Below, one piece after another: positions 1 to 64,000 of a stretch of DNA of 64,000 bases (within the stretch, counting starts at the first letter, position 1; every line of letters begins with the position of its first letter). A program made the translations under genes and the position numbers. The notes under the pieces were generated by a model. That model made no database searches. It was given only the letters and a program-made list of their open reading frames with translations, and was not told the DNA's origin. Source of the stretch: Mycobacterium sp. 155 (GTDB taxonomy: Bacteria; Actinomycetota; Actinomycetes; Mycobacteriales; Mycobacteriaceae); the NCBI RefSeq assembly GCF_000373905.1, contig NZ_KB892705.1:124001-188000 (forward strand), written 5' to 3'.

Positions 1-2
1 AC

Positions 3-551
<549 letters not shown>

Positions 552-605
552 TGACGGCCGATTCCGGTAGCGGGACGCCGCTGAATCGGCGGCGAGCCGT
601 CGCGA

Positions 606-1328
606 TCAGGGCGTGATGGTGGTCTGCTCGTCGATCACGGCGGTGGCATCGAGCAGCGCACCCATCTGGTCTTCAAGCCCATCTGCGTTGAGCTGCAACA
701 CATACAGGCCATCCTGGCCGGGGATCACCACGGTCTTCTGGGCGACCACCCGCTTGACGCCCTCGCGCACGTAGCCGCCGCCGAACTGGAACGCTTGGAA
801 CCCGCCGAGGGTGCTGCTGGAGCCGTCGCCCAGTGCCTCGTAGCCGGGCAGGTTTTTGATCTCGTTCGGCGCGTACTCAAGGATCTTCGCGGGGTCGACG
901 TTGCCGGTCAGCCTGGACATCAGTGCGATGACCGACGGCGGATCTGCCGCGAACTCTGGGTCGTCGGAGACGATCGCGTCCCAAGCCCATTCCGGCGTCT
1001 TGTCACCGGCCGGCGACCAACCGGGCGGAACCGGCAGATCCAGTGCCGGCGTGCCCGGATCACCGCGGTGGACCGCAGTTTGGACCAGATTGTTGTCCCG
1101 GATGTAGTCGACGATGGTGTAGTTGGGGCCAGCGGAGGCTGCTGGCGACGGTTCGCCGCTTGGGCCCTGCTTGTCCGGCGTCGTTGTCGCGGTGCTGCTT
1201 TCAGTAGACGTCGACTTGCTGGTGTCCTGCGACTTGTTGCCGGAACCGCAGCCGGCTAGCGAGATGGCGAGCGCGACAGCGGCGATGGCGATGCCGCCAG
1301 ACCGCAGGGACTGCGAAATCGAGGTCAT
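606..1328 (-). CDS. LpqN/LpqT-family lipoprotein
   Basis: A 240-residue exported lipoprotein. The N-terminus has two Ser/Arg-rich turns, a hydrophobic stretch and the lipobox LAGC, followed by a low-complexity Ser/Thr linker (about residues 30-55). The remainder resembles the mycobacterial LpqN/LpqT domain, including a PVPPGW motif near residue 100. The start at 1328 was chosen because it puts the signal peptide at the N-terminus; a start further upstream at 1478 would add 50 Arg/Cys-rich residues with no signal. Family members are anchored in the cell envelope; LpqN has been linked to lipid and mycolate transporter interactions, but the role of this member is unknown. Confidence 0.75.
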   Translation of the reverse strand: MTSISQSLRSGGIAIAAVALAISLAGCGSGNKSQDTSKSTSTESSTATTTPDKQGPSGEPSPAASAGPNYTIVDYIRDNNLVQTAVHRGDPGTPALDLPVPPGWSPAGDKTPEWAWDAIVSDDPEFAADPPSVIALMSRLTGNVDPAKILEYAPNEIKNLPGYEALGDGSSSTLGGFQAFQFGGGYVREGVKRVVAQKTVVIPGQDGLYVLQLNADGLEDQMGALLDATAVIDEQTTITP

Positions 1329-1544
1329 CAGGTCTCCGATCGGTTGGTCGGCACGGTTTCGGCAGGCACGCGCGGTGGTCGCCCGTTGAAATCGGATTGG
1401 AACACACAGCGGCTTGCCACGCGGCAGCATTCGACATTTGCCGGAGTGGCAGTTTCTGGGCTGCGCTTGCGTTATCAAGGATTTCTCGTTGTGAAATCAA
1501 GAAACATTCCAGTTGCGCTCCCATGGCCTGGCCTCGTATGGGCG

Positions 1545-1796
1545 TCAGCACCTGGCGGTGAGCAGCACCATCGGTCTCATCACGGGTAACGGTTGCACCG
1601 AATTCACCGTGCATCGCTCCAGCGGAGCGGCGCCCTGTCCGGTCACCACCACCTGGTAGCCGTCGTGCTCCAACTCGGCCATGGTGTCCTGCGCTGACCC
1701 CACACCCGATGGTGAAGCCATTGCCGGCGCTGCGAGACCGAGCGTGAACGCGGACAGCGCGCCCCCGGCGATCGTCGCATATGCCAACCCATGCAC
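1545..1796 (-). CDS. small secreted protein of unknown function
   Basis: An 83-residue protein with a signal peptide ending AMASPS (cleavage about residue 27) and two cysteines in the mature part that could form one disulfide. The pattern (a helix containing AQDTMAEL, then GYQVVV, a Cys-containing strand and a C-terminal Cys) resembles a common family of small exported mycobacterial proteins of unknown role. The start is GTG; a ribosome-binding site AGGAAGG lies about 8 nt upstream, which supports it. It diverges from the lipoprotein gene at 1935. Function not recognised. Confidence 0.65.
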   Translation of the reverse strand: MHGLAYATIAGGALSAFTLGLAAPAMASPSGVGSAQDTMAELEHDGYQVVVTGQGAAPLERCTVNSVQPLPVMRPMVLLTARC

Positions 1797-1934
1797 TGTC
1801 TTGCCTTCCTGAGTGTTGTCGTCGATTGAGGGTTTACATGTTCAAACCGAGGGTCCCGGAGTTTAATTCCACTGAATCCCAACAGTTGTCAAATGATTGG
1901 CGACTGAAAATCGGTTGACAGTCGTGCTAGACAG

Positions 1935-2600
1935 GTGGTCGTGCGGAAAGCGGCGGCCGCATTGGCCATGACGTGGGGTGTGACGGCGTGTGCTGGACCG
2001 CCTGCACCGAGCACGGTGCCCACGTCGTTAACGACCGTCGGCCCGGCCATGATGAATCCGGCGAGGATCGACCGAGTGCGCCAGAATCTGCCCACCGGCT
2101 ATGAGATCGCCGCGATTGACAAGCGCGTCACACCGATGGCCCTTTGGGGATTCGGCTCACAGTGGACGGCCGATCCGCCGCAGTGCGCGGCGTTGGCAGC
2201 ACCGGCGGTGGATCCGGCCACCGCACGCGGTTGGTCGGGTTCGGGTCCGGGCGGAATCGTCTATGCCGTCGTGGCGCGGACAACGGCGCAACAGGATCCG
2301 GCTCTCGGCGAACAGTGCGAAGAGTGGTCTGTCAGCGGCGGCCACAGCAACGGCACGGTGATGACCGTTGCCGCACCAGCCATCCCCGATGCCCGCACCA
2401 CCGGCATGACGACCGCGATCTCGACCGTCGTCGAGGGTGGCAACGAAACCCGTTCGCACGCCGACACGTTCACCGCCGATCTGGGTGAGTTTCACTGCTT
2501 CGTCACCGTCGTCGCCGACCCGGGCTCGCCGTCCCCGCCACTCGGCGCGGACTTCGCTGCGGACCTGTTGGTGAAAACGGTGTCGGCGATGCGTGGCTGA
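1935..2600 (+). CDS. DUF5642-like lipoprotein
   Basis: 221 residues starting at GTG, with a short hydrophobic N-terminus ending in the lipobox-like VTAC (Cys about residue 19). The mature part begins with a segment around NPARIDRVRQNLPTGYE that resembles DUF5642 proteins, a mycobacterial exported family of unknown function. The next gene, at 2629, encodes a second lipoprotein of similar plan on the same strand, so the two are probably co-transcribed. No enzymatic motif is visible. Confidence 0.7.
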   Translation: MVVRKAAAALAMTWGVTACAGPPAPSTVPTSLTTVGPAMMNPARIDRVRQNLPTGYEIAAIDKRVTPMALWGFGSQWTADPPQCAALAAPAVDPATARGWSGSGPGGIVYAVVARTTAQQDPALGEQCEEWSVSGGHSNGTVMTVAAPAIPDARTTGMTTAISTVVEGGNETRSHADTFTADLGEFHCFVTVVADPGSPSPPLGADFAADLLVKTVSAMRG

Positions 2601-2628
2601 GCCGGTAGCTCCCGGTAAGTTGGCAGCG

Positions 2629-3303
2629 ATGCCGAACCGGAACGTGCTACCTGTCATCGCAGGCACCGTCGTCAGTGCCTGCACTTTGGTGGCCTGCAGT
2701 CACTCGGACAAGCAGGCGTATCCCAATGCCGACATCGCCAACGTGACCCAGGTGAAGACGGATTTTGGGCCCGAGTTCAAGGTGACGGACATCGCGCCCA
2801 CGGGGATCGATCCGAAAATACTTGCGCCACAGAAGATCCCGCCAGGAATGGCCTTTGAGCCCGCTGACTGCTCGAAATTCGCCGAAGGGCAGACTTTTCC
2901 CCCCGGGCTCAAGGGCAATATGGCCGCCTCGGTGGCCGAGGGGGCCGGTCAGCGGTTCATCGTGCTCGCCGTGGAAACCTCCGAGCCGATCCCGGTGAAC
3001 CACCCCGGTGACGAGTGTAAGCAGGTGAAGTTCGCCGGACCGGGTTCGCGCGGGCAGGTGGACGTGGTCGAGGCGCCGAAGATCGACGGCGTACCCACTC
3101 TCGGCACGCACCGGGTGGTGCAGACCTGGGTTCAGGGGCATTCCCGGACCGGCGAGCTGTACAACTACGTGGCGAGCTTCGGGCCCTACCTCGTGATCGT
3201 CACCGCCAACCCGCTGGTGCTGCCCGAGAAGCCGGTGACGCCCGTCGATACCGGAAAGGCGCGTGACCTGCTGACCGCCGCGGTCGCCGCGGTTAAGGGC
3301 TGA
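2629..3303 (+). CDS. DUF5642-like lipoprotein, second of a tandem pair
   Basis: 224 residues from the ATG at 2629; an in-frame GTG at 2593 would add 12 residues and overlap the preceding gene. I prefer 2629 because it leaves a normal lipoprotein signal ending in LVAC (Cys about residue 23). The mature protein has the same layout as its upstream neighbour: a polar segment, a proposed binding domain containing two cysteines (ADCSKF and DECKQV), and a C-terminal helix. The pair probably arose by tandem duplication. It converges on the AlkB-like gene with an 8-bp gap. Confidence 0.7.
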   Translation: MPNRNVLPVIAGTVVSACTLVACSHSDKQAYPNADIANVTQVKTDFGPEFKVTDIAPTGIDPKILAPQKIPPGMAFEPADCSKFAEGQTFPPGLKGNMAASVAEGAGQRFIVLAVETSEPIPVNHPGDECKQVKFAGPGSRGQVDVVEAPKIDGVPTLGTHRVVQTWVQGHSRTGELYNYVASFGPYLVIVTANPLVLPEKPVTPVDTGKARDLLTAAVAAVKG

Positions 3304-3311
3304 TCCGCCGG

Positions 3312-3908
3312 TCAGCGCACGCCGTGCGGCCGGAACTGGATGCTGATCCGCGGACCGACCAGCCTGCTGGTCTTCGGTATCGAATGCTCCCAGGTGCGCT
3401 GGCATGAGCCACCCATGACCAGCAGGTCGCCGTGCCGGTGCTGTAACCGCAGTGCATGCCCGCCACCGCGTGGGCGCAGCGCGAAAACCCTTGTCGCACC
3501 GAGGCATACGATGGCCACCATGGTGTCCTCGGTGCGCCCGCGGCCGATGGTGTCCCCATGCCATGCCACGCTGTCGTTGCCGTCGCGGTACATGCACAGC
3601 CCGGCGGTCGTGAACGGTTCGCCGAGCTCACCGCCGTAGGTGTCGTTGAGCCGGCGCCGGATCTGCTTGAGCCGGGGATGCGGCACCGGTTCGTTGACCA
3701 GATGGTGAAAGCTGACCAGCCGAGGTACGTCGACCACCCGGTCGTACATCTCGCGCTGCTCGGCGCGCCATGGGATGGTGTCCATCAGGTCCTCGAACAG
3801 CGAATCAGCGTCGGGCAGCCAACCGGAACGCAGCTCCACCCAGGCCCCATTGCCGAGTCTGCGACGTTCCGCGTGCTCGAACAGCGAGCCTTGCAGCGCC
3901 AGCTCCAT
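3312..3908 (-). CDS. AlkB-like Fe(II)/2-oxoglutarate-dependent dioxygenase
   Basis: 198 residues. The jelly-roll signature is complete: the iron ligands H and D in WHGDTIG (about residues 117-120), a second His in TWEHSIPK (about residue 175) and the 2-oxoglutarate-binding Arg in GPRISIQFR (about residue 189). These residues define the AlkB family, which removes alkyl groups from nucleic acid bases by oxidation. It corresponds in position and sequence type to Rv1000c. It sits upstream of soxR on the same strand with a 33-bp gap. Whether the substrate is DNA, RNA or another molecule cannot be told from sequence. Confidence 0.85.
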   Translation of the reverse strand: MELALQGSLFEHAERRRLGNGAWVELRSGWLPDADSLFEDLMDTIPWRAEQREMYDRVVDVPRLVSFHHLVNEPVPHPRLKQIRRRLNDTYGGELGEPFTTAGLCMYRDGNDSVAWHGDTIGRGRTEDTMVAIVCLGATRVFALRPRGGGHALRLQHRHGDLLVMGGSCQRTWEHSIPKTSRLVGPRISIQFRPHGVR

Positions 3909-3941
3909 GGCCGCGAGTGTATCGCACAGACGTTCGATACG

Positions 3942-4373
3942 TCAGAGGCGAGAGGCTCCCGGGCCCTGCCCGGCCAACACGTCCCCGGGGTTGGTCAGCA
4001 GGCAGGTTTTCAGGCTCAGGCAGCCGCAGCCGATGCAGCCGGTCAGATTGTCCCGCAAACGTTGTAGATGCAGGATGCGGTCGTCGAGATCCTGCCGCCA
4101 GCCCGCCGAAAGTTTGGCCCAGTCCTTGCTGGTCGGTACCCGGTCGGTGGGCAGGGTGGCGAGCGCTTCGCGGATCCGGGCCAGCGGGATGCCGAGGCGC
4201 TGTGACATTCGGATGAACGCCACCCGGCGCAGTGTCTCGCGGGCGTATCGGCGCTGGTTGCCTGACGTGCGACGGCTGTTGATGAGCCCTTCGCGTTCGT
4301 AGAAGTGCAGAGCTGAGACCGCCACGCCGCTCCGGCGGGCCAGCTCGCCCGGAGTCAGCTCGTGCGTGTCCAT
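3942..4373 (-). CDS. soxR: SoxR-type redox-sensing MerR regulator
   Basis: 143 residues. The N-terminus is a MerR winged helix ([20 protein letters not shown]), followed by a dimerisation helix and the SoxR iron-sulfur signature C-x2-C-x-C-x5-C ([12 protein letters not shown], about residues 112-123) that binds one [2Fe-2S] cluster. SoxR proteins are activated when the cluster is oxidised by redox-cycling compounds or nitric oxide. The gene is divergent from arcA across a 48-bp gap holding a symmetrical TAGGGT palindrome. A -10-like TAGGGT (minus strand, 4383-4388) lies 9 nt before the ATG, so the mRNA may be leaderless. Confidence 0.88.
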
Positions 4374-4381
4374 GACACCTA

Positions 4382-4409
4382 AACCCTACTTGAGGTGATG
4401 CTTAGGGTT
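4382..4409. promoter_or_regulatory. divergent soxR/arcA promoter with symmetrical -10 elements
   Basis: Two arms, AACCCTA (4382-4388) and TAGGGTT (4403-4409), form an inverted repeat separated by 14 bp. On the outward-facing strands each arm contains TAGGGT, a good mycobacterial -10 hexamer (TANNNT): the left one is 9 nt from the soxR ATG, the right one about 13 nt from the proposed arcA GTG. The space between them is the natural place for a SoxR dimer. The symmetry is seen directly; SoxR binding is inferred. Confidence 0.45.
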
Positions 4410-4421
4410 ACCGTTCTCGTT

Positions 4422-5627
4422 GTGGCTGACGTTGTGCTGGGCTCCAACTCCGAGGTTGGCACGCTGCGGGTTGCTATTTTGCATCGCCCGGGGCCTGAAC
4501 TGCAGCGACTGACGCCGCGCAACAACGATGCCCTGCTGTTCGACGGCCTGCCGTGGGTCTCCAAGGCGCAGCAGGAACATGACGCTTTCGCCGAGCTGCT
4601 GCGCTCGCGCGGCGTCGAGGTGCTGTTGCTGGCCGACCTGCTCACCGAGGCGCTTGCCAGCGGTGCGGCCCGGATGCACGGCATATCGGCTGCAGTGGAC
4701 GGGCGCCGCCTGGGTCTGCCTCTGGCGCAGGAACTCTCGGTTTACCTGCGGACTCTGGGGCCCACCGCGCTGGCGCACGTGCTGATGGCAGGCATGACGT
4801 TCAACGAATTGCCGTTCAGTGGTTCGGAGATCTCGCTGGTGCGGCGAATGCACCACGGCGGCGACTTCGTCATCGACCCACTGCCGAACCTGCTGTTCAC
4901 CCGCGACTCGTCGATCTGGATCGGGCCGCGCGTGGCCATTCCGTCGCTGGCCCTGCCCGCGCGGGTGCGGGAGACCTCGCTCACCGACCTGATCTACGCC
5001 CACCATCCACGATTCCTCGGGGTCCGGCGAGCCTACGAATCTCGGTCGGCCCCGGTCGAGGGTGGCGATGTGCTGCTGTTGGCCCCCGGTGTCATCGCGG
5101 TGGGAGTGGGGGAGCGTACGACGCCCGCCGGCGCGGAAGCCTTGGCGCGCAGCCTGTTCGATGACGATCTCGCCCACACGGTCCTCGCGGTGCCGATCGC
5201 CCAGGAGCGGGCCCAGATGCACCTGGACACCGTCTGCACGATGGTCGACGTCGATGCCGTGGTGATGTACCCGAACATTGTGGATTCGTTGTCTGCGTTC
5301 ACCATTCACCGTGAAGACCGTGGCGTGCGGATCGACGACGCAGTGCCGTTCGTCCGCGCCGCCGCCGAGGCGATGGGCATCGACAAGCTGCGGGTGATCG
5401 ACACCGGGCTGGACCCTGTCACCGCCGAACGTGAGCAGTGGGACGATGGCAACAACACCCTGGCGGTCGCGCCGGGTGTGGTGGTCGCCTACGAGCGCAA
5501 TGCCCAAACCAACGCGCGGCTTGCCGATTCCGGTATCGAGGTGCTGGCGATCGCGGCCTCGGAGCTGGGCACCGGACGCGGCGGGCCGCGCTGCATGTCG
5601 TGCCCGGCCGCTCGGGACCCGCTCTAG
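4422..5627 (+). CDS. arcA: arginine deiminase
   Basis: 401 residues from GTG 4422. It hydrolyses L-arginine to citrulline and ammonia (EC 3.5.3.6), cytosolic. The guanidino-modifying fold is recognisable from the N-terminal LGSNSEVG, the FTRDSS motif, the HxD-type MHLDTVCTM segment and the C-terminal nucleophile region GGPRCMSCP, where the first Cys is catalytic. It closely matches Rv1001. In-frame starts at 4395, 4398, 4422 and 4434 are possible; 4422 was chosen because 4395/4398 lie inside the divergent promoter and 4422 follows its -10 by a short leader. No arcB or arcC is adjacent, so ATP generation by a full ADI pathway is not evident here. Confidence 0.88.
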
Positions 5628-5641
5628 GCTGTTTCGGCGTC

Positions 5642-5696
5642 GAGATTGCGCTCACGGCTGTGATCGATGCGAATTTACGACCCTCTGCGCAATCTC
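5642..5696. repeat. palindromic repeat, copy 1
   Basis: The arms GAGATTGCGC (5642-5651) and GCGCAATCTC (5687-5696) are perfectly complementary around a 35-bp centre that includes GGCTGTG and ACGACCCT. A related element sits at 6414-6472, on the other side of the pseudogene. The pseudogene stop codon (5675-5677) lies inside this palindrome. Confidence 0.7.
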
Positions 5697-6369
5697 AACG
5701 CTTCGCGGACCCTGTGCAGAATGAATGCGCGGCTATGCTCGGCCACCACGTGGATGTCGATCCAGCCTTCACGGGCCACGAGTTCGTTGCGGCCGATGTC
5801 GTGGACATAGCGGGGGCGCTCCGTGGCGTGGTGTTTACCGTCATAGTCGACCCCGACCATCGGCTCGTCGTACCCCATGTCGATGAATGCTTCGTTGAAG
5901 CCGTCGGTCACTCGAATCTGCGTGCGTGGTCGCGGTAGGCCGTCATCGATCAAGATGAGCCGTGTTCGGGTTTCCTGGGGTGACTCGGCACCGCCGTCCA
6001 TCAAATCCAGTGCGACCTCAGCCCGCCGCAATCCGCGTGCCCGTGGGTAGCGTTCGGCGAGCCGAAGAGCGTCCAGCGCCTTGACGTCAGTAGCCCGGGC
6101 GAGTGCGTCAAGATGTCTCACGGCCGTGTTCCGGTGTAGGTGACGCGCGAGATCCAGCGCGGTTCGCTGGGGCGTCGTCACTGGTAGGCCCGAGATTTCG
6201 ACAATCTCGTCGGCGTCGATGCGCTCGTTGCGTACGACAATCCCCGATGGTGGGCGGCCGCCAGCGCCAGATAGACGTCGGGAAAGATCGCGGTGTAGTT
6301 CCATCGCAGGGCACTGCGAGTGAGGGCACCACGTTTGAGCATCTCGCTGCCGATGAAAACCTCTTGCAT
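5675..6369 (-). pseudogene. DUF559/AbiEi-like protein, disrupted by internal deletion and frameshift
   Basis: The N-terminal part (from ATG 6369: MQEVFIGSEMLKRG then LRWNY and FPDVYLA) is in one frame, while the remainder (PPSGIVVRNERI onward to a vsr/DUF559-like domain with GVDYDGKHH and a C-terminal helix) continues in another frame. Intact relatives, common in mycobacteria, have about 50 residues between these two segments; here they are missing and the frame is broken at about 6245-6300. The family has an antitoxin-like N-terminus and a restriction-endonuclease-like C-terminus; biological role poorly known. Palindromic repeats flank both ends. An ATG at 6304 could still give a 209-residue C-terminal protein, so residual expression is possible. 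Confidence 0.65.
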
Positions 6370-6413
6370 GTCGTGATGGTGGGATGCGAGACCGACAAAT
6401 ACTGGTGTCAACG

Positions 6414-6472
6414 TTGAAATTGCGCCCAGGGCTGTGGATAACTCGAAATCACGACCCTGAACGCAATTTCAA
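6414..6472. repeat. palindromic repeat, copy 2
   Basis: The arms TTGAAATTGCG (6414-6424) and CGCAATTTCAA (6462-6472) are perfectly complementary; an inner pair CAGGG/CCCTG extends the stem. The centre shares GGGCTGTG and ACGACCCT with copy 1 at 5642-5696, so the two are diverged copies of one element, here placed just upstream of the DUF559-type pseudogene and downstream of pmt. Confidence 0.7.
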
Positions 6473-6486
6473 AACACGAAACCCAC

Positions 6487-8037
6487 CTACCGCCAACTCG
6501 GCAGCACGATCTCCAGGTTCCACGTGCCCTGGGAGATCGGCAGCCCGGTGAGAATCGGGTACATCCACGCGAAGTTGGTGATGACCAGCGCAACATAGCC
6601 GCACACCACCATCAGGCCCAGCGTTCGGCGCTCGGGGTTCTGGTGTGGCTTGTACAGGATGTCGCCGAGGATCAGTGCGATGGCCAGCACCATGAACGGC
6701 GCCATCACCACGGCGTAGAAGAAGTACATCTGCCGGTCGATATCGGCGAACCAGGGCAGAAAACCCGCCGCGTAGCCGACAAGCACCACGGCGTAGCGCC
6801 AGTCGCGGCGGATGACGGCCCGCCACAACGCCCAGCCGATGACCGGCACCGCGATGAACCACATGGCCGGGGTGCCCGCGAGCATCACCGCCTTGACGCA
6901 CGACTGCGCTCCGCAGCCCGGCACATCGTGGTTGTCGATCGCGTACAGCACGGGCCGTAGCGACATCGGCCAGGTCCACGGCTTGGATTCCCAGGGATGG
7001 TGGTTGCCCGCGGCATTCGTCAGCCCGGCGTGGAAGTGGTAGACCGTGTACGTGTAATGCCACAGTGAGCGGATCGCATCGGGCAACGGCAGCAGCGAAT
7101 CCGGGCCGATCGACTGTCCGACCTCGTGGCGATCGACGGCGGTCTCGGAAGCGAACCACGGCCCGTACGAAGCGAAGTACACCCCGAACGGGATGAGGCC
7201 CAGCGCGTACACCGCCGGCCCCAGATCGCGTCGCAGCACGCCCTGCCACGGTTGTGGCACCTTGTACTGCCTGCGCGCGACGACGTCGAGCGCCAGCGTC
7301 ATCACACCGAAGAACATCACGTAGTACAGCCCGGACCACTTCGTGGCGCAGGCCAGACCTAGCAGGACCCCTGCGCCGAACCGCCACCACCGGACTCCCA
7401 GGCGCGGGCCCCATGGCGTCTCGGCGATCCGGCCCTCGGCATAGGCGATGTACATGCGTTCCCGCACCTGATCGCGGTCGACCATGAGGGCGCCGAAGGC
7501 CGCGACCACGAACAGCACTTGGAATCCGTCCAGCAGCGCGGTGCGGGACGCGACGAAGGTGGCCCCGTCTGCGATCAGCAGCAGGCCGGCGATCCCGCCG
7601 ACCAGCGTCGAACGGCTGATCCGCCGCGCAATCCGGGCCACGAGAACCACGAGGATCACCCCGCACACCGCGCCCGAGAAACGCCACCCCACGCCGTTGT
7701 AGCCGAACAGCGCCTCACCGAGGGCGATCAACTGCTTGCCGACCGGAGGGTGGACCACCAGGCCGTAGCCAGGATTGTCCTCGACCCCGTGGTTGAACAG
7801 CATCTGCCAGGCCTGCGGCGCGTAGTGCTTCTCGTCGAAGATCGGCGTGCCGGCGTCGGTCGGCGAGCCGAGGTTCAAGAACCGGCTGACCGCGGCCAGC
7901 GCGGCGATCACGGCCGTCATCGCCCAACCCTGCAGCCGGTCGACCGGCCCGAAATCGGCGGGCGGAATCAGCGGCGCCGGGCTTATGAGCGGAACCGCGT
8001 CCTGCGCCGTCGGGGTCTCGGTGGCGGTGGCGGTCAC
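6487..8037 (-). CDS. pmt: protein O-mannosyltransferase
   Basis: 516 residues, a polytopic membrane enzyme of the GT39/PMT superfamily that transfers mannose from polyprenyl-phosphomannose to Ser/Thr of secreted proteins in the membrane. It matches Rv1002c. The conserved acidic pair appears in the first extracytoplasmic loop (FDEKHYAPQAW, about residues 70-80), followed by about ten hydrophobic segments; a HHPWESKPWTWP motif lies in a later loop. Start GTG 8037 is supported by TACGAT (minus strand, 8045-8050), a -10 hexamer exactly 7 nt upstream, implying a leaderless mRNA. An ATG further upstream, inside rsmI, is rejected. Confidence 0.92.
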   Translation of the reverse strand: MTATATETPTAQDAVPLISPAPLIPPADFGPVDRLQGWAMTAVIAALAAVSRFLNLGSPTDAGTPIFDEKHYAPQAWQMLFNHGVEDNPGYGLVVHPPVGKQLIALGEALFGYNGVGWRFSGAVCGVILVVLVARIARRISRSTLVGGIAGLLLIADGATFVASRTALLDGFQVLFVVAAFGALMVDRDQVRERMYIAYAEGRIAETPWGPRLGVRWWRFGAGVLLGLACATKWSGLYYVMFFGVMTLALDVVARRQYKVPQPWQGVLRRDLGPAVYALGLIPFGVYFASYGPWFASETAVDRHEVGQSIGPDSLLPLPDAIRSLWHYTYTVYHFHAGLTNAAGNHHPWESKPWTWPMSLRPVLYAIDNHDVPGCGAQSCVKAVMLAGTPAMWFIAVPVIGWALWRAVIRRDWRYAVVLVGYAAGFLPWFADIDRQMYFFYAVVMAPFMVLAIALILGDILYKPHQNPERRTLGLMVVCGYVALVITNFAWMYPILTGLPISQGTWNLEIVLPSWR

Positions 8038-8044
8038 GCAAGCG

Positions 8045-8054
8045 ATCGTAGGCT
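8045..8054. promoter_or_regulatory. overlapping divergent -10 elements of pmt and rsmI
   Basis: Within ATCGTAGGCT, TAGGCT (8049-8054, plus) and TACGAT (8050-8045, minus) are both TANNNT -10 hexamers and share the central TA. Each lies exactly 7 nt from the GTG start of its gene (rsmI 8062, pmt 8037), the spacing expected of leaderless mycobacterial transcripts. The whole intergenic gap is 24 bp. Confidence 0.6.
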
Positions 8055-8061
8055 GTCGGGC

Positions 8062-8898
8062 GTGACACCCGGGAAACTGCTGATCGGCGCGACGCCGTTG
8101 GGCCAGCCATCGGATGCCTCCGCCCGGCTGGTTGCGGCGCTGGCAGACGCGGATATCGTGGCCGCTGAGGACACCCGCCGGATCCGCGTGCTGGCGCAGG
8201 CGCTGGGCGTCACACCCAAAGGGCGGGTGCTGAGTTTCTTCGACCAGAACGAGGCCGGCCGGGTGCCGGGCCTGGTCGAGGAGATCGCCGCAGGGGCGAC
8301 GGTGCTGGTGGTCAGTGACGCCGGGATGCCGTTGATCAACGATCCGGGCTACCGGCTGGTGGCCGCGTGTATAGAAGCTGGGTGGCCCGTGTCTTGCCTG
8401 CCGGGCCCGTCGGCCGTGACGACCGCGCTGGCGGTGTCTGGGCTGGCGTCCGACCGGTTCTGCTTCGAGGGTTTCGCGCCGCGCAAGCAGGCCGCCCGCA
8501 TGGCGTGGCTGCGCAGCTTGGCCGGCGAGCTGCGCACCTGCGTGTTCTTCGAATCCCCCCGCCGACTCGCCGACACCCTGCGCGATGCTGTCGAAATGCT
8601 GGGTCCGCAGCGACGCGTCGTCGTGTGCCGTGAACTCACCAAGACCCACGAGGAGATCAAGCGAGGCACACTGGCCGAGCTTGCCGAGTGGGCCGTCGAC
8701 GGCGTGCTGGGGGAGATCACGGTGGTGCTCGCCGGTGCCACACCGAGCGCTGACCTACCCACCCTGATCGCCGAAGTCGAAGAGCTGGTCGACGCCGGAG
8801 CCCGGGTCAAGGATGCCTGCGCCGAGGTGATCGCGGCTCATCCGGGCGCACCGTCACGACGTGAGCTCTACGACGCCGTGCTGCGGGCCCGGGGCTGA
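8062..8898 (+). CDS. rsmI: 16S rRNA 2'-O-ribose C1402 methyltransferase RsmI
   Basis: 278 residues. The tetrapyrrole-methylase fold is shown by the N-terminal LLIGATPLGQPSD (usually GTPIGNLxD), AAEDTRRIRVL, the VVSDAGMPLINDPGYRLV SAM-binding region (about residues 85-102) and CLPGPSAVTTALAVSGL. The enzyme methylates the ribose of C1402 in 16S rRNA using SAM. It matches Rv1003. Start GTG 8062 is set by a TAGGCT hexamer 7 nt upstream. The 3' end overlaps the convergent pabB gene by 31 bp. Confidence 0.93.
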   Translation: MTPGKLLIGATPLGQPSDASARLVAALADADIVAAEDTRRIRVLAQALGVTPKGRVLSFFDQNEAGRVPGLVEEIAAGATVLVVSDAGMPLINDPGYRLVAACIEAGWPVSCLPGPSAVTTALAVSGLASDRFCFEGFAPRKQAARMAWLRSLAGELRTCVFFESPRRLADTLRDAVEMLGPQRRVVVCRELTKTHEEIKRGTLAELAEWAVDGVLGEITVVLAGATPSADLPTLIAEVEELVDAGARVKDACAEVIAAHPGAPSRRELYDAVLRARG

Positions 8899-10115
8899 GG
8901 TAGGGCCGGCATGACGATCGACGCAGCCTTGTGCAGGCACTCCTCCCATTCCCGGTCGGGATCGGAATCCGCGGTGATGCCGCCGCCGACGCCGAGCACA
9001 GCAGACCCGTCGGCGCCGAACTCGACGGTCCGGATCGCCACGTTGAGTTCGCAGCCCGCCACGGGAGACGCCAAACCGACTGTGCCGCAATAGACTCCGC
9101 GTCGCGTCGGCTCCCATTGCCGCAGCAGTTGACGGGCCCGGGCCTTGGGGGTGCCGGTCACCGATGCGGGCGGGAAGGTGGCCTGCAGCAATCGCGCCAT
9201 CGGTACCTCGACGGGCACCTCGGCCGCGACCGTCGACACCAGATGCCAGACGCCGGGCGCGGGCTGCACCGACAGCAGTTCGGGCACAGTCACGGTGCCG
9301 ATGGCGGCGACCCGGCCGAGGTCGTTGCGGACCAGATCGACGATCATGATGTTCTCGGCGACGTCTTTGACCGAGGCCAACAGATCCGCCGGATTCGCAG
9401 ACCGGGGCAGCGTGCCCTTGATGGGGCTGGACGTGACATCGGTGCCACGGCGACGCAGGAACAGCTCCGGCGACAACGACGCGACCGCACCCCACGCGCC
9501 GGACAGGTAGGCCGCGCGGGAGGGCACGGTCCTGGCTGTCGCGTCGGCGAAGAAGTCCAGCGGATCCCCGTCGAGCTGTCCGGTGAAACGCGTGCACACA
9601 CAGGCCTGGTACACCTCGCCCGCGGCGATTGCGTCGAGACATGCCAACACGCCGTTCCGGTGGACATCCCGGTCGGGTGGCGCCCAGTGCAGGGCATAGG
9701 GGCTCGCCTCCGGCGTCGGCAACACCGTCAACCAATCGGGAAGTACTGCGCCGGTGAGGCTTTCGTACCACCACCGGCCGTCGGAGTCCTGGCGCAGCAC
9801 ACAGTCCGACCAGCCGCCGGCTGCCTCGGGGATGCGTGGTGGCAGCTCGTCGGCCCCGGGATCCGGGTAGGCCAGATAGCCGAACCAGCCGCCGCCGATC
9901 TCCGGGCCGGCCGTGGTGGGATTCGGAGCCAACGGGAACGCCGAGACCGTTGGGACCGGCGCCGCCGCGAGTGACGGGGCGATCACGGCGCGGGAACCGA
10001 ACCAGTCGCCGATCAGCGCCGCGGGTCCGGGCAGCCCGGCGCGGGCAGCCGCGGCGGCGACGGCCCGCAACACCACCGCGGGATCGCCCAGAGCGCCGAG
10101 CCGCTCGATCCGCAT
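8868..10115 (-). CDS. pabB: aminodeoxychorismate synthase component I
   Basis: 415 residues. The chorismate-binding domain contains PIKGTLPR, ENIMIVDLVRNDLGRV, FPPASVTGTPK and the C-terminal GGGITADSDPDREWEE, the Mg2+ and chorismate-binding signatures shared by PabB, TrpE and MenF. With a glutamine amidotransferase it makes 4-amino-4-deoxychorismate for folate. It matches Rv1005c; the PIKGT lysine distinguishes PabB-type chemistry from isochorismate synthases. It overlaps rsmI tail to tail by 31 bp. Confidence 0.9.
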   Translation of the reverse strand: MRIERLGALGDPAVVLRAVAAAAARAGLPGPAALIGDWFGSRAVIAPSLAAAPVPTVSAFPLAPNPTTAGPEIGGGWFGYLAYPDPGADELPPRIPEAAGGWSDCVLRQDSDGRWWYESLTGAVLPDWLTVLPTPEASPYALHWAPPDRDVHRNGVLACLDAIAAGEVYQACVCTRFTGQLDGDPLDFFADATARTVPSRAAYLSGAWGAVASLSPELFLRRRGTDVTSSPIKGTLPRSANPADLLASVKDVAENIMIVDLVRNDLGRVAAIGTVTVPELLSVQPAPGVWHLVSTVAAEVPVEVPMARLLQATFPPASVTGTPKARARQLLRQWEPTRRGVYCGTVGLASPVAGCELNVAIRTVEFGADGSAVLGVGGGITADSDPDREWEECLHKAASIVMPALPQPRARSTAS

Positions 10116-10135
10116 GCCACCAGCGTGGCAGAGCC

Positions 10136-11050
10136 TCAGCGGCTGATCGCCCGCGGGATGTCGATGCCCGTCAGCTTGTCCGGATTGCGCATGGCGTAGA
10201 AGTGCGTGATCTTGCCGTCGACGATCTCGATGGTGAACACACCCTCCAACCCGGCGTCGCTGTGAATGATGAACGCGGGTGCGTTGTTGAACACGGCTGT
10301 CTCGAACTGCAGACCCGGGATTCGCTCGGCGACCCGGAACAGGCCGGTCAGCATCGTCGCGACCTTCTGCGCTCCGACCACGGGCCGGCGGGCGGCGCTG
10401 GCCTTGCCGCCGCTGTCGGCCGTGTAGACGGCGTCCGGCGCAAGGAGCGCCAGTAGGCCGTCGACGTCGCCGGTGGCCGCGGAGTCGAGGAATTGTTGGG
10501 TGATACGGGTGGACTCGGCGATGTCGACGGGAGCGAACCGTTTACGCCGCGACTGCACGTGTTGGCGGGAGCGGTGCGCCATCTGCCGCACGGCGCTCAC
10601 GGATTTGCCTACGGTCGAGGCGATTTCGTCGTAACCGAAGCCGAACACCTCGCGCAGGACGAACACCGCTCGCTCGTCGGGGCTCAGGGTCTCCAGCACC
10701 ACGAGCATCGCCATCGACACCGACTCGGCCAGTACCACGTCTGCCGCACCGTCGCGGATTTCCAGCAATAGCGGCTCGGGCAGCCATGGGCCGACGTAGT
10801 CCTCGCGTCTGCGGGACTGAGCACGCAGCGCGTTGAGTGCCTGCCGGGTGACCAACTGGGCCAGATAGGCTTTGGTATCGGTCACGCTCGCCAGGTCGAC
10901 CTCGGCCCAGCGCAGGTAGCTCTCCTGTAGCACGTCGTCGGATTCCGTTGCCGTGCCCAATATTTCGTAGGCGATGGTGAACAGCAACGGCCGCAGCATC
11001 GTGAACCGTTCGGCGTGCTCGGTCGAGTTCCCTGCGTTCGGTGTGTTCAT
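10136..11050 (-). CDS. ECF41-type RNA polymerase sigma factor with SnoaL-like C-terminal domain (SigJ-like)
   Basis: 304 residues. Region 2 (about 15-80) and region 4 (about 120-175, with VFVLREVFGFGYDEIA and SAVRQMAHRSRQHV) are followed by a SnoaL-like domain of about 115 residues. The C-terminal extension carries DSGGK (about residue 215) and NPDKL (about residue 292), close to the DGGGR and NPDKL motifs of ECF41 sigma factors, where the extension acts as a built-in regulator. Its ATG overlaps the oxidoreductase stop by 4 bp (ATGA), so the two are translationally coupled, as is usual for ECF41 loci. Confidence 0.87.
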   Translation of the reverse strand: MNTPNAGNSTEHAERFTMLRPLLFTIAYEILGTATESDDVLQESYLRWAEVDLASVTDTKAYLAQLVTRQALNALRAQSRRREDYVGPWLPEPLLLEIRDGAADVVLAESVSMAMLVVLETLSPDERAVFVLREVFGFGYDEIASTVGKSVSAVRQMAHRSRQHVQSRRKRFAPVDIAESTRITQQFLDSAATGDVDGLLALLAPDAVYTADSGGKASAARRPVVGAQKVATMLTGLFRVAERIPGLQFETAVFNNAPAFIIHSDAGLEGVFTIEIVDGKITHFYAMRNPDKLTGIDIPRAISR

Positions 11051-12258
11051 GAGATGGTCCCGCTCCTCACGTCCCCACCGACCAGTGTCTCCTGGCGAGC
11101 GGCGGCGAGCTGAAGCTGCCTGTTGTCACCGCGGAACCAGAAGTACGAGCCCGGTTTCGCCGCTTCATGGCGGATCGCCCACAGCGTGGCCCGGCACACC
11201 TGCTCTTTGAGGTAGGCGCCGGTACGGCCGCCGAGGTAGACCTTCCGCGGGCTGTCGTCGGAGTGGCAGAGCTGCACGGTGCCGAGATTGCGCCCGACGC
11301 TTACGCATTGCCCGGCGAATGCCTGGTTGATCACCGCGGGCTCGGTTCCCGCGATGCGCGCCAGCACGGTGTTGGCCGCCTGGATGCCCAGCGGCCCAGC
11401 CGCCTGGCAGCTCATCCGCAGCGGGATGCCCGACGGGGAGGCGGCGTCACCTGCCGCCACGATGCGCGGATCGTCCACGCTGGTCAGGGTTTCGTCGGTG
11501 TGTAGCCTGCCGAGCTGATCGGTCGTCAGGCCGCTGGCAGCAGCCAAGCCGGGCGCCCTGAAGCCGGTGGTCCACACCGTTACCGCACTAGGTAGTCGGT
11601 TGCCGTCGGCCATGACCACCGCGTCGGTCTCGACGGCAGCGACCAGGATGTCGGGCCCGTCGATGATCGAGACCCCGAGCCGGGTCAGCCCTTTGACCAC
11701 CGAACGGCGTGCGCCCTCGCCGAGGGAGGCGCCGACGACATCGGTCACCAGAGTGACGCGGCGCCCGGCCGCGGCGAACTCCGCAGCCGCTTCGATACCG
11801 GTCAGCCCGCCGCCCACGACGACCACCGGCGCGCCGAGCGCGACATCCCGGAGTCGGTTGCGCAGCCGGGTGGCCTGCTCGAATTCGCTTATCGGATAAG
11901 CGAATTCGGCAGCGCCCAGCACCGAATCCGGCACGCTCCCGGTGCTGCCGACGGCGTACAGGAGGTAGTCGTAGTCGAGCGTGTCGCCGGAGCCAAGGTG
12001 CACGCGCCGCGCCGCGGCATCGATGCGCTCGGCACCGTCGACCAGCAGCCGCACCCGGTCGCCCAGCAACGTGTCGTACGCCTCGGTGGCGTCGTCGTTG
12101 CCGGCGGCCAGTTGGTGCAGGCGAATTCGCTCGACGAACCGCGGCCGCGGGTTGACCAGCGTCACGGTGACGCCCGCGGCTCCCTGCAGCCGATTGGCGG
12201 CCAGCACTCCGGCGTAGCCACCGCCGATCACGGTGACACGAATGCTCTGCCCGGTCAT
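11047..12258 (-). CDS. FAD-dependent NAD(P)H dehydrogenase-like oxidoreductase, partner of the ECF41 sigma factor
   Basis: 403 residues. It has an N-terminal FAD dinucleotide-binding motif VIGGGYAGVLAANRL (about residues 9-23), a second Rossmann motif VVVVGGGLTGIEAAAE (about 145-160) for NAD(P)H and a C-terminal FAD motif around VAAGDAASPSG, the layout of type II NADH dehydrogenases and related disulfide-type reductases. No membrane-anchoring C-terminus is obvious. Start ATG 12258 was chosen because the Rossmann fold begins right after it and AGGAG precedes it; upstream ORF extension is noise. A candidate ECF41 promoter lies 33-59 bp upstream. Oxidoreductases of this sort are typical ECF41 targets; substrate unknown. 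Confidence 0.82.
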   Translation of the reverse strand: MTGQSIRVTVIGGGYAGVLAANRLQGAAGVTVTLVNPRPRFVERIRLHQLAAGNDDATEAYDTLLGDRVRLLVDGAERIDAAARRVHLGSGDTLDYDYLLYAVGSTGSVPDSVLGAAEFAYPISEFEQATRLRNRLRDVALGAPVVVVGGGLTGIEAAAEFAAAGRRVTLVTDVVGASLGEGARRSVVKGLTRLGVSIIDGPDILVAAVETDAVVMADGNRLPSAVTVWTTGFRAPGLAAASGLTTDQLGRLHTDETLTSVDDPRIVAAGDAASPSGIPLRMSCQAAGPLGIQAANTVLARIAGTEPAVINQAFAGQCVSVGRNLGTVQLCHSDDSPRKVYLGGRTGAYLKEQVCRATLWAIRHEAAKPGSYFWFRGDNRQLQLAAARQETLVGGDVRSGTIS

Positions 12259-12290
12259 GGTGTCTCCTTTCAATGGGCTTGTGCCCTCGA

Positions 12291-12317
12291 GACACCACGC
12301 GCGACCGGTTTGTGACA
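12291..12317 (-). promoter_or_regulatory. candidate ECF41 sigma-dependent promoter
   Basis: On the minus strand TGTCACA (12317-12311) is followed after exactly 16 bp by TGTC (12294-12291). The published ECF41 consensus is TGTCACA-N16-CGTC, so only one base differs. It lies upstream of the oxidoreductase-sigma pair, as expected for ECF41 autoregulation. Confidence 0.65.
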
Positions 12318-12359
12318 CCACCGGCGACCAACGGGTTCGAATGTGGCTCAGATCACGTG

Positions 12360-15261
<2,902 letters not shown>

Positions 15262-15270
15262 CGGGGGATC

Positions 15271-15280
15271 ACTTTATGGT
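15271..15280. promoter_or_regulatory. overlapping divergent -10 elements of metG and tatD
   Basis: ACTTTATGGT contains TATGGT (15275-15280, plus) 6 nt before the tatD ATG and TAAAGT (15276-15271, minus) 9 nt before the metG ATG. The two TANNNT hexamers share the TA at 15275-15276, repeating the arrangement seen between pmt and rsmI. Both genes would be transcribed leaderless or nearly so. Confidence 0.5.
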
Positions 15281-15286
15281 GTTGCA

Positions 15287-16141
15287 ATGAGTTCCAAACG
15301 CTCAGGCAGGGGTAAGCCGCCCGCCCCGGAACCTTTGGCGCCGCTCGTCGATGCCCATACCCATCTCCATTCATGTGGCGCCGACACCGCCGACGACATC
15401 CACGCCATCGTCGATCGCGCGGCGGCGGTCGGCGTGGGGCGGGTGGTCACGGTCGCCGACGATCTGGCTGCCGCGCACTGGGCCGCCGGTGCCGCGGAGG
15501 CCGACGACCGGGTGTACGCGGCGGTCGCGCTGCATCCCACACGTGCCAATGCACTGGACGACGCGGCGAAAGCCGATCTGGAGCGGCTGGCTGCCCGTCC
15601 CCGCGTGGTTGCGGTGGGTGAGACGGGGATCGATCTGTACTGGCCGGAGAGGCTGGACGGCTGCGCCACGCCCGCGGAGCAGCGGGACGGCTTCGCCTGG
15701 CACATCGACCTGGCGAAACGGACCGGCAAGCCGTTGATGATCCACAATCGCGATGCCGACGCCGCGGTTCTCGACGTCCTGGCCGCCGAAGGTGCGCCAG
15801 AAACTGTGATCTTCCACTGTTTTTCGTCGGGTCCGGAGATGGCACGAATGTGTATCGATGCGGGCTGGATTCTGAGCCTGTCCGGCACGGTCAGCTTCAA
15901 AAATGCGGTTGACCTGCAGGAAGCCGCTCGGCTGATCCCGCCGGGGCAGCTGCTGGTGGAGACCGACGCGCCGTTTCTGACCCCACATCCGTATCGCGGA
16001 GCGCCGAACGAACCGTATTGCCTGCCATACACTGTCCGGGCACTGGCAAATTTGCTTGACCGGCCCGAGCAGGACCTGGCGGCCGAGACGGCAACCACTG
16101 CGGCTCGAGTGTACGGGCTGGACGAAAGTTGCCGTATGTAG
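15287..16141 (+). CDS. tatD: TatD-family metal-dependent deoxyribonuclease
   Basis: 284 residues from ATG 15287. TIM-barrel metal hydrolase with the metal ligands DAHTHLH (about residues 21-27), GETGIDLYW (Glu ligand, about 117), IHNRDAD (about 153), FHCFSSG (about 178) and VETDAPFLTP (about 226-235). TatD enzymes are 3'-5' exonucleases on damaged or single-stranded DNA and have been proposed to act in DNA repair. It matches Rv1008, and lies between metG and rpfB as in M. tuberculosis. A start further upstream at 15254 would run into the divergent promoter and is rejected. Confidence 0.92.
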   Translation: MSSKRSGRGKPPAPEPLAPLVDAHTHLHSCGADTADDIHAIVDRAAAVGVGRVVTVADDLAAAHWAAGAAEADDRVYAAVALHPTRANALDDAAKADLERLAARPRVVAVGETGIDLYWPERLDGCATPAEQRDGFAWHIDLAKRTGKPLMIHNRDADAAVLDVLAAEGAPETVIFHCFSSGPEMARMCIDAGWILSLSGTVSFKNAVDLQEAARLIPPGQLLVETDAPFLTPHPYRGAPNEPYCLPYTVRALANLLDRPEQDLAAETATTAARVYGLDESCRM

Positions 16142-16190
16142 GCCTTTTCGTTACCGTCTTGTGATCAACCGCTTGACGTGCAGTCGGTGA

Positions 16191-18256
<2,066 letters not shown>

Positions 18257-18263
18257 GTTTCAC

Positions 18264-18320
18264 CGAGATCGACAAAAGGGTCGCTCACCGCGAAGGTGAG
18301 CGACCCTTTTGTCGATCTCG
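18264..18320. terminator. long perfect bidirectional hairpin between ksgA and the kinase gene
   Basis: 26-bp arms (18264-18289 and 18295-18320), perfectly complementary, around a 5-nt loop GCGAA. The arms contain AAAAGGG and CCCTTTT, so on either strand the core stem GGGTCGCTCACC is followed by a short T run. The element lies between two convergent genes and starts 8 bp after the ksgA stop, so it should end both transcripts. Confidence 0.85.
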
Positions 18321-18324
18321 CCAG

Positions 18325-19182
18325 TCAGCGAAGTGCCCGCGTGATCAGTTTCATGAACTCTGTGCACGAGTCGTAGCGCATCTCTGGTCTTTTGGCCATC
18401 GCTTTGGTGACGATGGAGTCAACGGCACGTGGGATCCCGGAGATATATCTGGAGATCTTCGGTGGCGCGGAGTGCAGTTGATGCTCTATCAGTCCTGTGG
18501 CGGTGCTTGCGGTAAAGGGTGGTGAGCCGGTCATCAACTCAACGGCGGTGCAGGCCAACGAATATTGGTCGGTAGCAGCCGAGGGTGCTCGGCCGCTGAG
18601 GAGCTCGGGAGACGAGTAGGGCAGTGAGGCCTGGACCTGGGCCCGTGGCTCATGAGATGAGCGGGTTATTCGTCTGGCCGGGTCGAGGGTCAGGCGGCCG
18701 GTGTCGTGGGCGAGTCGGATGGCCACGTCTTCGGAGACCGAATGTGCGACCCCGAAATCGATCAGCACTGCTCTTGAAAAGGGCTTGTCGACCAGAATAT
18801 TGGCCGGCTTGACATCGCAGTGCACGATTCCGTGCCGGTGCGAGTGGTCGAGTGCGCCGGCGATTTGGGTCAAAGCCGTGAGCTTGTCGGTCAGCGCCGC
18901 GAGCCCGCTGACCGTGCCGCCATCGATGAACTCCATGGCCAGCCAGGCCGGGCCGGCGTCGTAGACCGTGATGATGCTGGGGTGCGCGAGGCGGCGGGCG
19001 AAGTTGAACTCCCGCCGCAGCCGCGCCAGCTGATCGGGTTTGCGGTGCGATTCGTTGAGGACCTTGAGCGCGACAACGCGGCCATCGGAAGCGTGAGCGC
19101 GGTACACGACGGCCCAGCCTCCGCGGCCGAGGACCTCGTCGATCTCGAATTCCGCGGCGAACCCCTCACCGGGTGACACCAC
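18325..19182 (-). CDS. soluble serine/threonine protein kinase, non-RD type
   Basis: About 285 residues, only a kinase domain: glycine loop LGRGGWAVVYRA (about 18-29), catalytic Lys in VVALKVL (about 41), HCDVKPAN catalytic loop (about 130), IDFGVAH (DFG, about 149) and an APE-like SSPELL. The Arg of HRD is Cys, so it is a non-RD kinase that may not need activation-loop phosphorylation. No transmembrane segment, PASTA or sensor domain is present. The GTG at 19182 is placed 6 nt after TATGCT (minus strand, 19194-19189), a plausible leaderless -10. Divergent from ispE. Substrates unknown; not one of the core pkn genes I can name. Confidence 0.8.
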   Translation of the reverse strand: MVSPGEGFAAEFEIDEVLGRGGWAVVYRAHASDGRVVALKVLNESHRKPDQLARLRREFNFARRLAHPSIITVYDAGPAWLAMEFIDGGTVSGLAALTDKLTALTQIAGALDHSHRHGIVHCDVKPANILVDKPFSRAVLIDFGVAHSVSEDVAIRLAHDTGRLTLDPARRITRSSHEPRAQVQASLPYSSPELLSGRAPSAATDQYSLACTAVELMTGSPPFTASTATGLIEHQLHSAPPKISRYISGIPRAVDSIVTKAMAKRPEMRYDSCTEFMKLITRALR

Positions 19183-19236
19183 TGTCACAGCATAGGTTCG
19201 GTGACGGTTTGCCGTCGTCGGGGATAGTGTCGTGCC

Positions 19237-20205
19237 GTGTCCGCATCCGACGGCAGTACCGCATCCGAATGGGTCCCCACCGGGTCGGTCACCGTTCGTG
19301 TGCCTGGCAAGGTCAATCTCTATCTTGCGGTCGGCGATCTGCGTGACGACGGCTATCACGAGCTGACCACGGTCTTCCATGCCGTGTCACTGACCGACGA
19401 GGTCACCGTACGCAACGCTGACATGCTGTCGGTGACGATGTCGGGCGAGGGTGTGGAGTCGCTGCCCACCGACGAGCGCAACCTGGCGTGGCGAGCTGCC
19501 GTGTTGTTGGCCGAACATGTCGGTCGCGCCCCCGACGTCGCCATCACCATCGACAAGTCCATCCCGGTGGCCGGCGGGATGGCCGGCGGAAGTGCCGACG
19601 CGGCCGGTGTTCTGGTAGCGATGAATACCCTGTGGGAGCTGGGGGTGCCGCGACGGGATCTGCATGCCCTGGCCGCCCGGCTGGGCAGCGATGTCCCATT
19701 CGCGCTGCACGGTGGGACGGCTCTGGGCAGCGGACGCGGTGAGGAGCTGGCCACCGTGCTGGCCCGCAACACCTTCCACTGGGTGCTGGCGTTCGCCCAG
19801 CGCGGCCTGTCCACGCCGAAGGTGTTCGGTGAATTGGACCGGTTGCGCGCCGACACCGGCCGTGACGAGCCTCCGCGGGCCGAGGAGCCTGAACCTGTGC
19901 TGGCCGCATTGGCCTCCGGGGACGCCGGCGAACTTGCCTCGCTGCTGGGAAACGATCTACAGCCGGCGGCGCTGAGCCTGTACCCAGATCTGCGTCGTAC
20001 GCTGCGGGCCGGTGTCGAGGCCGGGGCTTTGGCCGGCGTCGTGTCGGGTTCCGGGCCGACGTGCGCATTCCTGTGTGGATCAGCGACGGCGGCCGTCGAC
20101 GTCGGGGCGGAACTGGCGGGCGCCGGGGTGTGCCGCACGGTGCGGGTGGCCAGCGGCCCGGTTCACGGCGCGCGGGTGGTGCCGGCGCCGTCGGCATCGG
20201 TCTGA
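19237..20205 (+). CDS. ispE: 4-diphosphocytidyl-2-C-methyl-D-erythritol kinase
   Basis: 322 residues. GHMP kinase of the non-mevalonate isoprenoid pathway (EC 2.7.1.148). Seen are the N-terminal [21 protein letters not shown], the ATP-binding [15 protein letters not shown] (about residues 108-122), [12 protein letters not shown] with its catalytic Asp (about 148) and the C-terminal [11 protein letters not shown]. Start GTG 19237 has TAGTGT 6 nt upstream, consistent with a leaderless transcript. In M. tuberculosis ispE (Rv1011) directly follows ksgA; here the kinase gene lies between them on the opposite strand. Confidence 0.95.
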
Positions 20206-20516
20206 TGTCGCGTTGGTGTGACTCAGGACTCAATTCTCGCGATAGTTTGGCGGCTACTTAAGAGTCTCATAAGATGACCGATGGTGAATGCTCGTGGCCA
20301 CGCGTCGTCGCCCGTCGTGCTCGGCGGGTGGTCGACGTGCGGTACCCGTCCGACGGCAGCCCCGTTGCAGGCGGCATCACCTAACCGAGACAAAACCGCT
20401 GCCCAATTGTGTGCGCGCGCCTGCACAATGGCGCTTTACCACAGGCGGAGCATGGAAATCCGGACGCTGTATCCCATGTCACCGGCGCTGCGGCTCCGGA
20501 AGCCGAGGAGGTCGTC
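20206..20516. other. intergenic region between ispE and the fatty-acyl-AMP ligase gene
   Basis: 311 bp with no convincing gene. Open frames here lack a ribosome-binding site and recognisable protein features. It presumably holds the promoter of the downstream ligase; AGGAGG just before 20517 is the ligase ribosome-binding site. Confidence 0.5.
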
Positions 20517-22151
20517 GTGAGCAGGTTCACCGAGAAGATGTACCGCAACGCCCATGAGAGCTCTCGGGGCATGGTGACCGGTGAACCGCACGAGCCCGTC
20601 CGGCACACCTGGCTCGAGGTGCACGAACGTGCGCGACGCATCGCCGGTGGACTGGCCGCGGCCGGCATCGGCCCCGGTGACGCGATCGGCGTGCTGGCCG
20701 GATTCCCGGTGGAGATCGCCCCGACCGCCCAAGGCGTGTGGATGCGCGGCGCCAGCCTGACCATGCTGCACCAGCCCACCCCGCGCACCGATCTGGCGGT
20801 GTGGGCCGAGGACACCATGAACGTCATCGGCATGATCGAAGCCGCTGCCGTGATCGTCTCCGAGCCGTTTCTGGTCGCCATCCCGGTGCTCGAGGACAAG
20901 GGCATCAAGGTTCTCACGATCGCTGATCTTTTGGCCGCCGAGCCGATCGACCCGATCGAGACCGGCGAGGACGACCTCGCCCTCATGCAGCTGACCTCGG
21001 GTTCGACGGGTTCGCCCAAGGCCGTGCAGATCACGCACCGCAACATCCATTCCAATGCCGAGGCGATGTTCATCGGGGCTCAGTACGACGTCGACAGGGA
21101 CGTCATGGTGAGCTGGCTGCCTTGCTTCCACGACATGGGCATGGTCGGCTTCCTGACCATCCCGATGTATTTCGGCGCCGAGCTCGTCAAGGTCACGCCG
21201 ATGGACTTCCTGCGCGACACCCTGCTGTGGGCCAAGCTCATCGACAAGTACAAGGGCACCATGACCGCGGCGCCCAACTTCGCCTACGCGCTTTTCGCCA
21301 AGCGGCTGCGCAAGCAGGCCGAGCCGGGCCAGTTCGACCTCTCGACGTTGCGGTTCGCGCTTTCGGGCGCCGAGCCGGTCGACCCGGCCGACGTCGAAGA
21401 CCTGCTCGACGCGGGCAAGCCGTTCGGCCTGGCGCCTGCGGCGATCCTGCCGGCGTACGGCATGGCGGAGACGACGCTGGCGGTGTCGTTCTCCGAGTGC
21501 AACGCCGGCCTGGTGGTCGACGAGGTCGACGCCGATCTGCTGGCGGCGCTGCGCCGCGCCGTGCCCGCCACCAAAGGCAACACGCGCCGGCTCGCGACAC
21601 TCGGCCCGCTGCTGACCGATTTGGAAGCGCGTGTGGTCGACGAGAACGGCGATGTGATGCCGGCTCGCGGTGTCGGTGTCATCGAGTTGCGCGGCGAGTG
21701 CGTGACGCCCGGCTATGTCACCATGGGCGGTTTTCTGCCGGCCCAGGACGAGAGCGGTTGGTACGACACCGGCGATCTGGGCTACCTGACCGATGAGGGA
21801 CACGTCGTGGTCTGTGGCCGCGTCAAGGACGTCATCATCATGGCCGGCCGCAACATCTATCCCACCGACATCGAGCGTGCCGCCGGTCGCGTCGACGGGG
21901 TCCGTACCGGTTGCGCCGTCGCGGTGCGGCTCGATGCCGGGCATTCGCGGGAGACTTTTGCCGTGGCTGTGGAGTCCAACGCCTGGCAAGACCCGGCCGA
22001 AGTGCGCCGGATCGAACACCAGGTGGCGCACGAAGTGGTCACCGAGGTCGACGTGCGGCCGCGTAACGTCGTCGTGCTCGGACCGGGCACCATCCCGAAG
22101 ACCTCTTCTGGCAAGCTGCGCCGGGCCAACTCGGTCTCGCTGGTCACCTAG
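20517..22151 (+). CDS. long-chain fatty-acyl-AMP ligase (Rv1013/Pks16-like)
   Basis: 544 residues, ANL-superfamily adenylating enzyme. Seen: P-loop [16 protein letters not shown] (about 162-177), [11 protein letters not shown] (about 318-328), [10 protein letters not shown] (about 418-427), [10 protein letters not shown] and the C-terminal lysine segment [11 protein letters not shown] (about 526-536). It matches Rv1013, annotated pks16 although it is not a polyketide synthase. FAAL enzymes activate fatty acids as acyl-adenylates for transfer to carrier proteins or CoA. Start GTG 20517 has GAGGAGG 6-7 nt upstream; the upstream ATG/GTG starts lack one. The exact lipid product is unknown. Confidence 0.9.
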
Positions 22152-22463
22152 CCTGACGCGCAACGGATTACGCGACGGCGTCCTGGTCGCCTGGATCGCC
22201 AGGAAACTGTTCCGCGGGCTGCTGGCCTCGGTACCGATATCCGCGGCCTCGACCGAACCATCGAAATCCGGTAGGCCCCAACTCAAGTCCTGCTGACTCG
22301 AAAGAGGCTTCAAACCGGGCTGAAGAACAGGAAGAGTTCGCGGCAATCTGGGGGCCCCGGCGCTGGGACAATTATTGTCTGCGTCAATTCGGCCCTACTT
22401 GCTGAGAGATCGCCGTGGTCTGTATGTATACTTCCGCTGAACTTCATTAATGAGAGGACCGGC
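22152..22463. other. intergenic region before the DUF4189 gene
   Basis: 312 bp, somewhat AT-richer than the flanks towards its right end. I see no gene. GAGAGGA at 22451-22457 is the ribosome-binding site for the ATG at 22464; upstream TGTATGTATACTT may include that gene's promoter. Confidence 0.45.
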
Positions 22464-22901
22464 ATGGCCAATACCCGTTTGGTTTCGGCGATCGTGGCGG
22501 CGGGCGTTATCGCCGCTGGGATCTCGGCGGGCACTGCATGGGCCGGTGGCCCGGGCGGATACGTCGAGAACGCTGCTGATGACATTTCCGCTGCCGTTGG
22601 TACCGGCGAATTCGAAGGCTCCCTAGTGGGTTTCACCGCGACTGGTGACACCAATGAGGAGGCTTCGGCGGCGGTCGTCGCAGCTTGCACGAACGCCGGT
22701 GGCGTCGAGTGCACCAGCGACGAGGTTACGAACGACAATCTTTGCATCGTCTCCGTCGCCGCAAGTGATGGCAGCGGTGTCGTGGCCGGTGGGGCCGGAG
22801 CGACTGTCGACGCCGCTCGTGCGGATGCCTTCAATCGGGCAGCCGCGAACAACACGCCCCTGGATCCGGGTGCCCAGGTCGTCGTATCGGCCTGCCCCTA
22901 A
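22464..22901 (+). CDS. secreted DUF4189-like protein
   Basis: 145 residues with a clear Sec signal (hydrophobic residues 8-26, cleavage after AWA). The mature part has four cysteines (ACTNAGGVECTSDE, LCIV and the C-terminal ACP) in the spacing of DUF4189-type small exported domains, and resembles actinobacterial secreted proteins of this group. Function unknown. It is followed by another small secreted protein; the pair lies between the FAAL gene and pth, a position that is empty in the M. tuberculosis order as I know it. Confidence 0.7.
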   Translation: MANTRLVSAIVAAGVIAAGISAGTAWAGGPGGYVENAADDISAAVGTGEFEGSLVGFTATGDTNEEASAAVVAACTNAGGVECTSDEVTNDNLCIVSVAASDGSGVVAGGAGATVDAARADAFNRAAANNTPLDPGAQVVVSACP

Positions 22902-22975
22902 TGAGGGACTCGATGTCTGAGCGCGCAGCGCATGACCACTCTGGTGCGGTTGAATCCCGGAAGGGGAATGGACGA

Positions 22976-23200
22976 ATGATGAGTCGCGGCAAGGCAGCAG
23001 TTCTGATGCTGAGTTTGGCTGTCGTAGCGGGCATCTCGGCTCCTGTCGCGAGCGCCCGTCCGACCTGCCAGAGCACGGACTTCAAGACGATCTGCTCGAC
23101 GAACGGCAGTACGTCGATCAAGGCACGGCCCGGCACGGTAGCGCCTCCCGCTAACATGCCGATGATCCCGTGGCTCGGCGCCCCCGGTCGCCGTCGCTGA
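22976..23200 (+). CDS. small secreted protein of unknown function
   Basis: 74 residues with a Sec signal ending VASA (about residue 27), two mature cysteines (PTCQSTDFKTIC) and a Pro-rich basic C-terminus ending GAPGRRR. The ATG at 22976 was chosen so the signal is at the N-terminus; AAGGGGA precedes it. Transcription should stop at the hairpin 23206-23243. It is probably co-transcribed with the DUF4189-like gene 75 bp upstream. I do not recognise a family with a known role. Confidence 0.6.
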   Translation: MMSRGKAAVLMLSLAVVAGISAPVASARPTCQSTDFKTICSTNGSTSIKARPGTVAPPANMPMIPWLGAPGRRR

Positions 23201-23205
23201 CTGAA

Positions 23206-23243
23206 CGAAAATGGCCTATCCGTACGCGGATAGGCCATTTTCG
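23206..23243. terminator. bidirectional hairpin terminator
   Basis: Perfect 17-bp arms (23206-23222 and 23227-23243) around the tetraloop TACG. The stems carry GAAAATGG/CCATTTTC, giving a T run on either strand. It lies between the small secreted protein gene and the convergent pth. Confidence 0.85.
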
Positions 23244-23275
23244 GTCGCGGGGGATTTACTTCTCGCGCTGAGTCG

Positions 23276-23851
23276 CTACCAGGCGTGCACGGAGTTCTGG
23301 GCCGGCTCCAAGCCGATCTTCAACAGTAGTTCCGTAGCGTCGGCGGCCTGCTCGCAGATCGTCGGAACCTCTTTGCGTTCAACGGAATTGAACGGGTCGA
23401 GGACAAACGCCGCTGGGTCTTGCCGGCCGGGCGGTCTGCCGACGCCGATGCGGACGCGTTGGAAATCCTTGGTGCCCAGCGCTGCTGCCACCGAACGCAG
23501 ACCGTTGTGGCCGCCCTCGCCGCCGCCAAGCTTGAGCCGGATCCGGCCGAAATCAATGTCGAGTTCGTCGTGAATGATCACGATGTCGGCCGGGGCGATT
23601 GAATAGAACTTGGCCAGCGGCCCGACCTGACGGCCGGACTCGTTCATGTACACCCGTGGTTTGGCCAGCACCACGGACCGGTCTCCCAACCGGCCCGTGG
23701 CGACTTCCGCTCCCGAGCGCTTGTGGACCTTGAAGGCCGAGCCCATGCGCCCGGCCAACAAGTCGGCCACCATGAATCCAAGGTTGTGCCGGGTCTTTGC
23801 GTAGACGGGACCTGGATTGCCCAAACCCACCACCAACAACGGCTCGGCCAC
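23276..23851 (-). CDS. pth: peptidyl-tRNA hydrolase
   Basis: 191 residues. It releases tRNA from peptidyl-tRNA dropped by the ribosome. Seen: [20 protein letters not shown] with the catalytic His (about residue 22), [24 protein letters not shown] with Asp (about 95) and [12 protein letters not shown] (about 108-119). It matches Rv1014c. The gene is last in the run glmU-prsA-arsC-lpqT-rplY-pth and follows rplY by 15 bp. Confidence 0.96.
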
Positions 23852-23866
23852 GGCAAGGATCCCGAT

Positions 23867-24511
23867 CTACTCGGCGGACTCTTCGGCGGCAGCCTCGGAT
23901 GCTTCGGCGGGGGCTTGGGCCGTCTCGCCGGCGCCCTCGGAGTCGAGGTCCTCGGCGGTCGGCGACTCGACGACGTTGACGACCAGCAGCTCGGGATCTG
24001 AGATCAGACCGACACCGGCGGGCAGCGGGATCTGTCCGGCGGCGAACTGGGTGCCGGCCTCGGCGCCCTCGATCGACAGGGTCAGCTGCTCGGGGATCGA
24101 CAGCGCCTCGGCCTCGATCTGGATGGTGTTGGCGTCCTGGGTGACCAGGGTGCCCGACGCGGGCTCGCCCTCGACAACGACGTTGACGTCGACGGTGACC
24201 TTCTCGCCACGCTTCACTACCAGCAGGTCGGCGTGCTGGATGTTGCGACGGATCGGGTGGACCTCCAGCGCCTTGGTCAGCGCCAACTCCTCCTTGCCGT
24301 TGATATCCAGGGTCAGCACCGCGTTGGTGCCCGAGTTACGGAGCACGGCCGCGAAGTCGTGGGCGTTGAGCTCGAGGTGCTGCGGGTCGGTGCCGTGGCC
24401 GTACAGCACGGCGGGCACCTTGCCGTCGCGGCGGGCCTGGCGCGAGGCGCCCTTGCCGGTACGGGTCCGCACCGAGGCGGTCAGCTTGTTGGGGGCCGAA
24501 TTCTTGGCCAT
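23867..24511 (-). CDS. rplY: 50S ribosomal protein L25, long Ctc form
   Basis: 214 residues: an N-terminal L25 domain that binds 5S rRNA (residues about 1-95, starting [17 protein letters not shown]) followed by a Ctc beta domain (about 100-185) and an acidic Ala/Glu-rich tail. It is part of the large subunit central protuberance; the Ctc form is also a general-stress protein in Gram-positives. AGGAG precedes the ATG. It matches Rv1015c. Confidence 0.95.
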
Positions 24512-24692
24512 GTGTTGCTCCTTGTCCGGGGTACTGCGGTCAGATCGTCAGTACGGCCAGGGATGCAACAACTCGAATCTGGTTCCCGTCGATAACGGTG
24601 ACCCATCGGATCCACCCTCGCCGTGACGCCTGGTCAGGGTAGCAAAGAACGCCCGCCGGCCAAAAATCTAGAGCGGGTAGGCGAGCCCAGGC

Positions 24693-25343
24693 TCACTTCT
24701 TGGTGACGTTGAACCCCGAGATGATCGCCTCGATGTCCGGCCCCTGCGCCTGGGCCTGGTCGGCGAACGTGGTGAGGGTGAGCTGGATCAGGTACCGCTG
24801 TGGCGGTTGCAGCCCGTCGGATGCGACGACGATGCGGTTGTAGCTCTGCATCCGTTGACCGTTGAGGTCGTAGGAGCCCTCGATCATCGCCGACGGGTAA
24901 CCGTGCCAGTCGGCGGTCGAGGCGTTGAGCTGTTTGAAGTTCTCCGACAGCTGGGCGTCCGCGTAACCGTGATCCTTGATGGCTTTCGCGACGTCGAAGT
25001 CCCCGTGCAGGCTGAAGGCCAGCAGCATCGCGGTGGGGTAGGTGTTGCCCTTGGCGATCATGCGGGTGCCCGGCGCCAGGTTCGGGCTGGAGTAGGGGTG
25101 CCAGCCCGGCGGGGTGGGCATTGTGACGGTCAGCGTCGGGATCTTCTCCGGCGCGATCGGCTCCCCACTGACACCGACGCTTTCCAGATAGGTCGAGATG
25201 GGCACCGGAGGCTGCGCGCTGGTCGGCGTGGTCGTGGTGGTGCTGGTGGTCCAGATCGACTGGTAATCAGGGGTTTTCGCGCCACAAGCGGCGATCAGCA
25301 CCGCGGTGGCCAGGGCAACCCCGGCGGCGATCGGCCGATTCAC
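24693..25343 (-). CDS. lpqT: lipoprotein LpqT
   Basis: 216 residues with a lipoprotein signal and lipobox IAAC (Cys about residue 20), a Thr-rich linker, and an LpqN/LpqT domain (PTPPGWHPYSSPNLAPGT and a C-terminal helix). It matches Rv1016c by sequence type and position. The ATG overlaps the stop of the upstream arsC-like gene by 4 bp. It is envelope-anchored; in other mycobacteria LpqT has been described as interfering with host TLR2 signalling, which is not evident from this sequence. Confidence 0.88.
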   Translation of the reverse strand: MNRPIAAGVALATAVLIAACGAKTPDYQSIWTTSTTTTTPTSAQPPVPISTYLESVGVSGEPIAPEKIPTLTVTMPTPPGWHPYSSPNLAPGTRMIAKGNTYPTAMLLAFSLHGDFDVAKAIKDHGYADAQLSENFKQLNASTADWHGYPSAMIEGSYDLNGQRMQSYNRIVVASDGLQPPQRYLIQLTLTTFADQAQAQGPDIEAIISGFNVTKK

Positions 25344-25681
25344 AGAATCTCGTGCACCGCTTCGATCGGTCGGGCCAGCCGGGTGCCCTTGGCGGTGACG
25401 ACGAACGGGCGCTCGATCAGAATCGGATGTTCTGCCATGGCGTCGAGCAGCTCGTCGTCGGTGGCATCGGCCAAACCCAGTTCGGTGTAAAGCGATTCGC
25501 GCTTGCGCACCGCGGTACGCACGTCGATCCCGGCGTCGGCGATCATCTTCTTCAGCTCCGCACGGCTCGGCGGGGTCTTCAGATACTGCACGATCTCGGG
25601 TTCGATCCCGTTCTCGCGCAACAATTCCAGCGTCTTACGCGAGGTCGAGCACTTCGGGTTGTGGAAAATCGTCGGCACCAT
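25340..25681 (-). CDS. arsC: ArsC-family (glutaredoxin-like) arsenate reductase
   Basis: 113 residues from ATG 25681. The thioredoxin fold has the nucleophile in NPKCSTSRKTL (Cys about residue 12) and the ArsC C-terminal region ERPFVV, with the arsenate-contacting Arg pattern (RPIEAV). Known members reduce arsenate using glutathione/glutaredoxin or mycothiol; ArsC-like proteins such as YffB have other roles. No arsB or arsR is nearby, so a detoxification role is not supported by context. Its stop overlaps lpqT by 4 bp. Confidence 0.8.
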   Translation of the reverse strand: MVPTIFHNPKCSTSRKTLELLRENGIEPEIVQYLKTPPSRAELKKMIADAGIDVRTAVRKRESLYTELGLADATDDELLDAMAEHPILIERPFVVTAKGTRLARPIEAVHEIL

Positions 25682-25712
25682 ATTTGATTGCTCCTCGCGC
25701 ACGCGCTCGTCG

Positions 25713-26693
25713 CTACGCGGACCCGTCGAACAGGCCCGTCACCGAACCATTCTCGAACACGGCGCGGATGGTGCTGGCCAATAGCGGTGCGATGGACAGC
25801 ACGGTCAGTTGTGCGAACTGCTTATCCTCGCCGATCGGCAGGGTGTTGGTGACGATCACCTCGCGTGCGCCGCACTCGGCCAACCGCTGCGGCGCGGGAT
25901 CGCTGAGCAGACCGTGGGTCGCAGCGATCACCACGTCCTTGGCACCGTCTTGGCGCAACAGTTTCACGGCGCCGGCGATGGTGCCGCCGGTGTCGATCAT
26001 GTCGTCGGTCAGGATGCAGGTTCTGCCCCTGACGTCACCGACCACGCGATTGGACTTCACCTGGTTGGGCACCAGCGGGTCGCGCGTCTTGTGGATGAAG
26101 GCCAGCGGCACGCCACCCAGCGAGTCGGCCCACTTCTCGGCCACGCGCACGCGACCAGAGTCGGGGGAGACCACGACCATGTCCGAGCCTGCGTACTTGT
26201 CGGCGATGTAGCCGCACAGCAGTGACTGCGCCCGCATGTGGTCGACCGGGCCGTCGAAGAAGCCCTGGATCTGATCGGTGTGCAGGTCGACGGTCAGGAT
26301 GCGGTCCGCACCCGCGGTCTTGAGCAGATCAGCGACCAGGCGGGCGGAGATCGGCTCGCGGCCACGGTGCTTCTTGTCCTGCCGGGAGTAGGGATAGAAC
26401 GGCAGGACCGCGGTGATGCGCTTGGCGCTGCCACGCTTGAGCGCATCGATCATGATCAGCTGCTCCATGAGCCACTGGTTCAGCGGCCATGGATGGCTCT
26501 GCAGTACGAACGCGTCGCACCCGCGCACAGACTCCTCGAACCGCACGAAGATCTCACCATTGGCGAAGTCCCTCGCGGTCTGCGCAGTGACAGCGACGTC
26601 GAGTTCCTTGGCTACCTGTTCAGCGAGTTCAGGGTGAGCGCGACCCGAGAACAGCATCAGGTTTTTTCGATTGTCGGTCCAGTCCGTGGCCAC
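25713..26693 (-). CDS. prsA: ribose-phosphate pyrophosphokinase
   Basis: 326 residues (GTG start). It makes PRPP from ribose 5-phosphate and ATP for nucleotides, His, Trp, NAD and arabinan precursors. Seen: ANGEIFVRFEESVRG, the catalytic flexible-loop region YSRQDKKHRGREPIS (about 101-115), VDLHTDQIQGFFD (about 138-150), VVSPDSGRVRVAEKWA and the PRPP loop CILTDDMIDTGGTI (about 226-239). It matches Rv1017c and lies between glmU and arsC. Confidence 0.96.
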   Translation of the reverse strand: MATDWTDNRKNLMLFSGRAHPELAEQVAKELDVAVTAQTARDFANGEIFVRFEESVRGCDAFVLQSHPWPLNQWLMEQLIMIDALKRGSAKRITAVLPFYPYSRQDKKHRGREPISARLVADLLKTAGADRILTVDLHTDQIQGFFDGPVDHMRAQSLLCGYIADKYAGSDMVVVSPDSGRVRVAEKWADSLGGVPLAFIHKTRDPLVPNQVKSNRVVGDVRGRTCILTDDMIDTGGTIAGAVKLLRQDGAKDVVIAATHGLLSDPAPQRLAECGAREVIVTNTLPIGEDKQFAQLTVLSIAPLLASTIRAVFENGSVTGLFDGSA

Positions 26694-26794
26694 TATGGCT
26701 GCCTTCGCGGTCGGAGGTCGATACGGCGCAATCGTACGTAGCGTTTCCAGGTGCGCGTTGCCGGGTTACCAAAGTGACAACACAGGGCGTCGAG

Positions 26795-28240
26795 TCACTC
26801 GTCCTCGCGGGCTTTACGAGCAGCCTCTGCAGCCGCCGAGCCGGGTCGTTTGCGCTCGACCCAACCCTCGAAAATGCGTTGCGCGTTGTCCGAGACGGCC
26901 AGCGCACCCGGCGGCACATCGTCGCGCAGCACGGTCCCCGCACCCGTGTAAGCACCGTCGCCGACGGCGACAGGCGCGATGAACATGGTGTCCGAACCGG
27001 TCCGGACGTGGGAGCCGATCGTGGTGCGGTGTTTGCTCTCGCCGTCGTAGTTGACGAACACGCTCGACGCCCCGATGTTGCTGTGGGCACCTATGTCGGC
27101 GTCGCCCACATAGGTCAGGTGCGGCACCTTGGTGCCCGCACCGATTGTGGAGTTCTTGGTCTCGACAAATGCGCCGAGCTTGCCGTCGGCACCCAGGATC
27201 GAGCCGGGCCGCAGGTAGGTGAACGGTCCGACAGTCGCGCCGGCCCCGATGACGGCGAGCAGGCCGTGCGTGCGCACCACCGACGCGCCGTCGCCCACCT
27301 CGACGTCGGTCAACGTGGAGTCCGGACCGATCTCGCAGTGGGCGCCGATCTCGGTGGTGCCGAGCAGTTGCGTACCCGGACGGACGACGGTGTCTCGGCC
27401 GATGGTGACGTCGATGTCGATCCACGTGGTGCCCGGGTCGACGATCGTGACACCCGCCCTCTGATGGCCTGCGATAATGCGGCGGTTCAGTTCTGCGCCC
27501 AGGTTGGCCAGCTGGACCCGATCGTTGATTCCGGCCACCAGCGCGCTGTCGTCGACGTGGCGGGCCCGCACCACTCGGCCGTCTTGGCGCAGGATGGCCA
27601 CGACGTCGGTCAGGTAGAGCTCCTGCTGGGCGTTGTTGGAGCGCAACCGGCTCAACGCCGACCTCAAGTCGGTGATGTCGAACGCATACACCCCGGCGTT
27701 GATCTCCCGGATGGAGCGTTGCGATTCGGTGGCGTCGGTCTGCTCGACGATGCCGATGACCTCGTTGTCCTGGGTGCGCAGGACGCGACCGTAACCCCGG
27801 GGATCGGCCACCGTCGTCGTCAGCACCGTCGCCGCGGCGGTGGCGCTGGCATGTCCGGCGATCAGGTCGGACAGGGTGTCGGAGTCCAGCAGGGGGACGT
27901 CACCTGAGGTCACCACGACGGTCCCCGTGAAATCTTCGGGCAGCGCACTCAGCCCGCAGCCGACGGCGTGGCCGGTTCCGCGCTGCTCGTCCTGGATGGC
28001 GATGTCGATAGTGCGGTCCAGCTTGCCGGCGAGCTCACCGACGGCGGGGGCGATGCGCTCGCGGTCGTGGCCGAGCACCACCACAAGGTGGCGGACCGGC
28101 ACACCGGCGACGGCGTGCACCGCGTGCGCGAGCATGCTGCGCCCACCCAGGGTGTGCAGCACTTTGGGGGTGTCCGAGTGCATCCGGGTTCCCGCGCCGG
28201 CGGCCAGCAGGATGATTGCGGCCTCGGTTGATGCGGTCAC
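26795..28240 (-). CDS. glmU: bifunctional GlmU (N-acetylglucosamine-1-phosphate uridyltransferase / glucosamine-1-phosphate acetyltransferase)
   Basis: 481 residues. The N-terminal pyrophosphorylase domain has [22 protein letters not shown] (about residues 12-33) and [11 protein letters not shown]; the C-terminal half is a left-handed parallel beta helix of hexapeptide repeats (about 260-470) with [14 protein letters not shown] and [15 protein letters not shown]. It makes UDP-GlcNAc for peptidoglycan and arabinogalactan linkage. It matches Rv1018c. The GTG at 28240 was chosen from AAGGGGAAAC just upstream and because the motif starts right after it. Confidence 0.96.
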
Positions 28241-28328
28241 GTTTCCCCTTTCACCGCGAGCGTGCGCGTCTGTTCCTCGACACACCGCACCGAGCATGCA
28301 ATTCGCGCACGCTCGTCGGCACCAATTG

Positions 28329-28400
28329 CTCCGTCGCCAGGACTCGAACCTGAACTATCTGAACCAAAATCAGAGGTGCTGCCGATTACACCACGACGGA
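28329..28400 (-). tRNA. tRNA-Gln (anticodon TTG)
   Basis: 72-nt cloverleaf on the minus strand: acceptor TCCGTCG pairs with CGACGGA, D-arm GTGTAATCGGCAGCAC, anticodon stem TCTGA/TCAGA with loop TTTTGGT (anticodon TTG), and T-arm CAGGTTCGAGTCCTG. Discriminator is G; the genome continues CA-A, so CCA is not fully encoded. It lies 88 bp upstream of glmU, where M. tuberculosis also has a Gln tRNA gene. Confidence 0.95.
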
Positions 28401-28444
28401 CCGATCAATCCGTGACTCTAGTGCAAGTCGATACGCTGGTCTGC

Positions 28445-29080
28445 GTGGCAGCACCCGAGAAGGAAGTGCGTGCACCCCGCGCCCGGATGACGGGCAGCGA
28501 GCGGCGGCAACAGCTCATCGAAATCGCCAAGTCGCTGTTTGCCGAACGCGGGTATGACGGCACCTCGATCGAAGAGATAGCGCAGCGCGCCAACGTGTCC
28601 AAGCCCGTGGTCTATGAGCACTTCGGCGGCAAAGAGGGGCTCTACGCCGTGGTCGTCGACCGGGAGATGTCGGCCCTGTTGGACGGGATCACCTCTTCGC
28701 TGACCAACAACCGCTCCCGGGTACGTGTCGAACGGGTGGCGCTGGCGCTGCTCACCTACGTCGAGGAACACACCGACGGCTTCCGCATCCTGATCCGCGA
28801 CTCGCCGGCGACCATCACCTCGGGCACCTACGCGTCGCTGCTCAACGATGCCGTCAACCAGGTGTCCTCGATCCTGGCGGGCGACTTCTCCCGGCGCGGC
28901 CTGGACTCCGAACTGGCGCCGCTGTACGCCCAGGCCCTGGTCGGTTCGGTGTCGATGACCGCGCAGTGGTGGCTCGATGTGCGCGAACCCAAGAAGGAAG
29001 TCGTGGCAGCTCATGTGGTCAACCTGGTTTGGAACGGCCTGACCCACCTGGAGCCTGACCCCGTACTGCACGAGGAGTAA
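28445..29080 (+). CDS. TetR-family transcriptional regulator (Rv1019-like)
   Basis: 211 residues. N-terminal TetR helix-turn-helix (about 20-66: RRQQLIEIAKSLFAERGYD, then TSIEEIAQRANVSKPVVYEHFGGKEGLY) and an all-helical ligand-binding domain. It is close to Rv1019, an autorepressor reported to be co-transcribed with neighbouring mfd and mazG in M. tuberculosis. Start GTG 28445 has TACGCT exactly 7 nt upstream, a leaderless signature; earlier in-frame starts fall inside the tRNA gene. Confidence 0.87.
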   Translation: MAAPEKEVRAPRARMTGSERRQQLIEIAKSLFAERGYDGTSIEEIAQRANVSKPVVYEHFGGKEGLYAVVVDREMSALLDGITSSLTNNRSRVRVERVALALLTYVEEHTDGFRILIRDSPATITSGTYASLLNDAVNQVSSILAGDFSRRGLDSELAPLYAQALVGSVSMTAQWWLDVREPKKEVVAAHVVNLVWNGLTHLEPDPVLHEE

Positions 29081-29172
29081 CGCTCCATGCTGCCTTGGTT
29101 TCGTTGCCACGGGGCGTCATGACAGTCCCTCGACGCTGGCTGGGCCCGATTCTGGCGGAACTGAGGCCCCCT

Positions 29173-29178
29173 TAGAAT
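29173..29178 (+). promoter_or_regulatory. candidate -10 element for mfd
   Basis: TAGAAT, a near-ideal mycobacterial -10 hexamer, ends 9 nt before the mfd ATG. There is no Shine-Dalgarno sequence in the gap, so a leaderless or 2-3-nt-leader transcript is likely. Confidence 0.5.
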
Positions 29179-29187
29179 GGCCACATC

Positions 29188-32100
29188 ATGACCGCACCGG
29201 GGCACACCCATGTCCAGACCCCGATCGCGGGTCTCATCGAGCTGGCTTTGTCCGATCCGTCCCTGCAGGACGTCGTTCACCGCGCTGCCGATCGGCCCGC
29301 CGATATCGCGCTGGTCGGACCGACCAGTGCGCGTGTCCTGGTCGCGGCCGCGCTGGCCCAGAACGGCCCGCTGCTGGTGGTTGCTGCGACGGGGCGCGAG
29401 GCCGACGACCTGACCGCCGAGCTGCGCGGGGTATTCGGCGACGCCGTCGCGCTGTTCCCGTCCTGGGAGACGCTGCCCCATGAGCGGTTGTCGCCCGGTG
29501 TGGAGACCGTCGCCGCCCGATTGCTGTTGCTGCGCCGGCTGGCCCGCCCCGACGACGCGACACTGGGGCCACCGCTGCGGGTCGTGGTGACCACCACCCG
29601 GTCACTGCTGCAGCCGATGTCGCCGGATGTGGTCGAGATCGAGCCCGTCAGCCTGTCGTTGGGTGCCGAGGCAGATTTCGACGACGTGATCGCGCGCCTG
29701 GTCGATCTGGCATACACCCGCGTCGACATGGTGGGTAAGCGCGGTGAGTTCGCGGTACGCGGCGGGATCCTCGACGTGTTCCCACCGACAGCTGAGCATC
29801 CGGTACGGGTCGAGTTCTGGGGCGACGAGATCTCCGATATGCGGGCCTTCTCGATTGCCGACCAGCGGTCGATCCCCGAGGTTCCGGTGCAGACGCTGGT
29901 CGCTGTGCCGTGCCGCGAGCTGCTGATGACCGCGGACGTGCGCGAACGCGCGGCGATCCTGTCCGCCGAGCACCCCACCCACGAGAACAGCGTGCCCGGC
30001 AGTGTGCCGGAGATGCTGGCCAAGCTGGCCGAGGGCATCCCGGTCGACGGTATGGAGTCGCTGCTGCCGCTGCTGCACCCGGTCGAGCCGACGACGCTGA
30101 CCGCTCATCTACCTGACGGTGCCCCGGTGCTGGTGTGTGATCCGGAGAAGGTGCGGACCCGCGCGGCCGACCTGATCAAGACCGGCCGCGAGTTTCTTGA
30201 GGCGTCGTGGTCGACGGCGGCGGTCGGCGGCGACGCGCCCATTGACATCGAGGCACTCGGGTCATCGGGGTTCGTCCCGTTCGATGAGGCACGCGCCGGC
30301 GCGGTGGCCGGAGGGCACCCGTGGTGGACGCTGTCGCAGTTTTCTGATGAGTCGGCCACCGAGCTCGATGTGCGGGCGGCGCCCTCTGCCCGTAGTCGGC
30401 AGAGTCTTGACGAGATCTTCGCCATGCTGCGGGCCCATGTCGCCACCGGCGGTTGTGCGGCCGTCGTGACGCCGGGTACCGGCACCGCGCACCGTGTCGT
30501 CGAGCAGCTCGGCGAATCCGAGGTGCCCGCAACAATGTTGGAGCCGGGCACGGCGCCCAAGGCCGGCGTTGTCGGCGTGATCAAGGGGCCGCTGCACGAC
30601 GGCGTGATACTCCCGGGCGCGAACCTGGTGATCATCACCGAGACCGACCTGACCGGTAACCGGGGCACCGCGACAGAGGGCAAAAAGCTTGCGGCCAAAC
30701 GGCGTAACGTCGTCGACCCGTTGGCGCTGACGGCCGGTGACCTGGTGGTGCACGATCAGCACGGCATCGGCAAGTTCGTCGAGATGACCGAGCGGGTGGT
30801 CGGTGGTGCCCGCCGTGAGTACCTGGTGCTGGAGTACGCGTCGGCCAAGCGCGGCGGTGGGGCCGACAGGCTGTACGTGCCGATGGATTCCCTGGATCAG
30901 CTGTCGCGTTATGTCGGAGGCGAGTCACCGTCGCTGTCGAAGCTCGGCGGCAGCGACTGGGCGAACACGAAAACCAAGGCGCGCAGGGCGGTTCGTGAGA
31001 TCGCCAGTGAGCTGGTGGCGTTGTACGCCAAGCGCCAGGCCGCCCCGGGGCATGCCTTTGCCCCGGATACGCCGTGGCAGGCCGAGATGGAAGACGCGTT
31101 CGGCTTCACCGAGACGATGGACCAGATGACGGCCATCACCGAGGTCAAGGCCGACATGGAGCGGCCGGTGCCGATGGACCGGGTGATCTGCGGTGACGTC
31201 GGTTACGGCAAGACCGAGATCGCGGTGCGGGCAGCGTTCAAGGCGGTACAGGACGGTAAGCAGGTAGCCGTGCTGGTGCCGACGACGCTGCTGGCCGATC
31301 AGCATCTGCAGACCTTCACCGCCCGGATGGCCGGCTTCCCGGTCACCGTGAAAGGACTGTCCCGGTTCACCGATCCGGCTGAATCGCGTGCCGTCCTCGA
31401 GGGCATGAAGGACGGTTCGGTGGATGTCGTGATCGGCACCCATCGGCTGTTGCAGACTGCGGTTACGTGGAAAGACCTGGGCCTCATCATCGTTGACGAG
31501 GAGCAGCGGTTCGGCGTCGAGCACAAGGAGCACATCAAGTCGATGCGCACCCACGTCGACGTGCTGACCATGAGTGCGACACCGATCCCGCGCACGCTGG
31601 AGATGAGCCTGGCCGGCATCCGCGAGATGTCGACGATCCTCACCCCGCCCGAGGAACGCTATCCGGTGCTCACCTATGTCGGTCCGCACGACGACAAGCA
31701 GGTGGCCGCGGCATTGCGTCGTGAGCTGCTGCGCGACGGGCAGGCGTTCTACATCCACAACCGGGTGCGCACCATCGACCAGGCCGCCGTCCGGATCCGC
31801 CAGCTGGTGCCCGAGGCGAGAGTCGTTGTCGCACATGGCCAGATGAACGAGGAGATGTTAGAGAAGACCGTCGAGGGCTTCTGGAACCGGGAATACGACA
31901 TCCTTGTCTGTACCACCATCGTCGAGACGGGACTGGACATCTCCAACGCCAACACCTTGATCGTCGAGCGGGCCGACACGTTCGGCCTGTCTCAGCTGCA
32001 CCAGCTGCGCGGACGCGTGGGCCGTAGCCGGGAGCGAGGCTACGCCTACTTCCTGTACCCACCTGAGACGCCGCTGACCGAGACGGCCTACGACCGGTTG

Positions 32101-32823
32101 GCCACCATCGCGCAGAACAACGATCTGGGCGCGGGCATGGCGGTGGCGATGAAAGACCTCGAGATCCGCGGTGCGGGAAACGTACTGGGTGCCGAACAGT
32201 CCGGGCACGTCGCCGGAGTCGGTTTCGACCTGTACGTGCGACTGGTCGGGGAGGCCGTAGAAGCGTATCGAGCGGCGGTCGACGGCAAAACCGTTGCGAC
32301 AGCAGAAGAACCGAAAGAGGTTCGGATCGACCTACCGGTCGACGCCCACCTGCCGCCGGAGTACATCGGCAGTGATCGGTTGCGGTTGGAGGCCTACCGA
32401 CGATTGGCTGCCGCCGCAGACGAGGGCGCTGTGACAGCCGTCGTGGACGAACTCGTCGACCGCTACGGTCCGCTGCCCGAGCCCGCTGAGCGCCTCGTCG
32501 CGGTGGCTCGGCTGCGGCTGCTGTGCCGTGAGTTCGGGATCACCGAGATCGGTGCGGTGTCGGCGTCGACGCTGCGGCTCTCGCCGATGGTGCTGCCGGA
32601 TTCGGCGCAGCTGCGGCTCAAGCGGCTCTACCCCGGGGCGCATTACCGGGCGACCACCTCGACTGTGCAGGTGCCCATCCCGCGGGCCGGCGACAGCATC
32701 GGTGCGTCCCGCATCCGCGATCTCGAACTTGTTCAGATGGTGGCCGCTCTGGTGCTGGTACTTAATGGGAAAAGCCAGGAATCGGCTGATATCGCCAAGT
32801 TCGGAGGGAGGCAAAACCGATGA
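29188..32823 (+). CDS. mfd: transcription-repair coupling factor Mfd
   Basis: 1211 residues. It removes RNA polymerase stalled at DNA lesions and recruits UvrA. Domain order: UvrB-like N-terminus (about 1-360), RNA-polymerase interacting domain (about 510-580, with [10 protein letters not shown]), RecG-like ATPase with Walker [18 protein letters not shown] (about 669-685), DEEQ box [14 protein letters not shown], helicase motif [19 protein letters not shown] (about 936-952) and a C-terminal TRCF domain. It matches Rv1020. The stop overlaps the mazG start as ATGA. Confidence 0.97.
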
Positions 32824-33806
32824 CCGTTGTCCTCGTTGATCCGCGCCGCCCCTCGCTGGTTCCCGTCGACGCGATCCTGCACCTTGCCGGTGACGTGCAG
32901 TACACCGAGGAGATGCCGGTCAAGGTGCCGTGGTCGCTGCCCGCGGCGCGGTCTTGGCTCTCTGGCTCGGTGGAAGGAGAAGCCGCGCCCGTCCTGTTGT
33001 CTTCCGACCCCGAGCATCCCGCGGTTACAGCCCGGATCGCTGCAGGCGAGACGGTGATCTCAGCGCCCAAGGCCGCAGCGGGTGAGCGACTGGTCGACGC
33101 GGTGGCGATGATGGACAAGCTGCGCACCGACGGGCCGTGGGAGAGTGAGCAGACCCACGATTCGCTGCGTCGTTATCTGCTGGAAGAGACCTACGAGCTG
33201 TTCGACGCGGTGCGCGGTGGCAATGCCGACGAGCTACGCGAGGAGCTCGGCGATGTGCTGCTGCAGGTGTTGTTCCACGCCCGCATCGCCGAGGATGCGC
33301 CGGTGCACCCGTTCAACATCGACGACGTCGCCGATGCGCTGGTCCGCAAGCTCGGTAACCGCGTGCCGGCAGTGCTTGCCGGGGAGACGATTTCACTCGA
33401 CGAGCAGCTGGCCCAGTGGGAGGAACGCAAAGCTGTCGAGAAACAGCGGAAGGTCGGGAATGCGCTCGTCTCGGCCATGGACGACGTGCCGACCGGTCAG
33501 CCGGCTCTGGCGTTGGCGCAGAAGGTGATCTCCCGGGTGATGCAGGCCGGTCTGCCTGCGGATCTGGTACCTGCGACCATCACTTCGGTCGCAATCACGG
33601 CCGACACTGACGTCGAAAATCAGCTTCGTACGGCAGTGTTGGAGTTCATGGATACCGTGCGGCGGGTGGAGGCCGACGTCGCTGCGGGCCGTCGCGGTGG
33701 CGATGTCCCCGAAGCGCTCGATGTCTGCCCGTTGGGCACCATCACCGAGAACGAATGGCGAGACTACTGGCCCGGGTCTGAAGCCGGCGATCGCACTACC
33801 GACTGA
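32820..33806 (+). CDS. mazG: nucleoside triphosphate pyrophosphohydrolase MazG
   Basis: 328 residues. The N-terminal ~95 residues are a mycobacterial extension; the MazG domain (about 96-215) has [12 protein letters not shown] and [22 protein letters not shown], whose Glu/Asp residues bind Mg2+. It hydrolyses (d)NTPs to monophosphates, including oxidised dCTP in mycobacteria. It matches Rv1021 and starts within the last 4 bp of mfd. The 3' end overlaps the convergent gene by 11 bp. Confidence 0.93.
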
Positions 33807-34107
33807 CCGTCGTCAGTTCGGCAGCCTTGGCGCGCAGCGTCAGCACTCGCTCACGAATGCGGTATTCGGTGGAACGCGGCATCCAGGCCGGGCGATACCG
33901 ACCGTGCCTGATCCGGAACACTCGACCGTGGGTGATCTCGCATCGAAGCGCATCCGATATCGCCTTCGACGGTCGACCTTTGGTGGTGAACCCGTAGGCA
34001 TCGAGTGCATCGACCAGGTCGGCGACTGACTGTTTTCCATGTTGGAACAGGTGCAGCGTCAGCACGTACCGGAGTTCGATTCCCTTGAGCAGCAGCTTGT
34101 TCGACAT
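33796..34107 (-). CDS. small winged-helix-like protein of unknown function
   Basis: 103 residues. The sequence LRYVLTLHLFQHGKQSVADL, GFTTKGRPSKAISDALR, RVFRIRHGRYRPAWMPRST has the look of a winged-helix DNA-binding module and belongs to a small conserved family seen in mycobacteria and relatives. No other domain is present. It converges on mazG (11-bp overlap) and borders the insertion region that starts near 34189. Confidence 0.65.
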   Translation of the reverse strand: MSNKLLLKGIELRYVLTLHLFQHGKQSVADLVDALDAYGFTTKGRPSKAISDALRCEITHGRVFRIRHGRYRPAWMPRSTEYRIRERVLTLRAKAAELTTVSR

Positions 34108-34363
34108 GACCGCACGATGCCACCGACCACCGACATGTCCGGTGTGCAGTCACATCTGTCACGCCAGTCCCCGCTTGGGAATCATGTACGTTGTGCCCGG
34201 CTGTTAGCGACAAAGTCGCGTAAATCACCTCAGCTGCAACGCATTTCACTGGAGCACCACGTCGCGAGTCTCGTCTGAACTAGCAGTAACAGCGGCCGCA
34301 TCAGCAACAGAATATTCTGTGCCCGCATATCAGCGACTTTGTCGCTTGCAGCGCGGGCGTCCT
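34108..34363. other. intergenic region left of the IS element
   Basis: 256 bp without a gene. It holds the left 32-bp inverted repeat (34189-34220) and, at 34331-34346, another copy of its AGCGACTTTGTCGC core; the latter lies just outside the IS end at 34364. No promoter stands out. Confidence 0.5.
34189..34220. repeat. 32-bp inverted repeat, left copy
   Basis: This segment is the reverse complement of 35899-35930 with one mismatch. The core AGCGACAAAGTCGC is itself a short palindrome. The pair brackets the whole insertion sequence and about 170 bp on each side of it, so it is older than, or independent of, the IS ends. Confidence 0.8.
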
Positions 34364-34490
34364 GTTGCCTCATGTCAATATGCCCGCGGGGGGATTCGTT
34401 GCCTCAATTGGACAATGCCCGGCGGTGATCGTTGCCTCAATTGGTGGTGTCCGGGTTCAGGCGTTGGGGGTGGAAATATTCGTTGCCTCA
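34364..34490. repeat. iterated transposase-site repeats at the IS left end
   Basis: GTTGCCTCA occurs at 34364, 34398, 34431 and 34482, the first three followed about 10 nt later by TGCCCG or TGTCCG. The spacing is 34, 33 and 51 bp, and the last copy overlaps the transposase 3' end. They look like multiple binding sites for the transposase; the right end has only one. Confidence 0.65.
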
Positions 34491-35686
34491 GCCACCGGTG
34501 CCCGCCCCAGGCGGGCGATCGGTCGGGGACCGGCTTTGCTGGTGGTCACCGTGAGCAGCTCAGCGCACAACGCTTGAATGTGACGTTGCAGGGCGGCGGG
34601 ATTGAGCCCGGCGTAGATCTCGGCCAGGTGTTTGACCTCCTCGGCGGTGACCACCGCATGGGCCTGGGCCCGACGGTACGGGGTGGCGGCCTTGTGATAC
34701 CTCTTGGTCACCTTGGAACCCCGACGGACCTTCGACTTGAGTTTCTGCTGCGGGGAGAAATAGTTGCCCAACAACGACTGCAATACCCAGATCTTGTTGA
34801 GTAACACCACCTCTGCGGCCGTGTCGTAGCGGTGATAGCCCACCAGGACCCGCACCGTGGTCCAGTTCTTCTGCTCGACGTGACAACCATCGTTCTTGTT
34901 GCCCACCCGCGACCGAGTGAAGGTGATATGCCGCGTTCGGCACCACTCCAACAGGGTGAAGTTGATGAACTCCGACCCATTGTCCGAATCCACCCCCCGG
35001 ATCGGGAACGGCATCCCCGCCGCGATCTCACTCAACGCGACCATCACCCGTTTCTCGCCTTTGCCCAACACGCTGCGGGTCTCGGTCCAACCGGTGGCGA
35101 TGTCGGTGACCGTCAACGTGTAGGCATGCACCCCGGTGACCACCCCACCGTCATGGCTGACCAGATCGATCTCGACGAACCCCGGCACCGCATCGTCCCA
35201 CGCCGCCCAAGTGCGCACCGGGATCTGACTCTTGAGCAACGTGCCCGGTTTCGTCCGGCAACGACCCTTAAGCTGGTGTTTCTTCCGTTCCGGAGCCAGT
35301 CGACGATCAATGGTGGCCGCCGACATCCCCGCCAACAACCCTGCCGTGGCATCGTCGATGACCAACTCCCCGCACCGGCGCAGTACCACCACCAACTCAC
35401 CCAAGACCTCCGCCAACCGCTTACCGGCCGGCATCCCCACCACCTTCCAGCACAACACCGGGGCCTCAATGACTTCCGGGCCATAGGTCGGGGGCCGGGG
35501 CCGCCGCGCCCGCACCACCCGCGGCCGCAGCGCACCCCGCAACGCCTTGCGGGCATGATCGCGATGCCAGCCCGTCGTGGCACACAACTCATCGAGAATC
35601 CGGGACTTCTCGTCCCGACTCGCCTGCACATACCGCACCGCGATCGCCCTGGTCACCGCCGTGCGCTCCGTCAACGTCAACCCCAT
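34457..35686 (-). CDS. transposase with rve/integrase catalytic core (IS481/ISNCY-like)
   Basis: 409 residues. N-terminal helix-turn-helix region (about 1-55, TGWHRDHARKALRGA), then an integrase core with the DDE-type acids in VEIDLVSHDGG (about 172), VDSDNGSEFIN (about 234-244) and CHVEQKN (Glu about 272), and a basic C-terminus. It is full length with no stop or frameshift, so it could be active. The exact IS family is uncertain; IS481 and ISNCY elements share this core. Confidence 0.85.
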   Translation of the reverse strand: MGLTLTERTAVTRAIAVRYVQASRDEKSRILDELCATTGWHRDHARKALRGALRPRVVRARRPRPPTYGPEVIEAPVLCWKVVGMPAGKRLAEVLGELVVVLRRCGELVIDDATAGLLAGMSAATIDRRLAPERKKHQLKGRCRTKPGTLLKSQIPVRTWAAWDDAVPGFVEIDLVSHDGGVVTGVHAYTLTVTDIATGWTETRSVLGKGEKRVMVALSEIAAGMPFPIRGVDSDNGSEFINFTLLEWCRTRHITFTRSRVGNKNDGCHVEQKNWTTVRVLVGYHRYDTAAEVVLLNKIWVLQSLLGNYFSPQQKLKSKVRRGSKVTKRYHKAATPYRRAQAHAVVTAEEVKHLAEIYAGLNPAALQRHIQALCAELLTVTTSKAGPRPIARLGRAPVAEATNISTPNA

Positions 35687-35760
35687 CCCCCGGCGCTAAC
35701 CCACCCCCACCCCACCACCGCAACGACACGCCGCAACCGGGCACTGTCACATGAGGCAAC

Positions 35761-36105
35761 GAATCAACGAAACGGACATTTTTGATGAGTCAACGCGCAA
35801 ACCCAAATCTGGGACTGCCGCGGCTGGCGGTACTGCCGTGGCCAGTGGGATTGACGGGTTGGGTCAGCAGTGAATGGTGGTACTCATGAGGCGTTTTCCG
35901 CGACTTTGTCGCTAACAGCCGGGCGCAACGACTATGAGTCGGAAACGGGTGCTGCTGTGACTGTTGTGACGCCAGTGCGGTGAGAGGCGTACCTGTCACA
36001 AACCGGCAACGGCCGGGTCTCGGCTCGGTCTGGGCACCCTGTGCCGAGGCTGGACCTACACCCGCCGCACTACGGTGACGAGGGCATGAGTGAAGGGGTG
36101 AGGCG
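35761..36105. other. intergenic region right of the IS element
   Basis: 345 bp without a convincing gene. It contains the right 32-bp inverted repeat (35899-35930). TACGGT at 36071-36076 is a possible -10, and AAGGGG at 36092-36097 is the ribosome-binding site for the beta-lactamase-fold gene. Confidence 0.5.
35899..35930. repeat. 32-bp inverted repeat, right copy
   Basis: Reverse complement of 34189-34220 except for one base. It lies 139 bp outside the right IS end. Confidence 0.8.
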
Positions 36106-36921
36106 GTGAGGGTTCGGTGGTTGGCTGCCGTCGTCATGGCGCTGTGCCTGGGAACCATCGCGCCGCAGGCCAACGCCGATTGTGCGGCTACCGGTTGTGA
36201 TCTACGCTCGCGCCTCGCCGCGGCGGACAACTACCTGGCGTCGCGACCCGGCACAGTGGGTTATGTGCTGCGGGATCGCGCGACGGGTGCGCGTTTCGCC
36301 AACGCCAACTCGAACGCGATGATCTGGACGGCCTCCACCATCAAGCTGGGAATGGTCGTCGACCTGTTGACCAGGGAGCGGGCTGGCGCATTGCGACTGT
36401 CGGCCAACGACCGGCAGCTCATGGTGAACATGTTGCGGGACTCCGACAATGACGCAGCTGACTCGTTGTGGAGCCGTTATGGCGGGCCGGACCACCGGGT
36501 GTTCAACGCCGACTTTCCGCGCTACGGCATGACGGATCTGCGGCCGCAGCCCGGTTTCGGAGACATGTTCCCGTACTGGGGGTTCCAGAAGTCGACCACC
36601 AACGACCTCGACCGGCTGATGAATTACACACTGACTCAACTGAATCCGTCTGATGCGGCGGCGGTCATCGCGGAAATGCAGAAGGTCAGCTCGGACCAGC
36701 AGTGGGGTGTGTGGGGCGCCGGACCGTCGATGGCGCCGGGCAACAAGAACGGATGGTCCGAGGAACAGGGCGGCTGGGTCATCAACTCGGTCGGCTTCGC
36801 CGGCCCCAACCAGCGCTACACGCTGGCCATCATGAACGGACTCAATGGCCAGGGTGGTTATGACGACGGCGTCGCCACCACCACCCGACTCGGCCAGATC
36901 TTGTTGAGTCCCAACGGCTGA
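36106..36921 (+). CDS. exported class A beta-lactamase-fold serine hydrolase
   Basis: 271 residues starting at GTG, with a Sec signal ending QANA (about residue 24). Active-site motifs of the penicillin-binding/beta-lactamase fold are present: the nucleophile SxxK in TASTIKLG (about residues 79-86), SDN-like DSDND (about 112) and a KTG-equivalent KNG in GNKNGWS (about 212). The canonical class A Glu166 motif (ExxLN) is not evident, so it may be a D,D-peptidase-like or other esterase rather than a true beta-lactamase. It lies in the accessory block and converges on efeB1. Confidence 0.75.
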   Translation: MRVRWLAAVVMALCLGTIAPQANADCAATGCDLRSRLAAADNYLASRPGTVGYVLRDRATGARFANANSNAMIWTASTIKLGMVVDLLTRERAGALRLSANDRQLMVNMLRDSDNDAADSLWSRYGGPDHRVFNADFPRYGMTDLRPQPGFGDMFPYWGFQKSTTNDLDRLMNYTLTQLNPSDAAAVIAEMQKVSSDQQWGVWGAGPSMAPGNKNGWSEEQGGWVINSVGFAGPNQRYTLAIMNGLNGQGGYDDGVATTTRLGQILLSPNG

Positions 36922-36937
36922 ACGCGCAAACCATCGT

Positions 36938-38263
36938 TCAGTTGAACAGCGTCGAACCCCAGTAACCTGAATCGTCACCCTCGGCCAGCCCCGGCGGGCA
37001 CGCGAAGATCCCCGATCCGGTATGGGTGATGTATTCGTTGAGCGCATCCTTGCGGGCGAGTTCGCGCTGCATCGGGATGAATTGTTTCTCGGGGCTGCGG
37101 ACGAACGCGATGAAGAAAAGTCCGGCGTCGAGGTGGCCGAATCCGTCTGACCCGTCGGTGAAGTTATAGCCGCGGCGCAGGATCTCGATGCCACCCAGAT
37201 GCTGCGCCGACGCCAAGCGGACGTGCGCGTCCTTGTCGATCAGCGGATCGCCCTTGTCGTCGGCAATGTCGAAGTCGAGTTCCTCGAATTCCTGCTGCAA
37301 CCCCATGGGTGCGCCGCTGCCCTTCTGTCGGCCGATAACGCGCTCTTGCTCCAACAGCGTGGTGCGGTCCCAGCTTTCGATGAGCATGCGGATCCGGCGG
37401 GATATCAGGTAGGAGCCGCCGGTCAGCCAGGCCGGCCCATCGCCGTCGGCGACCCACACGTTCTGGTTGAGCAGATCTGTCTCGTCGGCCTTGAGGTTGG
37501 CCGTTCCGTCCTTGAACCCGAACAGGTTTCGCGGGGTCGCCTGGTCGCGGGTGGTCGACGACGTGCGGCCGAATCCCAATTGGGAGTAGCGCACCGCGAC
37601 GGTGCCGAAGCCGACGCGGGCCAGGTTGCGGATGGCGTGCACGGCGACCTGGGGATCGTTCGCGCAGGCCTGCACGCAGATGTCGCCGCCGCAGCGCGCC
37701 GGATCCATCGTCTCGTTGGGGAACTTTGGCAGGTCGACCAGCTCGGCGGGACGCTGCTTGGCAATGCCGAAGCGGTCCTTACCGTCCTTGAGAAAGAACG
37801 ACGGTCCGAAACCGATCGTCAGCGTCAACTGTGACGCCGGCAGTCCCAACGCTTCGCCGGTATCCGACGGCGGGGCATAGGGATTGCCGTCGACCGCTCC
37901 GCCGACTTCGGTCTCCTCGCCGAGAGTCATGCGCTCGGCCATTCGAGTCCACTGCTTGAGCAGGTTGACGACGTCGGCGCGACTGTCGGTGGTGACGTCA
38001 AAGGAGCAGAAGTGCATCCGGTCCTGCGCCTCGGTGATGATGCCTGCCTGCCGGTCGCCTCGAAATGGCACAGGACGGGTCAGATGATCACCATGCGGTG
38101 CGCTGGCCGCCGAGGCTCGGCCGGCCAGCGCACCGGCGCTGGCCGCGCCGACTACCGCCGCGGTGACCCCGGCCGCGCCGAATAGCTTGCGGCGAGAAAA
38201 GCCGCCGGCATCCGGTGTGGCATCGGGATCAGGGGACAGGGTCTCACTGGTGGGCGATGACAC
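36938..38263 (-). CDS. efeB: deferrochelatase/peroxidase EfeB (DyP type), Efe locus 1
   Basis: 441 residues. A twin-arginine signal (FSRRKLFG, then a hydrophobic segment, about residues 22-50) exports the folded, heme-containing protein. DyP peroxidase motifs: NLFGFKDGTANL (GxxDG distal motif, about 246-257), the proximal heme His in DAHVRLAS (about 345) and an Arg nearby (SRRIRML). EfeB helps extract or oxidise iron in the EfeUOB ferrous-iron importer. Its ATG lies 20 bp inside the end of efeO1, indicating translational coupling. Confidence 0.9.
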   Translation of the reverse strand: MSSPTSETLSPDPDATPDAGGFSRRKLFGAAGVTAAVVGAASAGALAGRASAASAPHGDHLTRPVPFRGDRQAGIITEAQDRMHFCSFDVTTDSRADVVNLLKQWTRMAERMTLGEETEVGGAVDGNPYAPPSDTGEALGLPASQLTLTIGFGPSFFLKDGKDRFGIAKQRPAELVDLPKFPNETMDPARCGGDICVQACANDPQVAVHAIRNLARVGFGTVAVRYSQLGFGRTSSTTRDQATPRNLFGFKDGTANLKADETDLLNQNVWVADGDGPAWLTGGSYLISRRIRMLIESWDRTTLLEQERVIGRQKGSGAPMGLQQEFEELDFDIADDKGDPLIDKDAHVRLASAQHLGGIEILRRGYNFTDGSDGFGHLDAGLFFIAFVRSPEKQFIPMQRELARKDALNEYITHTGSGIFACPPGLAEGDDSGYWGSTLFN

Positions 38264-39410
38264 CTTGCACCTGGCTCACCTCATTGCTGAGTGCGTCGAT
38301 GGCGCGAGACAGTTCCTGGCGCTGGGCCTCGGTCACCTTGTCGTACGCCACGAAACCGTCGCCCTCACGGAACTTCTCGAGGAGCTTTTCCACCTCGGCG
38401 AACCGCTGATCGACACGTTTGCCCAGCTCGGCGTTGCGCTCATCGAGGATCGGTCGCACCGAGGCGACCGCAGTCTGTGAGCCCTCGACGTTGGCCTGGA
38501 AGTCCCACAAGTCGGTGTGACTGAAGATGTCCTCTTCACCGGTGATCTTGCTCTTGGAGATCTCGTCGAGCAGGCCCTGCGCACCACCGGCGATTTGGGT
38601 GGAATCAATCGTCCACGTCGGCGCCTTCACGCCTGCGTCGAGCTCCTTGACATCGGCCACCAGCTGATCGGCCAGCGCGTCAGCGTCGGGCTGCAGACCC
38701 GTGACCCACAGCTGCTTTTCCAAGGCGTGGAACCCAGTCCACTTCTGGCCCGGTTCGAGATCGGCTTCACGCAGGTCGATGCGCGGATCGAGATCATTCG
38801 GGAACGACTCGGCGACCGGCTCGATGCGCTCGTAGTAGGTGCGGGTCGTCGGGTACAGCGCCTTGGCCTTGGCGACGTCCTTGGCCTTGACTGCCGCCGC
38901 GAACGCCTCCGTAGCGGGCACCAGGGCATCGGTCTGGCTGTTCACATACCGCTTGTAACTGTCGGCGGCTTCCTTGAACTTGCCCTCGGTGTCGATCTGG
39001 ATCGCGTCACCGGTGACGGTGAAATCGCCGCGGATACCCTCACCGACCATGCCGGGACGGCACGAGGTCTGATAGGTGCCCGGCTCGGTGAGCTGCACGA
39101 TCAACTGGCGTTTGAGGCCAGGAGAGATGTTCTCCACCTCGCCCATCACGCGTTCGCCCTCGCCGTAAACGTAGAACTCGGTGACCTTCTCACCACTGTT
39201 AGTCACCACGAAGGTGGTCGGCCCTGTCGTGGCGGTCGTGCCCGAGAGCTTGCACGCGCTCTCGGAAGCGTCGACCGTGATCGGCGCGGCCTTCTCCTTG
39301 CCTTCGGCGCTGGGGCTGGACTCCTTGGCTTGACAGCTGGCCAGCGAGAGCCCGGCCAACACGGCGGCGGTCGCCGCGAATCCGGTCTTCACGGCAGGTG
39401 TGAACTTCAC
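38244..39410 (-). CDS. efeO: iron-uptake lipoprotein EfeO, Efe locus 1
   Basis: 388 residues. Lipoprotein signal with LASC (Cys about 26), a cupredoxin domain (about 45-135, GTYQTSCRPGM) and a C-terminal M75 peptidase-like domain (about 145-385) with the GFHALEKQLW motif whose HxxE is thought to bind metal. In EfeUOB, EfeO captures iron outside the membrane for EfeU. It overlaps efeU1 by 4 bp and efeB1 by 20 bp, so the three form one operon. Confidence 0.92.
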   Translation of the reverse strand: MKFTPAVKTGFAATAAVLAGLSLASCQAKESSPSAEGKEKAAPITVDASESACKLSGTTATTGPTTFVVTNSGEKVTEFYVYGEGERVMGEVENISPGLKRQLIVQLTEPGTYQTSCRPGMVGEGIRGDFTVTGDAIQIDTEGKFKEAADSYKRYVNSQTDALVPATEAFAAAVKAKDVAKAKALYPTTRTYYERIEPVAESFPNDLDPRIDLREADLEPGQKWTGFHALEKQLWVTGLQPDADALADQLVADVKELDAGVKAPTWTIDSTQIAGGAQGLLDEISKSKITGEEDIFSHTDLWDFQANVEGSQTAVASVRPILDERNAELGKRVDQRFAEVEKLLEKFREGDGFVAYDKVTEAQRQELSRAIDALSNEVSQVQGVIAHQ

Positions 39411-40354
39411 TTGGTCGACCTTTCGGATGAGGGAGAGGATTCCGGGTCGGCAGGCGACTCGGCAGTGCTAGAAGCATCGGAAGGGGCCGGCTTGGCCGCC
39501 GCTGAGCCGGTGGGACGGAAGAACAAGGCCAGGACCACGACGAGGTAGACCAGCCACGCCGTGAACTGCAGCACCGTCGGGGTCGGGTCGATGTTGAAGA
39601 CGCCTTGGATGATCTCGCCGTACCAGGTGGACCAGTCGAATGCGCCGCTGATATCGAAGGCGACGGTGCCGAGACCGGGCAGCCAGCCCACCGTCTGCAA
39701 CGCCTTGATCCCGTAGGCCAGAATGCCGGCGGCGACGACGATCAGGAAGGCGCCGGTGTAGGTGAAGAACTTGGCGAGGTTGATGCGGACCGCACCGGCA
39801 TACATGCCGTATGCGATCGCCGCAGCGATCAGAACGCCGACGATCAGCCCGATCAGCGGCCATACGGTCTCGGCTTCGGCGTAGCCCACCATGAACAGTG
39901 CGGTCTCCACGCCCTCGCGACCCACCGCGAAGAACGCCAGCAGTGCGACTGCGACTCCACCGGTCTCCAAGGCCTGCGACATACCGGTGCGCAGCTCGCC
40001 GGATATCGATGCGGCGGCCTTGCGCATCCACAGCACCATCGTCGTGACGATCACAACGGCAATCAGCGACGCGACCCCGGCGATGGCCTCGGCACTCAGC
40101 CCGCTGATGGTGTTCTCACCCAACTGGATCACCAGAAAAACGGCAATCGTCATGGTGATTGCTGCGCCGACTCCCAGCCACACCCATTTCAGCGCGTCGC
40201 GACGATCCGATTTGACCAGGAATGCCACCAGGATCGAGACGACGATCGCGGCTTCGAGACCTTCGCGCAGCCCGATCAGACCGCTGCCGAACAGCTGCGA
40301 TGTGATGTTGGGTGCTGCCAGGATGGTGGTCGCAGGGTCTGCGCCGGCAATCAT
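39407..40354 (-). CDS. efeU: FTR1-family iron permease EfeU, Efe locus 1
   Basis: 315 residues, about seven membrane segments. Both iron-transport motifs are present: GLREGLEA (about 29-36) and GREGVETA (second REGxE). It carries oxidised or coordinated iron across the membrane in concert with EfeO and EfeB. ATG 40354 was preferred over the one at 40405 because GCGAGGA precedes it and the earlier start would be right at the IdeR-like box. The C-terminus is a short Pro/Ser tail after the last segment, unlike the long domain in the second copy. Confidence 0.9.
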   Translation of the reverse strand: MIAGADPATTILAAPNITSQLFGSGLIGLREGLEAAIVVSILVAFLVKSDRRDALKWVWLGVGAAITMTIAVFLVIQLGENTISGLSAEAIAGVASLIAVVIVTTMVLWMRKAAASISGELRTGMSQALETGGVAVALLAFFAVGREGVETALFMVGYAEAETVWPLIGLIVGVLIAAAIAYGMYAGAVRINLAKFFTYTGAFLIVVAAGILAYGIKALQTVGWLPGLGTVAFDISGAFDWSTWYGEIIQGVFNIDPTPTVLQFTAWLVYLVVVLALFFRPTGSAAAKPAPSDASSTAESPADPESSPSSERSTK

Positions 40355-40407
40355 GATGAGCGTCCTCGCTAGACCGGGTATAGAGACATAGCCTTGGCTT
40401 GCCATAG

Positions 40408-40426
40408 CAAGGCGTGCCTCACCTTA
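40408..40426 (-). promoter_or_regulatory. candidate IdeR (iron) box upstream of efeU1
   Basis: On the minus strand the 19-mer begins TAAGGTGAGGC and ends GCCTTG; by my alignment it agrees with the IdeR consensus TTAGGTTAGGCTAACCTAA at 12 of 19 positions. It is 54 bp upstream of the efeU1 start. Binding would repress the operon when iron is plentiful. Confidence 0.5.
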
Positions 40427-40499
40427 GCAGGAGCTGGGAATCACCTGCGCGGCTTCTCGTGAGGAATGCTCGGGCGCAGCCCGGCGTGCAGCCGTCCGC

Positions 40500-41819
40500 T
40501 CAGCTGAACAGCGCCTGGCCGATGTAGTGGCCCTCTTCTGGCGACGGCGGGACCGCGAAGATCGCTGAACCGATGTGCCGGATGTACTCGTTGAGTAGAT
40601 CGTTGGCCCCGAGCCGGTTCTGCAGGGTGATGAAGTGCGCCGGATCGTTCTGGTAAGACACGAACAGCAGGCCCGCATTGAGCTGGCCGGTCGCGTCGAG
40701 CCCATCGGTGTAGTTGTACGACCGCCGACGAATCATCAAGCCGTGGTTGTTTTCCCGCGCCGCCAAGGCGACGTGCGAGAGCGGGTTGATGACAGGGGTT
40801 CCGTCTTTGTTCTTGGCAGCGAAGTCTGGTGTGTCCATTTCGTGTGTGCCGGTGAGCGGTGCGCCGCTCTCCTTGAACCGGCCGAAGATGTCCTGCTGGT
40901 TGCCGATCCGGTCTGTGTCCCAGGTTTCCAGCAGCATCCGGATTTTGCGCACCACCTGGTAGGTGCCCCCGTTCATCCATGGCTGGTCGCGATCGGTGAC
41001 CCACACGAATTGGGAGTATTGGTCGTCGGTACCGACATTGCGCGTTCCGTCCATGAACCCCAGCAGGTTTCGCGGCGTCTCCAGTCCGGGCCCGGCCGAA
41101 GCGCGGCCGAAGCCGAGCACCGCCCACGCCGGAGTCACAGCCCGCCTGCCGATGCGAGCCAGGTTGCGCACGGCGTGGTAGCAGACTTGCGGGTCGTCCG
41201 CACACGCCTGGATGGAGAGGTCACCCCCGGTGAAACGCGGATCGAGGTTGTCGCCGTTGAGTATCGGAAGCTCGGCCAGCAGAGTGGGCTTGTGCGCGGC
41301 CAGGCCGAAACGGCTCCCGAAGATCGATGGGCCGAGGCCGATGGTGACGGTGAGACCGGCGGGACTGAGCCCGAAGGCCTCACCGGTGTCGGAAGGCGGT
41401 GCCACTTCGCTGGTCGGCTGCACCGCGCCCACCGGGTTGCCCTGCTGCAGCACCGACGCCGCTGCCGACCAGCGGGCCAGCAGCGTCTGTAGGTCTTTCC
41501 GAGTGGCGCCTTCGGCGAGCGTGAAGGACATGAACACGCAGTGACGTTGCGGTTCTGTGGCCACCCCGACGGGGTGTGTCTGGCCGTAGAACGGATAGCT
41601 GCGGTTGAGGTCGATCGTGTCGTTGTCGTCGTGTCGTACCGACGACGCCTGGGCCCACCCTGCGGCAGCTCCGCCCGCGGCGCCCAGTGCCAGACCGCCG
41701 ACACCCGCCCACAGAGCACCGCCGAGTACCCGACGGCGAGGCACCGCCGGGGAGGCGGCGCTCGCCGCATCCCCAGCGGTGCTCTGCTCGGGCGGCAGAG
41801 GATCGTCAGCCGCGGCCAT
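40500..41819 (-). CDS. efeB: deferrochelatase/peroxidase EfeB (DyP type), Efe locus 2
   Basis: 439 residues. Tat signal with PRRRVLGG (about 27-34) and a glycine/alanine-rich hydrophobic stretch. DyP motifs NLLGFMDGTRNV (about 240-251) and the proximal His in PLSHVALAA. Same architecture as the protein at 36938-38263 but clearly diverged, for example FMDGTRN against FKDGTAN, so the duplication is not recent. The start follows the efeO2 stop with a single base between them. Confidence 0.9.
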   Translation of the reverse strand: MAAADDPLPPEQSTAGDAASAASPAVPRRRVLGGALWAGVGGLALGAAGGAAAGWAQASSVRHDDNDTIDLNRSYPFYGQTHPVGVATEPQRHCVFMSFTLAEGATRKDLQTLLARWSAAASVLQQGNPVGAVQPTSEVAPPSDTGEAFGLSPAGLTVTIGLGPSIFGSRFGLAAHKPTLLAELPILNGDNLDPRFTGGDLSIQACADDPQVCYHAVRNLARIGRRAVTPAWAVLGFGRASAGPGLETPRNLLGFMDGTRNVGTDDQYSQFVWVTDRDQPWMNGGTYQVVRKIRMLLETWDTDRIGNQQDIFGRFKESGAPLTGTHEMDTPDFAAKNKDGTPVINPLSHVALAARENNHGLMIRRRSYNYTDGLDATGQLNAGLLFVSYQNDPAHFITLQNRLGANDLLNEYIRHIGSAIFAVPPSPEEGHYIGQALFS

Positions 41820-41820
41820 G

Positions 41821-43086
41821 TCAGCCGGCCGTCGCGACCTTCTGAGCGACAGTGGACAGGCTGTCGTGCAGCGGTTGGATCACAGCTGTCAGTTTAGGAG
41901 CATCGGCGGCTTGCAGCTGCGGGGTCCACAGCATGAACCCGCCCGGCGCCGAGGGGTCGCGGTAGGCGTCGAGCGCGGTCTGTACGGCCTGGAACTGTTG
42001 GTCGATCTGCGCGACGAGGGTGGGATCGATCTTCTCCAGACCCGGCCGCAGCGAGGCGTACGCCTGCTGTGCGCCTTCGACGTTGCCGGCGAAGTCCACC
42101 AGGTCGATGTGGCTGAACTGCTCTTCCTCACCGGTGATCTTGGTGTTCTGCACCTCTTCGAGCAGATCGGCCGCGCCGTTGGCGAGGTCCTCGGGCTTGT
42201 ACTGCAGGTTCTTGACGACCCCGTCGAGCTTGCCGACGTTAGCGACCAGCTCGGTGCTCAGCGCCTTGGTCTGGGGAGTGATGCCGGCGCCCCACAGGTC
42301 CCGCTCGATGGCGTGGAAGCCCTTCCAGCCCACCTTCTCATCGACCGGGGTCGACTCGCGCATGTCGATGAGATAGTCGAGGTTGCCGGCGTTGTCGTCG
42401 ACTGAGAAGCCGGGAAGCACGAAGCCCTCGACACTCGACTCGGAGCGCTCGTAGTACGGCCGGGCCTTGGCGTATGCGACCTTGGCTGCCTCGACATTGC
42501 CTGACTGAACGGCCGCGTCCAGCTGTTTGACCGCATCGTTGAGCTGGTTGATCTGGCCCACGATGTAGGCCGCGTACTCCTTGGTGCCGTCATTGAGAAT
42601 GGTCTGGGTGGAGCCGGTCGGGGTGGGCGCTGCCTGTCCGGTGACGGTGAAGTCGACGAACTCCGTCCCGGCGCCGGGGCAGTACAGCTGGTACTTGCCG
42701 CCGTCGAGCGTGACGGTGAAGGACACCGGATCCAGACCGGGAGCGAGGTTCTCCTTCTCGCCGAGGATGCGCTGCTCCTTGATCAGCTCGACTTCGCTGA
42801 TGCCCGCCGCGTCCTTGTTGGTCACGTTGAACGTCACGGGCCCGGCGGCGACGCTGCCGTTGTCGACCGTGCAGGTGTCTTTGCCGCCCTCGTTGGCCAT
42901 CGTGATGTTGACCGTGGCAACACCACCATTGGCCCCGGTGGTCGGCGCGGCCGAACTCCCGGTGGAATTGGTGTCGCCGCCCGAACTGCATGCCGTTGCG
43001 GCGACCGCGATGGCGGCGACCAGAACCGGCGTTGCCAGCCAGCCGTTAGGACGTGGCAGCGTGGTCTCGCTGAGTTTCTTCACCAT
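41821..43086 (-). CDS. efeO: iron-uptake lipoprotein EfeO, Efe locus 2
   Basis: 421 residues from ATG 43086. Lipobox ATAC (Cys about 33), a Ser/Thr/Gly linker, cupredoxin domain (about 60-150, GGKYQLYCPGAG) and an M75 domain with GFHAIERDLWGAG. The N-terminus overlaps the last 41 bp of efeU2 in another frame; earlier starts lack a signal. Its role matches the locus 1 EfeO. The extra length compared with locus 1 is mainly in the linker and in a PGGFMLW insertion near the C-terminus. Confidence 0.9.
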   Translation of the reverse strand: MVKKLSETTLPRPNGWLATPVLVAAIAVAATACSSGGDTNSTGSSAAPTTGANGGVATVNITMANEGGKDTCTVDNGSVAAGPVTFNVTNKDAAGISEVELIKEQRILGEKENLAPGLDPVSFTVTLDGGKYQLYCPGAGTEFVDFTVTGQAAPTPTGSTQTILNDGTKEYAAYIVGQINQLNDAVKQLDAAVQSGNVEAAKVAYAKARPYYERSESSVEGFVLPGFSVDDNAGNLDYLIDMRESTPVDEKVGWKGFHAIERDLWGAGITPQTKALSTELVANVGKLDGVVKNLQYKPEDLANGAADLLEEVQNTKITGEEEQFSHIDLVDFAGNVEGAQQAYASLRPGLEKIDPTLVAQIDQQFQAVQTALDAYRDPSAPGGFMLWTPQLQAADAPKLTAVIQPLHDSLSTVAQKVATAG

Positions 43087-44629
43087 GATTCCGTTGTTTC
43101 CTTTCGTTTCCACTGGGAGTGCGGGTGCTACGAAATCCCGAGAAGGCGCTGACAACGGCTCCGATTGCGAGCACTGCCGGCAGCCAGGCCTTCCACAACA
43201 TTCGTTCGGCGCGCGCCTGGCCGGCCTGTGCGATCTGCGTCGCGACGGACTGATCTTCGTTGCCGGCGGTCGCCCATCCGCCGGGCGGAGCTCCGACGCT
43301 GACCGTTTTGACCGATGGGAGGCCGCCACCGTGCAGTGTGGCGATACGGGAGTTGGTCGCTTGGGCGTGTACCAATGCCTCGCCGTGGGAGAACACGTTG
43401 TAGGCCGTGGTCGCGGCCCACTGAACCTGGAACGGTCCCGGTGTCCGGGCGGCAGCCAATCCCACCGGCAGTCGTCCGCCGGTCAGATGGGCCAGCTCAT
43501 CCAGGGTGACGGTGGTGGACTTCAGGCCCGGGTCGGCGGGCACCTTGGCTTGCCATACGTCGACGGTCAGACCGTCGACGGTCTGCTGGCCCGCAGCTTC
43601 GAGCTTGACTTGCGCGCCGTCGCCGACGGTGAGCGATCGGGCTTCGCCGTCGGCCCGCAGCGTTACGGGCACGCTGTGTCCGTCGGCTCCCGTGGCGGTG
43701 CGGGTCGGCCCGGGCAGCTCACCTGCAGAGGGGACGAAGATCGCCAGCGCGGCAGCGGCGGCTCCCAGCGCGCCCGCGGTTGCCAGCAGCAGCCGGCGAC
43801 GCGCGTGCGGCTCGGCCGCGAGCCGCGGTGGCCATAGGAAGATGATCAGTACGGGCACGGCGTAGAGCACCCAGCCGAGGACTTCGATGAGACGCGGGTC
43901 GGTGGGTATGCCGAACATCCCGGTGATCAGCGCGCCCAGCACGGACCGGGCGGGCATCCACGAGGAAAAGTCGAAAACCCGTTGTTGGCCGATCGTCACC
44001 CAGCCGGCCTCGTGCGCGGTGCGGAGGCTGGTGAGCACAAGGCCTGCCGCGATCAAGACCAGGAAGACACCGGTGAGGCGGAAGAACCGGGCCAGGTTCA
44101 GCTTTAGCCCGCCGTAGTAGATCCCGACACCGATGGCGATCGCTACGCCAATGCCCACGGTGGCGCCGAGCAGAGCCCACCAACGGCTTTCACCCGAGGC
44201 CTGGGCCGCCGCCAGCAGGAAGACCGCGGTTTCAAACCCTTCCTTGAGTACTGCCAGGAACGCCATGAGCGCCAACGCGAGCGATCCGCCGGTATTGATC
44301 GCCTGTTGTGCCTCCCGCTCCAGTTCGCCCTTCATCTTGAAGGCGTTGCGGTTCATCCAGATGATCATGGTGGTCACGAACACCACGGCGATCACGCCGA
44401 TGACCGTCTCGAGCATCTCCTGCTGGCGTTGCGGCAGGCTTTCTGACAAGAGATTCAGCCCGACGCCTACGCCGATACTGATCGCGACGGCGACGGCGAC
44501 GCCGGCCAGCATGGGGCGTGTCGACCTGCCGTTACGTTTCAGGAAAGCGGCAACGATACTGACGATCAGCGTTGCTTCCAGGCCTTCCCGCAGTCCGATC
44601 AGAAAGGTGCCGACGAAGATGCCCTGCAT
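43046..44629 (-). CDS. efeU: FTR1-family iron permease EfeU with long C-terminal domain, Efe locus 2
   Basis: 527 residues, far longer than locus 1 EfeU. The first ~280 residues form the seven-segment FTR1 core with LIGLREGLEA (about 10-19) and, as the second motif, VLKEGFETA, where Lys replaces the first Arg of REGxE. It is followed by another membrane segment (about 283-303), an extracytoplasmic beta-rich domain (about 305-480) and a last membrane segment (about 485-505). The extra domain has no family I can name; it could contact EfeO/EfeB. An IdeR-like box precedes it. Confidence 0.87.
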   Translation of the reverse strand: MQGIFVGTFLIGLREGLEATLIVSIVAAFLKRNGRSTRPMLAGVAVAVAISIGVGVGLNLLSESLPQRQQEMLETVIGVIAVVFVTTMIIWMNRNAFKMKGELEREAQQAINTGGSLALALMAFLAVLKEGFETAVFLLAAAQASGESRWWALLGATVGIGVAIAIGVGIYYGGLKLNLARFFRLTGVFLVLIAAGLVLTSLRTAHEAGWVTIGQQRVFDFSSWMPARSVLGALITGMFGIPTDPRLIEVLGWVLYAVPVLIIFLWPPRLAAEPHARRRLLLATAGALGAAAAALAIFVPSAGELPGPTRTATGADGHSVPVTLRADGEARSLTVGDGAQVKLEAAGQQTVDGLTVDVWQAKVPADPGLKSTTVTLDELAHLTGGRLPVGLAAARTPGPFQVQWAATTAYNVFSHGEALVHAQATNSRIATLHGGGLPSVKTVSVGAPPGGWATAGNEDQSVATQIAQAGQARAERMLWKAWLPAVLAIGAVVSAFSGFRSTRTPSGNERKQRNHGEETQRDHAATS

Positions 44630-44664
44630 CTGTGCCCCTAATCGATTGGAAGACTATGTGTACC

Positions 44665-44683
44665 CGAGGTATGCCTAACCTTG
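44665..44683 (-). promoter_or_regulatory. candidate IdeR (iron) box upstream of efeU2
   Basis: On the minus strand CAAGGTTAGGCATACCTCG agrees with the IdeR consensus at 13 of 19 positions, including the unbroken AGGTTAGGC half. It lies 36 bp upstream of the efeU2 ATG, overlapping the expected promoter. Confidence 0.65.
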
Positions 44684-44791
44684 CTGGGCGCGCAGAGCGA
44701 GGTTACACCTCTGCCGATCGCACCGGTGAAGCTCTGACTTTCATGGGCATGGGACGATGGGGCCGAGTAGAGCAGGGGTTGAGGGAGTCCA

Positions 44792-45523
44792 GTGTCGCCG
44801 GTTCGATGGCTGCGGGCTGTCGCAGTGATTGTGGCGACGGCCCTGCTGATGGCTTCAAGCTGTTCGTGGCAGCTCGGTATCCCCATCCCGGATGGAGTAC
44901 CGCCGCCCGCGGGTGATCCGGTGCCGGCCGTCGACACTTATGCCAAAGGCCGACCGGCTGATCAGTTGCACGAGTGGGCCGCTGAGCGTGCACCCAAGCT
45001 GGGCATACCGATCAACGCGCTGGAGGCCTACGCGTACGCGGCCCGGGTGGCCGAAGTCGAGAACCCGAACTGCAAGCTGGCCTGGACCACGCTGGCTGGA
45101 ATCGGGATGGTGGAGAGCCACCACGGCACCTATCGCGGCGCGATGATCGCGCCGAACGGTGACGTCACGCCTCCGATCCGGGGAGTTCGGCTCGACGGCA
45201 CCGCGGGAAATCTGCACATCGCCGATACCGATCACGGGCTGCTCGACGGCGACGCCACATTGGACCGAGCGATGGGGCCGATGCAGTTCATCCCGGAGAC
45301 CTGGCGCCTGTTCGGGGTGGACGGCAACAACGACGGCAAGGTCAGCCCCGACAACTTCGACGACGCCGCGTTGTCGGCGGCCGGCTATCTGTGTTGGAAC
45401 GGCAAGAATCTGTCCACGCCCCGTGGCTGGATGAAGGCGCTGCGGGCTTACAACTACTCCGACCAGTACGCCCGTACGGTGCGTGACTGGGCGACCGCGT
45501 ACGCAAGCGGTCACCCCCTCTGA
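44792..45523 (+). CDS. lpqU: lytic murein transglycosylase, LpqU-like
   Basis: 243 residues from GTG, with a lipoprotein-type signal ending in SSC (about residue 24). The soluble part is a lytic-transglycosylase domain: AGIGMVESHHGTY (catalytic Glu about 109), DRAMGPMQFIPETWRLFGVDGN, and a C-terminal LRAYNYSDQYARTV. It would cut glycan strands of peptidoglycan from the outer face of the membrane. It matches Rv1022 (lpqU) by position before eno. A GAGGGAG box precedes the GTG. Confidence 0.87.
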   Translation: MSPVRWLRAVAVIVATALLMASSCSWQLGIPIPDGVPPPAGDPVPAVDTYAKGRPADQLHEWAAERAPKLGIPINALEAYAYAARVAEVENPNCKLAWTTLAGIGMVESHHGTYRGAMIAPNGDVTPPIRGVRLDGTAGNLHIADTDHGLLDGDATLDRAMGPMQFIPETWRLFGVDGNNDGKVSPDNFDDAALSAAGYLCWNGKNLSTPRGWMKALRAYNYSDQYARTVRDWATAYASGHPL

Positions 45524-45589
45524 TACACCGCGGTCCCGGTCAGGCTCTAGGCTCAACCGTAGGCTTACTCAGCAAGCACGACGCAATAA

Positions 45590-46900
<1,311 letters not shown>

Positions 46901-46936
46901 TCAGGTCCGGCCTGATGCGGTGGTGATCTAAAGACG

Positions 46937-47635
46937 ATGCCCGAAGCGAAACGACCTGATCCGAAGCGACGGTCCCCGGCCTCCCGGCCGGCCGGGCCGG
47001 GCAAGAACGGCGGGTCGAATCGTCCCCGCGCCGGCCAGGCGCGGCGGCGGGCGTCGGAACCACGCGTCCCGGCACCGGAACCGGTGGCCGAGGAGACCAT
47101 CACCAAAGCGATTGCGGTACAGGCGGAACAGCAGGCCGAACTGCAGTCCGAGCAGCGATTCGGGTCGGCCGCGCGGCGCGCGGCGATCCTGGCTGCGGTG
47201 GTGTGTGTGCTGACGTTGACCATCGCCGGGCCGGTACGCACCTATTTCGCGCAGCGCACAGAAATGAACCAGCTCAAGGCGACCGAGGAGCAGTTGCGGT
47301 CGCAGATCGCCGATCTGGAACAGCAGAAGGTCAAGCTGGCGGACCCGGTTTTCATCGCGGCCCAGGCCCGTGAGCGACTCGGCTTCGTCATGCCCGGCGA
47401 TACGCCGTATCAGGTGCAGCTGCCGCCCACGGCCGCGGTGCCGAACTCGCCGGGGCCGATCGCTCCCGGCTCCACCACGCCTGCGGGCCAGCCCTGGTAC
47501 ACCTCGCTGTGGCACACCATCGCCGATCAGCCGCACGGGGTTTCGCCGACCATCGCCCCGGCCCCGCCGGCTCCCGGTGAGCCGGGAGCACCCGGTGAGC
47601 CTCCGGCCCCGCCGCCCACGGTGCCCGGTGGTTGA
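46937..47635 (+). CDS. FtsB/DivIC-like septum formation protein
   Basis: 232 residues. A basic, Pro-rich cytoplasmic N-terminus (about 1-75), one membrane segment (about 79-97, AAILAAVVCVLTLTIAG), a coiled coil (about 105-135, MNQLKATEEQLRSQIADLEQQ) and the DivIC-type region DPVFIAAQARERLGFVMPGD, then a Pro-rich tail. It should act in the FtsQ/L/B subcomplex of the division machinery. It matches Rv1024. The long Pro-rich ends are typical for mycobacteria. It overlaps the DUF501 gene. Confidence 0.88.
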   Translation: MPEAKRPDPKRRSPASRPAGPGKNGGSNRPRAGQARRRASEPRVPAPEPVAEETITKAIAVQAEQQAELQSEQRFGSAARRAAILAAVVCVLTLTIAGPVRTYFAQRTEMNQLKATEEQLRSQIADLEQQKVKLADPVFIAAQARERLGFVMPGDTPYQVQLPPTAAVPNSPGPIAPGSTTPAGQPWYTSLWHTIADQPHGVSPTIAPAPPAPGEPGAPGEPPAPPPTVPGG

Positions 47636-48119
47636 GCCTGCCGACCTCGAGGCTGTCGGCCGCCAGTTGGGGCGTGAGCCACGAGGTGTCCTCGAGATCG
47701 CTTATCGCTGTCCGAACGGTGAGCCCGGTGTGGTCAAGACCGCGCCCAAACTGCCCGACGGTACGCCGTTTCCGACCCTGTACTACCTGACTCATCCGGC
47801 GTTGACAGCCGCGGCCAGCAGGCTGGAATCGGCGGGCACGATGCGCGAGATGACCGAACGTCTGCAGCGGGACCCGGATTTGGCTACCGCGTACCGGCGT
47901 GCGCACGAGTCGTATCTGGCTGAGCGCGATGCCATCTCGTCGCTGGGTACCACGTTCACGGGCGGCGGCATGCCTGACCGCGTGAAGTGTCTGCACGTGC
48001 TGATGGCACATTCGCTGGCGAAGGGCCGGGGTGTCAACCCGTTCGGCGACGAGGCACTGGCGATCCTTGCTATCGAGCCGGGAATGGTTGGGATTCTGGA
48101 GCGTGATACATGGGTGTGA
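47628..48119 (+). CDS. DUF501 protein (Rv1025-like)
   Basis: 163 residues. It carries the conserved DUF501 sequence RQLGREPRGVLEIAYRCPNGEP, then TLYYLTHPALTAAASRLES and the cysteine-containing MPDRVKCLHVLMAHSLAKGRGVNP. Function unknown; two conserved Cys and several His could bind metal. GTG 47628 overlaps the end of the FtsB-like gene by 8 bp and matches where family members begin; earlier starts in the same frame lie deep inside that gene and are rejected. It overlaps ppx by 10 bp, forming a tight three-gene operon. Confidence 0.87.
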   Translation: MVEPADLEAVGRQLGREPRGVLEIAYRCPNGEPGVVKTAPKLPDGTPFPTLYYLTHPALTAAASRLESAGTMREMTERLQRDPDLATAYRRAHESYLAERDAISSLGTTFTGGGMPDRVKCLHVLMAHSLAKGRGVNPFGDEALAILAIEPGMVGILERDTWV

Positions 48120-49060
48120 ACCGGGTCGGCGCGATTGATTGTGGCACCAACTCGATTCGGCTGCTCGTCGCCGACGTCGTCGACGGCACTCTGCGTGACG
48201 TGCATCGGGAGATGCGTATCGTTCGGCTCGGTCAGGGTGTGGATGCGACCGGTCAGTTCGCGCCGGAAGCATTGGCGCGCACCGGATCTGCACTTACCGA
48301 CTATGCCGCGCTGATGTCCGAGCTGAAGGTGTCGGCGGTGCGGATGGTAGCCACCTCCGCCGCGCGGGATGCCGGCAATCGCGACGAGTTCTTCGCCATG
48401 ACCTCGCGGATCCTCGGCACCGTGGTGCCTGGTGCTATCGCCGAGGTGATCACCGGCACCGAGGAGGCGCAGCTGTCCTTCCAGGGTGCTGTCGGCGAAC
48501 TCGACTCTGCGGGTGCACCTTTCGTTGTCGTCGACCTCGGCGGCGGGTCCACCGAACTGGTGCTCGGCGCCGACGAGGTAAAAGCCAGCTACTCGGCCGA
48601 CATCGGGTGCGTCCGGCTGACGGAACGGTGCCTGCATTCCGATCCGCCCACCAAGGCCGAGATCGAGGCGGCGCGGGCGGTGGTCCGGGACGGTTTGGCT
48701 CAAGCGCTGCAGGTGGTTCCGGTCGACGGGGCCCGCACGTGGGTAGGGGTGGCGGGGACGATGACCACGCTTTCGGCGCTGGTGCAGGGCATGCCCGAGT
48801 ATGACGCCGAGGCAATCCACCTGTCCCGCGTCGGATTCGATGATCTACGGCGCGTGTGCGATCAGCTGATCGCGATGACCTCCGCGCAGCGCCTGGCGCT
48901 CGGTCCGATGCACCAGGGCCGTGCCGATGTCATCGGCGGGGGAGCGATCATCGTCGAGGAGCTGGCGGCTGTTCTCGGCGAGCGCGCGGGCATCGACGAA
49001 TTGGTGGTCAGCGAGCACGACATCCTCGACGGCATCGCGCTGTCCATCGTGCCGGACTGA
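48110..49060 (+). CDS. ppx: Ppx/GppA-family exopolyphosphatase
   Basis: 316 residues. ASKHA-fold phosphatase: AIDCGTNSIRLLVAD (phosphate loop 1, about 8-22), GTEEAQLSFQGA, the Glu and VVDLGGGSTELVLG (about 138-151), and GVAGTMTTLSAL (about 208-219). It is the single-domain form without the HD extension found in E. coli Ppx. It matches Rv1026, described as an exopolyphosphatase/pppGpp-related enzyme; whether polyphosphate or (p)ppGpp is the main substrate cannot be told here. Confidence 0.93.
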   Translation: MGVNRVGAIDCGTNSIRLLVADVVDGTLRDVHREMRIVRLGQGVDATGQFAPEALARTGSALTDYAALMSELKVSAVRMVATSAARDAGNRDEFFAMTSRILGTVVPGAIAEVITGTEEAQLSFQGAVGELDSAGAPFVVVDLGGGSTELVLGADEVKASYSADIGCVRLTERCLHSDPPTKAEIEAARAVVRDGLAQALQVVPVDGARTWVGVAGTMTTLSALVQGMPEYDAEAIHLSRVGFDDLRRVCDQLIAMTSAQRLALGPMHQGRADVIGGGAIIVEELAAVLGERAGIDELVVSEHDILDGIALSIVPD

Positions 49061-49084
49061 CGAGGGCGGCGGCGACAAGCAAAA

Positions 49085-49114
49085 CGGCCGGATGCGGTTT
49101 CCCGCACCCGGCCG
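49085..49114. terminator. hairpin terminator between ppx and the MPT63-like gene
   Basis: Arms CGGCCGGATGCGG (49085-49097) and CCGCACCCGGCCG (49102-49114) pair with one mismatch around the loop TTTC. On the minus strand the stem is followed by TTTTGCTT, so it best serves the MPT63-like gene, and it also sits 24 bp after ppx. Confidence 0.75.
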
Positions 49115-49133
49115 CCTGTCGTAAAGCTTGCGG

Positions 49134-49955
49134 TTAGGGCGTCGGGCCGTTGCTGCTGATCGGGGCGGCCGGAGCAGGTGTGGTCGGCTGGACAAGGTTG
49201 GGCTCGGTTGCCGCAGCGGCAGCCGGTGCACCTGCGGTGGCCGCCGGTGCCTCCTCCGCCGCCGCGGTCGCGGCGTTGCCGGCACCCGTCGGGGCAGCCC
49301 CCTCGGCTGCAACGGGCAGATCGGTTGCGTGGCTGCCCGCACCGCCGGGAGCCGCGGCCGGTAGGGCCGCAGGCGTTGCGGCGGGTGCCGGAGTGGCTGC
49401 CCCCGGTGCGGCAGCGGGGGCCTCGGCCGGGTGGTTCGCCAGCGGGACGGTGTTGCCGCCGCCGGTCGCGGCGGGCGCAGGCTGGTTCCACACCGCCAGG
49501 TCGGTGCCACCGGCGTTGTACACGACGGTGGTGGGGTCGGCCTCGGTGACGTCGAAGTACACCTTGCCGGAGGTCTTCTCGCCCTGGCCGATAGTGGCCG
49601 GGTTCACGCCCTGCGCGGTGGCCACCTGGAACAGCGCGCGGTAGTTCTGGCCATCCGCGGCGCGGGTGTTGAAGTTGGAGACGATCGGGGTGACCGAGCC
49701 CTGGAGGGCCTCGTTGGTCGCGGTGACCTCCCACAGGGTGCCGTGCACCTGGTAGGGGATCGTGTCGGTGCTGGGCTTGAGGTCGGTGACCGTCCAGCCC
49801 TGGATTACATTGCCGTTGTCCAGCTTCGCTTGGTTGCCTAGTGCCGTGGTGGTGACAGCGCTGTCATCAGCGAGAGCGATGGGAGCCGCGCCGATGATCC
49901 CCGCGGTGGTGACGGCTGCTGCAGCCATCGCAGCACTGACATTCGTGATCTTCAC
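49134..49955 (-). CDS. secreted MPT63-like protein with Pro/Ala-rich tail
   Basis: 273 residues. Sec signal ending ALA (about residue 29), then an MPT63/DUF1942 immunoglobulin-like domain (about 31-155; motifs NVIQGWTV, GTLWEVTATNEA, GQNYRALFQVA, GKVYFDV), followed by about 115 residues rich in Ala and Pro, a likely surface-exposed or O-mannosylated tail. M. tuberculosis MPT63 is a short secreted antigen without such a tail. Pro/Ala-Thr tails are typical targets of Pmt, which is encoded at 6487-8037; modification of this protein is inference. Confidence 0.82.
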   Translation of the reverse strand: MKITNVSAAMAAAAVTTAGIIGAAPIALADDSAVTTTALGNQAKLDNGNVIQGWTVTDLKPSTDTIPYQVHGTLWEVTATNEALQGSVTPIVSNFNTRAADGQNYRALFQVATAQGVNPATIGQGEKTSGKVYFDVTEADPTTVVYNAGGTDLAVWNQPAPAATGGGNTVPLANHPAEAPAAAPGAATPAPAATPAALPAAAPGGAGSHATDLPVAAEGAAPTGAGNAATAAAEEAPAATAGAPAAAAATEPNLVQPTTPAPAAPISSNGPTP

Positions 49956-50092
49956 GATGGTTTACTCCTGAGTGTTTCGACAAGCATCCAATCCAGTCCC
50001 CCGACATGGGATGCTCCTTCAGAGGAAGTTAGCAGGCTAAGAGGTTGCTGTGAAACCGGAGCAGCATATTGCGGTGGTGACGGAAAGACGAA

Positions 50093-50128
50093 AATGGCCT
50101 GCCGCCGGCGTACCGGCAGCAGGCCATT
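50093..50128 (-). terminator. terminator of the Cys-rich peptide gene
   Basis: 16-bp arms (50093-50108 and 50113-50128) pair with one mismatch around a 4-nt loop. Read on the minus strand, the stem starting AATGGCCTGC is followed by TTTTCGTCTTT. It begins 10 bp after the stop of the 35-residue peptide gene. Confidence 0.85.
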
Positions 50129-50137
50129 GTCATGGTG

Positions 50138-50245
50138 TCAGCGTCGTGCGTTGCAGTTCGGCGGGTTACCGCAGTGGTGGCCACCGTCGCAGGAATTGCA
50201 GTGACACGTGCAGGACCCCTTGCCGAGGGTGTGAATAATGCGCAT
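50138..50245 (-). CDS. 35-residue Cys/His-rich peptide, metallothionein-like
   Basis: ATG 50245 to TGA 50138. The peptide begins MRIIHTLGKGS and its second half has the Cys pattern C-x-C-x-C-x2-C-x5-C-x5-C (Cys 12, 14, 16, 19, 25, 31) plus His 5, 15, 23 and 24, ending NARR. The start has AAGGAG 10-11 nt upstream and the gene ends in a strong hairpin, so it forms a complete small transcription unit. The Cys and His density is that of a metal-binding peptide (zinc, copper or cadmium). It is not obviously mycobacterial MymT, which is longer and has another Cys layout. Function is inferred only from composition. Confidence 0.7.
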   Translation of the reverse strand: MRIIHTLGKGSCTCHCNSCDGGHHCGNPPNCNARR

Positions 50246-50464
50246 CGTTGTTCAACTCCTTAGGTGCCCGGACCGTATCGGTGGTGACCGCTAGCAAACG
50301 TCCGAGCTCAGACGAATATCAACATATGACCATTTCACAATAGTTCGGCTCCTGACGAAAATAAAGGATTCCCTACGCCGAGCAGACATGAAAGCGCCCG
50401 ACACGCCGAGGAATTGGGGACCTCTACGTCTGCTCGCCGGTCAATCCGCCGCGCTGGCTAACGG
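50246..50464. other. non-coding region upstream of the Cys-rich peptide gene
   Basis: 219 bp containing the peptide gene's promoter region, with AT-rich CATATG and TTGATATT on its minus strand, and the palindromic repeat 50379-50436 next to the 3' end of prpE. No gene seen. Confidence 0.45.
50379..50436. repeat. palindromic intergenic repeat, copy A
   Basis: The arms CGAGCAGAC (50379-50387) and GTCTGCTCG (50428-50436) pair perfectly; the centre contains GAAAG, CGACACGCCGAGG and TTGGGG. Copy B at 53731-53785 shares most of the centre and the right arm. From memory, related palindromes with CGAGCAGACG arms recur in mycobacterial intergenic regions. It lies just downstream of prpE. Confidence 0.75.
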
Positions 50465-52342
50465 TCAGGAGTCTTGCCCGCGCAGCACCGGCATGAGCGC
50501 GTCCAGCACCCCGGGGTCCTCGATCGTCGACGGCACCGGCTCGTCACGGCCGTCGGCGATGGCGCGCATGGTCTTACGCAGGATCTTGCCCGATCGGGTC
50601 TTCGGCAACGCCGCCACCACGTCGACCTTCTTGAAAAAGGCCACCGCGCCGATGTTGTCGCGCACCGCAGCAACCAGATCCTCGGCCAGCCGGTCGGCAG
50701 ACGCCCCGGACTTGAGCACCACGAATCCCCGCGGTACCTGGCCCTTGATCTCGTCGGCCACGCCGATCACCGCGCATTCCGCCACCGCCGGATGCTGTGC
50801 CAGCACAGCTTCGATCGATCCGGTCGACAGCCGGTGCCCGGCGACGTTGATGACGTCGTCGGTGCGGCCCATCACGAACAGGTAGCCGTCGGAGTCGAGG
50901 TAGCCGCCGTCGCCGGTCAGGTAGTAGCCGGTGAACGCCGACAGGTAAGCCGCCACGTAGCGATGGTCGTCGCCCCACAGGGTGGGTAAGGTCCCCGGCG
51001 GCAGTGGCAGTTTGACGCAGATCGCGCCTTCCTCGCCGGGCTCGGCCACTGCGCCGTCCGAATGCAGGATCTGCACGTCGTACCCCGGCATCGGCACCGT
51101 CGCCGAGCCAGGTTTGACCGGCAGGGGCTGCACGCCCATCGGGTCGGCGGCGATCGCCCAGCCGGTCTCCGTCTGCCACCAGTGGTCGATGACCGGGACG
51201 CCGAGTTTATCGGCGGCCCAGTGGTAGGTGTCGGGGTCGAGCCGCTCGCCGGCCTGGAACAGGTAGTTGAGCCCGGACAGGTCGTGGTTGCCGATCAGCG
51301 TGCCGTCGGGGTCTTCTTTCTTGATGGCGCGGATGGCCGTCGGTGCGGTGAACAGGACCTTGACCTTGTGTTCGGCCGCCACCCGCCAGAACGCCCCGGC
51401 GTCCGGAGTGCCGATCGGTTTGCCCTCATAGAGCACGGTCGTCGCGCCGAGCAGCAGTGGACCGTAGACGATGTAGGAGTGGCCGACCACCCATCCGACG
51501 TCCGAAGCCGCCCAGTACACATCGCCGGGTGCCGTGTCGTAGATGTGCCGCATGCTCCACAGCAGGGCCACCGCGTGCCCGCCGTTGTCGCGCACGATGC
51601 CCTTCGGCTTGCCGGTCGTGCCCGATGTATACAGCACGTACAACGGGTCGGTGGCCGCCACGGGCACCGGGTCGGACGGCGTCGCGGCGGCCGTCAGCTC
51701 CCGCCAGTCGTGGTCACGGCCGGCAACCAGTTCGCAGGGGCATTGTTCGCGCTGCAGGATCACGCAGGCCCGGGGCTCGTGTTCGGCGATCTGGAGTGCG
51801 GCGTCGAGCATCGGCTTGTATTCGACGATGCGGCTCGGCTCGATGCCGCACGACGCGCTGACCACGACCACCGGCCGCGCGTCGTCGATCCGGGCGGCGA
51901 GTTCGTGGGCGGCGAAACCGCCGAACACCACCGAATGCACGGCGCCGAGCCGTGCGCAAGCCAGCATCGCGATCACGGCTTCGGGGACCATGGGCATGTA
52001 GACGACTACCAGATCGCCCTTGCTGACTCCCAAATCACTTAAGGCTCCCGCGAATTGGGCAGTGGCATCGCGCAGCTCCCGGTACGTGTAGGTGCGCTTG
52101 ATGCCGGTGACGGGGGAGTCGTAGATCAGCGCGGCCTGGTCGCCCCGTTCGGCGATGTGCCGATCGAGTGTGTTGGCGCAGGTGTTCAGTTCGCCGTCCG
52201 GGAACCAGCGATAGAACGGCGGGTTGCTGTCGTCCAGAATTTGTCGCGGTTCGCGGGTCCAGGTGATCGCCTTGGCAGCGTCGGCCCAGAAAGTGGCCGG
52301 ATCGTTGATGCTGACGTCGAAGAGGTCACGATAACCGGACAT
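50465..52342 (-). CDS. prpE: propionyl-CoA synthetase / short-chain acyl-CoA synthetase
   Basis: 625 residues from ATG 52342. ACS-type adenylating enzyme: LYVLYTSGTTGKPKGIVRD (P-loop, about 238-256), ASDVGWVVGHSYIVYGPLL (about 285), WWQTETGW (about 388-395), YLTGDGGYLD, GRTDDVINVAGHRLSTG and the C-terminal SGKILRKTMR (catalytic, acetylatable Lys about 596). VGHSYIVYGPLL and the following residues fit PrpE better than Acs. It makes propionyl-CoA (possibly also acetyl-CoA). TACGGT (minus strand, 52355-52350) 7 nt upstream suggests a leaderless transcript. An IS110 element ends about 45 bp upstream. Confidence 0.87.
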   Translation of the reverse strand: MSGYRDLFDVSINDPATFWADAAKAITWTREPRQILDDSNPPFYRWFPDGELNTCANTLDRHIAERGDQAALIYDSPVTGIKRTYTYRELRDATAQFAGALSDLGVSKGDLVVVYMPMVPEAVIAMLACARLGAVHSVVFGGFAAHELAARIDDARPVVVVSASCGIEPSRIVEYKPMLDAALQIAEHEPRACVILQREQCPCELVAGRDHDWRELTAAATPSDPVPVAATDPLYVLYTSGTTGKPKGIVRDNGGHAVALLWSMRHIYDTAPGDVYWAASDVGWVVGHSYIVYGPLLLGATTVLYEGKPIGTPDAGAFWRVAAEHKVKVLFTAPTAIRAIKKEDPDGTLIGNHDLSGLNYLFQAGERLDPDTYHWAADKLGVPVIDHWWQTETGWAIAADPMGVQPLPVKPGSATVPMPGYDVQILHSDGAVAEPGEEGAICVKLPLPPGTLPTLWGDDHRYVAAYLSAFTGYYLTGDGGYLDSDGYLFVMGRTDDVINVAGHRLSTGSIEAVLAQHPAVAECAVIGVADEIKGQVPRGFVVLKSGASADRLAEDLVAAVRDNIGAVAFFKKVDVVAALPKTRSGKILRKTMRAIADGRDEPVPSTIEDPGVLDALMPVLRGQDS

Positions 52343-52385
52343 GGCGCACACCGTAGCCGTTGACAGTTTCCTCCGGCGAGCAATA

Positions 52386-53557
52386 GCTCCTATGTCAAGC
52401 CGCTGCTGATTGTGGCGGCTGACTGGGGGTTTGGTGGTCGGGGTGGCCGGCGTCGCGGCGGAGGGCTTGGTAGACGCGGCGGGCGATGCGGCGTTTGACG
52501 CAGCGCCGGGCGGCGGCTTTGGTTTTCCCGGCATCGACCAGCTTGTGGTAGTAGATCTGCCCGGCGCTGCCGGTCATGCGGATCTGGGTGACGGCGATGC
52601 GGTGGAGGGCAGTGTTGAGTTGACGGTTACCGGCGCGGCTGAGCCGCATCTGCCCGGCGCTGGCCCCCGACCACGCCGGGATGGGCGCGACTCCGGCGTG
52701 ACAGGCGAACGCCGCCTCACTGGTGAACCGGGTGACGCCGGCGGCTTCGCCGACGATCTTGGCCGCAGTCAGCTCCGCGCAGCCGGGGATCTCCAGCAGC
52801 GCCGGGGCGGACCGGTGCGCGCTGGCCGCCAAACGCTTGGCTAAGGCGTTGATCTCGCTGGTGAGTCGGATGATGTCGGTCAGCTCTGCGCGGGCAATTT
52901 CGGCGACCAGACCCGGCAGCTCCGTCAGCCAGGCCATGAGCGTCTGCTGCTGCTTGACGGCACTGAGTGAGCCCACCGCGGCGGCCCGCTCGGGATCGAG
53001 GTCATGGGCATGCCAGAGCAACCGGTTGATCGCCGAGGTACGTTGTGCTACAAGGACATCACGGCGATCGGTCAACAGTTTGAACTCCCGCGACGTCTCG
53101 TCATGAGACGCCACCGGCAGGTCGGGTTCCCGCAGCACCGCCCGGGCCACCGCGAGCGCATCGATCGGATCGGACTTGCCCCTCACCCGCGCGGACTTGC
53201 GGGTCTGGGCCATCAGCTTGGTGGGCACCCGGACCACTTTTTGCCCGGCGCCCAGCAGGTCACGTTCCAGGCGCGCGGACATGTTGCGGCAGTCCTCGAT
53301 GCCCCAGATCAGCTCGGTGCCGAACTGCTCGCGCGCCCACATGATGGCCGTGTGGTGCCCGGCGGTGGTGGCCTTGACGGTCTTCTCGCCGAGCTTGCGT
53401 CCAACCTCGTTGACCGCGACAAAGGTGTGGCTGCGCTTGTGTACATCGGCTCCAACAACAACCATGGTGGTTGCCTCCTTCAGTCATGAAGAGGGGGTGT
53501 ATTGAGGTTGGGCCGGGCGGCGGACACTTCTCAGTCGGGGCGATGCCACGCTCCTAT
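52386..53557. mobile_element. IS110-family insertion sequence (approximate limits)
   Basis: The limits are tentative: GCTCCTAT occurs at 52386-52393, just after the transposase stop, and again at 53550-53557 upstream of it, followed in both cases by a CAAG within 5 nt. IS110 elements lack long terminal inverted repeats, have a short 3' flank and a longer 5' non-coding flank, as here. The non-coding part may extend further, up to about 53730. Confidence 0.5.
52395..53465 (-). CDS. IS110-family transposase (DEDD recombinase)
   Basis: 356 residues. N-terminal RuvC-like DEDD domain: VVVGADVHKRSH (Asp about 6), WGIEDCRNMSA (Glu about 56) and GKSDPIDALAVARA (Asp pair about 98-101); C-terminal transposase_20 domain with IPGCAELTAAKIVGE and CHAGVAPIPAWSGAS, where the Ser near GAS is the family's catalytic serine region. 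Full length. IS110 recombinases use a bridge RNA encoded in the element's non-coding end to choose target and donor DNA. Confidence 0.93.
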   Translation of the reverse strand: MVVVGADVHKRSHTFVAVNEVGRKLGEKTVKATTAGHHTAIMWAREQFGTELIWGIEDCRNMSARLERDLLGAGQKVVRVPTKLMAQTRKSARVRGKSDPIDALAVARAVLREPDLPVASHDETSREFKLLTDRRDVLVAQRTSAINRLLWHAHDLDPERAAAVGSLSAVKQQQTLMAWLTELPGLVAEIARAELTDIIRLTSEINALAKRLAASAHRSAPALLEIPGCAELTAAKIVGEAAGVTRFTSEAAFACHAGVAPIPAWSGASAGQMRLSRAGNRQLNTALHRIAVTQIRMTGSAGQIYYHKLVDAGKTKAAARRCVKRRIARRVYQALRRDAGHPDHQTPSQPPQSAAA

Positions 53558-53730
53558 CAAGTCACGCCGTCCGGTCCTTCTCATCTGGTGCCGGCACTAC
53601 TGCTCAACGCCAACCCCCCAAAAGGGGCGGCAGACGCGAAATGAGCCAGACACCAGATGATCCGGAACCAACCACCGCACGCGGGGTCTGTCACCTCGAC
53701 ACACCGCAACACGGCACCCTCACAATGACA
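53466..53730 (-). other. IS110 upstream non-coding region; possible bridge RNA
   Basis: About 265 bp with no gene, immediately 5' of the transposase. In IS110-group elements the structured bridge RNA is transcribed from this flank. The region has GC-rich complementary stretches (for example GGGGCGG and CCGCCC-like runs), but I could not define the loops by eye, so this is a positional prediction. Confidence 0.35.
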
Positions 53731-53785
53731 CTGAGACGCGAAAGTCCGCGACACGCCGAGGGTTGGGGCCTTTGACGTCTGCTCG
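53731..53785. repeat. palindromic intergenic repeat, copy B
   Basis: Shares GAAAG, CGACACGCCGAGG, TTGGGG and ACGTCTGCTCG with copy A (50379-50436). The left arm is more decayed (GAGACGCGAAAG). It lies 10 bp after the kdpE stop. Confidence 0.7.
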
Positions 53786-53795
53786 CGCGGGAAAG

Positions 53796-54485
53796 TCACT
53801 CCTGGAAGCGGTAGCCCATGCCCGCTTCGGTCAGTAGGTGCACCGGGTGCGACGGATCGTCCTCGAGCTTGCGGCGCAGCTGTGCAAGGTAGACCCGCAG
53901 ATAGTGGGTTTCCTTGGCATAGGCCGGGCCCCACACCTCTTTGAGGAGCTCTTCACGGCCCACCAGTTTGCCGCGGTTGCGCACGAGCATCTCGAGCATG
54001 CCCCATTCGGTGGGGGTCAGATGCACCTCGGCGTCGTTCTTGGTGACCTTCTTGGCGGCGAGATCCACGGTGAACGACGATGTCTCGATCACCGGCTGAT
54101 CGACGTCGGCAATGGCTGCCCGTCGTACGGCGGCGCGCAGCCGAGCCAGAAACTCGTCCATGCCAAAGGGTTTGGTCACGTAGTCGTCGGCGCCGGCATC
54201 CAGCGCCTCTACCTTGTCGGAGGAATCGGTGCGGGCCGACAGCACGATCACCGGTGCGGACAGCCAACCGCGCAGGCCGGCGAGCACTTCGATGCCGGAC
54301 ATGTCGGGCAGACCCAGGTCGAGCACGATGACGTCGGGGCGATGATCGGCGGCACTGCGTAGCGCTTCGGCCCCGCTGGCCGCGCAGGTGACCTCGTAGC
54401 CGCGTACCGAGAGATTGATCCGCAGGGCACGGAGGATCTGCGGTTCATCGTCGATGACCAGCACCCTGGTCTTCGGGGGGCTCAT
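53796..54485 (-). CDS. kdpE: KdpE, response regulator of potassium transport
   Basis: 229 residues. OmpR-type: receiver with phosphorylatable Asp in VIVLDLGLPD (about residue 55), Lys in DDYVTKPF (about 104), and a C-terminal winged helix (about 130-229, with HLTPTEWGMLEMLV and YLRVYLAQLRRKLE). It activates kdp when the sensor KdpD signals low potassium or osmotic stress. It overlaps kdpD by 4 bp. Here kdpDE follow kdpC on the same strand; in M. tuberculosis they are divergent from kdpFABC. Confidence 0.95.
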   Translation of the reverse strand: MSPPKTRVLVIDDEPQILRALRINLSVRGYEVTCAASGAEALRSAADHRPDVIVLDLGLPDMSGIEVLAGLRGWLSAPVIVLSARTDSSDKVEALDAGADDYVTKPFGMDEFLARLRAAVRRAAIADVDQPVIETSSFTVDLAAKKVTKNDAEVHLTPTEWGMLEMLVRNRGKLVGREELLKEVWGPAYAKETHYLRVYLAQLRRKLEDDPSHPVHLLTEAGMGYRFQE

Positions 54486-56980
54486 TTCGGCGCCGCCAAG
54501 TCGATTTCGACTGTGAGCCCACCGCCGGGAGTGTCGGTGGCGGAAATGGTGCCGCCCATGGCTTCGACGAAGCCACGGGCCACCGACATGCCGAGCCCGA
54601 CGCCGGTGCTGTTGTCATGATCACCGAGGCGCTGGAACGGCGCGAACAGCGCGGTGTCGGTTCCCCTCGGCACACCGGGGCCTTCGTCGATCACTGCGAT
54701 CAGCACCCGGTCGGCGACGCGTCCCGCGGTCACCCGGATCGGGCCGTCAGGCGCGTAGCGCAGCGCGTTGTCGATCAAGTTGGCCAGCACGCGCTCCAGC
54801 AGGCCACCGTCGGCCATCGCCACCGAATCGTTCACCTCCACCTTCACGCGGTCGAGCCCTTGACGCCCGAATCCCGTGGTACCCCTGCTGATTCCGACCA
54901 GGGCGCGTTGCACGGTCTCCTCCAGATACACCGGACGCAATTCGGGCCGCACCACACCCGCGGCCAGCCGCGAAGAGTCCAGTAGGTTGTCCACCAGCGC
55001 GGTCAGCGCATCGACGGACTCCTCCACGGTGGCCAGCAGCTCGGCTGTGTCGTCCTCGGAGAAGTTGACGTCGTCACTGCGCAGACTGGATACGGCAGCC
55101 TTGGCGGCGGCCAGCGGGGTGCGCAGATCGTGGCTGACGGCCGAGAGCAGTGAGCGACGCAGTTCGTCGGCCTGCGCGATGGCGTTGGCCTTACCGGCGG
55201 CCTCGGTCAGTTCCCGTTGCCGCACCAGCCCCGCGGCCTGCATCGCGACGGCGCCCAGCACCCGGCGGTCGCGAGCCGGCAGTTGCCGCCCGGACATCAG
55301 CAGCCAGAATTCGTCGTCACCGACCTCGATCGCGGTATCCGCGGAATCAACCTGCACACAGGGGTTCTCACCCACACACGTCACAATGCCCGTACCTTCG
55401 CGCAGCAGGCTCACCGAGCGTTGGCTGTAGGTCTCGCGGACGCGCTCCAGCAGCGCCTCCAGGTCCGCGCCGCGCAGCACCGATCCGGCGAACAGTGCCA
55501 ACAGTTCGGCCTCCCGCGACGCCCACCGGGCCTCTCTGGCTCGTTTTGCGGCACCGTCCACGAGTGCGGCGACCGCCACCGCGACCGCCAGCAGCACCAC
55601 GATGGTGATGGCACTGTCGGGTTCGGCGATGGTGAAGGTGTGCCGCGGGGTGACCAGGAAGTAGTTGAGCAGCAAGCCGGACAGCACCGCGGACAGCGCT
55701 GCGGGTGCGACACCGCCGAGCAGTGCCACGACGAGTACACCGACGAAGAACAGTGCACTTTCCCCGCCGACCCCAAGGTACGGGTCGAGCAGGTACACCG
55801 TCACCGCGCAGATCGCCGACGGAACCACCACGGCGGCAAGCCATGACGTGAGATGCCGGTGTTCGGACTCCAGCCGCCCGGCGTCGCGCTTGGCGTGCTC
55901 ATGGGTCACCATGTGGATGTCGATCTTGCCCGACTGTTGCACCACCGCCGCACCGATGCCCTCGTCGAACAGCCGGGCCCAGCGGGACCGCCGCGATGTG
56001 CCGAGCACCAGCTGGGTGGCGTTGCGTTCGCGGGCGAATTCCAGCAGGGCGGTGGGAACGTCATCGCCGACGACAGTGTGCACCGTGGCGCCGAGGCTGG
56101 TGGCGAGGTCGCGCACCTTGCCCATGTGTGAGGCTGATCCGCCAGAGAGTCCGTCGCCGCGGACCACGTGCACCACCATCAGCTCGGCGCTGGATTTCGA
56201 CGCGATCCGGGATGCGCGGCGCACCAGGGTCTCCGACTCCGGGCCGCCGGTCACGGCCACCACCACTCTTTCACGGGCTTCCCAGGTATCGGTGATCTTG
56301 TTGTCGGCACGGTATTTGGCCAGTGCCGCGTCGACCTGATCGGCGAGCCAGAGCAGCGCCAATTCCCGTAGGGCCGTGAGGTTTCCGCGCCGGAAGTAGT
56401 TTGACAGCGCCGCGTCGATCCGTTCCGGTGCATACACGTTGCCGTGGGAAAGCCTGCGCTGCAACGCTTCCGGGGTGATGTCGACCAATTCGATCTGGTC
56501 GGCGGACCGGACCACCTCGTCGGGCACCTTCTCCTGCTGCTCGATACCTGTGATACCGGTGACGACGTCGTTGAGGCTTTCCAGGTGCTGTACGTTCACC
56601 GTCGAGATGACGGTGATTCCCGCGTCGAGCAGTTCCTCGACGTCCTGCCAGCGTTTGGGGTTCTTGCTGCCTGGCGTATTGGTATGGGCGAGCTCGTCGA
56701 CCAGCGCGACCTGGGGCTTGCGGGCCAGCACCGCCGGCACATCGAGTTCCGGGAACTGGCTGCCCCGGTACTCGATGTAGCGCGGCGGGATTGTCTCGAT
56801 GCCCTCGAGTAGCTCGGCGGTTTTGGCGCGACCGTGGGTTTCGACCACCGCGGCCACCACGTCGGTGTCACGTTCGAGCCGCCGGTGCGCCTCACCGAGC
56901 ATGGCGCAAGTCTTGCCGACGCCGGGAGCTGCGCCCAGATAGATGCGCAGTTCACCTCGCTTCGGGGCATTGGCCGTCAT
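54482..56980 (-). CDS. kdpD: KdpD, potassium-sensing histidine kinase
   Basis: 832 residues from ATG 56980. N-terminal KdpD domain with a Walker-like GAAPGVGKTCAMLGEAHRR (about 18-36) and VDELAHTNTPGS, a USP-like domain (about 230-355), four membrane segments (about 390-490), a GAF-like region and a kinase core with the phospho-acceptor His in SAVSHDLRTPLAAAK (about 615), N-box LIDNALRYAP and G-boxes DEGPGVP and GVGLGMSVARGF. It matches Rv1028c. An earlier ATG would overlap kdpC and is not needed. Confidence 0.95.
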   Translation of the reverse strand: MTANAPKRGELRIYLGAAPGVGKTCAMLGEAHRRLERDTDVVAAVVETHGRAKTAELLEGIETIPPRYIEYRGSQFPELDVPAVLARKPQVALVDELAHTNTPGSKNPKRWQDVEELLDAGITVISTVNVQHLESLNDVVTGITGIEQQEKVPDEVVRSADQIELVDITPEALQRRLSHGNVYAPERIDAALSNYFRRGNLTALRELALLWLADQVDAALAKYRADNKITDTWEARERVVVAVTGGPESETLVRRASRIASKSSAELMVVHVVRGDGLSGGSASHMGKVRDLATSLGATVHTVVGDDVPTALLEFARERNATQLVLGTSRRSRWARLFDEGIGAAVVQQSGKIDIHMVTHEHAKRDAGRLESEHRHLTSWLAAVVVPSAICAVTVYLLDPYLGVGGESALFFVGVLVVALLGGVAPAALSAVLSGLLLNYFLVTPRHTFTIAEPDSAITIVVLLAVAVAVAALVDGAAKRAREARWASREAELLALFAGSVLRGADLEALLERVRETYSQRSVSLLREGTGIVTCVGENPCVQVDSADTAIEVGDDEFWLLMSGRQLPARDRRVLGAVAMQAAGLVRQRELTEAAGKANAIAQADELRRSLLSAVSHDLRTPLAAAKAAVSSLRSDDVNFSEDDTAELLATVEESVDALTALVDNLLDSSRLAAGVVRPELRPVYLEETVQRALVGISRGTTGFGRQGLDRVKVEVNDSVAMADGGLLERVLANLIDNALRYAPDGPIRVTAGRVADRVLIAVIDEGPGVPRGTDTALFAPFQRLGDHDNSTGVGLGMSVARGFVEAMGGTISATDTPGGGLTVEIDLAAPK

Positions 56981-56987
56981 CAGCCCA

Positions 56988-57869
56988 TCATCCACCCAGG
57001 TAGTCGAGTGCGACATTGAGCTCGAGGACGTTGACCCGCGGCTCGCCCATGAAGCCCAGGGTGCGGCCTTCGGTGTGCTGGGCGACCAGCTGACGGACCA
57101 CGTCGGGATTCAGGTTGCGGGCCTTGGCCACCCGGTCGACCTGCAGCTCGGCGTAGGCGGGCGAGATGTTCGGATCCAGCCCGCTACCGCTGGCGGTCAC
57201 CGCGTCGGCGGGCACGGCGGCTATCGCCGCACCGCGGACGGGGACGATCTGGCCGACGCTGTAATCCTCACCGGGTTTGGCGCACTCCACCCGGACCCCT
57301 TCGTAGCTGGCCAGGAACGGGACGGCGGGACATGCTTCGTTCACGCTGACAACCTGCGTGGGGTGGACGACGTTGCCATGGGAATCGCGGGGGCCGATCA
57401 CCGACAGCACCGCGCCGACGCCGTCGCCGGTGCAGAACGGACGCGTGCCCGTGGTGCCGTCGAGTTTGGCCACATCGAGGCTGCGGGTGCACACCTGGGT
57501 AAGCAGGCTGGGCTTAACTTCGCCTGGATTGTCGGCACCGCCGACGAAAGTGTCGACGATGCTTTCAGGACCCAGGTTGCTCGCGCCCGAGGCCATCGGG
57601 TCGTAGCCGTCTCCGGCTGCCGATGGGCGGGACTGGAAGTACTGGGGGAGCGGCGTGCCGTCGGCGTCGGTGAACGACTGCCCGATCAGGCTGCTGCCCA
57701 CCGGTTTTCCACCGACCACGATGATCGAGCCGTCGGCCTGATGGTTGAGGCCCGGGATTTGCGCCACCAGCCAGATGAACAGTGGATAGCCGATTCCCAG
57801 GATCACCGTGAGGATGAGCAACGCCCGCAGGGCGGCGATGTGCTGGCGGACCAGGTTTGAGATCTGCAT
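56988..57869 (-). CDS. kdpC: KdpC, potassium-transporting ATPase subunit C, with long insertion
   Basis: 293 residues from ATG 57869. One membrane segment (about 14-36), then the typical GSSLIGQSFTD, YFQSRPSAAGDGYDPMASGASNLGP (about 82-106) and C-terminal LDPNISPAYAELQVDRVAKAR and VNVLELNVALD. Between the last two lies an extra segment of about 100 residues with four Cys (VCTRSL, PFCTGD, EACPAV, VECAKP) absent from common ~190-residue KdpC proteins. KdpC sits at the KdpA-KdpB interface and supports ATP binding. It follows kdpB by one base. Confidence 0.92.
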   Translation of the reverse strand: MQISNLVRQHIAALRALLILTVILGIGYPLFIWLVAQIPGLNHQADGSIIVVGGKPVGSSLIGQSFTDADGTPLPQYFQSRPSAAGDGYDPMASGASNLGPESIVDTFVGGADNPGEVKPSLLTQVCTRSLDVAKLDGTTGTRPFCTGDGVGAVLSVIGPRDSHGNVVHPTQVVSVNEACPAVPFLASYEGVRVECAKPGEDYSVGQIVPVRGAAIAAVPADAVTASGSGLDPNISPAYAELQVDRVAKARNLNPDVVRQLVAQHTEGRTLGFMGEPRVNVLELNVALDYLGG

Positions 57870-57870
57870 G

Positions 57871-60066
57871 TCAGGACATCCCAGGAAGAAGTTGGACAAC
57901 CAGGTCGATGAGTTTGATCCCGATGAACGGGGCGATGATGCCTCCGAGTCCGTACACATACAGGTTGCGGCTCAACAGCTTCGACGCACTGCTCGGCGTG
58001 TAGCGAACACCCTTGAGCGCCAGGGGGATCAGCGCCACGATCACGATGGCGTTGAAGATCACCGCGGATAGGATCGCAGACTGCGGGCTGTGCAGCCGCA
58101 TGATGTTGATCAGGTCCAGGCCGGGGAACAGTGCGACGAACATGGCCGGGATGATCGCGAAGTACTTGGCGATGTCGTTGGCGATCGAGAACGTGGTCAG
58201 CGCGCCACGGGTGATCAGCAATTGCTTGCCGATCTCCACGATCTCGATGAGCTTGGTCGGGTCGGAGTCGAGATCGACCATATTGCCGGCCTCTTTGGCC
58301 GCTGAGGTACCGGTGTTCATCGCCACACCCACATCGGCCTGGGCCAGTGCCGGTGCGTCGTTGGTGCCGTCGCCGGTCATCGCGACGAGCCGGCCGCCTG
58401 CCTGCTCCTGCTTGATCAGGGCCAGCTTGTCCTCCGGAGTGGCCTCGGCGAGGAAGTCGTCGACGCCGGCCTCATCGGCAATAGCCTTGGCGGTCAACGG
58501 GTTGTCTCCGGTGATCATCACCGTCCGGATGCCCATCTTGCGCATCTCGTCGAACCGGTCGCGCATGCCCTGCTTGACCACGTCCTTGAGATGGATGACC
58601 CCGAGCACCTCGGCTTTGCCCCCTTCGGCGGCCACTTGTCCGACAACCAACGGTGTCCCGCCGGCGCCAGAGATGCCGTCGACGATGGAGCCCAACTCTT
58701 CTGGCACGGTGCCGCCCTCGGTGCGCACCCAGTGTGCGACGGCGCTGGCCGCGCCCTTGCGGAGCTTGTGTCCACCCAGGTCGACACCGGACATCCGGGT
58801 GGTGGCGCTGAATTCGATCCAGTGCGCGTGTGAGAGTTCACCCTGGGTGCGGGCGCGCAGGCCATGATGCTGTTTGGCGAACACCACGATCGAGCGTCCC
58901 TCGGGGGTCTCGTCAGCCAGGCTCGACAGCTGGGCGGCATCGGCGAGCTGCTCGGCCGAGATGCCGGTCAGTGGGACGAACGCGGAAGCCTGCCGGTTGC
59001 CCAGAGTGATGGTGCCGGTTTTGTCGAGCAGCAGGGTGTTGACGTCACCGGCGGCCTCGACGGCTCGGCCGGACATCGCCAGCACGTTGCGCTGCACCAG
59101 CCGGTCCATGCCGGCGATGCCGATGGCGGACAGCAGCGCGCCGATGGTCGTCGGGATCAGGCACACCAGCAGTGCCACCATCACGATCCCGCTCACGCCG
59201 TTTCCGGTGAGCGCCAAACTGTCTGGGACACCGGGATTGTTGGCCTTGGAGTAGATGGCCAGCGGCTGCAGGGTAGCGACCGCGAACACGAAGATCACCG
59301 TCAGAGCCGCCAGCAGGATGTTCAGCGCAATCTCGTTGGGTGTCTTCTGCCGGTTGGCGCCTTCGACGAGAGCGATCATCCGGTCGATGAAGCTCTCGCC
59401 GGGCTTCTGGGTGATCTTCACGACGATGCGATCCGACAGCACGGTGGTGCCGCCGGTGACGGCCGAGCGGTCGCCACCGGATTCCCGGATCACCGGGGCG
59501 GATTCACCCGTGATGGCCGATTCATCCACCGACGCAATACCTTCCACGACATCACCGTCGCCGGGGATGACCTGGCCGGCTTCGACCACCACGATGTCAC
59601 CGAGCTTGAGCTGCGGTGCCGGTACCGACTCCTCGGTGCCGGACTCGGTGATGCGGCGGGCCATGGTGTCGGCCTTGGCTTTTCGCAGCGATTCGGCCTG
59701 GGCTTTGCCCCGGCCCTCGGCGACGGCCTCGGCCAGGTTGGCGAACACCACGGTCAGCCACAACCAGCCGACGACCAGCCAGCCGAACCAGGTCGGCTCC
59801 ATGATGGCCAGCGCGGTACTCCAGACCGCGCCGATTTCGACGATGAACATGACCGGGTTGCGCCACAGCGTACGCGGGTCGAGCTTGCGCAACGCGTCGG
59901 GCAGCGACCGCCACAACATCGTCGGGTCGAGCAGCCCACCTTGCACCGACTTACCGGCTTTCTTTGCGCCTCCACCTGCCGCGTTTGTCACGCTGGAGTG
60001 GCGGTCGGCCTCGGCCGTCACTCCAGCGTGACGCTCGGGCTGTGTGGGGTATTGAGCGCTGCGCAT
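57871..60066 (-). CDS. kdpB: KdpB, potassium-transporting P-type ATPase catalytic subunit
   Basis: 731 residues. P-type ATPase signatures: TGESAPV (about 191-197), the phosphorylated Asp in [13 protein letters not shown] (about 345-357), [33 protein letters not shown] (about 555-575) and the membrane segments of KdpB. It hydrolyses ATP to drive K+ uptake through KdpA. The N-terminus is about 40 residues longer than E. coli KdpB, and contains a repeated HSSV/HAGV-like stretch; its start is close to the kdpA stop (1 bp gap). Confidence 0.96.
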
Positions 60067-60067
60067 A

Positions 60068-61738
60068 TCAGTGGATTCCTTCAGCGAGGGGCCCGAGCGC
60101 GAGCATGGGCAGGAAGGTGAGCGCGACCAGGATCACCGTGACGCCGACGACCATTCCGACGAACTGCGGTCGATGGGTGGGCAGGGTGCCGATCGACTCT
60201 GGTGTGCTGCCCTGGGCGGCAAGGGATCCCGCCAGCGCCAGCACCAGCACGATGGGCAGGAACCGGCCGAACACCATCGCCAGGCCGAGAGCGGTGTTGT
60301 ACCACTCGGTGTTGACGCTGATGCCGGCGAAGGCCGAGCCGTTGTTGTTGGCCGCGGACGTGAAGGCGTAGAGCACCTCACTGAGGCCGTGCGGTCCGGT
60401 GTTGAGCATCCCCGCGCGTTGACCGGGCATGGCCATGGCCACCGCGGTGCCGGTCAGCACGATCAGCGGGGTAACGAGGAAATAGCTTGCCGCCAGCTTG
60501 ATTTCGCGCGGTGTAATCTTCTTGCCGAGGTACTCCGGGGTACGCCCGACCATCAGGCCGGCCACGAACACCGTGATGATCGCGAGGATCAGCATGCCGT
60601 ACAGACCCGAGCCCACACCGCCGGGCGCGACCTCGCCGAGTTGCATGTTGAACATCGTCATCAGTCCGCCGAGGCTCGTGTAGGAGTCGTGGAACGAGTC
60701 CACGGCGCCGGTCGACGTCAGCGTCGTCGCCGAGGAGAACACCGCTGAATCAGCCACGCCGAACCGCTGTTCGACGCCTTCCATGGCGCTGCCGACGGCG
60801 CTCGGCACGGTTCCGTGATGCCGTAGCTGGAACCACATCATGAAGCTGGTGCTCAGCAGAGCGATGACGCCCATCATCGCGGCGATTGCGTAGCCCTGCT
60901 TTCGGCTGTTGACCATGCGGCCGAAGGTGCGCGGTAACGAGAACGGGATGAGCAGGATCAGGAAGATCTCAAGCCAGTTGGTCCAGGTGGTCGGGTTCTC
61001 GAACGGATGCGCCGAGTTGGCGTTGTAGAAGCCACCGCCGTTGGTACCGAGTTCCTTGATGACCTCCTGGCTGGCAACCGGGCCGCCGGGGATCGTCTGC
61101 TGCGCGCCGCTGAGTGTGGTGACCAACTGGTCATGCAACGCGAAGTTCTGGATGGCGCCGCCGGCGATGAGCACGATGGCGCCGATGATCGAAATCGGTA
61201 GCAGGATGCGGATACTGCCGCGCACCAGGTCAGCCCAGAAGTTGCCGAGGTCGCCGGTGTGACGACGCGCGAATCCGCGCACCAGGGCCACGGCGACGGC
61301 CATACCGACCGAGGCTGACGCGAAGTTCTGTACCGCCAGCCCGCCCATCTGGACCAGGTGCCCCTGGGTGGTTTCGCCGGAGTAGGCCTGCCAATTGGTG
61401 TTGGTGACGAAGCTGACGGCCGTGTTCCACGCCAGCGCCGGGGTCATCGGGGTGGCCGGGTCATGAAGGTGCAGCGGCAGCTTGCCCTGGACCAGCTGGA
61501 AGATGAACAGGAACAGGATGCTGACCGCCGAGAACGCAAGCACGCTGCGGGCATACGAGCCCCAGGTCTGCTCGGAACGGGGATCGGCCCCGATGACGCG
61601 GTAGATCAGGCGTTCGGCGCGGGAATCCTTGTCGCCGGTGTAGACGCGGAATATGTAGTCGCCCAACGGCACATGCACGAGCGCGACAACCGCGACGAGC
61701 GACGCGATGAACAAGATCCCCGCGGTGGTGGTAGTCAC
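60068..61738 (-). CDS. kdpA: KdpA, potassium channel-like subunit
   Basis: 556 residues, ten membrane segments. The four selectivity-filter-like regions of the K+ transporter superfamily are visible, for example [14 protein letters not shown] (about 110-123), [20 protein letters not shown] (about 229), [10 protein letters not shown] and [13 protein letters not shown] (about 463-475). It binds and passes K+ at very low external concentration. GTG start overlaps the kdpF stop by one base (TAGTG). Confidence 0.96.
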
Positions 61739-61827
61739 TAGAACCTCTCGGGGAAGAGCAGGGCGGCGAACACGAAGACGGCGATGAGCACCGCCAGGAC
61801 CAGGCCGACGATGTTTTCGTAGCTCAC
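61738..61827 (-). CDS. kdpF: KdpF small membrane subunit
   Basis: 29 residues: [20 protein letters not shown] followed by AALLFPERF. One membrane helix with the FPERF C-terminus typical of KdpF, which stabilises the KdpABC complex. GTG start; the stop overlaps the kdpA start by one base and the start overlaps the upstream 31-residue ORF by 4 bp (GTGA). Confidence 0.9.
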
Positions 61828-61919
61828 AGTCGTTCGACCAGCCTCTGCACCAGGCCGAGCACGGCGAAGATCGCCACCGTCAGCACCGTATAGATCAGGG
61901 CGGACACCAGGATGGACAT
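61824..61919 (-). CDS. 31-residue membrane peptide upstream of kdpF
   Basis: ATG 61919 to TGA 61824. The peptide begins [20 protein letters not shown] and ends [11 protein letters not shown], a single hydrophobic helix with a basic amphipathic tail. GGAGA 5 nt upstream is a good ribosome-binding site, and the end overlaps kdpF by 4 bp, so it should be translated as the first gene of the kdp operon. The coupling suggests it is a further small Kdp-associated subunit or regulator; no function is known to me. Confidence 0.75.
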
Positions 61920-62295
61920 GCTGTCTCCGTTCGAAGACACGTTCATAGGCCCCGGATTTCGATGGCCTGTCCCAGCATCTGCCCGTTTTTCAGTCGGTTG
62001 ACAGGCCGTTGACGGTTTCTTTACGCCAGGGTCGCAGTCCTTTACGGTCTCCTTTCGCGCGCCCGTTCGCCGGGGGTCGCACGCGTCAAGATGGCGTCAA
62101 TTGGGCTGGTCGACGCGCTGACGGGGTATTTCTGCAGGTTCTTTACACCCAATGGGGGTTCGTCAGCGCAGCGTCAAGGTTTCGATCGGAACCGTCAAAA
62201 GACCGCAAAAGCACTGGTCGGTGGTATTCGGCGGAGTGATCGTTGACATAGGCGCCCAATGACATCCGGTCGGGCGCGTTGGCGAAGAGGTTCCG
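61920..62295. other. kdp upstream regulatory region
   Basis: 376 bp between kdp and the LysA-like gene. It holds GTTGAC at 61997 and 62008 (11 bp apart) and TTTACG at 62020 and 62041 (21 bp apart), direct repeats in the phase expected for an OmpR-type regulator. GGAACCGTCAAAAG and several CGTCAA copies lie further right. No gene is seen. Confidence 0.5.
61997..62046. promoter_or_regulatory. direct repeats, candidate KdpE binding sites
   Basis: GTTGAC-N5-GTTGAC (61997-62013) repeats every 11 bp, and CTTTACG-type hexamers at 62020 and 62041 repeat every 21 bp. OmpR/PhoB-family regulators bind such helically phased direct repeats. The site lies about 80-125 bp upstream of the first kdp start codon. 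KdpE binding is inferred. Confidence 0.4.
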
Positions 62296-63117
62296 GTGAC
62301 ACTGTCGACGGTCGTTATGTCCATGTTCTCGGCCAGCTTGCCGGCGTCGGTGCTCAGGCGGCACTCAGCGACGCAGCCACCGGCCGAATCGGAATTGGTG
62401 CGCCGCTGCGCGAGCATCCAACGGTCCCTGGGCACGGTCGAATTGGCGCTTCCGGCTTCGGTTCTCGCCGACGAGGCAGTCGCGCGGTGGTCCCGGGATC
62501 ACGGGGTGACCGTAGGTGTGCGCACCAGCCGGGAACTGGGGACTGCTCTCGCTGCCGGTGTTCTGCCCATGCGCATGACAGTTCACGCCGGCGGACTGAA
62601 TGCCAACGAATTATTGTTCTGTACAGTCAATCTCGGCGTCGGCCGGGTAGTGATCGATTCTCACTACCAGATCGAGCAGCTGGCGTCGGCGAGTGGCCGC
62701 AAGCAGCGGGTGCTGGTCGGGGTGACGCACCGCGGCGAGGGCGTCGGATTCGGCTTCGACACACACGGTGCCACCGAGGCGTACAGCGACGTATTAGATT
62801 GCTCCCGACTGGATCTGGTGGGCTTGTACAGCGAGATCGGGCCCGACGAGCACCACTTCCTCAGCTATCCGGCGGCCATTGGCGACATGCTGGCCGAGAT
62901 GGCGCAGATTCGCCGCGACCACGGTGTAGTACTGACCCGGATCGGGTTGGGCGGGCACGGTTTTACTTTCGCCTTCGGCGACGGTGTCGGCGATCTGGCC
63001 GAAGTGGCGACCTCGGTCGACGAGACGCTCGATGATGCGTGTGCGACCCTGCGGTTCCCGCGGCCCGTGGTCACCGTGTTGACCGAGCCGGCCAACCGCA
63101 TGCCGCTGGCGAGTTAG
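62296..63117 (+). CDS. LysA-like PLP-barrel protein lacking the catalytic lysine and C-terminal domain
   Basis: 273 residues. The sequence follows the TIM-barrel domain of diaminopimelate/ornithine decarboxylases: VRTSRELGTALAAG, TVHAGGLNANELLFC, NLGVGRVVIDSHYQIEQL, a VGLYSEIG segment and RIGLGGHGFTFAF. The YALKA/AGKA strand that provides the PLP lysine reads ELALPAS here, with Pro in place of Lys, and HGNNKS reads HAGGLN. The C-terminal beta-sandwich of decarboxylases is absent. It is probably non-catalytic, perhaps a regulator or a PLP-binding relative. Start ATG 62296 is likely but an adjacent start is possible. Confidence 0.65.
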   Translation: MTLSTVVMSMFSASLPASVLRRHSATQPPAESELVRRCASIQRSLGTVELALPASVLADEAVARWSRDHGVTVGVRTSRELGTALAAGVLPMRMTVHAGGLNANELLFCTVNLGVGRVVIDSHYQIEQLASASGRKQRVLVGVTHRGEGVGFGFDTHGATEAYSDVLDCSRLDLVGLYSEIGPDEHHFLSYPAAIGDMLAEMAQIRRDHGVVLTRIGLGGHGFTFAFGDGVGDLAEVATSVDETLDDACATLRFPRPVVTVLTEPANRMPLAS

Positions 63118-63121
63118 CCGT

Positions 63122-63425
63122 CGGCGAGGCCCGGGGCAGGTCAGGGGAGTCAAGCGGCAGGACCTGGGGATCGGCCAGCCGGTGGTGCTTGCCCCGGTGG
63201 ATCACCCCGGCCGCACTGCAGCCCCGACGTTGTGCACCCAATCGGATTGCGCACCTGACTGCGGCCCACGTGCTCGATGACCGCCAGGTAGGGCAGATAC
63301 GGTGCCCGCATCCGCTGGATCGGATTGGTCACGTACTTCTTGAACCGGGCCACCATGCGCATCGCACGTGGGCCCAATAGTGTCGAAATCCGTTCTGTCG
63401 CTGCGGTAATTATGTCAGCGGTGCT
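63122..63425 (-). pseudogene. remnant of an F420-dependent nitroreductase-like (Ddn-type) gene
   Basis: On the minus strand the segment LLGPRAMRMVARFKKYVTNP, then IQRM, and YLAVIEHVGRS (about 63275-63410) matches the N-terminus of deazaflavin-dependent nitroreductases. It is followed at once by SDWVHNVGAA in another frame and HRGKHHRLADPQVLPLD in a third, which are C-terminal family segments. About 40 middle residues are missing and the frame shifts at least twice, so the gene is dead. It sits between the LysA-like gene and the ISL3 element. Confidence 0.6.
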
Positions 63426-63535
63426 GTTCGCTATGTGTGTCCCCGCCCTCTTGCCTCGTGGGGTATTCAAACACGCGTCGACGAGCCGGCCAGGGCGTCT
63501 TGGCGGAGTGTCCATGCTGGGAGCGTCAAAAATTT

Positions 63536-64000
63536 GGGCTCTTGTGACGTATCTGTGGGTCATTGACGGCCGGGTAGGGCTGGTCGGTGTCCTCCGAGGG
63601 TGAGCATGGCTAGGGCGATCAGGGGTTCGGGGGTGGCGAAGCCGAAGGCTATGCGGGTGAGGAGTCGGATCTTGGTGTTGGCCGATTCGATGAGCCCGTT
63701 GGATAGTCCGTGTTCGATGGAGGCCAGGATCTGCCTGCGGTGGCGGGTGATGCGTTGTTGCAGCAAGACGAATGCTTCGATGCGGCAGCGCCGCGCCCAG
63801 GAGACCCATTTGTCGAGTGCTTCGGCGGCCTCGTCCACGGACAGTTTGAAGATCGTGCGTAGGGCTTCTTTGAGCAGGTAGGCACGGTAGAGCCGAGGGT
63901 CGGTCTTGGCGATCCATTCCAGTTTCGCCTGTTGCCGCTCGCTCAGGTTCTCCGGGTTCTTCCACAGCGCAAACCTGGTGCGCTTCAAGGCTTTCGCTTC
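63536..64000. mobile_element. ISL3-family insertion sequence, right part only
   Basis: The element runs off the window edge. GGGCTCTTGTGACG at 63536-63549, just beyond the transposase stop, is a plausible terminal inverted repeat; the partner lies outside, so this is untested. Confidence 0.5.
63560..64000 (-). CDS. ISL3-family transposase, C-terminal part (5' end outside window)
   Basis: The last 146 residues of a DDE transposase of the IS204/IS1001/IS1096/IS1165 (ISL3) group. Seen: KRTRFALWKNPENLSERQ, LYRAYLLKEALRTIF, WVSWARRCRIEAFVLL and SNGLIESANTKIRLLTRIAFGF; the Glu in GLIESANTK is the third DDE acid. The frame is open to the window end. It borders the decayed nitroreductase remnant. 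Confidence 0.88.
   Translation of the reverse strand, partial: EAKALKRTRFALWKNPENLSERQQAKLEWIAKTDPRLYRAYLLKEALRTIFKLSVDEAAEALDKWVSWARRCRIEAFVLLQQRITRHRRQILASIEHGLSNGLIESANTKIRLLTRIAFGFATPEPLIALAMLTLGGHRPALPGRQ

Follow-up and report, generated by a model that had tools for sequence, protein, structure and literature searches.

The minus strand of the window (the whole analysed stretch of 64,000 nt of contig NZ_KB892705.1 from Mycobacterium sp. 155) contains a 35-codon open reading frame (ORF) that, judging from its homologues and the selection on its codons, is a real, conserved gene for a Cys- and His-rich microprotein. The peptide likely binds metal, and we estimate, with a rough probability of 0.6, that it serves the cell as a buffer or scavenger of metal, in the manner of a minimal metallothionein. 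Its composition, the lack of a matching family and of a confident metal-free fold fit a metal-binding peptide of a new class.

The ORF begins with an ATG at 50245 and ends with a TGA at 50140-50138 (translation: MRIIHTLGKGSCTCHCNSCDGGHHCGNPPNCNARR); an earlier note on this DNA had described the start codon, the AAGGAG in front of it, the 35 codons, the six Cys and the four His, and all of these were found as claimed. In the window copy the Cys residues occupy positions 12, 14, 16, 19, 25 and 31 and the His residues positions 5, 15, 23 and 24, so that Cys makes up 6 of 35 residues (17%), or 6 of 20 (30%) from the first to the last Cys. Such Cys richness alone is not rare, as the window has 333 ORFs of 25-60 aa and 7 of them contain at least six Cys, and the case for a real gene rests on conservation instead; among these seven, a Shine-Dalgarno-like site is found before this ORF only. 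The gene is flanked by a gene for an AMP-binding acyl-CoA synthetase (ending at 50465) and a DUF1942 gene (starting at 49955); the features assigned between them are collected in the table.

Features of the microprotein gene (positions in the window)
Feature	Position	Strand	Description	Basis
Probable extended -10 region	50335..50345	-	conserved AACTATTGTGA; TATTGT at 50342-50337	conservation
Operator-like element	50316..50330	-	GTCATATGTTGATAT, consensus GTCATAT-N3-GAT, 5 nt after AACTATTGTG	conservation
Leader stem-loop	50267..50306	-	conserved TTTGCT segment	predicted from alignment
Shine-Dalgarno sequence	50256..50261	-	AAGGAG, 10 nt before the ATG	AGGAG unchanged across all 20 rows of the alignment (window copy and 19 relatives)
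Cys6/His microprotein ORF	50138..50245	-	stop codon included	homologues, selection
Probable terminator	50083..50128	-	16-pair hairpin (stem 50128-50093) and interrupted T tail	predicted

As to the surroundings in the window, the DUF1942 protein (49134-49955, minus strand) has 273 aa and a long Ala/Pro-rich C-terminal tail. A 46-codon ATG frame with several Cys and His (HECQCCDGCSSRHHRG) at 49867-50007 on the same strand overlaps the beginning of the DUF1942 gene and probably just reads it out of frame. On the other side, the ORF of an IS110-family transposase (52395-53465, minus strand) extends over the first codons of the synthetase gene if that gene is given its longest reading (50465-52534), and the IS110 insertion may have reset the promoter or the start of that gene.

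A single-sequence search of 118 genomes of the genus detected at least 29 relatives besides the window copy, with the same Cys layout and a variable N terminus, and a profile search (E-value <= 0.01) found the peptide in 149 of 396 genus genomes, a count that takes in paralogue-type copies. In the order the peptide is present in 19 of 397 genomes, 16 of the 19 belonging to the genus, and in the class in 14 of 394, all of which belong to this genus (1 of 137 genera); by these counts the gene is nearly confined to the genus. Of the three matches in the order from outside the genus, the one in genome G551 (E-value 1.9e-4) retains the exact ligand spacing. The other two were dismissed as chance, since the match in G509 revealed no motif on reading and that in G753 is merely an unlike stretch within a 514-codon frame. 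The G551 relative (L166/L189) lies ~0.65 kb from an ORF identified by eye as a Fur-family-like regulator. Named records yielded 73 loci, nearly all titled Mycobacterium or Mycolicibacterium and including M. peregrinum, M. senegalense, M. septicum, M. hodleri, M. rhodesiae and M. sphagni; 72 of them possess the motif and were used further, while L097, which does not, was excluded. The pattern used for this search, CD[GQ]GHHC[GH], misses divergent members, and a species missing from the list does not equal absence of the gene. Most members that we read have 28-42 residues, and a few are longer. Two further subfamilies, occurring as extra or sole copies, have the same Cys6-His core and other, often longer N termini (L185 in G300, L186 in G145, L187 and L197 in G123, L188 in G170, L195 in G142). 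In G300 and G123 the paralogue copy adjoins a hydroxyacid dehydrogenase gene and is near Opp-type ABC transporter genes (named by eye). In the window's own genome the search for paralogues gave two weak matches (E-values 0.2 and 1.8), taken as chance, and the plasmid search returned merely four weak matches (E-values 4-8), also ascribed to chance.

Alignment of 24 diverse members reveals the invariant pattern C-x-C-x-C-x2-C-x4-H-C-x(5,6)-C, i.e. six Cys and one His, and the same ligand spacing is observed across the 51 rows of a larger alignment. The conservation of Cys and His positions expected in the earlier note is thus found for the six Cys and H24; the remaining three His of the window copy (H5, H15 and H23) vary, H23 being replaced by A, E, R, T, V, G or D in other members. 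This distribution bears on the idea of a small Fe-S peptide of the CDGSH type, which comes to mind because the window copy and its close relatives have C-D-G-G-H after a C-x-C. In the CDGSH domain C-D-G-[SAT]-H is conserved, its His standing four residues past the Cys, and about 8 residues separate CxC from CDG. In the peptide this spacing is 2, no family match is found in Pfam, and D20, G21 and H23 change in diverse members (CKNQAHC, CGGGEHC and others) while H24 stays. With only H24 invariant and H23 variable, reading the CDGGH string as a CDGSH iron-sulfur motif is not supported, and we regard the assignment as very improbable.

The dN/dS ratio, a check proposed in the earlier note, indicates purifying selection: outside the search anchor it amounts to 0.07-0.29, with values of 0.20-0.29 in the GN type (52 loci with 44 distinct sequences) and 0.07-0.12 in the HN type (20 loci with 18 distinct sequences), calculated for eight codons on each side of the anchor and staying within 0.01 when L097 is included. 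The core between the first and the last Cys gave 0.06-0.08, a value biased downward because the loci were selected on part of the core, so that the flank-only values are preferable. Compared in pairs, the 42 distinct cores that share the window's type differ 1412, 1292 and 6784 times at codon positions 1, 2 and 3, respectively, and the other two frames exhibit the opposite pattern, with pS lower than pN. To judge from these substitutions, the codons are under purifying selection. The frame is conserved, the six Cys and one His do not vary, and 71 of the 72 named relatives have a Shine-Dalgarno-like site ahead of an ATG or GTG that is in frame. Together with the promoter element described below, this bears out well the proposal of a real small gene in which the Cys and His positions matter.

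Gly, Asn and Pro are also conserved alongside His and Cys, which suggests a more specific fold or partner than expected of a plain buffer. The main rival to the metallothionein-like reading is a one-zinc module with a partner: a structural, zinc-knuckle-like microprotein that would hold one Zn tightly and bind protein or nucleic acid, with no buffering. It is consistent with the conserved non-ligand residues (an Asn two residues past the HC in 23 of the 24 diverse members), with the basic C terminus of many members (RR, RK, KK, VKL) and with a ligand pattern that is fixed, the number of Cys not being variable. However, one site would need four ligands and the peptide has seven that are invariant, zinc knuckles do not usually show an alternating C-x-C-x-C, and neither a match to a solved structure nor a confident fold was obtained; we consider this alternative unlikely, though the most serious of those weighed here.

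The family and structure searches behind these statements were as follows. The window copy has no Pfam match at E-value <= 1, and for three relatives searched at E-value <= 10 the sole match is the spore photoproduct lyase family, below threshold (E-value 0.21). NCBIfam contains no matching family, and the sequences of solved structures (PDB) gave no match at E-value <= 10. A protein database search reported 46 relatives at E-value <= 1, none with a Pfam domain, which are unnamed or called hypothetical, "calcium-binding" or "EGF-like". AlphaFold2 predicted no confident fold (pLDDT 60 with one sequence and 53 with 51 sequences), and such low values are as expected of a peptide predicted to fold only with metal, and equally of a disordered one. 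Four motif strings of the peptide are absent from the open-access literature searched, where no description of the peptide was found either. Within these collections the Cys6-His peptide has no known family.

Metallothioneins are defined by low mass, CxC and CxxC motifs, few or no aromatic residues, a high metal content in metal-thiolate clusters and about 20-30% Cys. The peptide shares the low mass, the motifs and the scarcity of aromatic residues (F, Y and W are absent from the window copy, and members with YIKK, YIRK or YVRK have one Tyr); its six Cys are few for a metallothionein at 17% of the whole window copy, against 30% between the first and the last Cys. Similar in size and Cys number is the gamma domain of wheat Ec-1, with about 20-25 residues, six Cys in CxC-type spacing and two divalent metals; this comparison is an analogy only, the domain being part of a plant protein with a spacing unlike that of the peptide and no conserved His. 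MymT, the mycobacterial copper metallothionein, is likewise a small, Cys-rich, mycobacterial metal binder presumed to be cytosolic, but it is longer (about 53 aa) and has another Cys layout and a RicR-type promoter. Bacterial metallothioneins of the SmtA/BmtA/PflQ2MT type, which we take to be the content of the Pfam family Metallothio_Pro, also combine Cys and His ligands; they are longer than 35 residues, and the peptide has six Cys and no match to the Metallothio_Pro profile in the Pfam searches above. The binding of 3-4 Zn(II) by SmtA and PflQ2MT is described in PMC10612145 as tighter than that of animal and plant metallothioneins. PacL1-3 (DUF1490) are likewise metal-related small mycobacterial proteins, encoded beside P1B ATPases; excerpts of PMC9374683 describe a transmembrane segment in PacL proteins and, in PacL1, Zn binding and a C-terminal Asp/His motif. 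The peptide has neither the transmembrane segment nor the Asp/His motif.

The gene has a leader, and in the window's clade and an M. fortuitum-like clade this contains the predicted stem-loop, in which a double change affects 5 of the 26 pairs in the prediction; in other clades the leader is shorter and lacks the stem-loop. Rfam identified nothing between 49500 and 51000 at E-value <= 1. The stem-loop, with its invariant TTTGCT, could be more than an insulator. A putative base pairing between operator and start region was set aside, as the predicted pairs hardly vary and the complement is missing in other clades. Downstream, the hairpin begins 9 nt past the stop codon, and 35 of the 72 relatives have, within 60 nt of the stop, a hairpin that scores z < -2 relative to mononucleotide shuffles. 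Of the strong hairpin with a T run that the earlier note took for the gene's own terminator, the 16-pair hairpin is present; the T run is short and interrupted (TTTTCGTCTTTC), is missing from the closest relative among those listed (L004/L033) and is not conserved.

A Cys-rich short ORF followed by a hairpin could also be a regulatory leader peptide, on which ribosome stalling at Cys codons would control the downstream gene, and polycysteine short ORFs are known from mycobacteria: as summarized in parts of PMC9094748, which cites Canestrari et al. 2020, these are leaderless and located upstream of an operon. With our peptide they share shortness and Cys richness. The peptide gene is leadered, with the Shine-Dalgarno-like site mentioned above, and its conserved residues include His, Asn, Gly and Pro, not Cys alone. 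The downstream genes vary: the first one differs by clade, and in 18 of the 72 loci a simple ORF caller places the next gene on the opposite strand, which argues against a general leader-peptide role. We find this alternative improbable.

Upstream, the assignment of the -10 region is probable by conservation, and it stands in a fixed relation to the operator-like element. In 35 of the 72 loci AACTATnGT(G/C) is followed exactly 5 nt on by GTCATAT, or a close variant, -N3-GAT (AAA for GAT in one), with a spacing of 3-7 nt allowed in the search; the stretch that opens with AACTAT and closes with the ATG is 51 to 104 nt long in these 35 loci. The fixed spacing to the -10 region together with the free spacing to the start codon suggests an operator that acts as DNA close to where transcription starts, and speaks against an element of translation. 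In the remaining 37 loci the operator-like element could not be recognised. A search for the composite of promoter and operator (<= 3 mismatches; zero matches for the reversed control pattern) found it in 14 of 116 genus genomes, once each and in all 14 directly upstream of the peptide gene; the peptide is present in 37 of those 116 genomes, 23 of which are without the strict composite. The 37 loci and these 23 genomes count against the proposed metallothionein-like gene with its own switch. Scanning the same 116 genomes for the operator alone with one mismatch produced 11 matches (reversed control: one match, in G075), of which nine overlap composite sites. The two extra matches are one that ends 67 nt before the peptide gene (G066:C69) and one on a different contig from it (G107:C49). 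In the window's own genome GTCATATGTTGATAT has a single exact copy, and its one-mismatch copy sits within an ORF. In the clades that have the composite element this looks like a one-gene regulon.

The genomic neighborhood, in which clusters were named by eye except where a family search is mentioned, bears on synteny, another point raised in the earlier note: a Ppx/GppA gene is found within 8 kb in 57 of the 73 loci, but the nearer neighbors change. Upstream there is a synthetase, kdpE or an alcohol dehydrogenase, and the first downstream gene encodes a DUF4383-type membrane protein in 31 of the 72 loci (Pfam was checked on two proteins). In 17 of the 72 loci an NmtR-type ArsR gene is located directly upstream, divergent from a gene for a heavy-metal P1B ATPase; both families were tested on one locus, L042, where NmtR is the best PDB match of the ArsR-type regulator (2lkp, E-value 3e-44). 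In L042 and related loci (L039-L069) the region from the synthetase to ppx contains P1B ATPase, nmtR-type, transporter-like, lgt-like, TrsS-like radical SAM and DUF1942 genes around the peptide gene. The identification of another neighbor, c15, as a ZIP transporter by eye received no support from Pfam. In the other loci the neighbors are the acyl-CoA synthetase, kdp genes, the DUF4383 protein and ppx/eno. Going by these assignments, 17 of the 72 loci have a metal-gene context, which fits the metallothionein-like reading; that this context is not general counts against it.

The same context raises the question whether the peptide gene is a target of NmtR, a Ni/Co sensor, and belongs to Ni/Co export. 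An NmtR relative (E-value <= 1e-30) is encoded in 9 of the 14 operator-bearing genomes, in 2 of 19 with the peptide but without the strict operator (those searched of the 23 such genomes) and in 2 of 15 without the peptide, and the difference between 9/14 and 4/34 gives a Fisher p of 0.0005, uncorrected for relatedness. However, five of the 14 genomes (G020, also G013, G033, G041 and G098) have an intact operator and no NmtR at E-value <= 1e-30, and the conserved element of the nmtR/ATPase promoter is a different sequence from the operator of the peptide gene. For these two reasons we do not name NmtR as the regulator, and its control of the gene appears improbable.

Returning to the metallothionein-like reading, we propose that the peptide, presumably cytosolic, would fold around metal through six thiolates and one imidazole within 20 residues, because metal-thiolate peptides typically alternate CxC and CxxC, have no aromatic residues and give no predicted fold. 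With seven ligands in 20 residues, it would be better suited to two divalent ions, such as Zn or Cd, or to a Cu(I)-thiolate cluster of small size than to one zinc site. A putative repressor at the transcription start would keep the gene inducible, probably by metal or thiol stress, and once induced the peptide would take up the excess ion. We further speculate, more tentatively, that the family is a new, nearly genus-specific class of minimal metallothioneins (Cys6-His, with at least two metals per ~20 residues) with a dedicated one-gene switch, the sensor of which would lie outside the known mycobacterial metal sensors.

A gene of under 40 codons is easily missed by annotation. The near-private promoter element would offer a direct route to the sensor, and the peptide is short enough for peptide synthesis. 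Mycobacterial metal defence has been studied via efflux pumps, PacL partners and one copper metallothionein. If the metallothionein-like reading is true, the peptide would be a second thiolate peptide, apparently unrelated to the copper metallothionein and with an operator-like element of its own, and, with more than a third of the genus genomes carrying the gene, it would add an extra buffering arm to mycobacterial metal defence.
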